From positions 1,302,001 to 1,366,000 of the forward strand of contig NZ_CP091509.1 in assembly GCF_022870885.1 (NCBI RefSeq): 64,000 nucleotides of DNA, in the 5' to 3' direction. Source of the DNA: Neisseria dumasiana. Lineage in GTDB: Bacteria > Pseudomonadota > Gammaproteobacteria > Burkholderiales > Neisseriaceae. Below the pieces are notes generated by a model that was given only the letters and a program-made list of their open reading frames with translations, made no database searches and was not told where the DNA came from. How positions within the stretch are numbered: the stretch's first letter is position 1; each line of letters begins with the position of its first letter. The translations under genes were made by a program, and so were the position numbers. Shown piece by piece: positions 1-64,000 of this stretch.

Positions 1-1362
1 TGGGTGCGCAAGCCCGACGGCAAGCTGGTGCCCAAGCAGGGCGGCAAGTTGAAGATTTTGGCAAATATTTTTGCCAACCCGAATATGCCGAAAATCGACG
101 ACTACTACGAGCCGTTTACCTACGACTACGAGCATCTGCAAAACGCGCCGAAAATGCCGACACCGCCGACCGCGCGTCCGATTTCCGTGCTCACCGGCAA
201 AAAAATGGACAAGGTGGAATGGGGCCCGAACTGGGAAGACGATTTGGCGGGCGAGTTTGAGAAGCGGGCGAAAGACGTGCTGTTTGAAGGCATTCAGAAA
301 GACATGCACGCTGCGTTTGAGCAAACCTTCATGATGTATCTGCCGCGCCTGTGCGAGCATTGTTTGAACCCGACCTGTGTGGCTTCCTGCCCGTCCGGCA
401 GTATTTACAAGCGCGAGGATGACGGCATCGTGTTGATCGACCAAGACAAATGTCGCGGCTGGCGCATGTGCGTATCTGGCTGCCCCTACAAAAAAATCTA
501 CTACAACTGGACTTCCGGCAAGGCCGAAAAATGCACGTTCTGCTACCCGCGCATTGAAGCCGGAGAGCCGACCGTGTGTTCCGAAACCTGTGTAGGCCGC
601 ATCCGTTATTTGGGCGTGCTGCTGTATGACGCAGACAAAATCGAACAGGCCGCTTCGGTAGCCAACCCGCAGGATTTATACGAACAGCAATTGGGCGTGT
701 TCTTGAATCCGCACGACCCCGAAATACAACGCGAAGCCTTGAAACAGGGCATCAGCCAAAGCTGGATTGATGCGGCCAAACAATCGCCGGTGTACAAAAT
801 GGCGATGGAGTGGAAAGTGGCGTTCCCGCTGCACCCCGAATACCGTACCTTGCCGATGGTTTGGTATATCCCGCCTTTATCGCCGATTCAGTCTGCCATC
901 GAAAACGGTTTGGTGGGCGAAAACGGCATCATTCCGAGCGTGGACGAAATGCGTATTCCGTTGCGCTATCTGGCCAATCTGCTCACCGCCGGCAAAGTGG
1001 AGCCGATTAAACTCGCGCTGGAGCGCATGATTGCCATGCGCCGTTTCAAACGCGGCCAAGTGGTGCACGGCGAAACGCTGGAGCAAACGCTGGCAGGCAC
1101 CGGCCTCACGCCCGAAATGGTGGAAGACATGTATCAGATTATGGCGATTGCCAATTATGAAGACCGCTTTGTGATTCCGACTTCTCACAAAGAAATGGTG
1201 GAAAACAGCTTTGAAGACAAATCGAGCTGCGGCTTCACTTTCGGCAACGGCTGTTCCGGCGGCGGCGAAGAAAACCTGTTCGGCAAGCGCAAAGGCACGC
1301 CGATTATCTTCCACGGTCTGCGTAAAGATGCCGAGAAAAACCGCGAAGAAGGAGTGCACTGA
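1..1362 (+). CDS. narH: Respiratory nitrate reductase beta subunit NarH (5' end outside window)
   Basis: Iron-sulfur electron-transfer subunit of the membrane-bound nitrate reductase NarGHI, passing electrons from NarI haem to NarG on the cytoplasmic face. The frame is open from base 1, so about 60 N-terminal residues, including the first cysteine cluster, lie upstream. Visible clusters are CEHCLNPTCVASCP (Cys at about residue 118 of the visible frame), CRGWRMC with the tryptophan that replaces a cysteine at the [3Fe-4S] site, and CTFCYPR followed by CSETC. Family length is about 510 residues. The stop overlaps the narJ start by one base (TGATG), so the genes are translationally coupled. Confidence 0.97.
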   Translation, partial: WVRKPDGKLVPKQGGKLKILANIFANPNMPKIDDYYEPFTYDYEHLQNAPKMPTPPTARPISVLTGKKMDKVEWGPNWEDDLAGEFEKRAKDVLFEGIQKDMHAAFEQTFMMYLPRLCEHCLNPTCVASCPSGSIYKREDDGIVLIDQDKCRGWRMCVSGCPYKKIYYNWTSGKAEKCTFCYPRIEAGEPTVCSETCVGRIRYLGVLLYDADKIEQAASVANPQDLYEQQLGVFLNPHDPEIQREALKQGISQSWIDAAKQSPVYKMAMEWKVAFPLHPEYRTLPMVWYIPPLSPIQSAIENGLVGENGIIPSVDEMRIPLRYLANLLTAGKVEPIKLALERMIAMRRFKRGQVVHGETLEQTLAGTGLTPEMVEDMYQIMAIANYEDRFVIPTSHKEMVENSFEDKSSCGFTFGNGCSGGGEENLFGKRKGTPIIFHGLRKDAEKNREEGVH

Positions 1363-2036
1363 TGGGCGCGAATCCTGTTTACCGGTGGTTTTCCGCGCTG
1401 CTGTGCTACCCCGAAGCCGAGCTGATCGAAGCCTTGCCCGAATTTCAGACGGCCTTGCAAGAATGGCCGGAGCTGCAAGCACAAGCAGGCCGTCTGAATA
1501 GCTTTTTGGGCTACCTGAACAGCCACAGCCTGCGCGAATTGCAGGAACGCTACGTCGCCACCTTCGACCGCAACCGCAACCACGCGCTCTATCTCTTCGA
1601 GCATGTGTACGGCGAAGACCGCGACCGCGGCAGCGCTATGGTGGACTTACTGGAAGAATACCGCAGCCGCGGTTTCGAGTTGGGCAACGACGAGCTGCCC
1701 GATTACCTGCCCGTGCTGTTGGAATATTTAAGCCAAGTGCCGTCTGAACACGCCCAAAAGCTGCTCGGCGATGCCGTGCATGTGGTTGCCCACATCGGCG
1801 GCAAACTCGAGAAAAGCGGTTCGCCTTACGCTGTGTTGCTGCAAGGCATTACCGCACTCAGCCCGGTAGCGCCGCAGCCCCTCATCGAGCCGCCCGTGCG
1901 CGATATGGACGAAGCGATGGAAACGTTCGGCCCCGACATTTCCGGCACCGAGCCGCTGCTGAAACCCCGCATAGAAACCGTACAGTTTTATCCTAAAGCC
2001 GCTTTTCAGACGGCCACAAAAGGAGCGCAAACATGA
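1362..2036 (+). CDS. narJ: Nitrate reductase assembly chaperone NarJ
   Basis: A 224-residue cytoplasmic chaperone of the NarJ/TorD type, needed for molybdenum cofactor insertion into NarG and for membrane attachment of NarGH; it is not part of the final enzyme. The family is mostly helical; residues such as PDYLPVLLEYLSQVP at about 110-125 match the conserved core. It begins in a TGATG overlap with narH and ends in an ATGA overlap with narI, the usual narGHJI order. DUS copies occur inside the coding sequence (about 1445 and 2006). Confidence 0.95.
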   Translation: MGANPVYRWFSALLCYPEAELIEALPEFQTALQEWPELQAQAGRLNSFLGYLNSHSLRELQERYVATFDRNRNHALYLFEHVYGEDRDRGSAMVDLLEEYRSRGFELGNDELPDYLPVLLEYLSQVPSEHAQKLLGDAVHVVAHIGGKLEKSGSPYAVLLQGITALSPVAPQPLIEPPVRDMDEAMETFGPDISGTEPLLKPRIETVQFYPKAAFQTATKGAQT

Positions 2037-2716
2037 ACACCCTACACCAATTCTTTTTCGGCATTTTTCCCTATATAGCCTTGGCGATTTTCTTTTTCGG
2101 CAGCCTGGTGCGCTTCGACCGCGAACAATATTCGTGGAAAAGCGAATCCAGCCAAATCCTGTATGAAGGCCAATTGCGTTTGGGCAATATTCTGTTTCAC
2201 GTCGGCATCTTGGCCGTGTTTTTCGGGCACTTGTTCGGCCTGCTCACGCCTTTATGGTTTTGGGACGCGCTGGGCATTTCGCACGGAGCTAAGCAGATTT
2301 TTGCGATGGTAATGGGCGGTATCTTCGGCGTGATGGCGATGGTCGGTTTGGTTATCCTGCTGCAACGCCGTCTGAAATGCGACCGCTTGGCCGCCTACAG
2401 CACTTGGCGCGACAAACTGGTGCTGATTTGGCTCATCATCACCTTAGGCTTGGGCTTGCTGACCATTTTCGTGAGCATGGGCCATACCGACGGCCACGAA
2501 ATGGTGAAACTGATGACTTGGGCGCAGCACATCGTTACCTTCCGCGGTGATGCCGCCGGCCATATCGAAGACGTGAACTTCCTGTTCAAACTGCATATGG
2601 TGATGGGTATGGGCTTGTTTGTGATTTTTCCGTTCACCCGCTTGGTGCATGTGTGGAGCGGCTTCGCCAGCGTAACCTACTTAGGCCGTGCGTGGCAGTT
2701 GGTGCGCCGCCGTTGA
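2033..2716 (+). CDS. narI: Nitrate reductase gamma subunit NarI (cytochrome b)
   Basis: A 227-residue membrane anchor that oxidises quinol and carries two b haems. About five membrane helices are visible. Histidines fall at 56, 66, 188 and 206, essentially the positions of the E. coli haem ligands (56, 66, 187, 205), so the subunit looks functional. The start ATG overlaps the narJ stop by four bases and follows the ribosome-binding sequence AAAGGAG. It ends the narGHJI operon; a strong DUS hairpin follows. Confidence 0.97.
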   Translation: MNTLHQFFFGIFPYIALAIFFFGSLVRFDREQYSWKSESSQILYEGQLRLGNILFHVGILAVFFGHLFGLLTPLWFWDALGISHGAKQIFAMVMGGIFGVMAMVGLVILLQRRLKCDRLAAYSTWRDKLVLIWLIITLGLGLLTIFVSMGHTDGHEMVKLMTWAQHIVTFRGDAAGHIEDVNFLFKLHMVMGMGLFVIFPFTRLVHVWSGFASVTYLGRAWQLVRRR

Positions 2717-2810
2717 TGAAGTGCCGCAGCACCCGATAACCGAAAACTTTACAAACCCGCTGACGTAGATTGTGTAAAGACCACATGCGGTTATTTTTGA
2801 TATAAATCAG

Positions 2811-2855
2811 AAGTCATAAGGCCGTCTGAAACTTTTTCAGACGGCCTTATGACTT
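2811..2855. terminator. DUS-pair terminator after narI
   Basis: Two inverted DUS form a perfect 21-bp stem (arms 2811-2831 and 2835-2855) with a 3-nt loop. It separates narI from the regulator genes. Confidence 0.85.
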
Positions 2856-2996
2856 ATTACTTTGTTTTGTCATAACCTTCAATAAGGAAACGGCAATATG
2901 CAGGCATAGTTCTAACGGACTAGGGCGGCAAGGCGGTAGGCTTATTTCCGATATGGATAAAATAACGCATAGTAGCAGCTTTATCAAAGGGCGGTT

Positions 2997-4928
2997 GTGC
3001 GCCGCCCCACGTTTTTATGGAGCACGGCGTTGCGGTTTACTTTTCTCAACAGCTTGTCGGCACGTTTGAAATTTCTCACGGTGATGTGGGTTTCGGCGGC
3101 ATTGGCATCGATTATTTTCACCTTGCTGCTGTCGTGGCGGCTGGAGGGCAGCGCGGCGGCGATTAACGATGCCGGCAGCCTGCGTATGCAGGTTTACCGC
3201 TTGGGCTTGATGTTGCGCGAACAGCATGATCCGGCAGACATAGGCGAAAGAATCAGCCGTTTCGACACCACCGTTCAGCAACTTGAAACGGGCGATCCGG
3301 TGCGGCCGCTGTTTCTGCCCGATACGCCCGAAGTAAAAAGCCGCATGGAAGGGTTGAAATCGGAATGGCGGCAAATCAGGCCGCTGCTGCAAAATGCCGC
3401 CCGCCAACGCACAGGGGTGGAAGAAAAACGTTTGCACGAATTTGTTGCTTCCATCGACGGCTTGGTGTCTGCCGTAGAAACCGTTAACTCACGCCATACC
3501 TACTGGCTGCGGCTGTTTCAAAGCGGGCTGATGGCGATGGTGCTGATCGGCGCGGGTGTGATGGTGGTGCTGCTGTATTTGTGGATTATCCGGCCGATGG
3601 AAGAGCTGCAAAACGGAGTGTTGGGCATCCACGACGGCAAATTGGGAACGCAAGTGCCGATTCACGAGTTATCCGAGTTTGCCCAGCTTGACCACGGTTT
3701 CAACCAAATGAGCAGCCGCCTGCAACAGCTTTACGCCAATCTCGAGCATGAAGTGGATGAAAAAACCCGCGACTTGGCCGATAAAAACTATACGCTGCAA
3801 ACGCTGTATTCGTTTTCACGCTTTCTCAACCAAACGCAAACCGCAGCCGAAGCGGGCAATATGTTTTTAGAAAAAATCATGAGCCTGATTCCCGCCAGCG
3901 CAGGCAGCATACGCCTGCTCGATTTCAGACGGCACCGCATGGATTTGGTTGCCCACACCGGCCTGCCCGATACCCTGCAAAACGCCGAAGCCTGCCAGCG
4001 TTTGGAAGACTGCTTTTGCGGCAAAAGCGTACAGCAGAGCGGTTGGCAGCCGATTCATTTCGACAGGCCGACGGGGGCTTCGGTGGCCATGCACACCACG
4101 GGTTGCGAGAAATCGGGTTTTCACTACCTTCAGGTATTCAAAATCCGCTACAACCACCATGATTTGGGGATTATGACTCTGTATTTTCACGAAAAATACG
4201 CTTTTAACACCCACACCACCCATCTGCTCGATTCTTTGTGCAACCTTTTGGGGCTGGTGCTGACCAACATCCGCCTGGCCGACGAAAGCCGCCAGTTGGC
4301 CGTGCTGCAAGAACGCAACCTGATGGCGCAGGGGCTGCACGACAGCATCGCCCAAACGCTCACTTTTTTAAATTTGCAGGTGCAGATGCTCGAAAGCGCC
4401 ATGGCGGCGGGCAATCAGGAACAGATGTCGGAAAACCTGCAATTCATCAAAGACGGCGTGCAGGAATGTTATGAAGACGTGCGCGAACTGCTGCTGAATT
4501 TCCGCACCAAAATCAGCAAAAAAGAATTTGCCGAAGCCGTGCAAACGCTTACCGCACGTTTCAAACAGCAAACCCAAACCGATATCGAAGTGGTGTGGCA
4601 CGGCGACGGCCCCAATTTGAGCAGCGAGCAGCAGTTGCAGTTTATTTTTATTTTGCAGGAAAGCCTGTCGAATATCCGCAAGCACGCCCAAGCCACCTCG
4701 GTAAAGGTTACGCTGGATAACGAACATGATTTTGTGATGACGATTACCGACAACGGCAACGGCTTCGATACCGCTTCGCTCGAAACCTTATCGGGCGGCC
4801 ATGTCGGCCTGAACATTATGCGCGAACGGGCATTGCGTATTCATGCGCGTTTGGATTTGGAATCTCAACCCGGGCAATATACGCAAGTGCGTTTGACTCT
4901 GCCGCAAGAAGAAAGAATTTTGATTTGA
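2997..4928 (+). CDS. narX: Nitrate/nitrite sensor histidine kinase NarX-type
   Basis: A 643-residue membrane sensor kinase. The order is an N-terminal membrane segment (about 25-47), a periplasmic sensor that begins with the P-box AINDAGSLRMQVYRLG (the nitrate-binding signature of NarX/NarQ), a second membrane helix (about 178-200), HAMP, a central cysteine-containing GAF-like region (CQRLEDCFCGK), a HisKA_3 dimerisation domain with the phospho-acceptor His448 in GLHDSIAQTL, and an ATPase domain with N-box ESLSNIRKHA and DNGNGF. The GTG start at 2997 is chosen because AAAGGG lies 6 bp upstream. One base separates it from narL. NarQ is the alternative name; NarX fits the cysteine-containing middle. 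Confidence 0.9.
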   Translation: MRRPTFLWSTALRFTFLNSLSARLKFLTVMWVSAALASIIFTLLLSWRLEGSAAAINDAGSLRMQVYRLGLMLREQHDPADIGERISRFDTTVQQLETGDPVRPLFLPDTPEVKSRMEGLKSEWRQIRPLLQNAARQRTGVEEKRLHEFVASIDGLVSAVETVNSRHTYWLRLFQSGLMAMVLIGAGVMVVLLYLWIIRPMEELQNGVLGIHDGKLGTQVPIHELSEFAQLDHGFNQMSSRLQQLYANLEHEVDEKTRDLADKNYTLQTLYSFSRFLNQTQTAAEAGNMFLEKIMSLIPASAGSIRLLDFRRHRMDLVAHTGLPDTLQNAEACQRLEDCFCGKSVQQSGWQPIHFDRPTGASVAMHTTGCEKSGFHYLQVFKIRYNHHDLGIMTLYFHEKYAFNTHTTHLLDSLCNLLGLVLTNIRLADESRQLAVLQERNLMAQGLHDSIAQTLTFLNLQVQMLESAMAAGNQEQMSENLQFIKDGVQECYEDVRELLLNFRTKISKKEFAEAVQTLTARFKQQTQTDIEVVWHGDGPNLSSEQQLQFIFILQESLSNIRKHAQATSVKVTLDNEHDFVMTITDNGNGFDTASLETLSGGHVGLNIMRERALRIHARLDLESQPGQYTQVRLTLPQEERILI

Positions 4929-4929
4929 T

Positions 4930-5595
4930 ATGGAAACGAACGAAAAAATCAGCATCATTTTGGTTGACGACCACACGCTGTTTCGCAGCGGCATCAAGGC
5001 TTTGCTGGCGCGGCAGGAAGATTGCGAAGTGATCGGCGAAGCGGCCGACGGCTTGAGCGGCGTGAAACTGGCGGAGCAGCTCAATCCCGACGTGGTGCTT
5101 TTGGATTTGGACATGCCGGTGATGAACGGCCGCGAAGCCTTGGCACAGATACTCAGCAGCCGCCCCGACCAAACGGTGGTGATGCTGACCGTGTCGGAAG
5201 ACAGCGAAGACTTAACCGAATGTATGCGTTTGGGTGCGCGCGGTTTTCTGCTCAAAAACATCAACGCCGAATTTTTGGTGGATGCCATCAAAAAAGCCGC
5301 CGCCGGCGATAACGTGTTTTCGCCCGAAATGACCGCGCGGCTGGTGCAGTCGCTGATCCGCCCCGCAGCACCGGCAACGGTCGGTGCACTCGACATGCTG
5401 ACCCCGCGCGAGTTGGAAATTCTCGGCCATTTGGCGGCGGGACACAGCAATAAAATCATTGCCCGCAAGCTGGATTTGGCCGAATCGACCATCAAAGTGC
5501 ATGTGCAAAGCATTTTGCGCAAGCTCGAGCTGACCAGCCGCGTGCAGGCGGCGGTGTATGCGGTGCAGCATAATGTGCCGCAACCTAATGATTAA
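4930..5595 (+). CDS. narL: Nitrate response regulator NarL/NarP type
   Basis: A 221-residue response regulator: receiver domain with the acidic pair DD at 13-14, phospho-acceptor Asp59 in LLDLDMP (same number as E. coli NarL) and Lys in FLLKN, then a LuxR/GerE helix-turn-helix near residues 155-210 (LTPRELEILGHLAAG, NKIIARKL). It is encoded one base after narX, so it is the cognate partner. It probably controls the flanking nar genes, but no clear NarL heptamer arrangement was identified in the intergenic regions visible here. Confidence 0.92.
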   Translation: METNEKISIILVDDHTLFRSGIKALLARQEDCEVIGEAADGLSGVKLAEQLNPDVVLLDLDMPVMNGREALAQILSSRPDQTVVMLTVSEDSEDLTECMRLGARGFLLKNINAEFLVDAIKKAAAGDNVFSPEMTARLVQSLIRPAAPATVGALDMLTPRELEILGHLAAGHSNKIIARKLDLAESTIKVHVQSILRKLELTSRVQAAVYAVQHNVPQPND

Positions 5596-5666
5596 AAATA
5601 AAATCGTGCCTTGAGGCCGCCTGAAAAAAACGGCCGGGCTGTTTGCAAAACGATAAAGGAAATGTT

Positions 5667-6092
5667 ATGAAAAGCAGTGCGCGCAACCAATTGGTCGGCA
5701 AAGTGACCGCGCTCGAAGAACACGGCGGTATGTGTATGGTTACGGTAACCACCGATTCGGGCGTGCAGATATATGCCCACATTAGCAGCTTCAGCAAAGG
5801 CCGTCTGAAACTGGCACAGGGCATGGCGGTGGCAGCGATGGTTAAAGCCGCCGCAGTAGTGGTGGCCGCCGATCTGGCACCGATGATGCTTTCTGCCGAA
5901 AATTGTCTGCAAGGTACGGTTAAGCAGATAAAGCAGGGCGCGGTGAACAACGTGGTTACGCTGGATATCGGCGGCCATGATCTGTGCGCCACGATTACGC
6001 TGTATAGCAGCGAAACGTTGGCGTTGCAGCCGGGCAAGCCCGCCGTTGCCGTATTCAATGCCAACCAAGTGATGCTGGGCGTTTTGGTTTAG
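5667..6092 (+). CDS. Molybdenum-pterin/molybdate-binding protein with two Mop (TOBE) domains
   Basis: A 141-residue cytoplasmic molbindin. Two tandem Mop/TOBE folds are visible: SARNQLVGKVTALEEHG at residue 3 and ENCLQGTVKQIKQGAVNNVV near 77, each with the NxLxGxV-type start of the family. Such proteins store or buffer molybdate. Its position between the nar regulators and transporters fits supply of molybdenum to nitrate reductase. The ATG at 5667 is taken because AAAGGA lies 6 bp upstream. An inverted DUS pair follows. Confidence 0.85.
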   Translation: MKSSARNQLVGKVTALEEHGGMCMVTVTTDSGVQIYAHISSFSKGRLKLAQGMAVAAMVKAAAVVVAADLAPMMLSAENCLQGTVKQIKQGAVNNVVTLDIGGHDLCATITLYSSETLALQPGKPAVAVFNANQVMLGVLV

Positions 6093-6121
6093 CCGCCGCA
6101 GCGTTTGCCGCATTCGGGCAT

Positions 6122-6160
6122 ATCAGGCCGTCTGAAAATATATTTTTCAGACGGCCTGAT
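6122..6160. terminator. DUS-pair terminator after the molbindin gene
   Basis: Perfect 17-bp stem from inverted DUS (6122-6138 with 6144-6160) and a 5-nt loop. Confidence 0.8.
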
Positions 6161-6343
6161 GCTTTTCGGCAAAAGAGATACGACTAAATAACTACTCAGA
6201 TGCCCATTTCGGCGGATACAGGGCTATGCCAATGCTTTGTATGCCCGATGCTTCAAGTGAATGCGCCATGCGTATCAAGAGAGTAACTTAACCGTAGGCA
6301 AAATTTCTTTGATCACTTCAATAAGAAAGGGAGGGGCGGCGAG

Positions 6344-7600
6344 ATGGCCTCGGAAACTTACAAGCGCTACTCGGTGCTGGTATCCAGCACGCTTTCGTTT
6401 ACGGTGTGTTTTATGGTGTGGATGATGCTGGCGGTGGTCGGCATCAAAGTGCAGGAAGAAATGGGCTTCAACCAAACCCAATACGGCATTTTAATTGCGC
6501 TGCCGGTGCTGTCCGGCTCGCTGATTCGGGTGCCGCTGGGCATTCTCACCGATAAATACGGCGGGCGCGTGGTGCTGTTTGCGCTGATGGCGATTTCGGT
6601 GCCGGCGATTTTTCTGATGAGTTATGCCGACCAATATTGGCATTTTCTGATTATCGGTCTGTTGATGGGTTTGGCGGGCGGCTCGTTTTCGGTGGGTACG
6701 CCTTATGTGGCGCGCTGGTTCCCCAAGCATCAGCAAGGGATGGCGATGGGGGTGTTCGGCGCGGGCAACGCGGGTTCTGCCGTTAACAAATTTTTGGCCG
6801 CTTGGTTGATCACCACTTACGGCACTTGGCAGATCGTGCCTACCGTGTATTCGGCGATTATGCTGGCCATGGCAATTATTTTCTGGTTCACCAGCTACCA
6901 TGATCCCAAGCATTTGGTGTCGTCTAGCGTTACTTTGCGCGAACAGCTTGCTCTGCTGAAAGACCCCGGCGTGCTGCGTTACAGCCAATATTATTCGGTG
7001 GTGTTCGGCGGCTATGTGGCGTTGGCTTTGTGGATGACCAAATATTATGTGGGCGAATACGGCATGGAGCTGAAAACGGCGGCGTTTCTGGCGGCATGTT
7101 TCTCGCTGCCCGGCGGCGTGCTGCGCGCGTTCGGCGGTTATCTTTCCGACAAATTCGGTGCGTATAAGGTAACGTGGGCGGTGATGTGGGTGTGTTGGGT
7201 GTGCTTCTTCCTGCTTTCTTACCCGCAAACCGACTTGGTTATCCAAACCAAAAACGGCCCTTTGAGTATGCACATCGGCTTGGGCGTTACCCTGTTTACC
7301 GTGCTGATGTTTACCGTGGGCGTGGCGACGGCGGTGGGCAAAGCCTCGGTGTTCAAATTCGTGGCCGACGACTACCCCGACAACATCGGCGCGGTATCGG
7401 GCATCGTGGGCTTGGCCGGCGGTATGGGCGGATTTCTGCTGCCGATTATGTTCGGCGCGCTGGAAGACTGGACGGGCATCCGTTCGACATCATTCATGCT
7501 GCTTTACGGCACGGTATGCGTATCGCTGATTTGGATGCACTTCTCGTTTAAAGCCAAGCGCGATCAAGAATTGAAAGCCTTGAATCAGAAGCAGTCTTAA
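6344..7600 (+). CDS. narK: Nitrate/nitrite transporter, NarK1-like MFS (NNP family)
   Basis: A 418-residue, 12-helix major facilitator of the nitrate-nitrite porter family. Signature glycine-rich motifs are GLAGGSFSVGTPYVARWFP (helix 5 region) and GIVGLAGGMGGFLLP in the second half; the substrate-binding arginine of helix 2 is in LSGSLIRVPLG. The overall type resembles NarK1, the proposed proton-nitrate symporter, while its neighbour is NarK2-like. The ATG follows a strong AAGGGAGGGG ribosome site. A DUS hairpin separates the two transporter genes, so they may be transcribed independently or attenuated between. Confidence 0.9.
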   Translation: MASETYKRYSVLVSSTLSFTVCFMVWMMLAVVGIKVQEEMGFNQTQYGILIALPVLSGSLIRVPLGILTDKYGGRVVLFALMAISVPAIFLMSYADQYWHFLIIGLLMGLAGGSFSVGTPYVARWFPKHQQGMAMGVFGAGNAGSAVNKFLAAWLITTYGTWQIVPTVYSAIMLAMAIIFWFTSYHDPKHLVSSSVTLREQLALLKDPGVLRYSQYYSVVFGGYVALALWMTKYYVGEYGMELKTAAFLAACFSLPGGVLRAFGGYLSDKFGAYKVTWAVMWVCWVCFFLLSYPQTDLVIQTKNGPLSMHIGLGVTLFTVLMFTVGVATAVGKASVFKFVADDYPDNIGAVSGIVGLAGGMGGFLLPIMFGALEDWTGIRSTSFMLLYGTVCVSLIWMHFSFKAKRDQELKALNQKQS

Positions 7601-7608
7601 TCCTTATC

Positions 7609-7646
7609 AGGCCGTCTGAAACGTGCAGCGGTGTTTCAGACGGCCT
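7609..7646. terminator. DUS-pair hairpin between the two narK genes
   Basis: 14-bp perfect stem (7609-7622 with 7633-7646) and a 10-nt loop. Confidence 0.7.
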
Positions 7647-7675
7647 CAACAGGTTTCTTTTTACGGAGTATCGTT

Positions 7676-9058
7676 ATGTCGTATTTGATTGAACATTGGC
7701 AGCCGGAAGATAAAGACTTTTGGCAGAAAACCGGTAAAAAAATCGCCAAACGCAATTTATGGATTTCCATTCCCGCCTTGCTGTTGGCCTTTGCCGTTTG
7801 GCAGGTGTGGAGCGTGGCGGTGGTCAACCTGCCCAATATCGGCTTTAAATACAGCGAAAACCAGCTTTTCTGGCTGGCGGCGCTGCCTGCGCTTTCCGGT
7901 GCGACTTTGCGTATTTTTTATTCGTTTATGGTGCCCGTGTTCGGTGGCCGCAAATGGACGGCATTCTCTACCGCCAGCCTGCTGCTGCCCGCCGTCGGTT
8001 TGGGCTTCGCCGTGCAGAATCCCAATACCGACTACATCACCATGATGGTGTTGGCCTTGCTGTGCGGCTTCGGCGGCGGTAACTTCTCGTCGAGCATGGC
8101 CAATATCAGCTTTTTCTACCCCAAAGCGGAAAAAGGCACGGCTCTGGGCTTGAACGCGGGTTTGGGCAACTTGGGCGTTTCCACCGTTCAGTTTGTGGTG
8201 CCGCTGGTGATTACCGCGGGCATCTTCGGTGCGTTCGGTGGCGAACCGCAAACTTGGGTTAAAGGCGACGTTACCAAGCAAATGTGGCTGCAAAATGCGG
8301 GTTTTATTTGGGTGCCGTTTATCATTCTTTCCACTTTGGCGGCATGGTTCGGCATGAACGATTTGGCCAGCGCAAAAGCCAGTTTTAAAGACCAAGCCAT
8401 CATTTTCAGCCGCAAACACAACTGGATTATGTGCATTCTCTATTTGGGCACGTTCGGCTCGTTTATCGGTTTTGCCGCCGGTTTCCCGCTGCTGATTAAA
8501 AGCCAGTTTACCGGCATCGACCCGGTGAAATACGCCTTCTTGGGGCCGTTGGTAGGTGCGCTGGTGCGTCCGTTCGGCGGTTGGATTTCCGATAAAATCA
8601 AAAGCGGCGCGGCCGTTACCCAAATCGTATTCGCAGGCATGATTATCGCCGTAATCGGTGTGATCGCCTTTTTACCGAGCAACGGGCAGGGCGGCAATTT
8701 CTGGGGCTTCTTCGCCTGCTTCTTGGCCTTGTTTGCGCTAACGGGCATCGGCAACGGTTCAACCTTTATGCAGGTGCCGGTGATTTTCCTCAACATGCAC
8801 CAAAAGTTTGCCGACGAAGGTAAAGTCGATGCGGAGCAAGCCCGTCTCGATGCCACCAAAGAAGGCGCGGCGGTGATCGGCTTTACGGCGGCGTTTGCGG
8901 CTTACGGCGGTTTCTTTATTCCGAAAAGCTACGGCACGTCTATCGACCTCACCGGCGGCGTGAATGCAGCTTTGATCGGTTTCATCATTTTCTATGCCGT
9001 TTGTTTGGTGTTGAACTGGTGGTATTACGCCCGTAAAGGTGCGGAAGCCAAGTGCTGA
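7676..9058 (+). CDS. narK: Nitrate/nitrite antiporter NarK2-like MFS
   Basis: A 460-residue MFS protein close to E. coli NarK in motif content: the helix-2 arginine in SGATLRIFYSFMVPVFGG and the nitrate signature GFGGGNFSSSMANISFFYP. NarK of this type exchanges cytoplasmic nitrite for external nitrate. The ATG at 7676, preceded by ACGGAG, is preferred to an upstream in-frame start at 7631 that would lie inside the DUS hairpin. Paired NarK1 and NarK2 genes, sometimes fused, are known in denitrifiers such as Paracoccus. Confidence 0.92.
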   Translation: MSYLIEHWQPEDKDFWQKTGKKIAKRNLWISIPALLLAFAVWQVWSVAVVNLPNIGFKYSENQLFWLAALPALSGATLRIFYSFMVPVFGGRKWTAFSTASLLLPAVGLGFAVQNPNTDYITMMVLALLCGFGGGNFSSSMANISFFYPKAEKGTALGLNAGLGNLGVSTVQFVVPLVITAGIFGAFGGEPQTWVKGDVTKQMWLQNAGFIWVPFIILSTLAAWFGMNDLASAKASFKDQAIIFSRKHNWIMCILYLGTFGSFIGFAAGFPLLIKSQFTGIDPVKYAFLGPLVGALVRPFGGWISDKIKSGAAVTQIVFAGMIIAVIGVIAFLPSNGQGGNFWGFFACFLALFALTGIGNGSTFMQVPVIFLNMHQKFADEGKVDAEQARLDATKEGAAVIGFTAAFAAYGGFFIPKSYGTSIDLTGGVNAALIGFIIFYAVCLVLNWWYYARKGAEAKC

Positions 9059-9073
9059 TCAATGAAACAAATT

Positions 9074-9106
9074 AGGCCGTCTGAAAAAACGTTTTTCAGA
9101 CGGCCT
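9074..9106. terminator. DUS-pair terminator after narK2
   Basis: 15-bp perfect stem of inverted DUS with A/T-rich top (9074-9088 with 9092-9106). Confidence 0.85.
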
Positions 9107-9406
9107 TCATGTTTTGAGAGTGGGCTTTTTATGATAGCAGGCAGCTAATCCGTAGGATAGGGCGCAAATACTCCCAAAGTAGCATACGGGCTATGCCTTT
9201 GCGGTTTGAGTTCATGCTTTAGGCGCATTCTGTATGCGCTCTAGCGGCCTTATCATGTCATTACCCGCAAACCCTCAAGCGGGCAGACACACCGCATCGC
9301 GCCGCCGTATGCCGTTGCGCCAAAAACCTATAAAGCGCAGCACATCTTGGTATATTATCCGGCATACCGCACGCTGTTATTTTTATTTTGCAATCAAGGA
9401 TAAACC
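9107..9406. other. Gene-free stretch before moeA
   Basis: About 300 bp with no convincing gene. It must hold the moeA-moaA promoter; a TATATT-like hexamer near 9350 is the only candidate -10 noticed. No DUS pair or repeat seen. Confidence 0.4.
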
Positions 9407-10633
9407 ATGTCGCTCACATCCGTTACCGAACTGCAAACCCTGATTAGGGCGCATATCGATAAAAGCAAATACCGCCCCGAGATGGAAACCGTTGCCGTTG
9501 CCCGCGCCGCAGGGCGCGTTTTGGCACAAGACATTACGTCGCCCCTGAATATCCCGTGCGCCGATATTTCCGCTATGGACGGCTACACTTTGCCGGCCGC
9601 AGCCGAAGCGGGCAGCCGTTGGCAGGTGGCGGGAGAGGCGGCGGCGGGCAAACCGTTTGCAGGCAATGTTCCCGAAGGCGGATGCGTGCGGATTATGACC
9701 GGAGCGGTTGTGCCCGTTGGCGGCGCGTGCGTGGTATTGAAAGAAAACGTAACCGTCGAAGAAAACGGCATCGTACTCAACCAAGCCGCCCGCGAAGGCG
9801 ACAATATCCGTTATTGCGGCGAAGAAGTGGCCGCAGGAGATACGGTTTTGCAGGCAGGGCGTATTTTACGACCCGCCGACATTATGCTGCTGGCTGCTTT
9901 GGGCGTGGGCGATGTGCCGGTTTACCGAAAAATCAAAGTGGCGGTGTTATCCACCGGCGACGAACTGCACGAACCCGGCACGCCCGTAGGCACACCCGAT
10001 CAGGTGTACGACAGCAACCGCCATACGCTAATGGCCAGATTAAGCATGTTGCCGGTGGATATTATCGATTTGGGGCAGGCGGCAGACGATTTGGAAGGCG
10101 TGCTGCATGTGCTCGACGAAGCCGCCCGCCAAGCCGATGCGGTGATTACTTCGGGCGGTGTGTCTGCGGGCGATTATGATTACGTTCGCGAAGCCGTATT
10201 GCGTTTGGGTGCCATCCATCATTACAAAGTGGCCATGAAACCGGGCAAGCCTTTTGTGTTCGGCAAAATGCTAAACACTTGGTATTTCGGTTTGCCCGGC
10301 AACCCCGTGTCCGGATTCGTGGGTTTTGATATGTTTGTGAAAGAAGCCTTATGGCTGCTGTGCGGGGCAACCGATGTGCCGCAACCACTGCGTTTTTCGG
10401 CCGTCTTAACCCGACCCGTGAAAAAATCGCCCGGCCGCACCGACATCCAGCGCGCACTTCTGCAACAAGAAGCCGACGGAAGCTGGTCGGCCGCACCCTC
10501 CGGAGAGCAGGATTCCCACCGCGTATGGGGCGTGAGCCGCGCCAACGGCTATATGATCCTGCCGCGTGAGGCAGGCGATTTGCCCGCAGGCAGCACCGTA
10601 ACCGTCCAGCCTTTTACGGAGGCTTTCTTATGA
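9407..10633 (+). CDS. moeA: Molybdopterin molybdenumtransferase MoeA
   Basis: A 408-residue enzyme that inserts molybdate into adenylylated molybdopterin. Family motifs seen are DISAMDGYTL near 45-55, VAVLSTGDEL near 183, TSGGVSAGDYDYV near 246, MKPGKPFVFGK near 276 and GLPGNPVSG near 291, all in the usual order and with full length. ATG at 9407 follows AAGGATAAACC. It overlaps moaA by ATGA, so both are one operon. Its place beside the nitrate reductase genes matches the need of NarG for molybdenum cofactor. Confidence 0.95.
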   Translation: MSLTSVTELQTLIRAHIDKSKYRPEMETVAVARAAGRVLAQDITSPLNIPCADISAMDGYTLPAAAEAGSRWQVAGEAAAGKPFAGNVPEGGCVRIMTGAVVPVGGACVVLKENVTVEENGIVLNQAAREGDNIRYCGEEVAAGDTVLQAGRILRPADIMLLAALGVGDVPVYRKIKVAVLSTGDELHEPGTPVGTPDQVYDSNRHTLMARLSMLPVDIIDLGQAADDLEGVLHVLDEAARQADAVITSGGVSAGDYDYVREAVLRLGAIHHYKVAMKPGKPFVFGKMLNTWYFGLPGNPVSGFVGFDMFVKEALWLLCGATDVPQPLRFSAVLTRPVKKSPGRTDIQRALLQQEADGSWSAAPSGEQDSHRVWGVSRANGYMILPREAGDLPAGSTVTVQPFTEAFL

Positions 10634-11607
10634 ACGCATTAACCGACCCTTTCCAACGCCGTTTAACTTACCTGCGTTTGTCCGTTACCGATTTGTGCAA
10701 CTACCGCTGCGTGTATTGCCTGCCCGACGGCTATCAAGGCAAGGCCAAACCCGACGAATTAAGCCTGCGCGAAATCGAAACGCTGGTGCAAACATTCGCC
10801 CGTAACGGCACGCGCAAAATCCGCCTCACCGGCGGCGAACCGACCTTGCGCCGCGATTTGGCCGACATCATTGCCGTCTGCAAAGCACAGCCCGAAATCG
10901 AACACGTCGCCCTAACTACCAACGCCTTCAAACTCGCCAAACTTTTCCCCGCCTACCGCGCGGCAGGCTTAGACAAACTCAACATCAGCATCGACAGTTT
11001 CGACCCCGAAGTGTTTTACCAAATCACCGGCAAGCGCGAATGCCGCAATATCCTGCGCGCCTTAGACGACATCTTGGCCGAAGGTTTCTACTCGATAAAA
11101 GTGAACACCTTATTGATGCGCCGCTACATCGACAGAACGCTCGCCGACGCACTAGAGTTCGTGCGCCACCGCCCCGTTACGCTGCGTTTTATCGAACTGA
11201 TGCAGACCCGCGATAATTTTTCACTCTTCAACGCACAACACCTTTCCGCCGCAGGATTGGAAGCCGATTTACAGGCACAAGGCTGGCAACTGATGCCCCG
11301 CCAAGCATACGCCGGCCCCGCCCGCGAATACTGGCATCGCGATTTCGCCGGCAGCATCGGCTTTATCGCCCCGTACAGCAAAGATTTCTGCCGCAGCTGC
11401 AACCGATTGCGCGTCAGCGCCCAAGGCAAAATGCACCTGTGCCTGTTCGGCGGCACCGCCTACGACCTCCGCCCATGGCTGCAACAAGGCGACACCGAAG
11501 GCTTGCAGCAGCACCTGCACGAATTGATGGCCGAAAAACCGGAACATCATTTCCTACACAACAAAAAATTCGGCTTGATACGCGACCTTTCAATGATTGG
11601 CGGATAG
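10630..11607 (+). CDS. moaA: GTP 3',8-cyclase MoaA
   Basis: A 325-residue radical-SAM enzyme for the first step of molybdopterin synthesis. The SAM cluster is CNYRCVYC (Cys23, Cys27, Cys30); TGGEPTLRRDL is the SAM-binding stretch; the C-terminal second cluster is FCRSCNRLR plus a later cysteine in MHLCLFG. The protein ends in MIGG, the double glycine that completes the active site in this family. Start overlaps the moeA stop (ATGA), with GGAGG 8 bp upstream. Confidence 0.96.
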   Translation: MNALTDPFQRRLTYLRLSVTDLCNYRCVYCLPDGYQGKAKPDELSLREIETLVQTFARNGTRKIRLTGGEPTLRRDLADIIAVCKAQPEIEHVALTTNAFKLAKLFPAYRAAGLDKLNISIDSFDPEVFYQITGKRECRNILRALDDILAEGFYSIKVNTLLMRRYIDRTLADALEFVRHRPVTLRFIELMQTRDNFSLFNAQHLSAAGLEADLQAQGWQLMPRQAYAGPAREYWHRDFAGSIGFIAPYSKDFCRSCNRLRVSAQGKMHLCLFGGTAYDLRPWLQQGDTEGLQQHLHELMAEKPEHHFLHNKKFGLIRDLSMIGG

Positions 11608-11634
11608 GAACAATACCCCGCAGAGCATGTTGTT

Positions 11635-11661
11635 AGGCCGTCTGAAACTTTCAGACGGCCT
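11635..11661 (+). terminator. Terminator after moaA
   Basis: Inverted DUS pair, 12-bp stem with a 3-nt loop, followed by TTTTGTTAT, so a good intrinsic terminator on the plus strand. Confidence 0.88.
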
Positions 11662-11752
11662 TTTGTTATATGCAAATGGAAAATAAGTATCCGTTCTGCT
11701 ATATTTCTAAAGCATAATTTCCCTTTGTACACACCGCTTTGGAACGCCCGCG

Positions 11753-14380
11753 ATGACCCAAACCCAATCCTACCACCTCAGCTTCTCCCGCTTCACTCCC
11801 TCCCTTTCCGTCGTCTCCTTCACCGCCACCGAAGCATTCAACACAGCCTACCGTCTCGACATCGAACTTACCTCCGCCGATGCCGATTTGTCGCTGTCGT
11901 CCTACATCAACCAAGCGGCTAAGTTTACGGTAACGCCGGTAAGCTCTGATGCGTTGGGATTGATTGAGGGAATGATCGCGCCTCAAGCGTTGAAGGAATG
12001 GAGCGGCATCATCACTTCCTGCGAGAAGTTGTCGGTATCGGCTGACGAAACCCGTTACCGTATGGTATTGGAACCCCGCATCGCCGCATTGAAGCACCAC
12101 CGCACTTCGCGGCTGTTTCAAAACCAAAACGTTCCCGACATTATTTCATCGCTGTTGAAACATCACGGTTTTGCCGGTGTCGATTTCCGTTTCAACACTT
12201 CCCGCGAATACGGTGTGCGCGAGTATGTGACCCAGTATCAGGAAAGCGACTTCGCCTTTATCAACCGGCTGTGCGAAGAAGAAGGGATTTGGTACGCATT
12301 CGAGCAGAATGCCCAATATGGCGATGTGGCAGTATTCGGTGACGATGCCGCCCATTATTTTCGCAGTAATACCTCTCCCTATCCCTACCGCCCCCACGGC
12401 GGATTGGAGAGTGTCGGTAAAGAAGCGGTGTTCGCCTTACAGGTGAAACACAACCCGATTCTCGAATCCATCCGCGTCGGCGACTACAACTACCGCGATG
12501 CAGATACCGATTTGTCGTCCCAAGTAACGGCCAAGAGTACGGAAACCGACAGCAGCGTTCTACTCGGCAGCGACAGCCATTGGGGTTTGCATCAAAAGAC
12601 CCCCGAGGAAGCGCAACTTCAGACGGCCTTACTGCAACAGCTCGACCACAGCCGCCGTATTGTTGCCTCCGGCAGCGGCAACATCACCGCCCTCAGCACC
12701 GGCCAAGTGTTTCAGACGGCCCCAAGCTTCAGCGAAGCGCCCAACGGCTGGCTGGTAGTGTCGCTCACCCACAGCGGCAGCCGCGACCAAGCGTACAGCC
12801 ACCGCTTTAGCGCCATCCCCGCCGACAGCATCTTCCGCCCCGAACGCATCACCCCGTTACCCAAGATCCAGGGCAGCCTACCCGCACGAGTCACCAGCCC
12901 CGGCAACTACACCTACGCCTATATCGACAACATGGGGCGCTACCGCGTCAAACTGCCGTTCGACCTCGACGAATGGAGCCCGGGCGGAGAAAGCCGCCCC
13001 ATCCGCCTGGCCAAACCCTACGCCGGCCCCGACTACGGCCAACACTTTCCGCTGCACGAAGGCACCGAAGTGATGCTGTCGTTCGTACAGGGTAATCCCG
13101 ATAGGCCGTATATCTCGGGTGTGATGCACGACAGTTCCCACCCCGACCATGTTCCCGCCGATTGGAACACCCGTAACGTCATCCGCACTTGGGCGAACAA
13201 CAAACTGCGGATGGAAGACAAACAGGGGCAGGAACACATCAAACTGGCGACCGAATACGGCAAAACCCAACTCAACCTCGGCCATATCGTCGACAGCCAA
13301 AGACAAAAACGCGGCGACAACGGCGAAGGCTTCGAGCTGCGTACCGACAGTTGGGGGGCGTTGCGGGCGGGTAAAGGTTTGTTTATCTCTTCAGATGGCC
13401 AAAGCGGTGCACAGGGAACGGTATTAAACCGTGACGAAGCCATCGCCAATTTGGAACAGGCATTGTCATTAGCGAAGAGTCTGAATAAAGCAGCCAATGT
13501 AGCCAAAGCGGAAGGAACCTTAACCGAAGAGCAGGAAGGCCGTCTGAAAAACTGTATCAAAGACTTATACCGACAAGTGATTTTACTGTCCGCCCCCGAC
13601 GGCATTGCCAGCGCCACCCCGCAAAGCCAACTGCACACCGCCGGCCAACACATCCACCATATCAGCGGCGGCGACACCGACATCAGCGCCGGCCGCAACT
13701 TTACCGCCCATGCAGTAGAGAGCGTCAACCTGTTCGGCCAAAGCAGCGGCGCGAAGTTACAGGCCAATCAGGGCAAGGTAGAGATTCAGGCCCAGAACGA
13801 CGAGATGCAGATCAATGCCCTCAAAGACACCACCATCACCAGCAGCGCGGGGAAAGTAATAGTAGCGGCCAAAGACGAAATCCTGCTGACCAGCGGCGGG
13901 GCGTACATCAAGATTAAAGACGGCAACATCGAACTGGGCTGTCCGAAAATGGTGTGGGTGAAATGCGCGGGGTTTCAGGTGATGGGGCCGAGTAGTGTGA
14001 ATGTAAAAACACCTTTATTGCCTACAACAGGTATATATAGTCGTCGTTTTGATTTCAGTCATATATTCTCAAAAGATATTTTGGAGCAGGGATTAAGTTA
14101 TCAAGTTATTCACAGAGGCCAAAACTCCGAAACTTTCCAAAAATTAGATCATGATGGCAGAACGTCAAGATTCTTTGGTGATACACAAGATGAAATTGAA
14201 ATAGCTATTATCGGAAAGTTGACGGAAGACGGCAAATGGCGTTTAACAGAAGAAAGACATTGTGATTTGCACGATGAATGCTGTTGTGGTGCAGAAGACG
14301 AACAAGATTATCAAGAAGATATCGACGATGGTTTAGATATAGACGATTTAATAGAAGATTTTAACAATTTTGGAAATTAA
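11753..14380 (+). CDS. vgrG: Type VI secretion spike protein VgrG with variable C-terminal tail
   Basis: An 875-residue VgrG. Order: gp27-like base (about 1-370), gp5-like OB-fold (about 376-460, PARVTSPGNYTYAYIDNMG to NPDRPYISG), the RTWANNKLRMEDKQGQEHI stretch near 480, a DUF2345 beta-helix (about 541-745), then a tail of about 130 residues ending in a highly acidic segment and DDLIEDFNNFGN. The coding sequence is GC-rich up to about 13,990 and clearly AT-rich after it, so the tail appears exchanged together with the downstream cargo genes. No other T6SS structural genes or PAAR gene are present here, so it is an orphan vgrG. The next gene starts 2 bp after the stop. Confidence 0.93.
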   Translation: MTQTQSYHLSFSRFTPSLSVVSFTATEAFNTAYRLDIELTSADADLSLSSYINQAAKFTVTPVSSDALGLIEGMIAPQALKEWSGIITSCEKLSVSADETRYRMVLEPRIAALKHHRTSRLFQNQNVPDIISSLLKHHGFAGVDFRFNTSREYGVREYVTQYQESDFAFINRLCEEEGIWYAFEQNAQYGDVAVFGDDAAHYFRSNTSPYPYRPHGGLESVGKEAVFALQVKHNPILESIRVGDYNYRDADTDLSSQVTAKSTETDSSVLLGSDSHWGLHQKTPEEAQLQTALLQQLDHSRRIVASGSGNITALSTGQVFQTAPSFSEAPNGWLVVSLTHSGSRDQAYSHRFSAIPADSIFRPERITPLPKIQGSLPARVTSPGNYTYAYIDNMGRYRVKLPFDLDEWSPGGESRPIRLAKPYAGPDYGQHFPLHEGTEVMLSFVQGNPDRPYISGVMHDSSHPDHVPADWNTRNVIRTWANNKLRMEDKQGQEHIKLATEYGKTQLNLGHIVDSQRQKRGDNGEGFELRTDSWGALRAGKGLFISSDGQSGAQGTVLNRDEAIANLEQALSLAKSLNKAANVAKAEGTLTEEQEGRLKNCIKDLYRQVILLSAPDGIASATPQSQLHTAGQHIHHISGGDTDISAGRNFTAHAVESVNLFGQSSGAKLQANQGKVEIQAQNDEMQINALKDTTITSSAGKVIVAAKDEILLTSGGAYIKIKDGNIELGCPKMVWVKCAGFQVMGPSSVNVKTPLLPTTGIYSRRFDFSHIFSKDILEQGLSYQVIHRGQNSETFQKLDHDGRTSRFFGDTQDEIEIAIIGKLTEDGKWRLTEERHCDLHDECCCGAEDEQDYQEDIDDGLDIDDLIEDFNNFGN
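14342..14380 (+). repeat. Tail repeat copy 1 (end of vgrG)
   Basis: 39 bp encoding DDLIEDFNNFGN and the stop; 33 of 39 bases match the last 39 bp of the next gene (14920-14958). Confidence 0.8.
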
Positions 14381-14382
14381 AT

Positions 14383-14958
14383 ATGGGAAATAAATTAATT
14401 TTGACTGTTTTATTGGCGGTTTTTACATCTTATTCCTATGCTGCAAAAAACAATGAGATCACAATAACAACCAATGACAAACAGATTGTTCATTTTTTTG
14501 ATACAGACTGTGGAAATATAAGAAATACAGATCTCTATTATATGAAAAGAGGTACAGATGCCAACATTATGTTGCGTAAGGTTTGGAAAAAAGTAAAGTT
14601 TAATCAAAATAAGTCTATTGAACAATATACTTATGCTTGTGATCAAGGGAAAAAGAACGGAAAAGTCTACACCATAAATTATGTATTCAATACAAAAGAT
14701 CGCTCACAATTAACTGTAATTTATCCGCCAAATTATAAAAATGCCTATGGCGTTCACTTTACGTTTGAATGTCAATTTGTAGCAAGTGCCTTTGCAAATA
14801 AAAAAGATATCGAACTTAAATCCATATTAGATAAATTCTTGGAGCTTCAACCTAGAGCAAAATGTTTGGCGGCACCGGTGGACGATAATAACGTCCCCTA
14901 TTCAACTTATAACCAAAAAGATGATTTATTGGAAGATTATAAAAATTTCGGAAATTAA
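14383..14958 (+). CDS. Secreted 191-residue protein of unknown function sharing the VgrG C-terminal tail
   Basis: Not recognised. It has a signal peptide (cleavage near residue 20, SYSYA) and four cysteines (near 45, 86, 126 and 166), which suits an exported, disulfide-bonded periplasmic protein. It ends in DDLLEDYKNFGN, almost the same as the last 12 residues of VgrG. It lies 2 bp after vgrG and 18 bp before the large effector-like gene, all in one AT-rich transcription unit. It may be an immunity or accessory protein of the T6SS cargo, or carry the tail tag for docking; neither is shown. Confidence 0.75.
   Translation: MGNKLILTVLLAVFTSYSYAAKNNEITITTNDKQIVHFFDTDCGNIRNTDLYYMKRGTDANIMLRKVWKKVKFNQNKSIEQYTYACDQGKKNGKVYTINYVFNTKDRSQLTVIYPPNYKNAYGVHFTFECQFVASAFANKKDIELKSILDKFLELQPRAKCLAAPVDDNNVPYSTYNQKDDLLEDYKNFGN
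14920..14958 (+). repeat. Tail repeat copy 2 (end of the 191-residue protein)
   Basis: Direct counterpart of 14342-14380; encodes DDLLEDYKNFGN and the stop at the same reading-frame position. Confidence 0.8.
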
Positions 14959-14976
14959 GAGGAAATCAGATAAATT

Positions 14977-17328
14977 ATGCGAACCAATAAACCGGTAGAA
15001 GGAATTGCTTATAATTCCAACAGGGAAGGATTTATCTTTGCGTTGGCGAGAAGGGAGAGTTCTGCAGATTTAAACAAAGATGATACTTTCAATGAATACC
15101 CTATTAGGGTAATTAATGATCATGGATATGTGGGTTTGTTTCAATACGGAACTCCTGCTCTTATAGACATCGGCTATAAAACAAGAGACGGGCAATGGAC
15201 GGGTAAAAACGGTGCAACTTCACTAGAAGCTTTTAGGTCATCCCGTCAAACTCAGATCGCAGCTATTAATTTATCCATAGATTTGTGGTGTAAAAGATTA
15301 CGTGCTACCGGCTTAAATGAATATTACGGAAAAATTGTTAAGGGTATTGAAATTACGGAATCAGGTTGCATCGCAGGTTGCCATTTGGTCGGACTGGGAG
15401 GATTGGCGTCTTTTTTAAATGTACCCGGCAACTTGAAAATCAACAAAAGCACAGGAAAAAACCATAAAGAATTTGACGGAAATGGTGTGCATATCAGCCA
15501 TTACATTGATTTATTTGCTCATTATGATATGGAAAGTTGCTGTAAACGTAAGATACGGATTGGTTTGAAAGATCCAAGTGGATTACCTATAGAAGGCAAA
15601 CACGTAACAATATTAAGTTCATATGAAGGGAAGCACACCAACAGCCAATTCAAGATAGAACATAAAACAGACGCAGATGGTGAGTTGCCTGTTATTGTGA
15701 GACATCCGGGTGCCAAAATTACTTTGGAAATCGACGGCAGAAAAAGTGAAGATATTACTCAAAAGGCCGATCAAATTCAGCCGTTTAATATAGTGGCTTC
15801 TGATTTGAAAATAAGTGCCCCGTTAGCTGAAAAAGGTAAACCTGAGGCTAAAAAGCAAGAGGCTGTACAAGAGAAAAAAGAAGAACAACAACAAACGCCG
15901 GTTGAAACCAATAAAGATATTAATTTTAATATTGCCATATTGGAAGGAGATACTAAAAAAACCATCAGTAATGTTAAATTTACCTTAGTTTATAAAGGCA
16001 AGCCTAAACAGCATATAACAGACAGCCAGGGAATCAAAAAAAATATCATTGCAGAAGCGGGACAAAGTGTGCAGGTTTGTGTAGCAGGAGAAGGAAACCT
16101 CCAGCCTGTTAAGTCTTTTACCGTAACCGAAAGTTTGAAAGACACAACGGTTGAAGTTGCCTTACCTGTACATACGTTCAATATTGTTGTGGTTGATACT
16201 AAGGGAAAAATCGTACCCAATGCCGAATTCAGTATTTTTTATCGTAATAAAGAACGTACGAGGAAAACCGATAGTGAAGGCCGTCTGAAAATCAAAGCGC
16301 TAGTCGGTTTCGTATGCGGATTCGGAAACAGAGGAAATCCTCTGACTTATTTCAGATGCTTGCAATCGGTATCGCTAAGGAAAATTATCGTAAATTCAGC
16401 TGCTGTGCAGATTGCGAAGGGTTCTGCCGGCAAAACTGTGGCTACAATGGTGGTACAGGCTGCAAAACAAACGAAGGAAGCAGCAAAACCAAAATCGCCG
16501 TTACCGGCGAAAACGGAGAAGCAGCAAAGCAAACCACAGGAGAAAAAGAAGGATGAAAAGCCTCCGCAACCGGAGCCGGTTAAGCAAAAGAATACACACA
16601 CGGAGAAAAACGGTAATCCGCTGACGGTGGTTGGGAATGAAAAAACTGCTAATGATACAATCCGTTATCATATTTACCACGATGGCACCATAAAAAGAGA
16701 AAATAAGGAAGCTACGGGATATGTTGAATTTATTTATTATGATGAAGGAGGAGGCTACCATCATTTAGGTAAGTCCGCATTTATTTCTGCAAATAAATGG
16801 GCTAAAAAAAATATTTTAGCAATCCCTAAAAAGAAAATATATCTAGTTGATCAAAGAAAGCACAGTTATTATAAAAGTAGAGATGGAAAAATTGGTTATA
16901 GCTGGGAAATTCAAAGTGATGGTGGTCGTTATTACTTAAGCGGCAATGCTTTTGCAGCTGTTTTAGGAGCGATGTGTTCTTTAGGATATAGTGAATACAT
17001 AGGATCGGGTTTTAGTACAAAAAATGGAGGACCCGGCAAAAGTGATTCACATATTAATGGTATTAATGGGGATTTTCGTTATTTAGCTAAGAATAACTTA
17101 CATGTGAAAACCCCTGTTCATACTGACTATAGCATCTTTGATTGGGATGCCAATGTGAGATTTGTAGAGGCATTATATAAGTTTGGTTATAAGGATTTTA
17201 GGTCTTGGCCAGTCAAATCAAAAGGTTGGAAATTGTTGCCATATTCAAGCAAACTTAAAGATCATAAGAATCATATACATTTACAAGGGTTTAGGCCTAA
17301 AATTATTGACTTTGAAAACAAAAAATAG
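14977..17328 (+). CDS. Probable T6SS effector: lysozyme-like domain, Ig-like repeats, LAS metallopeptidase domain
   Basis: A 783-residue protein without signal peptide, as expected for a T6SS cargo. Residues about 15-180 look like a lysozyme/transglycosylase fold: candidate catalytic Glu27 in ALARRESS and GYVGLFQYGTPALIDIGY at 50-67. Residues about 190-450 contain three transthyretin/CNA_B-like repeats, each with a TDxxG turn. A Lys/Pro/Glu-rich hinge follows (about 490-540). The C-terminal part has a LAS zinc site: His692 and Asp699 in SHINGINGD (H-x6-D) and His766/His768 in NHIHLQ. Together this predicts cleavage of both glycan and peptide parts of peptidoglycan. A region near 435-470 is poorly conserved and contains a DUS. 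The lipoprotein gene 9 bp downstream is the likely immunity partner. Confidence 0.8.
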   Translation: MRTNKPVEGIAYNSNREGFIFALARRESSADLNKDDTFNEYPIRVINDHGYVGLFQYGTPALIDIGYKTRDGQWTGKNGATSLEAFRSSRQTQIAAINLSIDLWCKRLRATGLNEYYGKIVKGIEITESGCIAGCHLVGLGGLASFLNVPGNLKINKSTGKNHKEFDGNGVHISHYIDLFAHYDMESCCKRKIRIGLKDPSGLPIEGKHVTILSSYEGKHTNSQFKIEHKTDADGELPVIVRHPGAKITLEIDGRKSEDITQKADQIQPFNIVASDLKISAPLAEKGKPEAKKQEAVQEKKEEQQQTPVETNKDINFNIAILEGDTKKTISNVKFTLVYKGKPKQHITDSQGIKKNIIAEAGQSVQVCVAGEGNLQPVKSFTVTESLKDTTVEVALPVHTFNIVVVDTKGKIVPNAEFSIFYRNKERTRKTDSEGRLKIKALVGFVCGFGNRGNPLTYFRCLQSVSLRKIIVNSAAVQIAKGSAGKTVATMVVQAAKQTKEAAKPKSPLPAKTEKQQSKPQEKKKDEKPPQPEPVKQKNTHTEKNGNPLTVVGNEKTANDTIRYHIYHDGTIKRENKEATGYVEFIYYDEGGGYHHLGKSAFISANKWAKKNILAIPKKKIYLVDQRKHSYYKSRDGKIGYSWEIQSDGGRYYLSGNAFAAVLGAMCSLGYSEYIGSGFSTKNGGPGKSDSHINGINGDFRYLAKNNLHVKTPVHTDYSIFDWDANVRFVEALYKFGYKDFRSWPVKSKGWKLLPYSSKLKDHKNHIHLQGFRPKIIDFENKK

Positions 17329-17337
17329 GGTATTAAT

Positions 17338-18150
17338 ATGCTTAAATTTATCTTACAATTAAATATTGTATTTTTATCATTCGTAACATTGATATCGTGT
17401 AAAGACAATATAAAATCAAACAATGATTCACCTGATCATACTTTGGAAAAGAAAGATAATGTTTCCATTATTAAAGATGTTGATTGTTCAGTAAACTTTC
17501 CGAAAGAACAAGAACATTTGGCTAATGCTCCATGTTTACGTTTGCCAATGAAAACGTCTGATTTCCAACACTACCCTACGTTGAAAAACGGTTTATTAGA
17601 TTTAGATAAATTACCAACACCATTCGATCATAAAGAGTATTTGCGCCCTCTTCAAACTGATGTTCCAGAGTACGCTAATTTATTAGGTATTATTCCCTAT
17701 GACAACAATTATGTGTGGCTACTCATTATTTATAATGAAAACTCAGAAGAAGCGGAAGGGATTAGTGTTATACAGCAAGTTTATGAATTAAGATTATTTG
17801 AAAGAAAGCTAGGCAATGAAATTGAAGAAGGATATAAAAATCGAGTTCGACTTGGAATTCAAGATCTGACTTTCGATTTACCTTTTTATAATAACCCTAA
17901 AGTGAAAAAGCCACCATTTAATTTTAAAGAAGATGAACATGGTGCTTTAAGCTACAAGCTCAAGGATACGGTAGGATTACAACATGATAAGGAATGTTAC
18001 TCTAATTTTACTATTCAAACAGATTGGTCTATACATACTGATATAAACTGTTACCGAATAAAAAAATCTAAAAAAATATTAGATTCAAAAAGAACCAATA
18101 TTTGGAAGTTGAATAGGGAAAGTATGGTTTTTGAAGAGTTAACTAACTAA
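17338..18150 (+). CDS. Lipoprotein, candidate immunity protein for the upstream effector
   Basis: 270 residues, family not recognised. N-terminal hydrophobic segment ends in the lipobox LISC (Cys20), so the protein is a lipoprotein that would face the periplasm, the compartment where a peptidoglycan hydrolase delivered by T6SS acts. Further cysteines occur at about 43, 60, 216 and 236. It starts 9 bp after the effector stop, the tight spacing typical of effector-immunity pairs. Strongly AT-rich with a low-GC codon choice, unlike the flanking chromosome. Function is inferred from position only. Confidence 0.65.
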   Translation: MLKFILQLNIVFLSFVTLISCKDNIKSNNDSPDHTLEKKDNVSIIKDVDCSVNFPKEQEHLANAPCLRLPMKTSDFQHYPTLKNGLLDLDKLPTPFDHKEYLRPLQTDVPEYANLLGIIPYDNNYVWLLIIYNENSEEAEGISVIQQVYELRLFERKLGNEIEEGYKNRVRLGIQDLTFDLPFYNNPKVKKPPFNFKEDEHGALSYKLKDTVGLQHDKECYSNFTIQTDWSIHTDINCYRIKKSKKILDSKRTNIWKLNRESMVFEELTN

Positions 18151-18336
18151 CCAAACCAAGTAACCGAATTGAAGAAAATTTTATTTTTAAAATTTAAGGT
18201 GTGATATTTTTAATATCATTTAATACTATTTAGATAGTATTTTATCTCTTTATTTATATAAAAAATCAAATTCTAGATTTTAAATTAATAAATATTATTT
18301 TTTTTGTATATATAAATATATAAGAAAGTATATGTA

Positions 18337-18838
18337 ATGGAAAAATACAAAATATATAAAATATTATTAGGATTATTGTTAATATCTGACTTTAGGCTCT
18401 GCATATGCTCAAAACACTATCAGTAATCAATTTCAGATTGATGGATTTAACAATATTAAGATTAACTCAAAATTTAATGCTAAAAAATTAAAAAAAGAAT
18501 TTGAACATGAACAGAATGTTGGTTGTGCTATTGCAACTGATAAATTACATAAAAAAGTTAGCTATATGATTGATGAGGATATTGTTGTTGTTATTAGTAC
18601 AGATGATAAAAATATGTATTCTCCAGCAAATGTAAGAGTTGGTGATTCTTTAAAAACTGTTTACAAAAAGCATCCTTATAAAAAAGGTATACGTTTGGAA
18701 AATCCATATGTAGGATTTTCTATTGTCTATATGTATCCTAACAAAATTGGAGTGAAATATAATATTTTAAATAATAAAGTTGAAAGTTTTGAGATAGGAA
18801 CCAAAGAATATTTAGAGCTAATGGAAAGTTGTTCATAA
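18337..18838 (+). pseudogene. Frameshifted periplasmic immunity-like protein (copy 1 of the array)
   Basis: ATG at 18337 opens a signal peptide, but the frame stops at 18424-18426. Removing one base near 18388 restores a continuous protein of about 166 residues with a normal signal peptide ending GSAYA, followed by the open part that ends in ESCS. The C-terminal half (NVRVGDSLKTVYKKHP, IGVKYNILNNKVESFEIG) is clearly related to the intact lipoprotein at 18955-19518. The family resembles small periplasmic proteins with a GIxVGDxxxxVYxxHG core and a terminal EGC-like end. A sequencing error at the shifted base would be an alternative explanation. The 185 bp before it are very AT-rich and empty. 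Confidence 0.7.
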
Positions 18839-18954
18839 AGTCTATTAGTTACATTTTAAATGAGCATACAATTTAAATGAGCATACAATGTGATAGTATA
18901 TATTTAGTTTATGTTCTTTGTTTTAAAGGATAAAATTTTTCAAGTATTTATTTT

Positions 18955-19518
18955 ATGAAAACTTTTAAAGTATTTAATTCATTATATTTATTTTTATCTT
19001 TGTTTTATATAAGTGCATGTTCTACAAATAAGATGGACAAATCTTATCCTAATCAAAAAATCGAAAATCCAAAACCTAGATTTGAACATTCTAAATTTTT
19101 CTTAAATGGAGTTGGTGATATTCATATTGGGGATACATTTAATAAAAAATCTTTTGTAAAAGCTGAGGAAGAAATTGAAGGATGTTTTCATGCTGAAAAT
19201 AAGGAATATCCAGATTTTTCTTTTAAATTTATAGATAATAAATTAGTAGAAATAGAATCGTATTCAAAAAATCAAGTCATTTCACCGTATGGGATAAAAA
19301 TAGGAGATATGCCGAAATTAATATATCAAAAACATAAAGGAGAAAAAGAAGAAATAATGAATCATCCTTATGGTGATGAAAATGATAAAGTTATTTTTTA
19401 TTGGTACAAAGTTAATGATGAAGATTTAGGTATTAAATATGTTATTATGAACAACAAAGTAGAGAGTATTAGTGTGGGTAAAAAAGAACAATTACCTTAT
19501 ATGGAAGGTTGTTTGTAA
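18955..19518 (+). CDS. Immunity-like lipoprotein (intact copy of the array)
   Basis: 187 residues with a lipobox YISAC (Cys22). Core motifs GIKIGDMPKLIYQKHKG near 120 and LGIKYVIMNNKVESISVG near 160, ending in MEGCL, match the frameshifted copy upstream and the remnant downstream. Related small lipoproteins ending in EGC are common beside toxins in Gram-negative bacteria, where they are usually unnamed. AT-rich like the rest of the island. It may protect against an effector no longer encoded here. The exact role is inference. Confidence 0.6.
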   Translation: MKTFKVFNSLYLFLSLFYISACSTNKMDKSYPNQKIENPKPRFEHSKFFLNGVGDIHIGDTFNKKSFVKAEEEIEGCFHAENKEYPDFSFKFIDNKLVEIESYSKNQVISPYGIKIGDMPKLIYQKHKGEKEEIMNHPYGDENDKVIFYWYKVNDEDLGIKYVIMNNKVESISVGKKEQLPYMEGCL

Positions 19519-19529
19519 TTTAGGATCTA

Positions 19530-19757
19530 ATTTACAGATAATCAAGAGTTGAAGAAATATATTGATACATTGATGATATTTTGAAGCTAAAGGTAATTTA
19601 CATAAAAATGTAAGTTACATGGTTCAAGATAATATTGTCACAGATGTTAGAATATCTGAAAGCAATGTTGTCCTACCTTATGGTGTGAAGTGATATAGTT
19701 ACTTCTATTTCTATCGGTCTCAAAGATTCTCTATTGTTGATGGAAGGCTGCGCTTAA
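19530..19757 (+). pseudogene. Decayed third immunity-like copy
   Basis: Short pieces in different frames match the family: NLHKNVSYMVQDNIV parallels KLHKKVSYMIDEDIV of copy 1, and VTSISIGLKDSLLLMEGCA, ending at 19757, parallels the end of the intact copy. A stop and a large internal deletion lie between the pieces, so nothing functional remains. Confidence 0.65.
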
Positions 19758-19774
19758 TTGATCTCTATATGTTG

Positions 19775-19805
19775 ATGCCGTCTGAAAGTATATTTCAGAC
19801 GGCAT
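19775..19805. terminator. DUS-pair terminator at the end of the VgrG island (ATGCCGTCTGAA dialect)
   Basis: Inverted pair of the rarer AT-type DUS (left arm from 19775, right arm to 19805) with a short A/T loop; it marks the right boundary of the AT-rich island. Confidence 0.8.
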
Positions 19806-19925
19806 TTATTTGTAGTAGATATATAGAAGAAAGTTTTTTAATGCAGAGTTCAATATTTTTACTTTAGCGGTTTGAAAAGCAAAATCACCAAACACGATGA
19901 TAAGCGGATTTTGCTTCCAAATACC

Positions 19926-21017
19926 TTATACATTGAACAAGAAATGAATCACATCGCCATCCTGCACCACATATTCCTTGCCTTCCGCACGCATTTTGCC
20001 GGCTTCTTTGGCTTTGGCTTCGCCGCCTAAGGTAACGAAATCGTCGTAAGAAATCACTTGGGCGCGGATGAAGCCGCGTTCGAAATCGGTGTGGATCACG
20101 CCGGCGGCTTGCGGGGCGGTGTCTCCTTTGCGGATGGTCCAAGCGCGGACTTCTTTTACGCCGGCGGTGAAGTAGGTTTGCAGGCCGAGCAGGTCGTAGC
20201 CGGCGCGAATTAGGCGGTTGAGGCCGGGTTCTTCCAAGCCCATTTCGGCGAGGAATTCGGCTTTTTCTTCGTCTTCGAGTTCGGCGATTTCGCTTTCCAA
20301 TGCGGCGCACACGGCGACTACGGGCGCGTTTTCTTTGGCAGCCAATTCTTTCAGGCGGTCTAAGTGCGGGTTGTTTTCAAAACCGTCTTCCGCTACGTTG
20401 CCCACATACATGGCGGGTTTGGCGGTGAGCAGGAACAAGGGGCGCAGCATGGCAAGTTCTTCTGCATCAAGGCCGAACGAGCGCACGGGTTTGCCTTCGT
20501 TGAGATGGGGCAGCAGTTTTTCGCACAGGGCAACGAGTTTTTGTGCGTCTTTATCGCCTGATTTGGCGCGTTTTCCTTCACGGGTGATGGCTTTTTCTAC
20601 GCTGGCAAGGTCGGCCAGAGCCAGCTCGGTACCGATGGTTTCGATGTCGGCAATGGGATCGACTTTGCCGGAAACGTGCACGATATTGTCGTCGTCGAAG
20701 CAGCGAACCACGTTCACAATAGCATCGGTTTCGCGGATGTTGGCGAGAAACTGGTTGCCCAAGCCTTCACCTTTGCTCGCGCCTGCTACCAAGCCTGCGA
20801 TATCGACAAACTCGACGATGGCAGGCTGCATTTTTTGCGGATTAACGATTTTAGCCAGCTCGGCCATGCGCGGATCGGGCACTTCGACGATGCCGACGTT
20901 GGGTTCAATCGTACAGAAGGGATAGTTGGCCGCTTCGATACCGGATTGGGTTAAGGCGTTGAACAAGGTGGATTTGCCGACGTTGGGCAGGCCGACGATG
21001 CCGCATTTTAAGCTCAT
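19926..21017 (-). CDS. ychF: Ribosome-binding ATPase YchF (Obg/OLA1 family)
   Basis: 363 residues, full length. P-loop [15 protein letters not shown] at 8-22, switch [18 protein letters not shown] near 70, a coiled region in the middle and a C-terminal TGS domain ([24 protein letters not shown]). The family binds ribosomes, hydrolyses ATP rather than GTP and affects stress responses. ATG at 21017 follows the ribosome site AGGAAACC. Monocistronic by position. Confidence 0.97.
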
Positions 21018-21375
21018 GGGGTTTCCTGAAATTGCTGAATATAATAAACGGGCGATTTTACCATATTTCAGACGGCCTCAAGCCGCTATCTTTGATAGGT
21101 TTTTAGGTGGAATAGGGTAACGCTTCGGCATCATGTACCGCAAATTCCGCTATATCCTGTCGGTCTGATTCGGTTTGCCAAAAGTGCCGGTACTGAGCCA
21201 TCTGAAAGCGGTGTGCTTAAACCTGTTTCAAACAGCCAAGAGGCTTATTGTGGCTGTTGCTGTCTAAAAGGCATCCGAATACGGATTTTAAAAGCTGCCG
21301 TTTGAATCTGATCGTTTTGAAAAAAGAAAAAGTATTCCCGCCGCAGCGGGAATATTGACGGATGATTGAATCTGT
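21018..21375. other. Spacer between apaH and ychF
   Basis: About 360 bp without a gene. It contains single DUS copies and should carry the minus-strand ychF promoter and the apaH terminator. No long repeat recognised. Confidence 0.4.
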
Positions 21376-22203
21376 TCACAAAGCCGTTGCCCAATGCAGT
21401 TTGCTTTGGGAAGAGACTTGGGTAACTTCGTTGGTATCTAAATTAATGGCGGTAAGTTGTCCTCCCCACAGCGCGCCGGTGTCGAGCGAGATGACGCGGT
21501 AGTTGTTGAGATAGCCGAGTGCCGACCAATGGCCGAATACGATGGTATGGCTCAAGTGTTGGCGTTCGGGTGCTTCAAACCACGGGCGCAGGTCGTCGGG
21601 CATGTCTTTAAGCCCGCCTTTGAAATCATAGTCGAGCTTGTTTTTGAAGGTGAGCGCACGCATACGGGTAAAGACGTTGGTGATCATGCGCAGGCGGTCG
21701 TAGCCGGTGAGGCTGTTTTTCCATTTTTTAGGCTTGTCGCCGTACATGTTGAGAAAATAGTCTTTGGCGCGGTCGCTTTTCAATTCGGTTTCAACTTCGA
21801 GCGCGAGGCTTTCGGCTTTGTCGATGTCCCATTTGGGCAGCAGCCCGGCGTGCACCAAAACATGCTTGTCGCCGCGGATCAAGAGCGGTTGGGCGCGCAC
21901 CCAATCAAGCATTTTGCGGTTGTCGGGGTGTTCGAGAATCGGTGCGATGGTGTCTCCGCGTCTGATTTTGCCGAAGCCGTAAGATACGGCCAGCATGTGC
22001 AGGTCGTGGTTGCCGAGCACGGTGCGGATGCTGCTTTCGTGCTTCATCACAAATTGCAGGGCTTCGAGCGACTGCGAGCCGCGGTTGACGATGTCGCCCG
22101 TGAGCCACAGTGTGTCGGTGCCGTGGTTAAAGCCTATTTTGGCGAGCAGGGCGTTGAGTTCGGCAAAGCAGCCTTGAATATCGCCGATTGCATAATGTGC
22201 CAT
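21376..22203 (-). CDS. apaH: Bis(5'-nucleosyl)-tetraphosphatase, symmetrical (ApaH)
   Basis: 275 residues. Cleaves diadenosine tetraphosphate to two ADP and removes Np4 caps from RNA. Metallophosphatase motifs: GDIQG at 7-11, GDIVNRG near 40, GNHD near 67 and a later histidine in VHAGLLP. The start is the ATG at 22203 (MAHYAIGDIQG), which matches family length; an upstream in-frame extension to 22302 crosses a DUS and the MITE and is rejected. Confidence 0.95.
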   Translation of the reverse strand: MAHYAIGDIQGCFAELNALLAKIGFNHGTDTLWLTGDIVNRGSQSLEALQFVMKHESSIRTVLGNHDLHMLAVSYGFGKIRRGDTIAPILEHPDNRKMLDWVRAQPLLIRGDKHVLVHAGLLPKWDIDKAESLALEVETELKSDRAKDYFLNMYGDKPKKWKNSLTGYDRLRMITNVFTRMRALTFKNKLDYDFKGGLKDMPDDLRPWFEAPERQHLSHTIVFGHWSALGYLNNYRVISLDTGALWGGQLTAINLDTNEVTQVSSQSKLHWATAL

Positions 22204-22239
22204 GTGTGTGAATCCGTGTGGTTGGATGAGGTGTGTGAG

Positions 22240-22265
22240 GCCGTCTGAAAATGTGTTCAGACGGC
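22240..22265. terminator. DUS-pair hairpin between ridA and apaH
   Basis: 10-bp perfect stem of inverted DUS (22240-22249 with 22256-22265). Confidence 0.65.
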
Positions 22266-22280
22266 ATATCTTATCATTAT

Positions 22281-22421
22281 GAGACCTTTGCAAAACCCTC
22301 ATCTGTGGCGCATTTCTGCGTTGTGCGCTGCTCGCTCGTTTGCCTATCTAATGATATGTCTGCACTCGTTGCGCTGCTACGCCTTGAACTGCATCCACAT
22401 CTGAGAGTTTGCAAAGGTCTC
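22281..22421. mobile_element. MITE-like element, copy A (141 bp)
   Basis: Ends are inverted GAGACCTTTGCAAA repeats, and the 5-bp sequence ATTAT is repeated directly on both sides as a target duplication. The reverse complement of the interior (GATGCAGTTCAA, GCAGAAATGCGCCACAGATG) matches copy B at 31.7 kb. No coding capacity. The ends recall neisserial IS5/IS1106-type elements, but that assignment is from memory. Confidence 0.8.
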
Positions 22422-22434
22422 ATTATATTTTAAA

Positions 22435-22824
22435 TCAGCTGTTTAGTACCAATACGGCTTCCGCTTCCACCTGTACGCCTTTGGGCAGGCCGGCAACTTC
22501 GACGGCGGCGCGGGCGGGGAAGGGTTGGCTGAAGTATTCGGCCATTACTTCGTTGAATACGGCGAAGTTGCCCAAGTCGGTAAGGTAGGCGTTGACTTTG
22601 ACGATGTCGTCCAAAGAACCGCCCGCCGCTTGCGCCACGGCTTGCAGGTTTTTAAACACTTGGTGCGCTTCGGCGCGGAAATCGCCGTTGCCGACTACGG
22701 TCATGGTGGCGGGGTCGAGTGGGATTTGGCCGCTCATGTAAACAGTGTTGCCCGCGCGCACGGCTTGGCTGTATGCGCCGATGGCGGCGGGGGCGTTGTC
22801 GGTGTAGATAATGGTTTTAGCCAT
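22435..22824 (-). CDS. ridA: RidA family reactive intermediate/imine deaminase
   Basis: 129 residues, typical size. Hydrolyses reactive 2-aminoacrylate-type enamines and imines formed by PLP enzymes. Motifs: [21 protein letters not shown] at the start, the catalytic arginine in [13 protein letters not shown] near 105 and the terminal VQVEAEAVL. Its start overlaps the end of the upstream membrane-protein gene by 8 bp, and its ribosome site lies inside that gene, so translation may be coupled. Confidence 0.95.
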
Positions 22825-23461
22825 GTGGAGATTCCTTTTCTTCAGAAGATTGTTCAGGTTCGGATTTTGTAGTATCGGTTTGATTATTTTCAGTAGTGTT
22901 CTCCGCTTGTTCGTTTTTTGATTCGGATTTGTTAAAACGAGTCTTAAAATTAGTTAAATGGGTACGAATTCGATTCAAAAATCCAGGTTCTTCACGATAA
23001 GAAAGTATAAATCCAGCTAAAGAGCCAATAGCAATAATTTCTAACAATTTACTAATAAATTTTAGAAGTTGATCCCAAAATTCATTGTTATTATTTTTTA
23101 GAGAATCTTCAATTGTGATATGAAGCCCAATGAGAAATAATAAGGCAAAAGTTGTCCTGATCAAATTATTAAAATTTTTTTTAAGGTCTATTGCAATTAT
23201 TCCTATTCCAATAATAGCTAACGCAAGTATAAATGCTATGAAATGGAAACCTATAAGTTCTAAAAGAGATCTATATGGAGGCTGATTTTTAAGATCTTGA
23301 ATAGCAATAGGTGCAAGACAATAAAAAAGAATGGACCCCAAAAGTATACATATAAATAAATTTCCCCAAGTTTCTCTCCTCGAAAAAAATTTTTTATTAC
23401 ATAGGTAGAGTAAAAAAGAAATTATCAATATGATAATAATAGTGATAACATCGTTGTTCAT
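22817..23461 (-). CDS. AT-rich multi-pass membrane protein of unknown function
   Basis: 214 residues, not recognised. Four to five hydrophobic segments are visible (about 4-20, 35-52, 69-90, 105-115, 138-152), followed by a charged tail rich in Glu, Asn, Thr and Ser. Base composition is much more AT-rich than the neighbours ridA and ribF, and no DUS occurs inside, both signs of recent acquisition. The last 8 bp overlap ridA. No toxin or phage motif was seen. Confidence 0.6.
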
Positions 23462-23521
23462 ATTAAAAATTCTCCTGTATTTTTCAAGAGCTTCATATTT
23501 TATAAATTAAAGAGAAACGAA

Positions 23522-24451
23522 TCAACCAATTACCCAATTCCTCGCCGCATCCATATCCGCCCAAATCTGTTTTTTCAAATCGTCGATGTTGTCGAACTTG
23601 GCTTCGTCGCGTAGTTTGTGCAGAAAGCGCACGCGGATGCGTTGGCCGTATAAATCGCCGTTGAAGTCGAACAAATGCACTTCGAGCTTTTGGCGGCGGG
23701 TTGCGGATACGGTGGGGTTGAAGCCAAAGCTGGCTACGCCGCGGCGGGTGCCGAAGCTGCCTTCCGCTTCAACTACAAACACGCCGTTGAGGGCGTAGTG
23801 GTGTTGGGGAAGCTGCACGTTGGCGGTGGGGCAGCCGATGGTGCGGCCGAGCTTGGCACCGTGTTTGACTTTGCCGCTGAGGGTGTAGGGGTGGCCGAGC
23901 AGTTTGCGGGCGTATTCCAAGAGGCCGTCTGAAAGGGCTTTGCGGATGGCGGTGCTGCTGGCGCGGATGTTTTCCACCAGCACGGAGGGGGTGCGCTCGG
24001 TAACCATGTCGGGCTGGCTTTGCAGCAGGGCGAAATCGCCTTCGCGCCCTGTGCCGAAGCGGAAATCGTCGCCGATGAGCAGGTATTTGGTGTTGAGGGT
24101 TTCGCGCAGCAGGCGGCTGATGAAGGTTTGGGCGTTGATGTCGGCAAAGGCTTGGTTGAAACGCAGCACCCACACGGCATCGACGCAGCCGGTTTCGCGC
24201 AGCAGGTGCAGTTTGCTGCGCAGCGGGCTGAGGCGGTAGGGCAGTTCGCGTCCTTGTTTGCGGGCGAAAAATTCTTGCGGCTGCGGCTCGAAAATCACGG
24301 CAACCACGGGCAGGCCGCGGCTTTGCGCTTCTTGTTTGAGCCGTTGCAGAATGTGGCGGTGGCCGAGATGCACGCCGTCGAAATTGCCGATGGTCACGGC
24401 GGAGCCTTGGGGAAAGTCGGGGCGGCTGCCCAAACCGAACCAGATTTTCAT
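23522..24451 (-). CDS. ribF: Bifunctional riboflavin kinase / FAD synthetase RibF
   Basis: 309 residues. Makes FMN from riboflavin and then FAD. N-terminal adenylyltransferase part has VTIGNFDGVHLGHRH near 20-34 and later LIGDDFRFG; C-terminal kinase part has GHPYTLSGKVKHGAKLGRTIG and GCPTANVQ near 190-215. ATG at 24451 (MKIWFG) gives normal length; a 30-residue upstream extension is unlikely. Confidence 0.95.
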   Translation of the reverse strand: MKIWFGLGSRPDFPQGSAVTIGNFDGVHLGHRHILQRLKQEAQSRGLPVVAVIFEPQPQEFFARKQGRELPYRLSPLRSKLHLLRETGCVDAVWVLRFNQAFADINAQTFISRLLRETLNTKYLLIGDDFRFGTGREGDFALLQSQPDMVTERTPSVLVENIRASSTAIRKALSDGLLEYARKLLGHPYTLSGKVKHGAKLGRTIGCPTANVQLPQHHYALNGVFVVEAEGSFGTRRGVASFGFNPTVSATRRQKLEVHLFDFNGDLYGQRIRVRFLHKLRDEAKFDNIDDLKKQIWADMDAARNWVIG

Positions 24452-24637
24452 GGGTAATGTCTGCGTGTGAAAAAACGGAGTATTGTAAGCCGAATCGGCG
24501 GCGGGGGGAATGCTGCGGTTAATAGCTTTTTTTGATTGCACATGTCGTGATATTCGGCTTTGGGCCGAGTATGACGTATGTGGTTTGTTTCGGTTGGTTT
24601 ACTATATGGATGTAGTGGTTTGGCAGGGAATGGTGTG

Positions 24638-24701
24638 AGGCCGTCTGAAAGCGGGCAAAGTGGGCTTTGCTAGGGCGCACAAGTTCGCTTTCAGACGGCC
24701 T
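24638..24701. terminator. DUS-pair hairpin with long loop after the LURP-one gene
   Basis: 15-bp perfect inverted arms (24638-24652 with 24687-24701) around a 34-nt loop; downstream of the minus-strand gene at 24710. Confidence 0.6.
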
Positions 24702-24709
24702 CAAACAGC

Positions 24710-25306
24710 TTAGCCGTCGCCACGTTCCAGCAGCATCAACAGCATGGCGGCGTTTAGCACCAACACATCGTCTTCCGCCGGAGCTTGGGCGGTCTTTTCC
24801 AAGCTGAATTTGCGTTCGAAAAACGAGGCGTTTTTTTTGAGGAGGTAAGTTTCGTGTCCGTCGGGCGTGGCGATAGTGTAGGTCGGGTTGAGAAAATAGC
24901 CGGTAAGCATGCCGATAAAGGGAATTTCGCCGACGATGCCGTCCACCACGGCTATCCACGGGTTGGCTTCGTGCAGGGTGTAGCGCTGATTGCCCGCTGC
25001 ATCGCTGAGAGTATAGCTGGTTTTCCACAATGATTTCATGCCGCTGCGTTTGATGCTGCCGATGGTTCGGCCCGCCGCGTCGCGCACGGTGTAGTTGGCG
25101 TTGAAGTCGATAATACGGTCGGCATCGATGGTGTAGAGTCTCTCGTTGCGGCTGCCGTCGCGGAAAATTTCGATGGATTCTTTAATCTTAAAAATCTTCT
25201 GGCGCGTGTAGGCTACTTCTCTACCTTGTGCATCGAACACGGTAAAGTCGTTGGACGGGGTAAAGATTTTGAAGGTGAAGTTAAGGGGGAATTGAAGGTT
25301 TTGCAT
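24710..25306 (-). CDS. LURP-one-related (tubby-like) family protein
   Basis: 198 residues matching the LOR fold: repeated beta segments with the pattern FTVFDAQGREVAYTRQKIF, YTVRDAAGRTIGSIKR and YTLSDAAGNQRYTLHEANP. These 12-stranded barrels resemble tubby and scramblase proteins; in bacteria the function is unknown. No signal peptide; one hydrophobic patch near 122-140 (VDGIVGEIPFIGMLTGYFL) could touch a membrane. Single gene flanked by DUS hairpins. Confidence 0.8.
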   Translation of the reverse strand: MQNLQFPLNFTFKIFTPSNDFTVFDAQGREVAYTRQKIFKIKESIEIFRDGSRNERLYTIDADRIIDFNANYTVRDAAGRTIGSIKRSGMKSLWKTSYTLSDAAGNQRYTLHEANPWIAVVDGIVGEIPFIGMLTGYFLNPTYTIATPDGHETYLLKKNASFFERKFSLEKTAQAPAEDDVLVLNAAMLLMLLERGDG

Positions 25307-25380
25307 GTGTTGTTTCGAGGAATCAAGAGGTTGCCGATTATAGCAAATTTTGATTCGTTATGACGGAGTTGTGTTTGAAG

Positions 25381-25420
25381 AGGCCGTCTGAAAACCAGCT
25401 TTGCGGGTTTCAGACGGCCT
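25381..25420. terminator. DUS-pair terminator
   Basis: 13-bp perfect stem (25381-25393 with 25408-25420) between the small membrane protein gene and the LURP-one gene. Confidence 0.75.
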
Positions 25421-25493
25421 TCCTTATATTTAAGCAAACAGCCCGCTTAATGTGCGGGCTGCCGGGAAAGCTGTATGTTTTCAGACGGCCTGA

Positions 25494-25652
25494 TCAGCCT
25501 TTTTTGAGGTGGAGAACAAAGGCTACTACTGCGGCCACGGCAAAGAAATAGCCTAAGTAAGGCGTGCTGTTCGGCTTATGGACAACCACAAAATTGATAA
25601 CTGAAAGCACTACAAATACGATGGAAAGTTTTAAATAGTATCCTTTTTTCAT
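25494..25652 (-). CDS. 52-residue small membrane protein
   Basis: A short open frame beginning MKKGYYLKLSIVFVVLSVIN and ending in HLKKG. Two hydrophobic segments (about 8-24 and 33-48) are joined by a short loop HKPNSTP, with lysines at both ends: a helical hairpin with positive ends inside. AGAAAGG lies 7 bp before the ATG. A DUS ends just after the stop, as for real genes here. No family recognised. Confidence 0.6.
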   Translation of the reverse strand: MKKGYYLKLSIVFVVLSVINFVVVHKPNSTPYLGYFFAVAAVVAFVLHLKKG

Positions 25653-25822
25653 TTTCAGCCTTTCTTTTATTGGATGAAAAACATTTCAATATAGGATGCC
25701 GCAGCAGCGTTGTTATCTTGAGCTTCACGGCAAGCCTGCATGTGAAGACAGCTTTTGCCGATAAAGGTTCTTATGCTGTTGATATTTTTATGGGATTTCA
25801 GAAAAAAGGCCGTCTGAAAATT

Positions 25823-26226
<404 letters not shown>

Positions 26227-26262
26227 TTTTTTTTCAGACGGCCTGATTAAAGGGTGCGGCGG

Positions 26263-26646
26263 TTATTTGGCTATGGGCGTCGCTTGATAGAAAGCCAGTT
26301 TCAACTCGCCGTTTTCGATTTCCCAAACCGACACGGCGCGGTTGTTGAGCTTTCTGGGCTGCCCGTCCACCAATATATCGGCTTGGAAATCGGCGCGCAC
26401 CAAAATGGCCGTGCCCAGATGCCGGATTTCGTGAATGGGGTAATGAATGGCTTTGTAAACGTAAAAGCCGGAATGCAGCTTGCCCATTAAAGCATCCAAA
26501 TCGTCTACGGTGCCGCTGGTATGCACATAACAGAGGTTGGGGCTGCACATGGCGGCAAATTCTTCGTAACGTTGGTTGATCAGGCAATCGGCTCTTTGCT
26601 GTTCGGCGGCGCGGACGGCTTCCTGCCAATTTTGTTCTGTGTTCAT
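26263..26646 (-). CDS. NTF2-like / DUF4440 family protein
   Basis: 127 residues of the cone-shaped NTF2/SnoaL fold: N-terminal helix with AEQQRADCLINQRYEEFAAM, then SPNLCYVHTSGTVDDLDALM, and the C-terminal strands NNRAVSVWEIENGELKLAFYQATP. Members are small ligand-binding or isomerase-like proteins; the substrate cannot be told. ATG at 26646 is preferred, with AGGAGAAAG 5-6 bp upstream, over a TTG one codon earlier. Confidence 0.75.
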   Translation of the reverse strand: MNTEQNWQEAVRAAEQQRADCLINQRYEEFAAMCSPNLCYVHTSGTVDDLDALMGKLHSGFYVYKAIHYPIHEIRHLGTAILVRADFQADILVDGQPRKLNNRAVSVWEIENGELKLAFYQATPIAK

Positions 26647-26849
26647 CAATCTTTCTCCTGTTCGGTTTGCGTTGTTGATTATTTTGCTGCCGTTGCATCT
26701 TAATTCTAATTTGTGCGTTTTATTGTTCTAAATTCCAAAACATTGTATTTGCCCGCAGCATGACTACAGTTGGGTTCAAACAGAATAGAATAATGACGGA
26801 CTCTACCTTACGGTAAGGATTAGATTTATTTTCAACAAGGCAAACCACC

Positions 26850-27509
26850 ATGATAGACAAAACAACCCGTTCTCTGGAGGATGTGCTGGCTCAAATTTCA
26901 GACGGCGCCCGTATTATGATCGGCGGTTTCGGTACGGCAGGGCAGCCTGCCGGATTGATCGACGGCCTGATTGAAACGGGAGCGAAAGATTTGGTCATCA
27001 TCAACAACAATGCAGGCAATGGCGATTACGGTTTGGCCAAACTGCTGAAAACCGGTGCGGTGCGCAAAATCATCTGCTCTTTTCCGCGCCAATCCGATTC
27101 TTGGGTTTTCGACGAGCTTTACCGCGCCGGAAAAATCGAGCTGGAACTGGTGCCGCAAGGCAACCTTGCCTGCCGCATTCAGGCGGCGGGCATGGGGTTG
27201 GGCGCGGTGTTTACGCCTACCGGCTACGGCACGCTGTTGGCGGAAGGTAAAGAAACCCGCCATATCGACGGCAAAGATTATGTGCTCGAGTATCCCATCA
27301 AAGCGGATTTTGCGCTGATTAAAGCTTTCAAAGGCGACCGCTGGGGTAATTTGGTTTACCGTAAATCGGCGCGTAATTTCGGCCCGATTATGGCGGCGGC
27401 AGCCGATGTAACCATTGCCGAAGTGTCGGAAATCGTTGAATTGGGGGCTTTGGACCCCGAACACATCATCACACCGGGAATTTTTGTCCGGCACGTCGTT
27501 AAAATTTGA
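26850..27509 (+). CDS. pcaI: 3-oxoadipate CoA-transferase subunit A
   Basis: 219 residues. With PcaJ it moves CoA from succinyl-CoA to 3-oxoadipate. Motifs GGFGTAGQPAGLIDGLIETG near 30-50, NNNAGNGDYGLA, CSFPRQSDSWVFDELYRAG and FTPTGYGTLLAEGKETR are far closer to PcaI than to E. coli AtoD. Ends LGALDPEHIITPGIFV. The order pcaI, pcaJ, pcaF with tight spacing makes one operon. An acetoacetate-type activity (ScoA) is the alternative. Confidence 0.85.
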   Translation: MIDKTTRSLEDVLAQISDGARIMIGGFGTAGQPAGLIDGLIETGAKDLVIINNNAGNGDYGLAKLLKTGAVRKIICSFPRQSDSWVFDELYRAGKIELELVPQGNLACRIQAAGMGLGAVFTPTGYGTLLAEGKETRHIDGKDYVLEYPIKADFALIKAFKGDRWGNLVYRKSARNFGPIMAAAADVTIAEVSEIVELGALDPEHIITPGIFVRHVVKI

Positions 27510-27523
27510 TAAGGAGAGCAGCG

Positions 27524-28186
27524 GTGAACTACCAAAAACTCAACCGTGAACAAATCGCCATGCGCGTTGCCGCAGATATTCCCGACGGTGCTTACGTTAA
27601 TCTCGGCATCGGGTTGCCGACCAAAATTGCGGCTTATCTGCCCGAAGACAAAGAAATCTTTCTGCATTCCGAAAACGGCCTGCTGGCATTCGGCCCGCCG
27701 CCCGCTCCCGGCGAAGAAGACCCCGATTTGATTAACGCGGGTAAAGAATACGTTACGCTGCAAACCGGCGGATGCTACTTCCACCACGGCGACTCTTTCG
27801 CCATGATGCGCGGCGGCCATCTCGATATTTGCGTATTGGGTGCGTTTCAAGTGTCGGCCAATGGAGATTTGGCCAACTGGCACACCGGTGCGCCCGATGC
27901 CATTCCGGCGGTAGGCGGTGCAATGGACTTGGCCGTCGGTGCCAAAAAAGTGTGGGTAACGATGGAGCATACAAGCAAGCAGGGCGAGCCTAAAATTGTG
28001 CAAAACCTCACTTATCCGGCAACCGGCCTGCATTGCGTTAACCGCATCTACACCGATTTATGCGTTATCGATTTGGACGGAGAGGGTTTGCGCGTGATTG
28101 AAAAAGTCGACGGCTTGGACTTTGACGAACTGCAAAAACTGACCGATGCCCCCTTAATCGACGCCACAGCAGGAGCAAAGAAATGA
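27524..28186 (+). CDS. pcaJ: 3-oxoadipate CoA-transferase subunit B
   Basis: 220 residues. Contains the catalytic glutamate in HSENGLLAFGPPPAPGEE near 48-65 and the PcaJ-like segments TGGCYFHHGDSFAMMRGGHLD and FQVSANGDLANWHTG. GTG at 27524 is chosen because AAGGAGAGCAGC precedes it; the start lies 14 bp after pcaI. The stop overlaps the pcaF start (ATGA). Confidence 0.87.
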   Translation: MNYQKLNREQIAMRVAADIPDGAYVNLGIGLPTKIAAYLPEDKEIFLHSENGLLAFGPPPAPGEEDPDLINAGKEYVTLQTGGCYFHHGDSFAMMRGGHLDICVLGAFQVSANGDLANWHTGAPDAIPAVGGAMDLAVGAKKVWVTMEHTSKQGEPKIVQNLTYPATGLHCVNRIYTDLCVIDLDGEGLRVIEKVDGLDFDELQKLTDAPLIDATAGAKK

Positions 28187-29397
28187 AACTGAACGACGTT
28201 TATATTATTGATGCCGTGCGCACGCCTTTCGGACGCTACGGCGGCGGTCTTGCTGCGGTGCGCACTGATGATTTGGGTGCCGTGCCGATTAAAGCGTTGA
28301 TGCAGCGCCATCCTCAAGTAGATTGGGCAAAAGCCGACGACTTGATTTACGGCTGTGCCAATCAGGCGGGCGAAGACAACCGCAACGTGGCCAGAATGTC
28401 TGCTTTACTGGCAGGCATGCCGCCTTCCGTGCCGGCAACCACCATCAACCGCCTGTGCGGTTCGTCTTTGGATGCGGTGGTAACGGCAGGCCGTGCGATT
28501 CAAACCGGCGATGCCGATTTATTGATTGCCGGCGGCGTGGAAAATATGTCCCGTTCGCCTTATGTGATGGGTAAATCGGAGCAGGCTTTCGGCAGAAATC
28601 AAAAAATCGAAGATACCACGATGGGTTGGCGTTTTGTCAATCCGGCTATGAAGGCGCAATACGGCGTGGATACCATGCCGCAAACCGCTGAGAATGTGGC
28701 GGAGCAATTCGGTATCAGCAGGGAAGACCAAGACCGTTTTGCCCTTGCCAGCCAGCAGAAGGCGGCGGCGGCGCAGCAGCGCGGTTTTTTCGAGCGCGAA
28801 ATCGTGCCCGTGGAAATCCCGCAGCGCAAAGGCGGCAGCATTGTGGTAAATCAAGACGAGCATCCTCGCCCGGATACCAATGCGGAAGGTTTGGCAAAAC
28901 TCAAGCCGGTGGTGTTTGAAGGCGGCACGGTAACGGCAGGCAATGCTTCGGGCATCAACGACGGTTCGTCTGCCGTTTTGCTGGCTTCTGCCAAAGCGGT
29001 GGAAGCCTACGGACTGAAGCCGCGCGGCCGTTTGATTGCCGGTGTAACGGTGGGCATCGAGCCGAGGATTATGGGTTTCGCCCCCGCACCGGCAATTAAA
29101 AAACTGCTGGCCAAAACAGGCGTGGCTTTGGCCGATATTGATGTAATCGAATTGAACGAAGCGTTTGCCGCCCAAGCTTTGGCGTGTACCCGCGATTTGG
29201 GTTTGGCCGACGATGATCCGCGCGTCAACCCTAACGGCGGTGCCATAGCCATCGGCCATCCTTTGGGTGCTTCGGGCACGCGCTTGTTGGCAACTGCGCT
29301 TAACCAGCTGGAAGTTTCAGGCGGTCGTTATGCGGTGTGCTCGATGTGTATCGGTGTCGGGCAAGGCATTGCGGTGCTCATTGAGCGATGCGACTAG
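28183..29397 (+). CDS. pcaF: 3-oxoadipyl-CoA thiolase
   Basis: 404 residues of the thiolase family. Catalytic Cys92 in INRLCGSSLDAV, His in GHPLGASGTR and the second cysteine in CSMCIGVGQG. The segment YGCANQAGEDNRNVARMSAL is typical of PcaF/PaaJ rather than acetoacetyl-CoA thiolase. It cleaves 3-oxoadipyl-CoA to succinyl-CoA and acetyl-CoA, the last step of the beta-ketoadipate pathway. Its last 81 bp overlap the convergent LysR gene. Confidence 0.87.
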   Translation: MKLNDVYIIDAVRTPFGRYGGGLAAVRTDDLGAVPIKALMQRHPQVDWAKADDLIYGCANQAGEDNRNVARMSALLAGMPPSVPATTINRLCGSSLDAVVTAGRAIQTGDADLLIAGGVENMSRSPYVMGKSEQAFGRNQKIEDTTMGWRFVNPAMKAQYGVDTMPQTAENVAEQFGISREDQDRFALASQQKAAAAQQRGFFEREIVPVEIPQRKGGSIVVNQDEHPRPDTNAEGLAKLKPVVFEGGTVTAGNASGINDGSSAVLLASAKAVEAYGLKPRGRLIAGVTVGIEPRIMGFAPAPAIKKLLAKTGVALADIDVIELNEAFAAQALACTRDLGLADDDPRVNPNGGAIAIGHPLGASGTRLLATALNQLEVSGGRYAVCSMCIGVGQGIAVLIERCD

Positions 29398-30327
29398 GGG
29401 AGACAAGCAGCCTTTGGCAATCAGTTGTTCGTCCCATTCGGGCAGTTTGCTGATATGTTCCGATAAAAAGTCGATGATGTGTCTGACTTTTTTAATGTTT
29501 TTGGAATTGGGCGGAAACACCGCCCGCAAGCTGTAAGCCGGAACGGGATAATCGGTCAACACCGATACCAGCCTGCCTTCGAGCAGGCTTTCTTTTGCCA
29601 CGATGGTGGGCAGGCAGACGATACCGCCGCCGGTTAATGCAAAGTCGTGCAATAGGTGGATGGAAGAAGAATTGATGCGCGCCGAAATCGGCGTTTCCTG
29701 CAATTTGCCTTGGCTGAAAAATTTGATGCGGTTGCGTTCGGGATAGCCCGAATAATAGCCCAGTTCAAAACGCGAAAGTTCGGCAGGGGTTTGGGGTTCG
29801 CCGAAGCGGGAAATGAAATCGGGCGAGGCGCAAAATACACGGTTAACATGGAAAATTTTCCGATCGATCAGGCTTTCGCCTTTGGGCGGAAAAATCTGAA
29901 AGGCCACATCGAAACCGCACGATACCGGATCGACCACTTTATCGCTCACCACCAAATCCAGCTCGATATCGGTGTAAGCTTGAGTGAAAAGAGAAAGTTT
30001 TTTGCTGAAATAACCCAAACCGAAACCGGGGACTAAATGGATACGCAATTTGCCTTTCAAATCGTTTTTGGCCATTGCCATGGCATCAACCAAAGTATCG
30101 AAGCGGTTTAACAGATCAACGCATTCGTCGTAATACTTTTCGCCGATGTCAGACAGGCGCACGGAGCGGGTGTTGCGGTGGAATAGCGGCGCGTCGACAA
30201 ATTTTTCCAGCTGCTGAATGCGCGTGCTGATAACCGAACGCGCTACGCCCAGCTGTTCGGCCGCCTGAATGAAACTCCCGCTTTGTGCTACGCGCACAAA
30301 GGCCTCCATACATTGCAGTTTGTCCAT
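29317..30327 (-). CDS. LysR-type transcriptional regulator convergent to pcaIJF
   Basis: 336 residues. Winged helix-turn-helix at 1-60 (FVRVAQSGSFIQAAEQLGVARSVISTRIQQLE) and a LysR substrate-binding domain after residue 90. Start is the ATG at 30327 with AGGAGGAA just upstream; longer N-terminal readings are not needed. LTTRs usually have about 300 residues: the last 27 codons here lie antisense to the end of pcaF. It may regulate the pca operon, but it faces it tail to tail, not divergently. Confidence 0.88.
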   Translation of the reverse strand: MDKLQCMEAFVRVAQSGSFIQAAEQLGVARSVISTRIQQLEKFVDAPLFHRNTRSVRLSDIGEKYYDECVDLLNRFDTLVDAMAMAKNDLKGKLRIHLVPGFGLGYFSKKLSLFTQAYTDIELDLVVSDKVVDPVSCGFDVAFQIFPPKGESLIDRKIFHVNRVFCASPDFISRFGEPQTPAELSRFELGYYSGYPERNRIKFFSQGKLQETPISARINSSSIHLLHDFALTGGGIVCLPTIVAKESLLEGRLVSVLTDYPVPAYSLRAVFPPNSKNIKKVRHIIDFLSEHISKLPEWDEQLIAKGCLSPLVASLNEHRNALPDTDTHRAHRITTA

Positions 30328-30463
30328 GTGTTCCTCCTCTTCAAACCGGTGCGTTGAAATGATTATATAGACCCGCATCGATAAATTAACGGTTTGGCAG
30401 GTTTTTGCCAAACCGTTTTTTTCAGACGGCACGAAAACCGACTGATATAGCAAATAAAGCGGG

Positions 30464-31459
30464 TTAGGCCAACTGCCGGCCTTGCGGCAAGCGTTTTTGT
30501 TTTTCTTCTTGTTCGTCCGCCGCATCGTAGGCTTCGACGATTTTTTGTACAAGCGGATGGCGGACAACGTCTTCACTGGTAAAGGTGTGGAAATACAAAC
30601 CTTCGATGCCGCTGAGTTTTTCTTTGGCATCTTTCAAGCCCGATTTGATGTTACGGGGCAGGTCGATCTGGCTCAAGTCGCCGGTAATCACGGCTTTGGC
30701 ACCGAAACCGATGCGGGTGAGAAACATCTTCATCTGTTCGGGCGTGGTGTTTTGCGCTTCGTCGAGAATCACATACGCGCCGTTGAGCGTGCGGCCGCGC
30801 ATGTAGGCCAGCGGAGCGATTTCGATTAAGCCTTTTTCCAAGAGCTTGGTAACGCGGTCGAAGCCCATTAAATCATAGAGCGCATCGTAAAGCGGGCGCA
30901 GGTAGGGGTCGACTTTTTGGGCGAGGTCGCCGGGCAGAAAGCCGAGTTTTTCGCCCGCTTCAACGGCGGGGCGCACCAAAACGATGCGTTCGATTTGGTG
31001 CTTTTCCATCGCATCTACGGCGGCGGCTACGGCCAGATAGGTTTTACCCGTACCGGCAGGGCCAAGCCCGAAAACGACATCATGGTTGAGCAGCGCACGG
31101 ATATAGCCGTTTTGGCGCGGGGTGCGCCCGCCGATGCTGCCGCGTTTGGTACGCAGATAATATTGCTGGTCGTGGTGTTTTTCTTCGTGCTGCGCATCGG
31201 CGGTTTTGGCTTCGACGGCGGCAAGGCGGATGTCGGTGTCTTCCAAATCGCGGCTTTCGGCGATGTCGGCCAAAGCAAGCAGGGCACGGCGGCCTGCGTG
31301 GGCGAGGTCGCCTAAAAAGGTGAAGCTGGAAAAACGGCGGCTGATTTGGATATCAAGGGCTTTGCCCAAAGTGTCGAGATGGCTGTCGAGTGCGCCGCAC
31401 AGGCGTTGCAGCACGATGTTGTCGATGTCGTCGAACTGTAAATGCACGGTATGGGTCAT
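30464..31459 (-). CDS. PhoH-like ATPase
   Basis: 331 residues, YbeZ/PhoH family. Walker [20 protein letters not shown] near 127-145, [20 protein letters not shown], Walker B region [22 protein letters not shown] and the sensor [12 protein letters not shown]. YbeZ partners with the endoribonuclease YbeY in RNA metabolism, but ybeY is not adjacent here. ATG at 31459. Confidence 0.93.
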
Positions 31460-31531
31460 CTGTTTTGTATTCTTCCTGAATAAAATGAATCGGATAATCG
31501 GGTTATAAGGTTTAAAGTGCCGAAAATCAAG

Positions 31532-31567
31532 GCCGTCTGAATAATCTTTACCGTTTTTTCAGACGGC
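31532..31567. terminator. Inverted DUS pair upstream of phoH
   Basis: 10-bp stem, 31532-31541 with 31558-31567. Position fits neither gene end, so it may be only an uptake signal pair. Confidence 0.4.
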
Positions 31568-31612
31568 GGTTTGAACAATATGCCGGTTGGCTGTTTTTTT
31601 AAAAATATTTAT

Positions 31613-31631
31613 ACTAATATAAATCATTCTC
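31613..31631 (+). promoter_or_regulatory. Fur-like box upstream of the heme receptor
   Basis: The 19-mer ACTAATATAAATCATTCTC matches 13 of 19 positions of the classical Fur consensus GATAATGATAATCATTATC. Its place before a heme receptor gene supports iron repression. The receptor ATG is about 300 bp away because a MITE lies between. Confidence 0.5.
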
Positions 31632-31708
31632 AAATATATTTTTATTTTATTGAATTATTCCCATTGTTAAATAGTCATAGCATGGTGAGTAGCCGGAATT
31701 GACTTATT

Positions 31709-31844
31709 GAGACCTTTGCACAATTACCGAATGTAGATGCAGTTCAAAGCGCAGCAACGCCGTAGTAAAAGCCAAGTTGATTGGTGCGTTTGAGCAGCAC
31801 ACAAAGCAGAAATGCGCCACAGATGGCGGTTTTGCAAAGTTCTC
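31709..31844. mobile_element. MITE-like element, copy B (136 bp) in the heme receptor leader
   Basis: Left end GAGACCTTTGCA and right end TTTGCAAAGTTCTC form the imperfect terminal repeat; the interior matches the reverse complement of copy A. It also contains a GCAACGCCGTAGTAAAAG segment shared with the Correia-like elements at 40.3 and 57.6 kb. It ends 94 bp before the receptor ATG. Confidence 0.75.
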
Positions 31845-31938
31845 TTAATTGGCAGGCTTTATTGTTTCATGCAAGCAGGCTGTTTCCGGCATGTTTTGTG
31901 CTTTGAGAACCTTTTTAATCAGGAAATCAGGAAAAGAG

Positions 31939-34146
31939 ATGAAACTGAACCCTACCGTATATGCCGTTGCTTTGGCTTTTGCCGCGCCGGCCGCTTATGC
32001 CGATGCGCCGTATGTTCATAAGGCAAAACTGGAAACCGTTACCGTAACCGCCGACCGCCACGCGCAGGCTTTGGATAAGGCTGCGCCGAATGTGGCAGTA
32101 GTGTCTCGCAAAGAGTTGGATCAGGCGGCGGCAGCCAATTTGGATGATGTGGTGCTGTACGAGCCGGGCGTGGATGTGCCCACCGACAACAACCGCCGCG
32201 GCAATGCGGGGGTGAACATCCGCGGTATCGGCGGCAACCGCATTTTGATGATGGTGGACGGTATCCGCGTTCCCGAAGCCTATGCGGGCGGCGGCAGCAA
32301 TGCGGCGGTGTCCGGCCGCGATTTGGTGGAAGCCGACACATTAAAGCAGGTGGATATCGTGAAAGGCCCTTATTCCGCGCTGTATGGCAGCGACGCTTTG
32401 GGCGGCGTGGTCAATTTTTCCACTTATTCGCCCGCTGATTTTGTCGATGCCGAAAAACCGTTCCATTTCGGTTTGAAACACGGCTACCGCAGCCGCGACC
32501 GCAGCCACGGCGTAACGGCAACGGCGGCAGGCTACACGGAAAATGCGCAAGGTTTGCTGATGTTCACGCACCGCCAAGGTCATGAAAGCAAAAACCGCGG
32601 CGGCGTGGATTCGCGCAACGGCCGCCGCACCAAGCCGAATCCGCAGGATTTCCGCAGCTACAACATTTTGGCCAAAGGCGATGCGGGCAACGAAAACCAC
32701 CGCGTAGAAGCCTTGTTCGAGCATTTTTACCGCAAAAAAGAAACCGATTTGCTGAACACTTTGGGCACGGGTGCGCCGCGCGGCCCGCGGGTAACCACAA
32801 CGACATCCAGTTCGTCGGACGACCGCGCCCGCCGCCAGCGTATCGAGTTGGGCTACCGCTACCGCGGCGACTCCGCCTTGAAAGAAGCCAATATTTACGT
32901 TTACCGGCAAAGGCTGAAATCGGAAGACGATGCGGTTACTGATGAAACCGCCCGCATGGCTGGGCGCATCACTGAAGACGGCATCCGCTATTCCGATTAC
33001 GGTTTCAACCAAACCACCCAAGGCATCAATACCCGCGGCGTGTTTGAAGCCGACACAGGCCGTCTGAAACACACTATTGTGGCGGGTGCGGAATTCAAGC
33101 AAACCGACACCGAACGCCCGCGCGAAAGCACCACGGTGGGGCGCGACGGCCGCATCAGCCATATGTATGCCGGTGCGCTGTATCCGAACAAAACCTTCCC
33201 CGATTCTCGCCGCCGCACGGTCAGCGTTTATGCGCAAGACAGTTTGGCGTTTCCCAACGGCATCGTGCTGACACCGGCTTTGCGTTTCGAGCATGAAAAG
33301 CTCAAACCGCAAATCGACCAAGCCTATCTGAACAGTAAGCCCGACAGCCTGCCGAAAGACTTCAGCGACAGCTCGTTCACGCCCAGCCTGCGTTTGAGCG
33401 TGCCGTTCGGCGAGGCGTTTACCGGCTTTGCCACTTATTCGCGCGGCTTCCGAACGCCGCCGTTCGATACCGCCACAATGTCGTTCAACAACAGCCAGCA
33501 CGGCTATAAAGTGATTCCGAACAACAACTTGAAATCGGAACATTCCGACAGCTTCGAGCTGGGTTTGAAATATAAAGACGAACGCACCAAAGCGCAGATC
33601 ACCACCTTCTACAACCGTTACCGCGATTTCATCAACCGCACGCAGGTCAGGGTTGAACAGGGCGCAGGCGGCCGTCCGATCCGGGTGTTTAAATACGACA
33701 ATCTGGATAAAGTGAAAACCTACGGCATCGAAGCCGCTACCGCCGTGAAACTTAACGACAACTGGCAGGTCGGCACCAGCATCGCTTGGATGCGCGGCAA
33801 AGACGGCGAAGGTAAACCGCTGGACACCGCCTATCCGCTCAACGGCGTGCTGAGTGTGGACTACGCACAAGAAAAATGGGGCGCAGGCACCAAATTGCGC
33901 TGGGCAACGGCGCAGAAACGCACCAGCAACCCCGCCTTTTTCAAAACACCCGGCTACGGCGTGTGGGATGCGGGCGTGTGGTACAAACCGGTTAAAAACC
34001 TTTCGCTCGGCTTAAACGTGTACAACCTCGCCAATAAGAAATACTGGCAGCACGCCGACGTGGCGGGCGTGGAAGACCTCGGCACGATGGATACCTACAC
34101 CCAGCCCGGCCGCAATGTTGCCGCTTCGTTGCAGTTGAAGTTTTAA
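31939..34146 (+). CDS. TonB-dependent heme/hemoglobin receptor
   Basis: 735 residues with a signal peptide (cleavage near AYADA), a plug domain (TVTADRHAQALDKAAPNVAVVSR through VDIVKGPYSALYGSDALGG) and a 22-strand barrel ending in LQLKF with terminal Phe. The region GFRTPPFDTATM...SQHGYKVIPNNNLKSEHS is a variant of the FRAP/His/NPNL signature of heme receptors such as HemR and HmbR. ATG at 31939 follows AGGAAAAGAG. HemS and a heme-binding protein downstream support heme as substrate. Specific source (hemoglobin or free heme) cannot be told. Confidence 0.85.
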   Translation: MKLNPTVYAVALAFAAPAAYADAPYVHKAKLETVTVTADRHAQALDKAAPNVAVVSRKELDQAAAANLDDVVLYEPGVDVPTDNNRRGNAGVNIRGIGGNRILMMVDGIRVPEAYAGGGSNAAVSGRDLVEADTLKQVDIVKGPYSALYGSDALGGVVNFSTYSPADFVDAEKPFHFGLKHGYRSRDRSHGVTATAAGYTENAQGLLMFTHRQGHESKNRGGVDSRNGRRTKPNPQDFRSYNILAKGDAGNENHRVEALFEHFYRKKETDLLNTLGTGAPRGPRVTTTTSSSSDDRARRQRIELGYRYRGDSALKEANIYVYRQRLKSEDDAVTDETARMAGRITEDGIRYSDYGFNQTTQGINTRGVFEADTGRLKHTIVAGAEFKQTDTERPRESTTVGRDGRISHMYAGALYPNKTFPDSRRRTVSVYAQDSLAFPNGIVLTPALRFEHEKLKPQIDQAYLNSKPDSLPKDFSDSSFTPSLRLSVPFGEAFTGFATYSRGFRTPPFDTATMSFNNSQHGYKVIPNNNLKSEHSDSFELGLKYKDERTKAQITTFYNRYRDFINRTQVRVEQGAGGRPIRVFKYDNLDKVKTYGIEAATAVKLNDNWQVGTSIAWMRGKDGEGKPLDTAYPLNGVLSVDYAQEKWGAGTKLRWATAQKRTSNPAFFKTPGYGVWDAGVWYKPVKNLSLGLNVYNLANKKYWQHADVAGVEDLGTMDTYTQPGRNVAASLQLKF

Positions 34147-34152
34147 ACACAA

Positions 34153-34195
34153 TTTCAGACGGCCTCGATATGGGTTTCGGAAAGGCCGTCTGAAA
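34153..34195. terminator. Inverted DUS pair after the heme receptor
   Basis: 13-bp stem, 34153-34165 with 34183-34195, 17-nt loop. Confidence 0.6.
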
Positions 34196-34223
34196 AATAC
34201 GGCCTTAGTGTTAAGGAATAAGC

Positions 34224-34882
34224 ATGGAGCCCACCCTAGAACAAACCGCCGCCCAGCTCCGATGCCCGCATGGCGAGACGCGGGGAGGGTGTTCGGCCAA
34301 GTGATGAATTTGCGCAATCTGCCGCTGATTGTGAACGCATTTTCCGCCTTGGGCTTGAACGACGGCGACCGTGTACTCGAATTGGGCTACGGCAACGGCG
34401 GCTTGCTCGGTTATGTGTTGTCGCTGGCGGCGCGGCTGCACTATACGGGTGTGGAAACTTCGGCTTTAATGCACGAAGAAGCGTTGGCATTCAACCAAGC
34501 CTTTATCAATTCGGGGCTTGCCGATTACCGCCTGTATAATGGCGCGGAGTTACCGTTTGCCGACCGTGCTTTCGATAAAATCATCAGCATCAACACGCTT
34601 TATTTTTGGGAACGTCCGGCCGAGTTGATGCGGGAAATCTGCCGCGTACTCAAAACCGGCGGGCGTTTGTGCCTGAGTTTTTGCGAGAAAAACTTTATGC
34701 AGACGCTGCCGTTTTGCGCTTACGGGTTCACGCTGTACGAACCGCATGATGTCGTGGCGTTGACCCGCAGCCTGCCTTTACGCCTGTGCTTTCAGACGGC
34801 CAGACAAGATAAGGCGGTGGATAAAAGCGGCAATCTGACCGAGCGCATTTATATCGAAATGCTGTTTGAAAAAACGGCATAA
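34224..34882 (+). pseudogene. Class I SAM methyltransferase of the heme locus, with N-terminal frameshift
   Basis: ATG 34224, preceded by AAGGAATA, opens MEPTLEQTAAQLRCPHGET but that frame stops at 34302-34304. The rest of the protein continues in another frame (GRVFGQVMNLRNLPLIV, then SAM-binding VLELGYGNGGLLG). Removing the two bases near 34280-34281 joins both parts into a smooth family-like N-terminus, so a 2-bp insertion is the simplest reading. An internal start such as 34262 (MPAWRDAG) could still give a nearly complete protein. Substrate unknown; similar methyltransferases are found in heme-uptake loci. Confidence 0.65.
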
Positions 34883-34961
34883 TGTCATCTTTTTCAGACA
34901 GGCGTTTTGCATCTAAAGAGGCCGTCTGAAAAGCAGAAAGTCATAAAAGGAGCAGAATCGA

Positions 34962-35999
34962 ATGAATCTTTGGGAGCAATACCAAGCCAACAAAGCCCAA
35001 AAACAGGGCATGTATTTCCCGCGCGAAGCCGCCGCCGATTTGGGCGTGAGCGAAGGTGCGCTGATGGCCGACGCGCCGGAAACGGTTTACCTCGGCGGCA
35101 AAAACAATGTGCGCGGTATCGTGCTGAAACTGCACACGCTGGGTTTGGTGCAGTGCATCGTGCGCAACAGCGTGTGCGTACACGAAAAGCAGGGCATTTA
35201 TGAAAACGTGAGCATGTCGGAAACATCGGGCATCGCCGTAAATGTAGGCGGCATCGACCTGCGGATTTTTCCGGCGCGCTGGCATCATGTGCTGGCCGTT
35301 ACCAACCGCGACGGCGAAAAAGTGTCCCGTTCGGTTCAGTTTTACGACGAATTCGGCGTATCGGTGCAGAAAGTCTTTATGCGCGAAGAGGGCAAAGAAG
35401 CCGAGTGGCAGGCTTTGCTTGATGCCTTCCGCACCGAAGGCAAGCCCGAATTCCAAACCGGCGAACTGCCGCCCGCAACCGCCACGCCCGCGCTGCCGTC
35501 TGAAAAAGAAGCCGCATTTCAAGAGCGTTGGAACGAGTTGAAAGACGTGCACCACTTCGGCGGTCTGTTGGAAACATTTGAAGTCGACCGCCAAACCGCC
35601 TACCGCCACGCTCCCGAAGGCGCAACCAAGCTGCTGAACCGCGACGCATGGCAGCAAGTGCTCGAAGCCGCCCGCGACCGCGGCATCGACATCATGATTT
35701 TCGCCGGCAACCGCGGCCTCGTGCAGATTCAGACAGGCAAAGTGCACAACGTCGTGCGCGCCCGCGGCTACCTCAACGTGCTCGACGGCAAAGAAGAAGG
35801 CTTCAGCATGCACCTGAAAGACGACGAAATCGTAGAAACTTGGGTGGTGCGCCGCCCGATACGCGACGGCTTCGTTACCTGCGTGGAAGGTTTCGACAGC
35901 CGCCGCAAAACCGTGCTTCAGATTTTCGGCAAGCGTAAAGAAGGCGAACCCGAACTCGAAGCGTGGCGCGAAATTACCGATAAGCTGCTGGCAAGTTGA
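34962..35999 (+). CDS. hemS: Hemin-degrading factor HemS/HmuS
   Basis: 345 residues with two HemS/ChuS-type repeats (about 1-165 and 195-340). Sites include YLGGKNNVRGIVLK in the first and NRGLVQIQTGKVHNV in the second, with GFSMHLKDDEI typical of the family. It binds cytoplasmic heme and helps release iron or pass heme on. ATG at 34962 follows AAAGGAG. The gene belongs to the heme-uptake cluster with the receptor and HmuT. Confidence 0.92.
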   Translation: MNLWEQYQANKAQKQGMYFPREAAADLGVSEGALMADAPETVYLGGKNNVRGIVLKLHTLGLVQCIVRNSVCVHEKQGIYENVSMSETSGIAVNVGGIDLRIFPARWHHVLAVTNRDGEKVSRSVQFYDEFGVSVQKVFMREEGKEAEWQALLDAFRTEGKPEFQTGELPPATATPALPSEKEAAFQERWNELKDVHHFGGLLETFEVDRQTAYRHAPEGATKLLNRDAWQQVLEAARDRGIDIMIFAGNRGLVQIQTGKVHNVVRARGYLNVLDGKEEGFSMHLKDDEIVETWVVRRPIRDGFVTCVEGFDSRRKTVLQIFGKRKEGEPELEAWREITDKLLAS

Positions 36000-36055
36000 T
36001 GCTCGGTAAAGTATTCAGACAGGCATTGAGGCCGTCTGAATCAACACGCCATATA

Positions 36056-36133
36056 GTAGGGCGGGCATCCCTGCCCGCCGCATTTGAGCCTTAAATTTGT
36101 TGGTTACACGGCGGGCAGGGATGCCCGCCCTAC
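36056..36133. repeat. GC-rich inverted repeat (dispersed neisserial-type repeat)
   Basis: 25-bp perfect inverted arms (36056-36080 with 36109-36133); each arm is itself a hairpin around GGGCATCCCTGCCC. Partial relatives occur near 37,988 (GCGGGCATCTCTGCCC) and 59,489 (GATGCCCGCCCTAC). Confidence 0.8.
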
Positions 36134-36160
36134 CGAACAGCATGAAGTCTTAACCAAACC

Positions 36161-36198
36161 TTTCAGACGGCCTTCCCCATACCGAAGGCCGTCTGAAA
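36161..36198. terminator. Inverted DUS pair before hmuT
   Basis: 14-bp stem, 36161-36174 with 36185-36198. Confidence 0.55.
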
Positions 36199-36224
36199 AC
36201 CCCATGTCCCAAAAGGAAAAACAC

Positions 36225-37016
36225 ATGAAAAAAACCATTTTCGCCGCCGCCGTATTGTGCGCCGCCCTGCAAACCGCTTACGCCCAACGCATCGTGGTGA
36301 TGTCGCCCGACGTGGCCGATATCGTGGTGGCATTGGGTGCGACCAACGAAATCGTCGGCCGCGACCAAACCGTTCAAAACCCCGCCTTGAAAAGCAAGCC
36401 CAGCATCGGCATCCACCGCCAATTAACCGTCGAGCCGATTATCGCCGCCAAACCCGACGTGGCAATCGGTTCGTGGATGGTGCAGCCGGCCACCATTTTC
36501 GCCAACCTGAAAAAAGCCGGTGTCAATGCCGTGAACGTCGCCCCCGACGACAGCATCGCCGCCTACCCGCAAAGCATCCGCGCCGTGGGCAAACTGATTA
36601 ACAAAACCGCCCAAGCCGATGCATTGGCGGGCAAATGGCAGGCCGACATGAAACAGCAGCCGCAAAACGGCAAACGCTACCTGTTCAGCTACGACGGCCG
36701 CATCGTTGCCGGTAAAAACACCGCTGCCGACGAAATCATCAAACGCGCAGGCGGCATCAACGCGGCAGCCAACCTCGACGGCATGAAACCGCTTAACCGC
36801 GAAGCATGGATTGCCGCCAAGCCCGACGTGATCATCATCGCCGACCATCATGAAAAACTGATCGGCGGAGTCAAACAATTCGCCGCCCGTCCTGAAATCG
36901 CCGGCAGCAACGCCGCCAAAAACGGCAAGATTTATTTGTGGCAGGCCAATGATATGTTCCGCTACGGTTTGGATACGCCGCAGGTGGTGAAGAAGTTGAA
37001 CGGGTTGGCGAAATAA
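36225..37016 (+). CDS. hmuT: Heme ABC transporter substrate-binding protein HmuT-like
   Basis: 263 residues with a cleavable signal peptide (TAYA-Q near 21) and no lipobox, so a soluble periplasmic protein. Class III binding-protein fold: VVMSPDVADIVVALGATNEIVGRDQT near 25-50, long backbone helix and KPDVIIIADHH near 200. HmuT homologs carry heme from the receptor to HmuUV. ATG at 36225 follows AAAAGGAAAA. No hmuU or hmuV follows; an inverted repeat and an IS1016-like element occupy the place. Confidence 0.87.
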   Translation: MKKTIFAAAVLCAALQTAYAQRIVVMSPDVADIVVALGATNEIVGRDQTVQNPALKSKPSIGIHRQLTVEPIIAAKPDVAIGSWMVQPATIFANLKKAGVNAVNVAPDDSIAAYPQSIRAVGKLINKTAQADALAGKWQADMKQQPQNGKRYLFSYDGRIVAGKNTAADEIIKRAGGINAAANLDGMKPLNREAWIAAKPDVIIIADHHEKLIGGVKQFAARPEIAGSNAAKNGKIYLWQANDMFRYGLDTPQVVKKLNGLAK

Positions 37017-37106
37017 GGCGGCCTGTTTTCAGACGGCCCAATCAGTAATCGATGAGTAATATAGTCATCAACTTAAGAAGAGTACATTAAAAAGAGTACA
37101 TTCGTC

Positions 37107-37176
37107 ATACTCGGGCTTGACCCGAGTATCTCCTAAATTGACTGAAACCCAAGATACTCGGGCCAAGCCCGAGTAT
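37107..37176. repeat. Inverted repeat pair before the IS1016-like element
   Basis: Two 23-bp copies (37107-37129 and 37154-37176), each itself palindromic around ATACTCGGGC...GCCCGAGTAT with one mismatch between copies. Could fold into single or double hairpins. Confidence 0.75.
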
Positions 37177-37197
37177 AACGGTTTTGTTATTAATTTA

Positions 37198-37910
37198 GGG
37201 GCTGACGTAGATTAGCAGTCATGATAGGCTGCCAAAATGAAGATAACCCACTGTAAGTTAAAGAAGAGTCTGCAAAGAAAACTGCTTGAATATTTTGTAT
37301 TGGAAGTAACCGCACGTTCTGCTGCCGATATCTTGGGTATTCAGCCCAATACGGCTATTCTCTTCTACCGTAAAATCCGTCTTGTTATCAGCCATCATTT
37401 GGCTTTGGAAGCAGATCAGGTTTTTGAGGGCGCTATAGAATTGGATGAGAGCTATTTCGGCGGTAAGCGTAAAGGAAAGCGCGGTAGGGGAGCAGCAGGT
37501 AAAGTGGTGGTTTTCGGTATCCTTAAACGTGGAGGTAAGGTTTATACGGTTGTAGTGAATAATGCCCGAAAGGAAAGTTTATTTCCTGTTATTACAAGGA
37601 AAATTACACCTGATAGCGTAGTTTATACGGACTGCCTGAGCAGTTACGACGTGTTGGATGTCAGCGGTTTTCACCATCACAGGATTAATCACAGCAAAAA
37701 GTTTGCCGACCGACACAACCATATCAACGGCATTGAGAATTTTTGGAATCAGGCGAAACGTGTCTTGCGCAAATACAACGGAATCGACCGAAAATCTTTT
37801 CCTCTGTTCTTGAAAGAATGTGAGTTTCGTTTTAACTTCGGGACACCAAGGCAGCAGTTAAAAACTTTGCGGCTTTGGTGTGGTGTTTAGGGCTAATCTA
37901 CTTCAGCCCC
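37198..37910 (+). mobile_element. Intact IS1016-like element (IS1595 family)
   Basis: 713 bp bounded by inverted ends GGGGCTGACGTAGATTAGC and its near-copy GGGGCTGAAGTAGATTAGC, with a perfect 8-bp target duplication TTAATTTA at 37190-37197 and 37911-37918. One transposase gene. Confidence 0.92.
37237..37890 (+). CDS. IS1595-family transposase (IS1016 group)
   Basis: 217 residues with an N-terminal helix-turn-helix-like part (ARSAADILGIQPNTAILFYRKI) and an ISXO2-like DDE/DDN domain: AIELDESYFGGKRKGKRG (first Asp), VVYTDCLSSYD (second Asp) and HINGIENFWNQAKR (third catalytic position). Complete and without frameshift, so possibly active. Confidence 0.93.
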   Translation: MKITHCKLKKSLQRKLLEYFVLEVTARSAADILGIQPNTAILFYRKIRLVISHHLALEADQVFEGAIELDESYFGGKRKGKRGRGAAGKVVVFGILKRGGKVYTVVVNNARKESLFPVITRKITPDSVVYTDCLSSYDVLDVSGFHHHRINHSKKFADRHNHINGIENFWNQAKRVLRKYNGIDRKSFPLFLKECEFRFNFGTPRQQLKTLRLWCGV

Positions 37911-37918
37911 TTAATTTA

Positions 37919-38230
37919 AGCGGATGAACTATAAAGGCCGTCTGAAAAAGCAGATTGAAATTTTGAATGACATTGTTCACAAATAAAGCGGGCATCTCTG
38001 CCCACTCTATGTCGTTACTTCTTATAGCCAATCAGCACATTTATACTACCGCGCCGCTGCGCTTTAGCTCAAAACGAACGATTGTGTAAGCCCTTAAAGG
38101 GGCAACAGAATCGGTTTCGTAGTGCTTGCACCGTTTGCGGCTTGCTGTCTCGTATCAAAAATGTGTTGATTGACTATATAGAGCCTTCTTCTCTCTTCAC
38201 ATATTGTTTCAACAAACCGACTTTCCTCAA
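37919..38230. other. Gene-free stretch downstream of mutL
   Basis: 312 bp with a single DUS near 37,936, a partial GC-rich repeat near 37,988 and a Correia-like element (38,022-38,179). No gene. Confidence 0.6.
38022..38179. repeat. Correia-like small inverted-repeat element, 158 bp
   Basis: Ends TTATAGCCAATCAGCACATTT and the inverted AAATGTGTTGATTGACTATA match with 3 differences. The TATAGTCAATCAA-type end recurs at 40.25, 57.59 and 58.77 kb. Confidence 0.65.
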
Positions 38231-40210
38231 TCATTGCCCGCGCAAAAACAGCGCGTCCAATTCTTTCAAAGTGAGCTTCACCCAAGTGGGCCGGCCGTGG
38301 TTGCATTGGTTGCTGCGCGGGGTGTTTTCCATGTCGCGCAAGAGGGCGTTCATTTCGGGCAGGGTCAGCTGGCGGCCGGCGCGCACGGAGCCGTGGCAGG
38401 CCATGGTGGAAAGGATTTGGTTTTCACGCGCTTCGATGGTTTGGCTGCTGCCGTTTTGGGCGATTTCGCGCAGCATGTCGCGGGCAAGCGAGGCTACGTC
38501 GCTTTTGCCGAGCATGGCGGGCACGGCGCGCACGGCGATGGTGTTGCCGCCCATGTCGGATAATTCCAAACCGAATTCGCGCAAGGCTTCGGCGTGGTCG
38601 GCTAGGGCGGCAGTTTCTTCGTGGCTGGCGGCGAAGGTTACGGGAATCAGCAGGCGTTGGGTTTGCAGGCTGCCGAGGGTGTTGCGCTGGGTTTTCATTT
38701 TTTCGTAGTTGATGCGTTCGGCGGCGGCGTGCATATCGATAAGCAGCAGGCTGTCTTCGGCTTGGGCGAGGATATAAATGCCTAAAAGTTGGGCGATGGC
38801 AAACCCTAAAGGCGGCAGTTCGGCGGCTTGGGGATCGTGCTTTTCGGTATCGGTGCTGCTTGGTTGTTCTGCCGTTTCAGGGTGGATTTCAGACGGCCTT
38901 TGGATGCCGAAACGGGCTTGCTCGAACTGGCTTAGTTCGATGTCTTCGTTCGGTTCGGTTTTGCGGTATAGCTCGGCATAAGTATTTAAGGCGGCGCGGC
39001 TTTCGCGTAGGGAGAGGGTGCGTTGCTGCGGTGCGCGAGCGGCGGAGTAGGGCGCGGGTGCGGATTTGCCTCCAAAGCCGCCGAAATATTGTTGCGGCGG
39101 CGTAGTCAGCTTGAGGCCGTCTGAAAGGCTTTCCAGTGCGCTTGGGTTTTCAGACGGCATGGTTACGCCCAGCATGTCGTGCAATACGCTGCCGGCGTTG
39201 CTCACGCTTTCGGTTTGGTCGGCACGGGTGCCGGCCAAGGCTTTGTTGAGGGTATGGAACACCAGTTGGTGTACGGCTTGGCTGTCGCGGAAACGGATTT
39301 CGGTTTTGGTGGGATGCACGTTTACGTCCACCGCTTCGGGCGGCAGGTCGAGAAACAGCACGAAAGCGGGCGTGAGGGCGTTGTGCAGCACGTCGCGGTA
39401 GGCTTGTTTCACGGCGTGCAGCATCACTTTGTCGCGCACGAAACGGCGGTTGACGAAACAATACTGTTTGTCGATTTTGCCTTTGGCAAAGGTAGGCTTG
39501 GCGATGAAGCCGTGAAGCCGCATGATGCCTTCGCCGCTGTCGATTTCCAAAGAGGCCGTCTGAAAATCGTCGCCTACGATGGCGGCGACGCGTTCCCGCA
39601 AACTCTGGGCGGGCAGTTTGAAGATGCTTTTACCGTCGCGTTTGAGCGAAAAGGCAATATGCGGATGCGCCAGCGCAAGGCGTTCGAGCATGGTGGCGCA
39701 GTGGGCGTATTCGGTGTTTTCGGATTTTAAAAACTTGCGCCGCGCGGGGGTGTTGAAAAACAGCTCGGCTACTTCTACGGTGGTGCCGACGGGGTGTGCC
39801 GCCGCGCCGCTTTCGCTGAGTTTGCCGTCTTCCGCTTTTACCTGATTGGCGTGCGCGCTGCTTTCGGTGCGGCTGGTAAGCGTGAGGCGGCTCACCGATG
39901 CGATGCTGGCCAAACCTTCGCCGCGAAAGCCCATGCTGGCAACGTGTTCCAAATCGGTGAGCGATTTGATTTTGCTGGTGGCGTGGCGATGCAGGGCGAG
40001 GGAAATGTCGTCGGCGTGGATGCCGCTGCCGTTGTCGGTAACGCGAATCAGCCTGATGCCGCCGCCGGCAAGCTCGACATCAACCGCCGTCGCGTCCGCG
40101 TCGATGCTGTTTTCTACGATTTCTTTCAAGGCGCTGGCGGGGCGTTCCACCACTTCGCCGGCGGCGATTTGGTTGACGAGATGGTCGGGCAGGGCGGCAA
40201 TACGGTTCAT
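38231..40210 (-). CDS. mutL: DNA mismatch repair protein MutL
   Basis: 659 residues. N-terminal GHKL ATPase with IAAGEVVERPASALKEIVENSIDAD, DNGSGI and GFRGEGLASI; C-terminal dimerisation/endonuclease domain with DMHAAAERINYE, fitting the DQHA(x)2E(x)4E metal motif found in MutL proteins that lack MutH partners. The proline- and charge-rich linker between about 335 and 450 contains several DUS. Full length and intact. Confidence 0.97.
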   Translation of the reverse strand: MNRIAALPDHLVNQIAAGEVVERPASALKEIVENSIDADATAVDVELAGGGIRLIRVTDNGSGIHADDISLALHRHATSKIKSLTDLEHVASMGFRGEGLASIASVSRLTLTSRTESSAHANQVKAEDGKLSESGAAAHPVGTTVEVAELFFNTPARRKFLKSENTEYAHCATMLERLALAHPHIAFSLKRDGKSIFKLPAQSLRERVAAIVGDDFQTASLEIDSGEGIMRLHGFIAKPTFAKGKIDKQYCFVNRRFVRDKVMLHAVKQAYRDVLHNALTPAFVLFLDLPPEAVDVNVHPTKTEIRFRDSQAVHQLVFHTLNKALAGTRADQTESVSNAGSVLHDMLGVTMPSENPSALESLSDGLKLTTPPQQYFGGFGGKSAPAPYSAARAPQQRTLSLRESRAALNTYAELYRKTEPNEDIELSQFEQARFGIQRPSEIHPETAEQPSSTDTEKHDPQAAELPPLGFAIAQLLGIYILAQAEDSLLLIDMHAAAERINYEKMKTQRNTLGSLQTQRLLIPVTFAASHEETAALADHAEALREFGLELSDMGGNTIAVRAVPAMLGKSDVASLARDMLREIAQNGSSQTIEARENQILSTMACHGSVRAGRQLTLPEMNALLRDMENTPRSNQCNHGRPTWVKLTLKELDALFLRGQ

Positions 40211-40247
40211 GGTGCGGCTCTTTCTTTATGCATATCTTCAGACGGCA

Positions 40248-40347
40248 TTATAGTCAATCAACACATTTTTTAATACAAGGCAACAAGCCGCAGGCAGTAC
40301 AGAAGGCAAGGCAACGCCGCAGTAAAAGTTAAATTGTTCGCCATATA
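40248..40347. repeat. Correia-like small element, about 100 bp, degenerate right end
   Basis: Starts TTATAGTCAATCAACACATT; the interior GCAACGCCGCAGTAAAAGTTAAATTG is shared (as complement) with the 57.6-kb element. The right end near CCATATATA is a poor inverted match. Confidence 0.5.
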
Positions 40348-40528
40348 TATATAGCGGGTAGGCCGTCTGAACGTTTCGGGCTACGGCTTGCTTAATGATG
40401 TCTTCTCAATCATCTGCTTCCGAAAGGAAATTACGCAAATCAGCATGGTTCGAGATAAGGCAGGTTGCCGTGGTTTTATCAATCGGCAATATTTTTGCCA
40501 TTTTAAGGGTGCGCAAATATTTAATGCA

Positions 40529-40542
40529 TTGAATTTAATCAA
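40529..40542 (+). promoter_or_regulatory. FNR-like site upstream of dcuB
   Basis: TTGAATTTAATCAA matches 9 of 10 fixed bases of TTGAT-N4-ATCAA. It lies about 146 bp before the dcuB ATG and about 90 bp before the start point predicted from TATAAT, which is farther than a class II site. Confidence 0.4.
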
Positions 40543-40687
40543 ATTATTTTTATTTGTGGGATATTTTTGTCAACAAAATAGGCGTAAGCTGTTTTTGAAA
40601 CAATCTTACATATGTATAATATCCGGCTCGCTATATACCAATAAGTACCTTGATTTCGGCTTTGCAAATATTTAGGGAGCAGTTTTG

Positions 40688-42007
40688 ATGATGATGTTTT
40701 TGATTCAGTTTGCCATTGTTTTATTGTGCATTCTTGTGGGTGCGAGAGTGGGCGGCATCGGCTTGGGCGTGTTCGGCGGCATCGGTTTGGCGGTATTGTC
40801 GTTCGGTTTCGGCTTGCAGCCCACCAGCCCGCCGATTGACGTGATGTTGATGATTATGGCGGTGGTTTCTGCCGCTGCCGCCATGCAGGCTTCCGGCGGT
40901 TTGGATTATATGATTAACATCGCCACCCGTGTTCTGCATAAAAATCCGAAATACATTACTTTTATCGCCCCGGCTGTTACCTACACGTTTACCGTGATGG
41001 CGGGCACCGGCCATGTGGCGTATTCCGTATTACCCGTGATTGCCGAAGTGAGCCGACGTAACGGTATCCGCCCCGAACGCCCGCTTTCTATGGCGGTGAT
41101 AGCCTCGCAATTTGCTATTGTGGCCAGCCCCATAGCCGCAGCCGTGGTGGCTTGCGTGGCTTATCTCGAACCCCAGCACATCACGTTGACAGACGTTTTG
41201 AAAGTAACCATACCGGCAACCCTGCTGGGCATCGCGCTGGCATGTGTGTTTGTGAACAAAATGGGTAAGGAGCTTAAAGACGACCCGCATTATCAAAATT
41301 TGCTGAAAGACCCGGATTATGTGCGGATGAACGAGCAGCAAGCGGTGGAGGTAAACCGTGAAGTCGGCACAAGAGCTAAAATTTCACTGGGTATTTTCTT
41401 GTTCGCCGCGTTTTTGGTGGTGTTTATGGGGGCTTTTCCGGAATGGCGCCCGATATTCGACGGCAAGCCCATGGGGATGGCACACACCATTGAAATCGTG
41501 ATGCTTTCTGCCGGCGCACTGATTATTTTGTTTTGCAAACCCGATAGTGATGAAATCACCCAAGGCTCGGTGTTCCATGCGGGAATGCGTGCCGTGATTG
41601 CGGTATTCGGTATCGCTTGGTTGGGCGATACGCTGATGCACGGGCATCTGGCCGAAGTGCAGGAAGCGGTATCGGGCTTGGTGCAAACGGCACCGTGGAC
41701 TTTGGCATTTGCTTTGTTTGTTTTATCGATTTTAGTGAACAGTCAGGGGGCAACGGTTGCCACGCTGTTTCCCGTTGCCATTGCTTTGGGCGTGCCCGCA
41801 CCGATTATTATCGGCACGTTTGTTGCGGTGAACGGTTATTTCTTTATTCCCAACTATGGCCCGATTATTGCGGCAATCGATTTTGATACGACCGGCAGCA
41901 CACGCATCGGAAAGTTTATTTTTAACCACAGCTTTATGATACCGGGGCTGTTGAGCATGGCATTCAGTTTGGCCTTCGGCTTATTGTTTGCCGAGATGTT
42001 TTTGTAG
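40688..42007 (+). CDS. dcuB: Anaerobic C4-dicarboxylate transporter, Dcu family
   Basis: 439 residues, 10-12 membrane segments, typical DcuA/DcuB length. Motifs: [22 protein letters not shown] at the start, [19 protein letters not shown] near 103-120, [16 protein letters not shown] and the C-terminal [22 protein letters not shown]. Exchanges fumarate, malate, aspartate and succinate during anaerobic growth, which suits the nitrate-respiring lifestyle shown at the left of the window. ATG at 40688 with GGGAG 8 bp upstream. DcuA is the alternative name. Confidence 0.85.
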
Positions 42008-42036
42008 GCGCAACGGGATTTAATAAAATAAAATGG

Positions 42037-42081
42037 AAAGGCCGTCTGAACACATAAAAAATGCGGGTTCAGACGGCCTTT
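42037..42081. terminator. Bidirectional DUS-pair terminator between dcuB and ribB
   Basis: 14-bp stem, 42037-42050 with 42068-42081. Confidence 0.75.
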
Positions 42082-42104
42082 GTTTTATAAAGCTGCCTTC
42101 CCCG

Positions 42105-43472
42105 TTATTTGCTTTCCGGAGCTTCTTCAAAACCGACCACTTCCAAACCGAAACCTGCCAGGCCGTTCATGGAAGAGGGTTTGCCCATCACGCGCATTTT
42201 CTGCACTTTCAAACCGGCCAGAATCTGCGCACCGATGCCGTAGGTTTTTCTGTCCCATTTGCGGACTTGGAAGCTGTTTTTCGGCAGCGTTCTGTCTAAC
42301 AATGCCGCGCCGTCTTCGGTACGGTGCAGCAGAATAATCACGCCTGCGTCGGCTTTTTGGATATGTTCCAGCGCTTTGGGTAAAGGCCAAGAATGATTGG
42401 GATCGGCTTGGATAAAGTCCATTACGCTAAACGGCTCGTGCACGCGCACCAAAGTTTCTTTTTCGGGCGACAATTCGCCTTTTACCAAAGCCAAATGCGT
42501 TTCGCCGGAAAGTTTATCAACATAAACGTGCTGCTGAAATTCGCCCCACGCCGTGTTAACGGTGGTGTCGCCCATTTCTTCGAGCAGGCTTTCGGTGCGG
42601 CTGCGGTATTCGATTAAATCGGCGATGGTGCCGATTTTGAGATCGTGTTCTTCGGCAAACTTCATCAGTTCGGGCATGCGCGCCATCGTGCCGTCGTCAT
42701 TCAGAATTTCGCAAATCACACCGGCGGGAATCAGGCCGCTCATTTGTGCCAGATCGACTGCGGCTTCGGTGTGGCCTGCGCGTACCAATACGCCGCCCTT
42801 CTGGGAGCGCAAGGGGAAAATATGGCCGGGTTGCACGATGTCTTCGGGCTTAACGGTGGGCGATACGGCCGTCTGAATGGTTAAAGCACGGTCGGCGGCG
42901 GAAATACCGGTGGAGATGCCGTTGGCGGCTTCGATGGATACGGTGAAGTTGGTGCCGTATTGCGCACCGTTTTTCTGCGTCATCTGAGGCAGGTTTAAGC
43001 GGTCGACCAGCTCGTCGTTCATCGGCAGGCAAACCAAGCCGCGGGCGTGTTTGATCATAAAATTAATGGCTTGCGGCGTTACAAATTGCGCTGCCATAAT
43101 TAAATCACCTTCGTTTTCGCGGTCTTCGGCGTCGGTAATGATAACCATCTTGCCGGCTTTGATGTCGGCAAGAATATCGGAAATAGGGGAGATATGGCTC
43201 ATTTTGGGCTTGTTTTCCAGAGGTGTTTGAGAGTGTGTAAGGGTAGGGGATTCGGCCGGATTGCCATGAACGGTGTCCAGCCACATGGGCGGCATACCCA
43301 CGGATTGCTCGATTTTTCGGGCTTTTTTTTCACCGAATGATTTGTTTTTCAACAGTGAAGATAATTCGCCCTGATTGATGGAGGCTGCTGCGGCAAACTG
43401 CACCTGCTGCCCGCCGTGTTGCTCGATAATCCATTGGCGCAAATTATGGCGGCGCAAAGCGGCAATATCCAT
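42105..43472 (-). CDS. ribB: HTH-RibB-RibX fusion: 3,4-dihydroxy-2-butanone-4-phosphate synthase with N-terminal repressor-like domain
   Basis: 455 residues. Residues 1-65 form a phage-repressor-like helix-turn-helix: [20 protein letters not shown] and [20 protein letters not shown] linker rich in Pro and Thr leads to residue 91, where the usual neisserial protein would begin ([17 protein letters not shown]). RibB core: [13 protein letters not shown] and the [11 protein letters not shown] region. The C-terminal part resembles GTP cyclohydrolase II but has [12 protein letters not shown] where active enzymes have SECLTGD, and no zinc cysteines, so it is a RibX-type remnant. Two palindromic operators overlap or flank the promoter, suggesting self-regulation. 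A separate internal start at 43202 is possible. Confidence 0.85.
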
Positions 43473-43504
43473 AACTAAAGCTTTCAGAAAGTAGGTTGGG
43501 CTGA

Positions 43505-43533
43505 AGTATATTACTAAATTTACCAAATGGCAA
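43505..43533 (-). promoter_or_regulatory. Sigma-70 promoter of the HTH-ribB gene
   Basis: Read on the minus strand: -35 TTGCCA (43528-43533), 17-bp spacer, -10 TATACT (43505-43510); each hexamer is 5 of 6 to consensus. Predicted leader is about 25 nt before the ATG at 43472. Confidence 0.75.
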
Positions 43534-43572
43534 TTTTATAAAGCATATTAAAATTTACCTTTTGGTAAATTT
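43516..43572. promoter_or_regulatory. Two palindromic operators over the HTH-ribB promoter
   Basis: Distal operator 43551-43572: perfect arms AAATTTACC and GGTAAATTT around TTTT. Proximal operator 43516-43537: AAATTTACC-AAAT-GGCAATTTT, an imperfect copy that covers the -35 to -10 spacer. Centres are 35 bp apart. The arrangement is that of a repressor-type double operator. Confidence 0.7.
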
Positions 43573-43601
43573 ATAAGAGTTCAGGCCGTCTGAAAATATA
43601 T

Positions 43602-44060
43602 TCAGCCCAACCAACGTCTTCCAAAAAAGAATACCGCCAAACCCAGCCCCACTATTAACAAGCCGAACACATGCCAAATATGAAAAGGCCGTGCCGCCAT
43701 ACCGATAAGCCCGAAATGGTCGATAACGGCGGCGGTAAGCAGTTGCCCGACAATCACAAAAAACAGCATGTTGGTAATGCCGAGTTTGGGCGCAAGAAAA
43801 ATTGTGGTAAATACAAAGCCCGCTCCCAATAATCCGCCGAGATATTTCCACCACGGCTGCTGCGGCATCTGCTGCCATGCACCGCTTAAATCTGCTTTCC
43901 ACACACATAAAGCCAGCAGCAGTATGGTGCCGACGGCAAAAGAAACCGTGGCCGCTACCAAAGGCTGAACCAGCAATCCTTTTGCAAGTCGGCTGTTGAT
44001 GGCCGCTTGAACGGCCAATGCCGCACCGGCTGCCAGTGCCATGCAGATAAATATAACCAT
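43602..44060 (-). CDS. DMT-superfamily transporter of the YdcZ/DUF606 type
   Basis: 152 residues with five hydrophobic segments, about half of a 10-helix drug/metabolite transporter, as usual for this family. Segments MVIFICMALAAGAALAVQAAIN, PLVAATVSFAVGTILLL and WWKYLGGLLGAGFVFTTIFLAPKLG match. Substrate not known. The ATG at 44060 is preferred to a longer reading that runs into the neighbouring gene. A DUS follows the stop. Confidence 0.8.
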   Translation of the reverse strand: MVIFICMALAAGAALAVQAAINSRLAKGLLVQPLVAATVSFAVGTILLLALCVWKADLSGAWQQMPQQPWWKYLGGLLGAGFVFTTIFLAPKLGITNMLFFVIVGQLLTAAVIDHFGLIGMAARPFHIWHVFGLLIVGLGLAVFFFGRRWLG

Positions 44061-44080
44061 GAAAATTGCAATGCCGGATT

Positions 44081-44434
44081 TTATGCAGAAAGAAACAGCT
44101 TGGTGTATCCGTCGGCCTGAAAACCGGCCGAATAGCGGTCGTGATGGCAAAGAATAGGGCGTTTGATCAGGCTGGGATTGGCGGCCATCAGCTCAACCGC
44201 CCCGTTAGTGCTTGCGGCGGCGGCCTGCTCTTCGCTGCTGAGTTTGCGCCAAGTGGTTCCGCGTTTGTTAAGTAGCGTTTCCAAAGGAATATCCTTCAGC
44301 CAACGCTCAATCAAAGCAGCATCGGGCGGGGTTTTCTTGAAGTCTACAAATTCATAACCGATATTGTTTTCTGCCAGCCAAGTGCGTGCTTTTTTAACCG
44401 TGTCGCAATTGGGAATGCCGTATAGAATGGTCAT
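44081..44434 (-). CDS. ArsC/Spx-family protein (YffB-like)
   Basis: 117 residues, thioredoxin-like fold with ILYGIPNCDTVKKARTWL (single cysteine at 10) and the family's RGTTWRKL and PSLIKRPIL segments. True arsenate reductases have a different context and extra residues; YffB-like members are uncharacterised glutathione-dependent reductases. ATG at 44434. Twenty bases separate it from the DMT gene downstream, so they may form one transcript. Confidence 0.88.
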   Translation of the reverse strand: MTILYGIPNCDTVKKARTWLAENNIGYEFVDFKKTPPDAALIERWLKDIPLETLLNKRGTTWRKLSSEEQAAAASTNGAVELMAANPSLIKRPILCHHDRYSAGFQADGYTKLFLSA

Positions 44435-44553
44435 AATGTTTATCCGTGTTTTCAGACGGCCTCTATTGTAAGGGCGCACGCAAGGTTTGTCATGAATGCC
44501 AAAAAAGGATATGCTGTTTTAACTGTAAAATTGAAATCCGCAAGGAGCCTGAA

Positions 44554-45189
44554 ATGTATAAAACCGCTTTAACCGTTGCTTCCGCCTTATTGCTCGGTGC
44601 CTGCTCCGGCAGTACGCCCAGCAAATCGACTTTTGAAAAGGCCATCAACCATTACGTTTCTCAAAAAGGCGTATGCGTGCCTTTGGCTGTCAAAATCGAA
44701 AACAACGGCATCACCGGTCAAACTTTGCTGGGTGTCAGCCAAATTAAAATTCCCGAGCGAAATGTTAAAGGGGAAAAAATCAATGAAACGGCTATCGCGC
44801 AAATGCGTGTGCTGGATAACGAAGGTTTGTATAAAAAACAAACATCCGAAACCTTTGAATTTCCGGGCACAACAGCCAAAACCGGCGTTTATGTTTACGA
44901 GTTGACCGAAAAAGGCAAAAACAAAATCGAAGCGGGCGGGCTGGAGCCGCGTTTCTGCATCGGCAGTCAAAAAGTTGAAAAAATCAACTGGTACACGGAG
45001 CCAACCCCTTCAGACGGCCTCACTGTCAGTAAAGTATCGTATGAAGCACGTTTTGTAACGGAAAAATGGGCTGAAAAATTATTTAAAGAAGCCGGAAGCG
45101 ACTGGAAACATCCCGAAACAACACGCACTAAAATGGCTACTTTAGTTAAAACCAACGACGGCTGGCGCGATATCCGCGAGCTCCGTTAA
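44554..45189 (+). CDS. Lipoprotein of unknown function
   Basis: 211 residues with a lipobox LGAC (Cys18) after a typical signal segment. The body has repeated KIPERNVKGEKINETA and WYTEPTPSDGLTVSKVSYEARF stretches and no recognised domain; an internal DUS is translated as PSDGL. AAGGAG lies 7 bp before ATG 44554. It ends in the DUS pair shared with the next gene. Confidence 0.75.
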   Translation: MYKTALTVASALLLGACSGSTPSKSTFEKAINHYVSQKGVCVPLAVKIENNGITGQTLLGVSQIKIPERNVKGEKINETAIAQMRVLDNEGLYKKQTSETFEFPGTTAKTGVYVYELTEKGKNKIEAGGLEPRFCIGSQKVEKINWYTEPTPSDGLTVSKVSYEARFVTEKWAEKLFKEAGSDWKHPETTRTKMATLVKTNDGWRDIRELR

Positions 45190-45191
45190 CC

Positions 45192-45236
45192 TTTTCAGAC
45201 GGCCTTAAAGCACATTATCATTAGGCCGTCTGAAAA
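45192..45236. terminator. Inverted DUS pair between the lipoprotein and the permease gene
   Basis: 14-bp stem, 45192-45205 with 45223-45236. Confidence 0.6.
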
Positions 45237-45255
45237 CTTGGAAACAAACACATTA

Positions 45256-45939
45256 ATGAATTTTCTCACTCAATGGTTTCCGACCGAATGGATGTTTGCC
45301 GCTCATTTTATTTGGGCGGCTTTTCTGCTGTTTACCGCCCGCAGGGCATCGGTTACGGCTGCCGCACAACCTGCCGCAGTAGGTGTTGCCACCGTTTGTT
45401 TGGCCGTTTTGTGGACATTGAATGCCGATTTGGGCAGCGGGCAATTGGCCGGCATGAGTTACCATCTTCTCGGCATGAATTTGGCGGCCTTAATGCTGGG
45501 CATGCCAACCGCCTTATGGTTGGGATTTATTCTGCTGATTCCCTACACAATGCTGAACGGAACTGAAAATCTGAATGCCGTCAGCCTGAATGCCTTGTTT
45601 TTGTTGTTGCCGGCTTTAAGCATAAATATGCTCATGCGCAAAGTTGCACAAAAACTGCCGCCAAATTTATTTGTGTATATTTTTCTCAACGGCTTTATTT
45701 CGGCTGCTTTGGGTATGCTGTTTACCGGATTCCTGATTGTGATACTGTTACAAACAGCCGGTGCATTTCCCGCTGAAATTTTATGGTCGTCGGCATTTCC
45801 CGTGTTTTTTCTGCTCTCTTGGGGAGAAGCATTTTTAAACGGTATTTTTACCGCCATCTTCGTGGCACTTCGCCCGCAATGGCTGGCAACTTTCGACGAT
45901 TCGCGCTATTTGCACACGGAAAACAGCATTTGGAAATAA
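45256..45939 (+). CDS. Energy-coupling-factor permease-like membrane protein (CbiM superfamily)
   Basis: 227 residues, about seven membrane helices. The middle GMSYHLLGMNLAALMLGMPTALWLGFILL resembles CbiM/NikM S-components, whose conserved N-terminal histidine loop is missing here. Without CbiQ/CbiO partners nearby it may be a solitary or degenerate vitamin/metal importer. ATG at 45256 chosen; a TTG at 45238 is less likely. Confidence 0.6.
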   Translation: MNFLTQWFPTEWMFAAHFIWAAFLLFTARRASVTAAAQPAAVGVATVCLAVLWTLNADLGSGQLAGMSYHLLGMNLAALMLGMPTALWLGFILLIPYTMLNGTENLNAVSLNALFLLLPALSINMLMRKVAQKLPPNLFVYIFLNGFISAALGMLFTGFLIVILLQTAGAFPAEILWSSAFPVFFLLSWGEAFLNGIFTAIFVALRPQWLATFDDSRYLHTENSIWK

Positions 45940-46006
45940 TCCGCACCTCGTATTTGAAGCCGTCTGAAAAATGTTTGGTGAACGATATACGTTAAACAAA
46001 ACAAAC

Positions 46007-46852
46007 CTATTTAATCTGAAAGTCCAACACAAAACGGGCAGAATTATCTTGCCCTAAGATTTTTACCAACTCAGGCAAGGTCTGTTGCAACTGCTCGGCG
46101 AGCAAATAGGGGGGATTTGCCACAAACATGCCGCTGCCGTGCATGCCGAAGCCGTCTGAACGGGGCGCATGTACATGAAGCTCGGCGTTCAGATAATTAT
46201 CGGAATAAATTTTCTTAAGCTGAACAGGTAATTTTTTGCTCTCTTCACGACTCAAGCAGGGATACCAGATCAAATAGCAGCCTGATTCAAAACGCTTTTT
46301 GGCTTCTTTCAATACATTTGCCACACGGGTATAGTCTTGTTTTTCTTCATAAGGCGGGTCAATCAAAACAACTGCCCGGCGGGTCGGCGGAGGGAGCAGG
46401 GCAACCAGCCCTTGAAAACCGTCGTCCTGTATGATTTGCCCACGTTTTCCCAATCCGGCTTCCTGCATATTATTATGCAAATGCTTAAAATCAGCAGGAT
46501 GCAGTTCAAACAAGCGCAATTTATCGCTTTGGCGTGTCAAATCCTGTGCAATCCAGGGTGAGCCGCAATAAAGATCTTCGCTCGGCAACATATTTTTCAG
46601 ACGGCCTCTGAACGCCTGAAGCAAAGCCGGAAGTTTGTCGGCCTGATTCAATCGTTCGATACCTTGCTTGTATTCGCCAACTTTTTGAGATTCTCCGCTG
46701 CGCAAATCATACATACCGGCACCGCTGTGGGTGTCGATGTACCAATAAGGTTTATCTTTACGGTTAAAATAATCCAAAACCAAATACAGCACAAAATGTT
46801 TAAGCATATCGGCATGATTGCCGGCATGAAACGCATGTCGGTAGCTCAGCAT
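46007..46852 (-). CDS. rlmJ: 23S rRNA (adenine(2030)-N(6))-methyltransferase RlmJ
   Basis: 281 residues, the same size as E. coli RlmJ. Motifs: MLSYRHAFHAGNHADMLKH at the start, YIDTHSGAGMYDL near 42 and the N6-methyltransferase catalytic DPPYEEKQDY near 165. Methylates A2030 in domain V of 23S rRNA. ATG at 46852; a longer start to 46924 would cross the MITE and is rejected. Confidence 0.96.
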   Translation of the reverse strand: MLSYRHAFHAGNHADMLKHFVLYLVLDYFNRKDKPYWYIDTHSGAGMYDLRSGESQKVGEYKQGIERLNQADKLPALLQAFRGRLKNMLPSEDLYCGSPWIAQDLTRQSDKLRLFELHPADFKHLHNNMQEAGLGKRGQIIQDDGFQGLVALLPPPTRRAVVLIDPPYEEKQDYTRVANVLKEAKKRFESGCYLIWYPCLSREESKKLPVQLKKIYSDNYLNAELHVHAPRSDGFGMHGSGMFVANPPYLLAEQLQQTLPELVKILGQDNSARFVLDFQIK

Positions 46853-46887
46853 AAAAATAAAATCCGCTAAATGTTCATGAACAATCT

Positions 46888-46978
46888 GAGACCTTTGCAA
46901 AAACCCATTTGCGGCGCAACCCACTATGCTGTCTACGCCTTAAACTGCATCCGTATTTGGGGATTTTGCAAAGGTCTC
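46888..46978. mobile_element. MITE-like element, copy C (91 bp)
   Basis: Inverted ends GAGACCTTTGCAAAA/TTTTGCAAAGGTCTC; interior GGATGCAGTTTAAGGCGTAG (complement) is shared with copies A and B, but the middle is deleted. It lies 36 bp before the rlmJ start, in its promoter region. Confidence 0.8.
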
Positions 46979-47219
46979 AATCTTTTTATTTTAAGCCAAT
47001 TACAGGGCTTAAAAAATAGCTCTGCAGGAATATCAGCTTCAGAAAAGTTTGGGAGAATTCTGTATTATTTAAACTTGTATTCTATTGCTATTTAAAAGTG
47101 CGCATAATCATAATTATGTTAAATTATATAGTGTAAATAATGTGAGATTTGTTCTTTACCGCTTAACTCTTACAAAGAACAAGTCCCACATTATCGACGG
47201 CATTCAAACGGTATAACCA

Positions 47220-47957
47220 TCAATATTTAATGCCTTTGTGTAATGCCACCACGCCGGCGGTCATATTATGATAATCCACGCTGTCAAAACCTGCGTCGAG
47301 CATCATGTGTTTCAATGTTTCTTGATCAGGATGCATACGGATGGATTCTGCCAAGTATTGGTAGCTGTCTGCATCTTTGGCAATCACTTTACCCATGAGC
47401 GGCAGCAATTTGAAGGAATACAAGTCATAAGCCGGCTCTAGAGGTTTGAATACTTTTGAAAATTCCAAAACCAATAAAGTACCGCCGGGCTTCAATACGC
47501 GGTACATTTCTTTAAGTGCGGCTTCTTTATGCGTCATGTTGCGCAAACCGAATGCAACGGATACGAGATTGAAATAGTTATCCGGGAAAGGAAGTTTTTC
47601 CGCATCAGCCAAGGATACGGGAAGAATGATGCCTTCATTAAGCAGCCGGTCGCGCCCTACGGAAAGCATGGAGGAATTGATGTCGGTAAGCCACACTTCG
47701 CCCTCCTTGCCTACCCGTTTGGCCCAACCGCGCGACAAATCTCCTGTACCGCCTGCGATATCCAATACTTTATCGCCTTTATTCAGGCGGGCGGTATTGA
47801 TGGTAAAGTGCTTCCAAACACGATGCAGCCCGCCCGACATGACGTCATTCATGATGTCGTAGTTTTTTGCTACCGAGTGAAAAACTTCTGCTACTTTTCC
47901 GGCTTTTTCACTTTCATTTACGGTTTGGTAGCCGAAATGGGTTTTGTTGTCGCTCAT
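47220..47957 (-). CDS. ubiE: Ubiquinone/menaquinone C-methyltransferase UbiE
   Basis: 245 residues. SAM-binding motif [16 protein letters not shown] near 65-80, [18 protein letters not shown] at the N-terminus and [24 protein letters not shown] near 140-165 are UbiE hallmarks. Methylates the quinone ring carbon. The DUF971 gene 63 bp upstream on the same strand is probably cotranscribed. Confidence 0.97.
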
Positions 47958-48020
47958 GTTTTGGCTTTCTTTTCTGAATTTTAAATAAATTAGGTGGTTA
48001 TTTTTACAGACGGCTAAAGG

Positions 48021-48380
48021 TTATAAAGGCTTGCGGGAAGCGCCCTGCTCTTCGATTTTTTTCAAATAGTCGGCCCACATTGTATCGTATTCGTGTGCCA
48101 ATTTATATAAATAATCCCAGTCGTACAAACCGCTGTCGTGGCCGTCTGAAAAAGTGATTTTTAAAGCATAATGTCCGACAAATTCTAAATCGGTAATCGT
48201 TACTCCCGATTTGCCGGTTTGTAGAATTTCTTGGCCGGGTGCATGGCCTCTCACTTCTGCACTGGGTGAATATACGCGCAGATATTCGGCCGAAAGTGTT
48301 TTGGCTTCGTCGTTATATAAGAGGGTTAATGTGGTGCGGTCGTGTTGGAGGCGTATTTCTTGCGGGGCTTCGTGTTTCAT
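48021..48380 (-). CDS. DUF971 protein (gamma-butyrobetaine hydroxylase N-terminal domain family)
   Basis: 119 residues. The family motifs EYLRVYSPSAEVRGH near 32-46, GHYALKITFSDGHDSGLYDWDYL near 88-110 are intact. In eukaryotes this fold precedes a dioxygenase; bacterial single-domain forms have no proven role. Linked to ubiE as in many beta-proteobacteria. A DUS is translated within the gene. Confidence 0.88.
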   Translation of the reverse strand: MKHEAPQEIRLQHDRTTLTLLYNDEAKTLSAEYLRVYSPSAEVRGHAPGQEILQTGKSGVTITDLEFVGHYALKITFSDGHDSGLYDWDYLYKLAHEYDTMWADYLKKIEEQGASRKPL

Positions 48381-48519
48381 TGAGACGGAGAAGTAATAAA
48401 ATAGATTTTCGCTATTTTAACAGCAAATGTTTCAGACGGCCTTGAATAAATCCTGCCCTACCCTATATTATCTATTCGAGCGTTCTGCTTTTCCCTCTTT
48501 ATATCAAAACGGAAAAACG

Positions 48520-49080
48520 ATGAAAAAAATCATTATTCTGACGGTTGCTTCTGCTTTTGCCCTTACTGCTTGTAAAGATGACACTCAGGCAAAATTGGAG
48601 CAGCAGCAAAAGCAAATCGAGGCTTTGCAGCAGCAATTGAGCCAACAAAATGCCCAACAAGACAATACGGTTTACGAGCTGACGGCCAGCGCGGTTAAAG
48701 ACACCATTCCCGCAGAGTTTTTGGCCAACGGTAATAACGGCGAGCCTGTTACCGGCACAGACGGGCAACAATATATTTATGATCAGGCAAGCGGCAGCTG
48801 GCTGTTGCAGAGCTTGGTCGGTGCTGCGGCCGGTGCGTTTATCGGTAATGCTTTAGCCAACAAGTTTCAAAAGGCGCGGGCAGACACTCCGGCCGTACGC
48901 CGTGCCCAAGCCAATTATTATCAATCGGCTCAAGCCCAACAGCGAACCAGCCAGCAGTTAAATACGAAAACCGTTCCTGCCCAAAACCGGGCGGCTCAAC
49001 CCAATTACCGCCAAACCAATAAAGCACAGCCGAACCATCGTGCACCGGCCCGCCGCAGTGGGGGATTCCGTCGCCGCTAA
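48520..49080 (+). CDS. Lipoprotein with coiled coil and glycine-zipper-like segment
   Basis: 186 residues: lipobox LTAC (Cys18), a Gln-rich coiled coil (about 24-50, KLEQQQKQIEALQQQLSQQN), a Gly/Ala-rich membrane-like stretch LVGAAAGAFIGNALANKF near 108, and a long Gln/Asn/Arg-rich basic tail. Resembles small outer-membrane-associated lipoproteins; no defined family. ATG 48520 follows ACGGAAAAACG. Confidence 0.75.
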   Translation: MKKIIILTVASAFALTACKDDTQAKLEQQQKQIEALQQQLSQQNAQQDNTVYELTASAVKDTIPAEFLANGNNGEPVTGTDGQQYIYDQASGSWLLQSLVGAAAGAFIGNALANKFQKARADTPAVRRAQANYYQSAQAQQRTSQQLNTKTVPAQNRAAQPNYRQTNKAQPNHRAPARRSGGFRRR

Positions 49081-49087
49081 CTATTTA

Positions 49088-50162
<1,075 letters not shown>

Positions 50163-50168
50163 CAAGCC

Positions 50169-50193
50169 GGCCGTCTGAACGTTTCAGACGGCC
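50169..50193. terminator. DUS-pair terminator after trxB
   Basis: 11-bp stem with a 3-nt loop (50169-50179 with 50183-50193). Confidence 0.75.
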
Positions 50194-50224
50194 TAAATGA
50201 TGATTAACCAGAAAGGAATGAACC

Positions 50225-50716
50225 ATGATTAAACTGCATACCAACTTCGGTGTTATCGGCATTGAACTCGACCATGAAAAAGCGCCCGTTACGGCAGCAA
50301 ATTTTGAACAATATGTGAAAGACGGTTTTTACGATGGTTTGATATTTCACCGTGTTATCAAAGGCTTTATGATTCAAGGCGGCGGCATGGATGAAAACAT
50401 GAACGAAAAAGAAAACCGCGATCCGATTCAAAACGAAGCGCAAAACGGCCTGAAAAACGATAAATACACCATCGCTATGGCTCGCACGCAGGCGCCCCAC
50501 TCTGCTTCTTCACAGTTTTTCATCAACACCAAAGACAATACTTTTCTGAACCACACGGAGCCCAGCCTTCACGGTTGGGGTTATGCCGTATTCGGCAAGG
50601 TAGTTGAAGGTACAGATGTGGTTGATGCCATTGAAAATGTACAAACCAAACGTCATGGCTATCACGACGATGTGCCGGTAGATGCCGTGGTGATTACCAA
50701 AGCCGAAATCGTGTAA
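50225..50716 (+). CDS. ppiB: Peptidyl-prolyl cis-trans isomerase B (cyclophilin)
   Basis: 163 residues, cytoplasmic cyclophilin without signal peptide. Active-site segments [32 protein letters not shown] and [16 protein letters not shown] are all present. AGAAAGGAATGAACC precedes ATG. Confidence 0.97.
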
Positions 50717-50740
50717 TGGCCTAACAAAATAAGCAGATAA

Positions 50741-50782
50741 AAAAGAACGCCGTCTGAAAGTATTTTCAGACGGCGTTCTTTT
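50741..50782. terminator. Bidirectional DUS-pair terminator between ppiB and htpX
   Basis: 19-bp perfect stem (50741-50759 with 50764-50782) bordered by A and T runs on both sides, so it can end both converging genes. Confidence 0.9.
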
Positions 50783-50835
50783 CAAGTTTCGACTTATTAA
50801 AGTTAAAGCGCGATATGATTTACAAACCCGTTCAT

Positions 50836-51678
50836 TTACAACTGTTTTAAACGGGCAATACGGTTGTCTAAAGTAGGATGCGTACTCAACAATGAATCGC
50901 GCGCTTCACTGGCGATACCCATTGCCGCCATTTCTTTCGGCAAATCGCTTGTATTGCCTTTCAAACGCTGCAAGGCGGCAATCATTTTAGGCGCACCAAC
51001 CAAGCGTGCCGCACCGGCATCGGCACGGTATTCGCGCTGGCGGCTGAACCACATCACGATAAAGCTGGCCAAGAAGCCGAATACTACCTGCAATACCATA
51101 CTCACCAAGAAATAGGTGCCTTGAGAGGTTTCTCCGCTGTCGTTACGCGCCACCATGCCGGAAACCACGCGGGCCAAGAACACAACAAAGGTATTGACCA
51201 CGCCTTGAATCAAAGTGAGCGTAACCATATCGCCGTTGCCGACGTGCGCCATTTCGTGCGCCAACACGGCTTCGACTTCGTCGCGGGTCATGCTGTCGAG
51301 CAATCCGGTGCTGACGGCAACCAATGAGTTGTTTTTACTCGCTCCCGTGGCAAAAGCGTTGGGCTCGGGAGAATGGTAAATGGCAACTTCAGGCATTTTC
51401 AGGTTCCATTGCGCAGCTTGATTGGCAACGGTTTGGAGTAACCATGCCTCCGTTTCGTTGTGCGGCTGGGTAATCACTTCGGCACCAACCGAACGCTTGG
51501 CGATGGTTTTGGACATCAAAAGCGAAATGATGGAGCCTGTAAAACCGATAACTGCCGAATATATCAGCAAGCTGACCATATCATTGGGATTACTGCTCAC
51601 GCCCAATATGCTCAATATGATGCTGATAACAACCAATACGGCAATATTGGTTAATAAAAATAAGAAGATACGTTTCAC
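50836..51678 (-). CDS. htpX: Membrane zinc metalloprotease HtpX
   Basis: 280 residues. Four hydrophobic segments (about 4-20, 34-52, 155-175, 190-210) and the gluzincin site [12 protein letters not shown] near 140, third ligand in [12 protein letters not shown]. Quality-control protease for membrane proteins. GTG start at 51678 with AAGGAAACTCT before it; the upstream longer reading lacks support. Confidence 0.95.
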
Positions 51679-52477
51679 AGAGTTTCCTTTGGATATGTGG
51701 TTGTGTGTTGTTGTTTTCGGCCTAGGATACTTCATCATTCGGTTTAAAAACAGTATTTCTACCGGCAATACCGTTTTCATCCTAAATGAAGAGATAACTT
51801 AGTGTTCCCAAGAACGGAGATATTTTCGCAAAAAGCCCAACCCGCGCAAAGGTGCTGCATAGAAAAGGTATGCAAATTTATGAATATCGGGCGCACACAT
51901 TAATTTACTTAAGTGTTAGTACTTATTGTTACTATATCAATAGAAAAATGCACATGTATTGAAACAGATATGGAAAGCAAACTTGCAAAAATCAACCCTT
52001 GCCAAAAATTCGGCCATCTTTTTTTATTTTTCAGCGTGTTTTTTTATCGGATTTAGAATATGACTAAAGGTTAAATGAAATACAGTCCTAGCCTTTGGCG
52101 GTTACTCACAAGAGCTGTGGATAAGTTTGTGGAAAGTTTGTGAGAATTTGATTGTTTTCCCGTAAAATCAGGGTTTGCACAGTGTTGCACAAAAAATAAG
52201 CCGAATAATAATATTTATAAAAATCATAAGTTTATATCAAACATATGCTTGTCAAGCATCTTGTGCGCAGCGGTCTTTTATCAAGATGCGGAAAGTGTGG
52301 ATAAACCGTTTACCGCTTGACAGAATCGATGGAAATAATAACCTTCTTTCAGTCAATGGCTTAAACTGTTCAGCACCGGAACATTATTGTTTTCGAATTC
52401 CAACACGGCCTGCCTGCAACACGTTAAAATACGCCACCCGTTTTTGAGAAGCCGCACATTCGCCCAAAGGATAATTC
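51679..52477. other. Large AT-rich, DUS-free gap with DnaA boxes
   Basis: About 800 bp without a credible gene. No DUS is present, unusual for this genome. It contains the DnaA-box cluster at 52,102-52,304 and an AT-rich block at 52,189-52,250; a short open frame at 52,175-52,447 has no gene-like features. Confidence 0.65.
52102..52304. other. Candidate chromosomal replication origin (DnaA-box cluster)
   Basis: Perfect TTATCCACA boxes on the minus strand at 52116-52124 and 52296-52304; 8-of-9 matches at 52102-52110, 52128-52136, 52173-52181 and 52183-52191. An AT-rich unwinding-type stretch lies between the two groups. dnaA and dnaN are not adjacent, so the assignment rests on sequence only. 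Confidence 0.6.
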
Positions 52478-53341
52478 ATGTATCAAACCCGCCTTCCCTT
52501 TTTCAGCGTTATCCGCGTTAGCGGAGACGACCGCGCCGGATTTTTGCACACCCAGCTTTCTAACGACATTAATCATTTGGCTGCGGGTGAAGCTTGTTAT
52601 GCTACCTACAACACGCCCAAAGGCCGGGTAATTGCCAATATGCTGGTTTTAAACCGCGGCGATGATGTGCTGTTGGCGGTGGCTGCCGATTTGGCGGAAA
52701 GCCTGATGAAAAGGCTTCGCATGTTCGTGCTTCGCGCCAAAGTGGTTTTCGAACCCCTTCCCGATTACGCCGTTGCTTGCGGGCTGCCTGAAAATATCGA
52801 ACCGGCAAATGCCGACACACCCGCTTTGTCTTTTGCCGCTCAGCAGGAAAGCAACGGGGTGTGGCGTGTTGACCTTCCCCATGGAGGCCGTCTGAAAATC
52901 GGTTTGTCTTCCGACTTGCCCGACTATGATGCGGCTGTTGAAAATACTTGGAAAGCACATGAAATTGCCAGCGGTTATCCGTGGATTTCAGCCGCCACAA
53001 GCGAAAGCAGCGTTGCGCAAATGCTCAACCAACATGTTATCGGTGGCGTTCATTTCAAAAAAGGCTGTTATCCCGGCCAAGAAATCATCGCACGCGCCCA
53101 ATATCGCGGACAGGTTAAACGCGGCTTGGCGGTACTCGAAGGCCCGTCGCCCGAAGCTGAAGGAATAGCGGTAAAAAGCGGAGACGAAGAGGCCGGCATC
53201 ATTATCAACAGCGCACTGACGGCAGCAGGCAGCATCAATCTTGCCGTTATTAAATTTTCTGCGGCAGAAGGCGAATTAACCGATGCCGACGGCAATGCCT
53301 TAAAACAAACCAAACTGTTTTTTAACACCGAAAAAGAATAA
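52478..53341 (+). CDS. ygfZ: Folate-binding protein YgfZ
   Basis: 287 residues, GcvT-like fold. The signature KGCYPGQEIIARAQYRGQ near 196-213 contains the functional cysteine. Helps repair or assemble some Fe-S enzymes in a tetrahydrofolate-dependent way. ATG at 52478 with AAAGGATAATTC upstream. A DUS is read in frame near residue 135. Confidence 0.95.
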   Translation: MYQTRLPFFSVIRVSGDDRAGFLHTQLSNDINHLAAGEACYATYNTPKGRVIANMLVLNRGDDVLLAVAADLAESLMKRLRMFVLRAKVVFEPLPDYAVACGLPENIEPANADTPALSFAAQQESNGVWRVDLPHGGRLKIGLSSDLPDYDAAVENTWKAHEIASGYPWISAATSESSVAQMLNQHVIGGVHFKKGCYPGQEIIARAQYRGQVKRGLAVLEGPSPEAEGIAVKSGDEEAGIIINSALTAAGSINLAVIKFSAAEGELTDADGNALKQTKLFFNTEKE

Positions 53342-53430
53342 CCATGATGTTCAGACGGCCTCGCCTTTGGCCGCGATATCCGTTTGCACAATTATATTTT
53401 GGATAAAACACAAGCCGGCAACACTACACC

Positions 53431-53925
53431 ATGTTTAGAATGAGAATCCGCACCGACAGTGCGAAATTTACCCGCATCATGCTCAATTTTTGGCCGCCTT
53501 TGTTTTTCAGCGGCATCCGCATACTCAAACTTTCCGATGATTTCCGTTACATGAAGGCAACGCTGAAAGATTGGGCAAGCACGCGCAACGTACACGGCGC
53601 GCAATTCGGCGGCAGCCTGTTTGCGCTGACCGATGCCTCTTATTCGGCCATGCTCAACGGCATGATCGGAAAACGTTATTATGTGTGGGATAAAGCTGCC
53701 CATATCGACTTTATCAAACCCGGGCGCGGAGCGGTGTTTATCGAATGCCATATTACCGATGAAATGCTGCATGACATTTATGAGCACACCAAAAGCGGGG
53801 AAAAGTATCTGCCGGAAATTCCGGTTCGCGTATTCGATAAAAACGGTGAAACGGTTGCGGTTGCCACGCGTACGCTGTACATCAGGCTCAAGCCGACCTT
53901 CAGACCGAAAACCAAAGAAGCTTAA
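53431..53925 (+). CDS. DUF4442 hotdog-fold protein
   Basis: 164 residues. The hotdog core VHGAQFGGSLFALTDASYSAML near 53-75 and AAHIDFIKPGRG near 88 match thioesterase-like DUF4442 proteins. No catalytic residue is known for the family, so acyl-CoA thioesterase activity is only suggested. ATG at 53431 or 53437. Follows ygfZ in the same direction after a DUS. Confidence 0.8.
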   Translation: MFRMRIRTDSAKFTRIMLNFWPPLFFSGIRILKLSDDFRYMKATLKDWASTRNVHGAQFGGSLFALTDASYSAMLNGMIGKRYYVWDKAAHIDFIKPGRGAVFIECHITDEMLHDIYEHTKSGEKYLPEIPVRVFDKNGETVAVATRTLYIRLKPTFRPKTKEA

Positions 53926-53940
53926 GATTAAGTTCAGCCA

Positions 53941-53980
53941 AAACAGATGCCGTCTGAAAATTTTCAGACGGCATCTGTTT
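53941..53980. terminator. Perfect DUS-pair terminator (AT dialect)
   Basis: 40-bp perfect palindrome (20-bp arms meeting at 53960/53961) containing the ATGCCGTCTGAA form, followed by T residues. Confidence 0.88.
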
Positions 53981-54007
53981 TTATTTAATGCTTTTCAACA
54001 ACCCGGC

Positions 54008-55690
54008 CTAACATTTACTGCGCATGTTTTCAGCATTGATGATTTCATCGGCTATGCCCATGGCTTGAAAACTGTCGGGGTCGGCAAGTTTCCACATGTC
54101 ATCAAGAACTCTGCGGCCGCATTCACCGCTAAGCAAGGAACCGGATTGGATAAATTGATAATGTTCCGACAAGAGTTTAATCCATCCGTCCGGCTGGCGG
54201 CGCACGATGTGGTGCGGTTTAAGCTGCATGGGATGATCCAATCCCGCGCTGCCGACGATATCGGCAAGGGCTTTTAAGGTGTTGGCATGGAAATTTTTCA
54301 CACGCTGCGACTTATCGGGCACATCAAGTGCTTTTTGGCGCGACGGGTCTTGAGTGGCAACGCCGGTCGGACACTTATTGGTGTGGCACGAACGCGATTG
54401 GATACAGCCTACGGCAAACATGAACCCGCGCGCGCTGTTGCACCAGTCGGCGCCCAATCCCATCATTTTGGCAATGTCGAAGCCGCTCACCAATTTGCCG
54501 CTTACGCCGACTTTGATTTTGTCGCGGATGCCGGCACCGACCAATGTATTTTGCACAAAAATCAAAGCGTCAACCAAAGGCATACCGATGGAATCCATAA
54601 ATTCTACCGGTGCTGCGCCGGTGCCGCCTTCGGCACCGTCCACCACAATAAAATCGGGATAGTTGTCTTCTTCTATCATGGCCTTCACAATGGCCATAAA
54701 CTCCCACGGCATGCCGATGCAGAGTTTGAAACCTACCGGTTTGCCGCCGGAAAGTTCACGTAACTGCTGCCAGAATTTCACCAACCCGCGCGGAGTGGAA
54801 AAGGCAGGATGGCTGGCCGGAGAAATACAGTCCATGCCCATGGGAATATCGCGGGTTCGGGCAATTTCTTCGGTAATTTTAGATGCAGGCAACACACCGC
54901 CTTTGCCCGGCTTTGCGCCTTGCGAGAGCTTGATTTCAATCATTTTTACCTGCTCGAGCGCAGCGCGTTCGGCAAAGGTTTTGGGATTGAAATTACCATG
55001 TTCGTCGCGGCAGCCGAAATAACCCGTGCCCAGTTCCCAAATCAGGTCGCCGCCGTGTTTTTTATGGTAAGGGCTGATGCTGCCTTCCCCTGTGTCGTGG
55101 GCAAAACCGCCCATTTTCGCCCCTTTGTTCAAGGCTTCGATAGCGGCGGCGGAAAGTGCGCCAAAACTCATGGCGGAAATATTAAACACCGATAAATCAT
55201 AAGGTTGAAGGCAGCGCTCGTTCCCTACTCTCACACGGAAATCGTAATTGTCGATCTTGTGGCTGTTGCCCGAATGTAAAAACCACTCGCTGCCGGTTTT
55301 ATTCAAATCATTGATACTGCCGAAAGCGGTTGTGCTGTCGAGATTTTTTGCCCGTTGGTAAACCAGCGAACGCTGCTGGCGCGAAAACGGCACTTGCTCC
55401 TGATCATCTTCCAAAAAATATTGGCGGATTTCGGGGCGGAAGTTTTCCAACAGAAAACGGATGTGTCCGCCAATAGGATAGTTGCGCAGAATCGCATGGC
55501 GTTTTTGGGTGATGTCGTGTATGCCGAGTGCCGAAAATACCAAAGATACGGCAAACAGCCACCAAATCTGCAACAGCAGGCTGATAACGGTTAACGCGCC
55601 GAACAACCACAGCAAACCGTAGCGCGGCATAATCAAAAATCCGTAATTGGCAGAATGGGTGTTGGTAGGTTTTGGGTCTTCTTGAGCCAT
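54008..55690 (-). CDS. FMN-binding glutamate synthase family protein
   Basis: 560 residues. Two N-terminal membrane segments (about 20-55), then the glutamate synthase central FMN/3Fe-4S domain: FAHDTGEGSISPYHKKHGGDL near 196-216, IKLSQGAKPGKGGVLP near 252, CIGMPWEFMAIVKAM and DGAEGGTGAAPVEFMDSIGMP near 350-370, and the iron-sulfur cysteines in CIQSRSCHTNKCPTGV near 440. The glutaminase domain is absent, as in this subfamily. Electron donor and product are unknown. Confidence 0.88.
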   Translation of the reverse strand: MAQEDPKPTNTHSANYGFLIMPRYGLLWLFGALTVISLLLQIWWLFAVSLVFSALGIHDITQKRHAILRNYPIGGHIRFLLENFRPEIRQYFLEDDQEQVPFSRQQRSLVYQRAKNLDSTTAFGSINDLNKTGSEWFLHSGNSHKIDNYDFRVRVGNERCLQPYDLSVFNISAMSFGALSAAAIEALNKGAKMGGFAHDTGEGSISPYHKKHGGDLIWELGTGYFGCRDEHGNFNPKTFAERAALEQVKMIEIKLSQGAKPGKGGVLPASKITEEIARTRDIPMGMDCISPASHPAFSTPRGLVKFWQQLRELSGGKPVGFKLCIGMPWEFMAIVKAMIEEDNYPDFIVVDGAEGGTGAAPVEFMDSIGMPLVDALIFVQNTLVGAGIRDKIKVGVSGKLVSGFDIAKMMGLGADWCNSARGFMFAVGCIQSRSCHTNKCPTGVATQDPSRQKALDVPDKSQRVKNFHANTLKALADIVGSAGLDHPMQLKPHHIVRRQPDGWIKLLSEHYQFIQSGSLLSGECGRRVLDDMWKLADPDSFQAMGIADEIINAENMRSKC

Positions 55691-55922
55691 AGAACACGGT
55701 TCCTGAACGATTATTCTTAAAACTCTGATTATACCTGCTTATCTCTACAAATACCGCATGTTGAAAAGCCGATGAATAAAGGCAATAAACCTTCTTAATG
55801 AATATTCAGACGGCCTCAAAAACTGCCTTCTTGCAATGCACTGCCTAATCCGCAGATTCCACTAAGTACCGCCGCTTGTTATAATCGCCGCCACATCTTC
55901 AAATGCACATGCAGCGATATAC

Positions 55923-56699
55923 ATGTCCCAACATAAAGCCCCTTTTACCCTGCGCATAGCCCGTTTAGCCAAACTCGCGGCATGGCTGTTTAAGACAGGC
56001 CGCAATCTCAGCAACATCGACGGCAACAATCCCCGCGAACGCGAACAGGCATTGATTACCCTCGGTTCCACCGCATTACAGGCCGTGGGCGCAAAACTTA
56101 ACGTAACCACGCCTCCCGAGCATTTTCACGTTAGCGGCACGTTGGTTGTGGCCAACCATGTATCGTGGTTGGATATTTTTGCCATGAGCGCCCTATTCCC
56201 GAGCAGTTTCATTGCCAAACAAGAAATCAGCAACTGGCCGGTATTGGGAAAAATGGGTAGGAATGCCGGCACGGTGTTTATCAACCGCAATTCCCGCAAA
56301 GATGTCGAGCCGATTAACCAAGCCATTGCCGCCGCATTAAAAAACGGGCAAAACGTCAGCTTTTTCCCTGAAGCCAAAACGTCTTCGGGTATGGACGTAT
56401 TGCCTTTCAAGGCTGCTTTGTTCCAATCTGCCATCGACAGCGGCGCGCCTGTGCAAACCGTAGTGCTGCGTTATTACGATCATTTGGGACGGCGCACCAC
56501 CCTGCCTTCTTATGCCGATGTTAGCCTGCTCGTTTCGCTTTGGCGCGTGGTATCCATGCCCGAGCTGCACATTCATGTTGATTTCGGCAAGCCGATTACC
56601 AGTGAAGAATATCAAGAGAAAGACCGTTTCGCTTTAAAAGAAGCGGCCGAAAACTATGTGCGTAAAAAAGTATTGGAAGACAGCACCGAAAATCTTTAA
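55923..56699 (+). CDS. Lysophospholipid acyltransferase (PlsC/NlaA type)
   Basis: 258 residues. Acyltransferase box I NHVSWLD near 77-83 (HX4D), box II region [12 protein letters not shown], and box [12 protein letters not shown] near 144 (FPEGTRS in most). Converts lysophosphatidic acid to phosphatidic acid or a similar reaction. ATG at 55923. DUS terminator follows. Confidence 0.88.
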
Positions 56700-56719
56700 T
56701 CATCTTCAATCTTTAAGCC

Positions 56720-56752
56720 ATGAGGCCGTCTGAAATATTCAGACGGCCTCAT
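56720..56752. terminator. DUS-pair terminator between plsC-type gene and nitroreductase gene
   Basis: 15-bp perfect stem (56720-56734 with 56738-56752) with a 3-nt loop. Confidence 0.85.
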
Positions 56753-56779
56753 AACATAAAAGGAATGGTAAGGTGAAAG

Positions 56780-57529
56780 CTATTCCGAATCACCGGTTGT
56801 TTGGGTCAGCCAGCCTTGCTGCTTCATCAAAGGTATATTGTTAGGCGCATAGGTGTTGCTGTAATAACGGGCAAATTTTTCACGATAAGGCAGCTTCTCG
56901 CGTGCTTCTCCAAATTCGGTCATGGTTTGTTCATAGTGCAGAAGGCCGTCTGAAATCACCGTATCGGCAGGATAAACGTTTTCCGCATAAACCACCTGTT
57001 CGGGCAAACGCGGTTTCAGTTTCATTTCAATATCCGGTTCGCCGATACACAGCCCCACAATCGGAAAAGTATTTTTCGGCAGCTTAAGCAAATCAACCAA
57101 TTCAACCGCAATATTTCTGATTCCGCCTGTATAGCAGGTGGCGTAGCCCAAACTTTCCGCAGCAATAACAGCGTTTTGGGCGGCCAATGCCGTATCGGTT
57201 ACTGCCGTAATCAGGCTGTCCGGCTCACCCGCTGCGCTGTAAGAACCACCTGCCGCACGGCTGCATAAATCTGCACGGTGAAGATCTGCCACAAAAATCA
57301 GGTAAGTACCGCAGGTGCCGATTTGCGGGTTGGCAGGCTGCAATTCTGTGATTTTCCGGCGCAATTCGGGCGACGTAATGTTGATAATCGCATAGTGTTG
57401 CCCGTTCATCCAAGAAGGTGCCTGTCTGGCGCAATCGATAATGGTTTGAACATCGGCGGCAGGCAGCGGAGTGCTTTTGAAGTGGCGGTAAGTGCGGTGG
57501 TTTTTAATGGTTTCAACAGCATTTTTCAT
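56780..57529 (-). CDS. NADPH-dependent nitroreductase family protein (NfsA/Frp-like)
   Basis: 249 residues. FMN-binding features: HRTYRHFKSTPLPAADVQTIIDCARQAPSWMNGQH near 10-45, AAESLGYATCYTGGIRN near 135 and VGLCIGEPD near 165. Reduces nitro or flavin-type substrates. ATG at 57529 with AAGGA 9 bp upstream; a nearer upstream ATG at 57538 lies inside that ribosome site. Confidence 0.87.
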   Translation of the reverse strand: MKNAVETIKNHRTYRHFKSTPLPAADVQTIIDCARQAPSWMNGQHYAIINITSPELRRKITELQPANPQIGTCGTYLIFVADLHRADLCSRAAGGSYSAAGEPDSLITAVTDTALAAQNAVIAAESLGYATCYTGGIRNIAVELVDLLKLPKNTFPIVGLCIGEPDIEMKLKPRLPEQVVYAENVYPADTVISDGLLHYEQTMTEFGEAREKLPYREKFARYYSNTYAPNNIPLMKQQGWLTQTTGDSE

Positions 57530-57589
57530 GGCAGGCATTCCTTGGTTGAAATGGAGGGGAAAATTGTATGGCTGTCGGCACAAAACGTC

Positions 57590-57656
57590 TATAGTCAATC
57601 AATTTAACTTTACTGCGGCTTGCTGCTTTATATTGGAAATAAGTTGATTGACGATA
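57590..57656. repeat. Correia-like mini-element, 67 bp
   Basis: Inverted ends TATAGTCAATCAA and TTGATTGACGATA differ by one base. Interior TTTAACTTTACTGCGGC is shared with the 40.25-kb element. Lies in the nitroreductase promoter region. Confidence 0.7.
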
Positions 57657-57782
57657 TACCGAATCAAACCATGCGGCATCAAAAAGCTGGATGGCATTGC
57701 TGCTTTGTTATAGAATGTAATCAAACTCAGGTAAGCAATTATTTGCTTAAATTTTTCATTTCAATTGTAAGAGGAAAACGAC

Positions 57783-58007
57783 ATGTTTCCAGAGTATCGC
57801 GAATTAATTTCAAAATTAAAACAAGAAGATGCGCACTTTGCTCGTTTGTTCAACGAGCACAATGAGCTTGACGACAAAATCACCGGCCTGACCAACAACC
57901 CGGTTACCGGCGGCTTGGATGAAATCGAAGAGCTGAAAAAACAAAAATTACACCTGAAAGACCAGTTGTACGCCATCTTGTTGAAGGCTGATAAAGAAGG
58001 TAAATAA
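57783..58007 (+). CDS. YdcH/DUF465 small protein
   Basis: 74 residues, nearly all helical and charged: FPEYRELISKLKQEDAHFARL, then HNELDDKI and DEIEELKKQKLHLKDQLYAIL. Forms a helical hairpin; function unknown although widely conserved. AAGAGGAAAACGAC precedes ATG at 57783. Confidence 0.92.
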   Translation: MFPEYRELISKLKQEDAHFARLFNEHNELDDKITGLTNNPVTGGLDEIEELKKQKLHLKDQLYAILLKADKEGK

Positions 58008-58022
58008 GCCGTAAATTACATC

Positions 58023-58055
58023 AGGCTGTCTGAAACTTTGCGTTCAGACGGCCTT
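58023..58055. terminator. DUS-like pair with one degenerate DUS after ydcH
   Basis: Left arm carries AGGCTGTCTGAA, so one G-T pair interrupts the 12-bp stem with the normal DUS on the right. Confidence 0.6.
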
Positions 58056-58085
58056 TATGCATGATTGGATAAATCCGATCACACT

Positions 58086-58628
58086 TTATTTTATTTGCCC
58101 GTGTTTTGTGCGGATTAAAGCCGAAAGATCATAACCCTGCTCTTGTGCCTGTTTCAGATAAGACTGATACACCGTTTCATCCATCTGGGGTTTGCGCGAC
58201 AACAGCCACAAATATTTTCTGTCCGGTTGCCCTACCATCGCATATTGGTAATCACTGTCTAAAGCCATTACCCAATAAGGTGCTTTGCCCACAGGCAGCC
58301 AGCGTATCGCCTTCGGCAGAAAAGTCACACTCAACTTGGTATTCTCAGCATTGTGCGCACGAGCCAGCCCCTCTGCTACCGACCATTTGCCGTCTGATTT
58401 CAAGCAACGGTTGGTTACGCTGATGGTATCGTTGCTGTTTATTCGGTAAGTAGCCGTTACATCCGAAACACACTGGTCTTGATAAGGCATAGGCAACCGC
58501 GCAATTTCATACCACTGGCCGGCATAACGCTGAACATCCACTTGAGGTACGGTTTTCAGCGGCGGTAAATCTGCAGCTTGAACCGATAAAGCACCGCACA
58601 TTGCACCTGTAAAAAACACATATTTCAT
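58086..58628 (-). CDS. Bacterial lipocalin, Blc family
   Basis: 180 residues with a signal peptide (VQA-A near 18) and no lipobox, so periplasmic rather than lipid-anchored as in E. coli Blc. Lipocalin motifs YAGQWYEIARLPMPYQ near 35-50, VTATYRINSNDTISVTNRC and YLWLLSRKP. Binds fatty acids or lysolipids in the family. A GTG at 58634 has better ribosome-site spacing (GGGAG, 8 bp) and may be the true start. Confidence 0.88.
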   Translation of the reverse strand: MKYVFFTGAMCGALSVQAADLPPLKTVPQVDVQRYAGQWYEIARLPMPYQDQCVSDVTATYRINSNDTISVTNRCLKSDGKWSVAEGLARAHNAENTKLSVTFLPKAIRWLPVGKAPYWVMALDSDYQYAMVGQPDRKYLWLLSRKPQMDETVYQSYLKQAQEQGYDLSALIRTKHGQIK

Positions 58629-58634
58629 GTTCAC

Positions 58635-58928
58635 AATATAATCTCCCACCGTTTAAAAGCTAAATCATATATCAACGCTTAAAAGCCTCGTGCCAATTTA
58701 AGTAAAGAAATCGGAAATATTGATTCAGGTTTTCATGCCTTGTTCAGGCAATGAACTTTAATATAGAGTTGATTGACCATATACATCCAGATCCGTTGGT
58801 TTTATATAAAATCTCATGCGGTTGAAAGATATTGACGAAACCCTAATGCTGCCAATGTTTCATTTTTCGTCCGATTCGCTATATACTGCCGATATCTGTT
58901 TGTTTTACCGTTCATTTAAGGACAAATG
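58635..58928. other. Gap before the 158-residue lipoprotein gene
   Basis: About 290 bp, no gene; a lone TTGATTGACCATATA end of the Correia-like family lies near 58,770. Confidence 0.5.
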
Positions 58929-59405
58929 ATGAAAAATATTTTATTTGCAGGATTGCTAGTTTCCGCAGTCTCCGCCTGCTCGGTAGGAACGCCGGGAATG
59001 TCGGTAGGCTTAGGTGTCGGTACGAATATCGGCCGCCATGTGGGTTTGGGCACTTCTATCAACATACCCGTAGGCATCGACAGCAATCATAAACAGTCCG
59101 GTGTAAATGTTGTTGAAGAACAGATTGTTACCTACTTCGACAGCAACGGCAAAGCCGGAAACCAACCTGTTCAAGGCGGATTTTACCGCCAGCTGATCAG
59201 CAGACGAGGCAACGAATACATCGTGCAGGATTTTTACTACGACAACAGTAAAAAACGCACCGATCCCTATACGCTATCGCGCAAGCAGTTGCTTGATTTT
59301 CATGCTTATCCTGAAAACGGCGCACTCACTATTTATGCCTATAACGGCAATTTGATGCAGCAGAAAGTTTATCGCAACGGTAAGCTGATTAACGCCAAAT
59401 ATTAA
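58929..59405 (+). CDS. Small lipoprotein with glycine-rich N-terminus
   Basis: 158 residues, lipobox VSAC (Cys17), then a Gly-rich repeat GLGVGTNIGRHVGLGTSINIPVGI and a beta-rich domain with QDFYYDNSKKRTDPY. Family not identified; the type is frequent in Neisseria. ATG 58929 is preferred to 58926 because AAGGAC lies 7 bp before it. Confidence 0.7.
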   Translation: MKNILFAGLLVSAVSACSVGTPGMSVGLGVGTNIGRHVGLGTSINIPVGIDSNHKQSGVNVVEEQIVTYFDSNGKAGNQPVQGGFYRQLISRRGNEYIVQDFYYDNSKKRTDPYTLSRKQLLDFHAYPENGALTIYAYNGNLMQQKVYRNGKLINAKY

Positions 59406-59708
59406 CGGGCAGATGCTTTTTACAAAGGTTTTGATAGGTTTAAACCTTTACGAATCAGTTTGATACAAAAAATCGAAGCAGGTAAAGATGCCCGCCCTAC
59501 TTGGTGCAACACCATTCAAATTTCCAACCCGCTTTTCAGACGGCAGCAGATTCGGATTTGAGGTGCAATGTTCCACTAAACGGATTTTTGCAACATTCAG
59601 CCATCGGGCGACACTCAGGGTTCAGAATGGGCTGAACCACCGGCAAAGAAAAACACTTGGCTATAAACGCCAAGCGTTTTATTTCGAATCTAAGGCCGTC
59701 TGAAAATT
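59406..59708. other. Gene-free stretch left of the IS3 element
   Basis: 303 bp with part of the GC-rich dispersed repeat (near 59,489) and single DUS copies near 59,534 and 59,693. No gene. Confidence 0.55.
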
Positions 59709-59764
59709 TGAACTGCACCCCAAAAGTTGGACACCCCTCCAACTTAAAAAGGTGCAGTTTTCTT

Positions 59765-60118
59765 ATGTCCAAATATACACCAGACTTCAAATACCGAGCC
59801 GTACTCCATTATCACCAAGTGCACAGCCAACAGCGCACCGCAGAGCACCTCAACGTCTCGCGCGCACACCTGCGCCGTTGGATAGCCGCCTATCGGCAAA
59901 GCGGCATCGCCGCACTGCAACACCCTCAGGCGCACTCCATGAAAACCAAACGCAAAAACCCGTTTATCGTCGACAAGCCCGACCATGAAAAAACCCAGGC
60001 AGAGCTGATTGAAGAACTGCGCTATATGCGTGCGGAGAACGACTACCTAAAGCACATGAAAGCCCTCAACGAAAAGGAAGAGCACGCCGCCAAAGCTGCG
60101 AAACCGTTCAAAAATTGA
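59765..60118 (+). CDS. IS3-family transposase OrfA
   Basis: 117 residues with an N-terminal helix-turn-helix (AEHLNVSRAHLRRWIAAYRQSG) and a charged C-terminal coiled part. ATG 59765 just inside the left repeat. Overlaps orfB by 4 bp; IS3 elements make OrfAB by a -1 frameshift near here. Confidence 0.85.
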   Translation: MSKYTPDFKYRAVLHYHQVHSQQRTAEHLNVSRAHLRRWIAAYRQSGIAALQHPQAHSMKTKRKNPFIVDKPDHEKTQAELIEELRYMRAENDYLKHMKALNEKEEHAAKAAKPFKN

Positions 60119-60653
60119 GGGCGAAACACCCGCTGAAATATCTACTGCACAGTGCCGGCATCCCCAAAAGCAGTTTCCATTACCCTATCGGCAAACCCGA
60201 CCCCGATGCTGCGGCCAAAACCGCAGTGAGCGAAGTATACCGTCAACACAAAGGCCGCTACGGCCAACGGCGGATTGCCGCCGTATTGTCGTGGAACAAA
60301 AAGAAAGTCGGGCGCATTATGGGTTTATTGGGGTTGAAAGCCAAAGTCCGCAACAAAAGAACCTACCGCCCGCAGGCCATAGGGGAAGTTTCGGCAAACA
60401 TTCTCAATCGCGAATTTAATGCCGTCAAATCGCAAGATAAGTGGTTGACCGATGTGACCGGGTTCAAATGCACAGACGGCAAACTGTATTTATCGCCGAT
60501 ATTGGATGTCTTCAATCGCGAGATTGTGGCCTATTCTTTAAGCTGCAGAGCAAACGGCGAAATGGTAACGCAAATGTTGGATAACGCATTCGGTCGTCTG
60601 AAAGGGGCAACGCCGCTGCTGCATTCCGACCAAGGCGTACTGTATAGAACCGG
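60115..60653 (+). pseudogene. IS3-family transposase OrfB, 3'-truncated
   Basis: Contains the first two catalytic acids, WLTDVTGFKCTDGKLYL and PLLHSDQG, but is cut by the IS481 element before the third, so transposition by its own protein is not possible. The frame runs on for a few codons into the inserted element. Confidence 0.85.
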
Positions 60654-61534
60654 TGTAAGAAATAACCGCGTTGTTTACACAACAGGTTGAGTAAAGTAGG
60701 TCTCCAAAACTTCAAAAGGCGTATCACCTTTCAGGCTGCTGTGAGGTTTAACCGTATTGTAGAAATTCACAAACCGACGCAAATCTCTACAACGTTGTTG
60801 TGCATCGGCAAAAGTTTGCTTGTCATGCCACATCTCCATCAGTGTACGGATAACGCGCTCCGCCTTACCATTGGTCTGTGGGCGGGCAATGCGGGTAAAC
60901 TTTTGCACGATGTTGTTTTGGCAGCAGACCACACTGAACGGGTGGGATGCATTTCCCTTGTACCCGACACCGTTATCCGAATAGGCACACTCCACGGTGT
61001 ACGGGCAACAGTCAATCACATCACGCAGCAGAAACTTAGCCGCACCGGCAGCGGTGCGGTCAGGCAGGATGGCCGCATACAGCTCGCGGGAATAGTCGTC
61101 AATGGCGACAAACAAGTATTCGAAGGGGTCGGCGACGGTTTGGTTTTTCAGCCCGGGTAGCCGCTTGGTATCAAAATGCACCATTTCTCCGGGATAGGAT
61201 TTGTTGTAGCGGCGTGCTTGCTTTTTCAACATCTCTTCAATTTCCCGCTCCACCTTGGCCAGGCGCTTCATACCGTATTTGGCTTGTTTGAAGCGGTTAT
61301 TGGTGCTTTTTTGCGGGACGAGCAGCTTAAGACGAGCCGCTTTGAGGATGCGGTAAATTGTCGGCCTGCTGACTTTGTATTCTGCAGCCAAAGAGGTGAC
61401 GCTCTGCTTGTCTTGGGTATATGCCCGCCAAATGGCTTGGCGGTTGTGTGGGGTGAGCCGGGTATTCTTGTGAATGTTCATACAGCATTCTCTTTCTCTT
61501 TCAAATACTGTAAACAACGCTAGAAATTTCTACA
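60654..61534 (-). mobile_element. IS481-family element nested in the IS3 element
   Basis: 881 bp with 26-bp imperfect inverted ends that both start TGTA and contain GCGTTGTTTACA. No matching target duplication was found, as expected if host DNA was lost next to it. Confidence 0.85.
60675..61481 (-). CDS. IS481-family transposase
   Basis: 268 residues. Helix-turn-helix SVTSLAAEYKVSRPTIYRIL at about 25-45, then an rve domain: MVHFDTKRLPG (first Asp), CAYSDNGVGYKG (second Asp) and RPQTNGKAERVIRTLMEMW (Glu). Intact frame. ATG at 61481 (MNIHKN); longer starts cross the element end. Confidence 0.92.
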   Translation of the reverse strand: MNIHKNTRLTPHNRQAIWRAYTQDKQSVTSLAAEYKVSRPTIYRILKAARLKLLVPQKSTNNRFKQAKYGMKRLAKVEREIEEMLKKQARRYNKSYPGEMVHFDTKRLPGLKNQTVADPFEYLFVAIDDYSRELYAAILPDRTAAGAAKFLLRDVIDCCPYTVECAYSDNGVGYKGNASHPFSVVCCQNNIVQKFTRIARPQTNGKAERVIRTLMEMWHDKQTFADAQQRCRDLRRFVNFYNTVKPHSSLKGDTPFEVLETYFTQPVV

Positions 61535-61794
61535 GCCGAAGAGGCTGTTTGAGAAACATTCTTAACTTGTCCAAGGATTGGGGAACAGTTCAATATTTCA
61601 GACGGCCTTAATAGCAAACAAACTTTATTTCTGCTACGGTGCTGCTGCACCTTATACGCATCTGCATCCGAAGGCGTACAAAAGTCCCAATCTTTTCATC
61701 TAATCCCAAAAAAGCTAAGAAAAAATTTAGCTGACTAAATAAAATCTCATCATTATAATAATAAAACACGATTTCATTTAACAAAATAAAAGCT

Positions 61795-63057
61795 ATGGAT
61801 TATCAAAAACTCAGCCGCAAGCTGGAAATCTTAGCCGATGCGGCCAAATACGACGTTTCCTGCTCGTCTAGCGGCGGCTCGCGCGGCAACAACGGTCAGG
61901 GGTTGGGCAATTCTTCCCGTGCGGGCATCTGCCACAGTTTCACCGAAGACGGCCGCTGCGTATCGCTGCTGAAAATCCTGCTGACCAACCACTGCATCTA
62001 CGATTGCGCCTACTGTACCTCGCGCCGCAGCAACGACATCCCCCGGGCAGCGTTTACGGTGGATGAAGTGGTGGATTTAACCATGAGCTTTTACCGCCGC
62101 AACTACATCGAAGGGCTGTTTTTAAGCTCCGGCATTTTCAAAAACGCCGACTACACCATGGAACGTTTGGTACGCATTGCCAAAAAACTGCGCGAAGAAC
62201 ACCGCTTTCACGGCTACATCCACCTGAAAACCATTCCCAAAGCCTCGCCCGAAATCCTGCACGAGGCCGGGCTGTATGCCGACCGCCTCAGCGTCAACAT
62301 GGAAATCCCCACCGTTTCCGGCCTGAAGCTGCTCGCCCCCGAAAAAAACCACAGCGACATGACTCAGCCGATGGCATTTGTGCGTAACGAAATCACGGCT
62401 TTTGCCGACAGCCGCAAAACCATCAAATCCACACCCAAGTTCGCCCCGGCCGGACAAAGCACGCAGTTCATTATCGGAGCGGCAGGCGAAACCGACCGCC
62501 AAATCATCCGTGCCGCCGGCGGTTTTTACCGCAATTACGGTCTCAAGCGCGTGTATTACTCAGGTTATGTGCCCGTATTGGAAGACAAACGCCTGCCACC
62601 CTTATCGGCACAAGTGCCGCTGCGGAGGGAAAACCGGCTCTATCAGGCCGATTGGCTGATGCGTTTTTACGGCTTTTCCGACCACGAAATCTTAGACGAC
62701 CAACAACCTTTTCTCGACTTGGATTTCGACCCCAAACTCGCTTGGGCGCTGCGCCACCGAGAATGGTTTCCCGTACCGCTGCAACATGCCCCGCTGGAGG
62801 CCGTCCTGCGCGTACCCGGTATCGGCGTGAAGTCCGCCCGCAGAATCGTGCAGGCCCGCCGCTTCCGCATGATTACCATGGCCCAGCTACGCAAAATGGG
62901 TGTGGCCTTAAACCGTGCCCGCTATTTCATTACCCTGCCCGAACCCAACCGCTACGCCGACTTAATCGACAGCACGCAATTGCGCGGCTTATTGCTCCAC
63001 AATACCCGTTCCAAATTCGAACGCAGCGATACCCAACAAGGCGAGCTGTTCGGTTAA
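61795..63057 (+). CDS. Radical-SAM protein of the putative DNA modification/repair pair
   Basis: 420 residues. Radical SAM cysteines in TNHCIYDCAYCTSRRSND near 65-82 (Cx3Cx2C), preceded by GSRGNNGQGLGNSSRAGICHSF. The C-terminal part has a helix-hairpin-helix-like stretch RVPGIGVKSARRIVQAR near 336, suggesting DNA contact. Always found beside a DUF4130/TIGR03915-type protein or its fusion with a uracil-DNA glycosylase. Substrate unknown. The region 61,593-61,794 before it holds only promoter-type AT-rich DNA. Confidence 0.85.
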   Translation: MDYQKLSRKLEILADAAKYDVSCSSSGGSRGNNGQGLGNSSRAGICHSFTEDGRCVSLLKILLTNHCIYDCAYCTSRRSNDIPRAAFTVDEVVDLTMSFYRRNYIEGLFLSSGIFKNADYTMERLVRIAKKLREEHRFHGYIHLKTIPKASPEILHEAGLYADRLSVNMEIPTVSGLKLLAPEKNHSDMTQPMAFVRNEITAFADSRKTIKSTPKFAPAGQSTQFIIGAAGETDRQIIRAAGGFYRNYGLKRVYYSGYVPVLEDKRLPPLSAQVPLRRENRLYQADWLMRFYGFSDHEILDDQQPFLDLDFDPKLAWALRHREWFPVPLQHAPLEAVLRVPGIGVKSARRIVQARRFRMITMAQLRKMGVALNRARYFITLPEPNRYADLIDSTQLRGLLLHNTRSKFERSDTQQGELFG

Positions 63058-63163
63058 GCCCGCCCGTCTCTTTCCGCTTGAAAACAGCACGGCTGTTTCA
63101 GCTTAAATACCGACATACGCACCGCAGCAAGTTAAATTTATCGGCGATACAAAGGCAAACACG

Positions 63164-63928
63164 ATGCACACCACCTTATATTACGACGGCAGTTTCGACG
63201 GCCTGTTAAGCGCGGTATTCCGCGTTTATGCCGGCAAATATGCGCCCGATGCCGTACACATTACCCACAACACGCAAGACACCGATTTGTTCAGCCGCCA
63301 AGAAACCGTTGCCACCTCAAGCGAACACGCCCAACGCGTATTCAAACGGCTCGAACGGCAAATCGGCCGTAAAGGTATGATCAAATTGCTGTATGGCTTT
63401 TTAATCGCCCTGCCCGAAATGCCCGACACCTTCCTGCGCCTCGTCCGCCTGATATTGGCACGCCCTGCCCGCACAGACGTACTCAGCGATTACGGCCATT
63501 TCGACGTTATGCAATGGGCGCAATGGGTTAAAACCGTGGGTCACGAAAAACACCGCATGGAGGCATTTGTGCGTTTTGAAGAACTTTCAGACGGCCTCTA
63601 TATCGCCCGCATAGAACCGCAATACGACGTATTGCCGCTGATTGTGCGCCACTTCCGCCAACGCTATCCCCAACAACCGTGGGCCATATTCGACGTGCAG
63701 CGCGGTTACGGCATTTTCAGCCGTTCAGACGGCCTCCACCCTATCAACCATTTGGAACACAACCGCATTCCGTCCGAACATGCCGCGCACGAGCGCGATT
63801 ACCAACATCTCTGGCAGCGTTACTTCAACAGCAGCACCATCTTATCCCGGCGCAACCCGAACCTGCACCGCAGGCAAATGCCGCAACGCTACTGGAAATA
63901 CCTAACCGAAAAACAGCCGATGCTCTGA
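63164..63928 (+). CDS. TIGR03915/DUF4130-type putative DNA repair protein
   Basis: 254 residues: start LYYDGSFDGLLSAVFRVYAG, middle HAQRVFKRLERQIGRKGM, QWVKTVGHEKHRMEAFVRF and the ending RQMPQRYWKYLTEKQPML. The family always pairs with the radical-SAM gene just upstream. Here it stands alone, without the C-terminal uracil-DNA glycosylase domain fused in some species. Two DUS are read in frame as SDGL. A DUS follows at 63,929. Confidence 0.85.
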   Translation: MHTTLYYDGSFDGLLSAVFRVYAGKYAPDAVHITHNTQDTDLFSRQETVATSSEHAQRVFKRLERQIGRKGMIKLLYGFLIALPEMPDTFLRLVRLILARPARTDVLSDYGHFDVMQWAQWVKTVGHEKHRMEAFVRFEELSDGLYIARIEPQYDVLPLIVRHFRQRYPQQPWAIFDVQRGYGIFSRSDGLHPINHLEHNRIPSEHAAHERDYQHLWQRYFNSSTILSRRNPNLHRRQMPQRYWKYLTEKQPML

Positions 63929-64000
63929 TTCAGACGGCCTCCCCTATTTTATTGGTCAATATGAATGATTTTTTAAACACGGCTCCAAGCAGTCAAAGCA

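Follow-up and report, generated by a model that had tools for sequence, protein, structure and literature searches.

Bacterial ribB genes are usually controlled by an FMN riboswitch (RF00050). Enzymes which repress their own genes are represented by PutA, BirA and NadR, and the archaeal protein RbkR combines a CTP-dependent riboflavin kinase with a helix-turn-helix (HTH) of a family different from that described here. BzdR is reported to consist of an HTH and a shikimate-kinase-like domain, with loss of enzyme activity (PMC3602430), and the XRE factors of Wolbachia are reportedly HTH proteins which control riboflavin genes as separate regulators, apparently not fused to an enzyme (PMC3518464). 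In the available passages of PMC9495176, Neisseria is named in four places, concerning PreQ1-I riboswitches, glycine riboswitches and a table, and it does not occur in the available passages of PMC4418817. No description of an HTH-RibB fusion was found in the open-access literature, and nothing found in that literature contradicts the statement of the first-pass annotation that the known riboflavin controls (FMN riboswitch, RibR and RbkR) include no enzyme acting as autorepressor.

Such a fusion is encoded in the window, the whole stretch of 64,000 nucleotides of Neisseria dumasiana DNA analysed here. We consider it highly probable that its product is a bifunctional autorepressor, in which a phage CI-type domain was captured once, together with an operator pair, in front of ribBX and replaces the FMN riboswitch.

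The HTH-RibBX reading frame and its promoter

The reading frame and its upstream region comprise the following features, all on the reverse strand:
43551..43572, minus strand: putative distal operator, a perfect palindrome (AAATTTACC-AAAA-GGTAAATTT), with a counterpart at the corresponding position in relatives
43528..43533, minus strand: -35 hexamer TTGCCA, from the sequence
43519..43534, minus strand: putative proximal operator ATTGCC-ATTT-GGTAAA, matching 10/12 positions of TTTACC-N4-GGTAAA and overlapping the -35 box, from the sequence and relatives
43505..43510, minus strand: -10 hexamer TATACT, from the sequence
42105..43472, minus strand: HTH-RibBX open reading frame (ORF) of 455 aa with an ATG start, from the sequence and Pfam
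43263..43472, minus strand: phage-repressor-type (CI-type) HTH, residues 1-70, from profile, predicted structure and homologues
43203..43262, minus strand: variable linker, residues 71-90, from the alignment (pLDDT <50 at residues 71-91)
43200..43202, minus strand: ATG within the frame (Met91), probably the original start of RibB, kept in 40/40 HTH rows (defined below)
42606..43178, minus strand: DHBP synthase (RibB) domain, residues 99-289 (PF00926; E 2.5e-87)
42132..42569, minus strand: degenerate GTP-cyclohydrolase-II-like (RibX) domain, residues 302-447 (PF00925, GTP_cyclohydro2; E 1.4e-35)

The promoter read by the first-pass annotation, TTGCCA and TATACT separated by 17 bp, is found at 43528-43533 and 43505-43510, as is its perfect 9+4+9 palindrome 35 bp farther out, at 43551-43572. 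The near palindrome of the same annotation (16-base core at 43519-43534) also exists, but it is not restricted to the interval between the two hexamers, as the -35 hexamer forms part of its left half-site. The two palindromes represent the same motif, TTTACC-N4-GGTAAA, at a distance of 35 bp. The best operator score in the 200 bp upstream was reached by 0/100 shuffled versions, generated by first-order Markov resampling rather than exact dinucleotide shuffling, and this, together with the conservation of the pair across relatives, argues against its occurrence by chance. In the presence of palindromic operator sequences next to its own promoter, the locus resembles those of phage repressors. 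If transcription is assumed to start 7 nt past the -10 box, the leader measures approximately 26 nt and is therefore too short for a riboswitch; the window yielded no Rfam matches, and RF00050 is not present in the leader. An alternative longer ORF, with a TTG start at 43526, would begin within the operator and promoter. Directly after ribB, an inverted repeat (GCCGTCTGAA / TTCAGACGGC) is located at 42035-42080, resembling a Neisseria uptake-sequence terminator.

The N-terminal 90 residues give a weak, sub-cut-off match to Pfam HTH_3 (E 0.022). A profile of the HTH family, when compared with solved phage repressors, matches 7nkv and 8c3k (E 2.6e-8), 8c3l (4.5e-8) and 5d50 (1.3e-5), and helices are predicted at residues 3-19, 23-30, 34-42 and 48-57, in a block with a pLDDT of 75-89. 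The predicted model superimposes on 5d50 at 1.2 Å over 70 columns, with a weak E value of 2.9e-3. The phage-repressor type which had been assigned to this domain in the first-pass annotation is thus upheld by the profile matches and predicted helices, and the class is further reflected in stand-alone relatives sharing 38-62% identity. Differences at codon positions 1, 2 and 3 of the HTH amount to 0.201, 0.181 and 0.403, which indicates constrained coding sequence under purifying selection. DNA-binding domain and enzyme are located in one chain, as in autorepressing (trigger) enzymes.

Although the ORF, the HTH and the coordinates of the proposed N-terminally extended ribB frame all hold, the enzyme is RibBX and not plain RibB. 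The DHBP synthase domain is present (TIGR00506: 256 bits against a cut-off of 177.45), and the ORF reaches 43.3 bits with the ribA model TIGR00505, for which the cut-off is 205.85. In the alignment of RibX with E. coli GTP cyclohydrolase II (2bz0), non-cysteines are located opposite the 2bz0 cysteines, presumably the positions of the three zinc cysteines of the functional enzyme. As judged from its sequence, this domain does not qualify as a functional GTP cyclohydrolase II, which identifies the enzyme as RibBX and not RibBA. In a Foldseek search with the whole chain, the first match is RibBX of Acinetobacter baumannii (6mnz; 50% identity, 362 columns). The RibB part of the whole-chain model was poorly predicted (17 rows; mean pLDDT 61.2), and the HTH alone was used. 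The full-length homologue search took in proteins of 0.55-1.75 times the query length, placing stand-alone repressors outside its scope; PF00926 was found in 120/120 of the homologues considered, the best 120 of 288, and the homologue alignment shows a RibB core with hardly any variation and a retained RibX.

The linker around Met91 varies, while the ATG stays in 40/40 HTH rows, such that a second, HTH-less product may be made from this codon. A Shine-Dalgarno-like match precedes Met91 in 35/40 rows, compared with approximately 40-41% at ordinary codon positions, which is weak evidence because the rows are related. The coding constraint on the HTH argues against translation from 43,202 as the sole start, which the first-pass annotation had named as a finding that would speak against its proposal.

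Distribution of the HTH, its operators and the FMN riboswitch

A search with the HTH alone against the genomes of 84,980 species returned 29 loci. Sixteen of these belong to Neisseria, Bergeriella and Eikenella, N. gonorrhoeae included, and run into RibB, with both parts in one frame in 15/16 and split in N. weixii (L007); the remaining 13 are found in other bacteria, in frames which are not RibB. The survey of neisserial ribB N-termini called for by the first-pass annotation covered 83 genomes of the family of N. gonorrhoeae, 78 of them with a readable RibB, as well as the window; weak matches not derived from RibB (G043, G046, G072 and G076) and a partial RibB (G080) were left out of the counts. 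The HTH occurs in 39/78 genomes, 37 with a fused and two (G007 and G032) with a split arrangement, and these 39 genomes plus the window constitute the 40 HTH rows. In the latter two (L090 of N. weixii, G007; L085 of G032), the HTH and RibB frames differ, and the two parts would therefore be separate proteins. An IMG/VR contig filed as viral (L204) carries the HTH-RibB fusion from the chromosome of a Neisseria, and its filing is probably an error. Mapped onto the tree of RibB, presence of the HTH requires seven changes, which implies that, if captured once, the HTH was lost several times.

Operators were scored in the 200 bp upstream against TTTACC-N4-GGTAAA, with 9/12 or better counted as high. 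High scores were obtained in 38/40 HTH rows (the exceptions being G016 and G028) and in 0/35 rows without the extension, where the maximum is 8; in relatives which, on this view, have lost the HTH, the operators are missing too. Four rows with another HTH on RibB (G061, G062, G064 and G067; see below) were excluded from the latter count. Their score of 10 was rejected as a promoter operator, given that it derives from within the HTH coding sequence, and the best score upstream of their ATG is 7-8. The 17-bp gap between the -35 hexamer, within the proximal site, and the -10 hexamer is retained in 34/40 HTH rows. Where both sites are present, their spacing is 35-42 bp in 31/33 rows, a range which exceeds half a helical turn. 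Some HTH rows keep one good site only, the proximal site being the better conserved, and the distal site is poor in three (G006, G008 and G016).

A search of the 83 genomes with the tandem-operator pattern gave 19 matches in 19 genomes, 19/19 of which fall in the promoter of ribB in genomes with the HTH, and the reversed control pattern gave 0 matches in the same 83 genomes. In N. gonorrhoeae (G009), TTTRCYNNNNRGTAAA matches twice genome-wide, at the two ribB operators only. The matching operators of the first-pass annotation are thus borne out, in that operators accompany the HTH and the tandem pair is confined to ribB in the 83 genomes. With the single-operator pattern, matches in most of the 12 genomes searched are no commoner than with the reversed control, and single sites beyond ribB can therefore not be claimed. 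No conserved operator was found at ribA, ribD, ribE or ribH, where single matches are scattered; together with the control-like frequency of single sites elsewhere, this leaves ribB as the demonstrable target, so that one gene of the pathway would be governed. A single match considered as a sign of a wider rib regulon (L196) proved to be the proximal site of ribB itself. At this locus (G051; L035/L196), ribE immediately precedes the ribB promoter in the same orientation and ribH follows a short distance downstream; ribH is also close downstream of ribB in G001, G002 and G053.

Under the stricter filters, RF00050 exceeds the cut-off in 5/83 family genomes, none of which carries either HTH; the carriers are four deep-branching HTH-less relatives (G017-G020) and G059. 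Under laxer filters, RF00050 was found in 0/11 HTH genomes and in 2/2 outsiders (Xanthomonas and Paludibacterium). The FMN riboswitch was rejected as the control of the window ribB, as there is none in its leader or in the 11 HTH genomes. Thirty HTH-less genomes have neither the HTH nor RF00050, which indicates that riboswitch loss is not tied to the HTH only. As many close relatives thus lack both HTH and riboswitch, the control is dispensable.

Stand-alone repressors and a second HTH on RibB

Stand-alone relatives of the HTH were collected from 13 loci in species genomes and 66 of 67 loci on viral contigs (L017-L029 and L205-L270). The repressor frames are 108-249 aa long, and their HTHs are up to 62% identical. 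For the operator test 65 of 80 loci were kept, duplicates and the RibB fusion L204 being dropped. At least one TTACC-N4-GGTAA site (9/10 or better, within 150 bp upstream) is present in 60/65 of these loci, against 0.52/65 expected from shuffles by the same first-order Markov resampling, and 50/65 have two or three sites. The commonest layout consists of two sites approximately 40 bp apart, like the ribB pair. The recognition-helix region NQGELS is common to many of the stand-alone repressors and the fusions. In the HTH tree, the 35 distinct fused HTHs are placed on one side of a branch with an SH-aLRT of 99. Close phage relatives were not found in an annotated phage collection, where the 18 records matched all have <60% identity. 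A single capture of the HTH domain along with its operators is the simplest account. G018, which has no HTH on RibB and retains the FMN riboswitch, encodes a stand-alone repressor whose HTH is of this class (L117, G018:C1:1874000-1876500; 61% identity, 231-aa frame), indicating that elements of this class reach the family.

A different phage-type N-terminal HTH is present on RibB in G061, G062, G064 and G067 (L105, L103, L107 and L102, respectively), with no significant similarity to that of the window. Its nearest stand-alone relative, with 73% identity across 83% of the query, is P0132, a repressor of the LexA family which measures 252 aa, includes an S24 peptidase domain and is encoded in G064 itself; DNA relatives of P0132 were not confirmed among the viral contigs. 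The promoters of these fusions contain TTGTTATATAACAA in 3/4 and ATTGTTATAATACAAA in 4/4 genomes, approximately 40 bp apart. The P0132 region harbors TTGT/ACAA palindromes which resemble, and are not identical to, these sites, and their correspondence with the free repressor's operators is no more than suggestive. Phage repressor domains and operators would apparently have been taken over twice, with different domains.

Proposed mechanism, alternative readings and known systems

On the comparative evidence, auto-repression of ribB is by far the most economical reading, because the operators track the HTH, the tandem pair is restricted to ribB and the near operator covers the -35 hexamer. In an ancestor of much of the Neisseriaceae, the CI-type domain of a temperate phage would have been captured along with the pair of operators cognate to it. 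As DHBP synthase is dimeric, the enzyme would bring two HTHs to a palindrome, the RibB dimer substituting for the phage repressor's own C-terminal dimerisation domain. Occupation of the proximal site would keep RNA polymerase off the -35 box, such that the enzyme, once enough had been made, would shut its own promoter. The distal site would probably raise local occupancy, its variable spacing (35-42 bp) arguing against a rigid activating contact. Finally, the autorepressor would take the place of the FMN riboswitch of more distant relatives. The fusion and its conservation, the operators, their co-occurrence with the HTH, their identity with those of stand-alone repressors of this HTH class and the absence of the riboswitch are observed; that the protein binds DNA, represses, dimerises through RibB and has replaced the riboswitch is inferred.

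The repressor could furthermore be gated by a ligand, substrate or flavin having been suggested in the first-pass annotation, with ribulose-5-phosphate bound by RibB, or a flavin or nucleotide bound by the degenerate RibX domain, altering its affinity for DNA and making it a metabolic sensor rather than a level-keeper. This is a tentative reading, somewhat short of an even chance. It would fit the nearly invariant RibB core, the retention of RibX and the usefulness of another means of sensing flavin to HTH genomes without an FMN riboswitch; RibBX, however, occurs without an HTH too (6mnz), and its conservation is therefore no argument for sensing. We regard it as very unlikely that HTH-RibBX, bound at the distal operator, acts on its own promoter as an activator, or as activator and repressor alike, in the manner of lambda CI at PRM. 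That operator is located approximately 65 bp upstream of the presumed transcription start, a distance within the range of upstream activators, yet of the two sites it is the proximal one, lying over the -35 hexamer, that is better conserved, the distal spacing is not fixed to one helical face, and the distal site is poor in G006, G008 and G016.

That the N-terminal region is a relic without function, or an upstream ORF annotated in error, with only RibBX from Met91 being made, is scarcely credible: the invariable Met91, its short Shine-Dalgarno-like match in 35/40 rows and the two genomes with the parts in different frames would agree with it, and the coding constraint on the HTH, its co-occurrence with operators and the identical operators of phage-type repressors oppose it. 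A captured immunity repressor, serving mainly to silence phages with TTACC-N4-GGTAA operators and steadily expressed by virtue of its position at ribB, would account for the correspondence between the ribB operators and those of the stand-alone repressors. Among the matches listed, no HTH genome has a second close copy (the best other being G038, 36%), and the HTH-less G018 carries one stand-alone relative (61%). Such phages may nevertheless be absent for other causes, and the operators at ribB itself call for no such role, which we regard as distinctly unlikely. A broader version of the autorepressor reading is rather doubtful. In it, RibB would be a recurrent acceptor of at least two unrelated phage domains with their operators, flavin would be sensed via the active site or RibX, and the Met91 form would dilute the repressor; phage silencing may persist alongside.

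If the autorepressor reading is true, it provides for protein-based riboflavin control in bacteria seemingly without an FMN riboswitch, namely N. gonorrhoeae and commensals, and a clean case of a metabolic enzyme acquiring both the DNA-binding domain of a phage repressor and the operators belonging to it. Because gains, losses and a swap have occurred naturally, the co-evolution of domain and operator is directly testable.

Among known systems, RibBX of A. baumannii has the same enzyme architecture, but neither the N-terminal HTH nor the operators. With the CI/C2-type phage repressors (7nkv, 8c3k, 8c3l and 5d50), the locus shares the HTH, the operator and the pairing at approximately 40 bp; the C-terminal part of phage repressors is, however, not RibB (in P0132 it is an S24 peptidase), and here what looks from its sequence like an active enzyme stands in its place. 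Instead of an S24 or oligomerisation domain in a prophage setting, DHBP synthase and RibX are found at a chromosomal ribB locus. RbkR is alike in being a flavin-pathway enzyme with an HTH, but the enzyme differs, Pfam giving DHBP synthase, GTP_cyclohydro2 and a weak HTH_3 only in the window protein. The riboswitch that serves ribB elsewhere is absent from the window. PutA, BirA, NadR and BzdR likewise combine DNA binding with an enzyme, or with a domain derived from one, and control transcription, but with other enzymes and other HTHs, and none is known to act on riboflavin synthesis. Self-repressing enzymes are thus already known, and what would be new here is the enzyme, the origin of domain and operators from a phage, and a riboswitch that has apparently been replaced.
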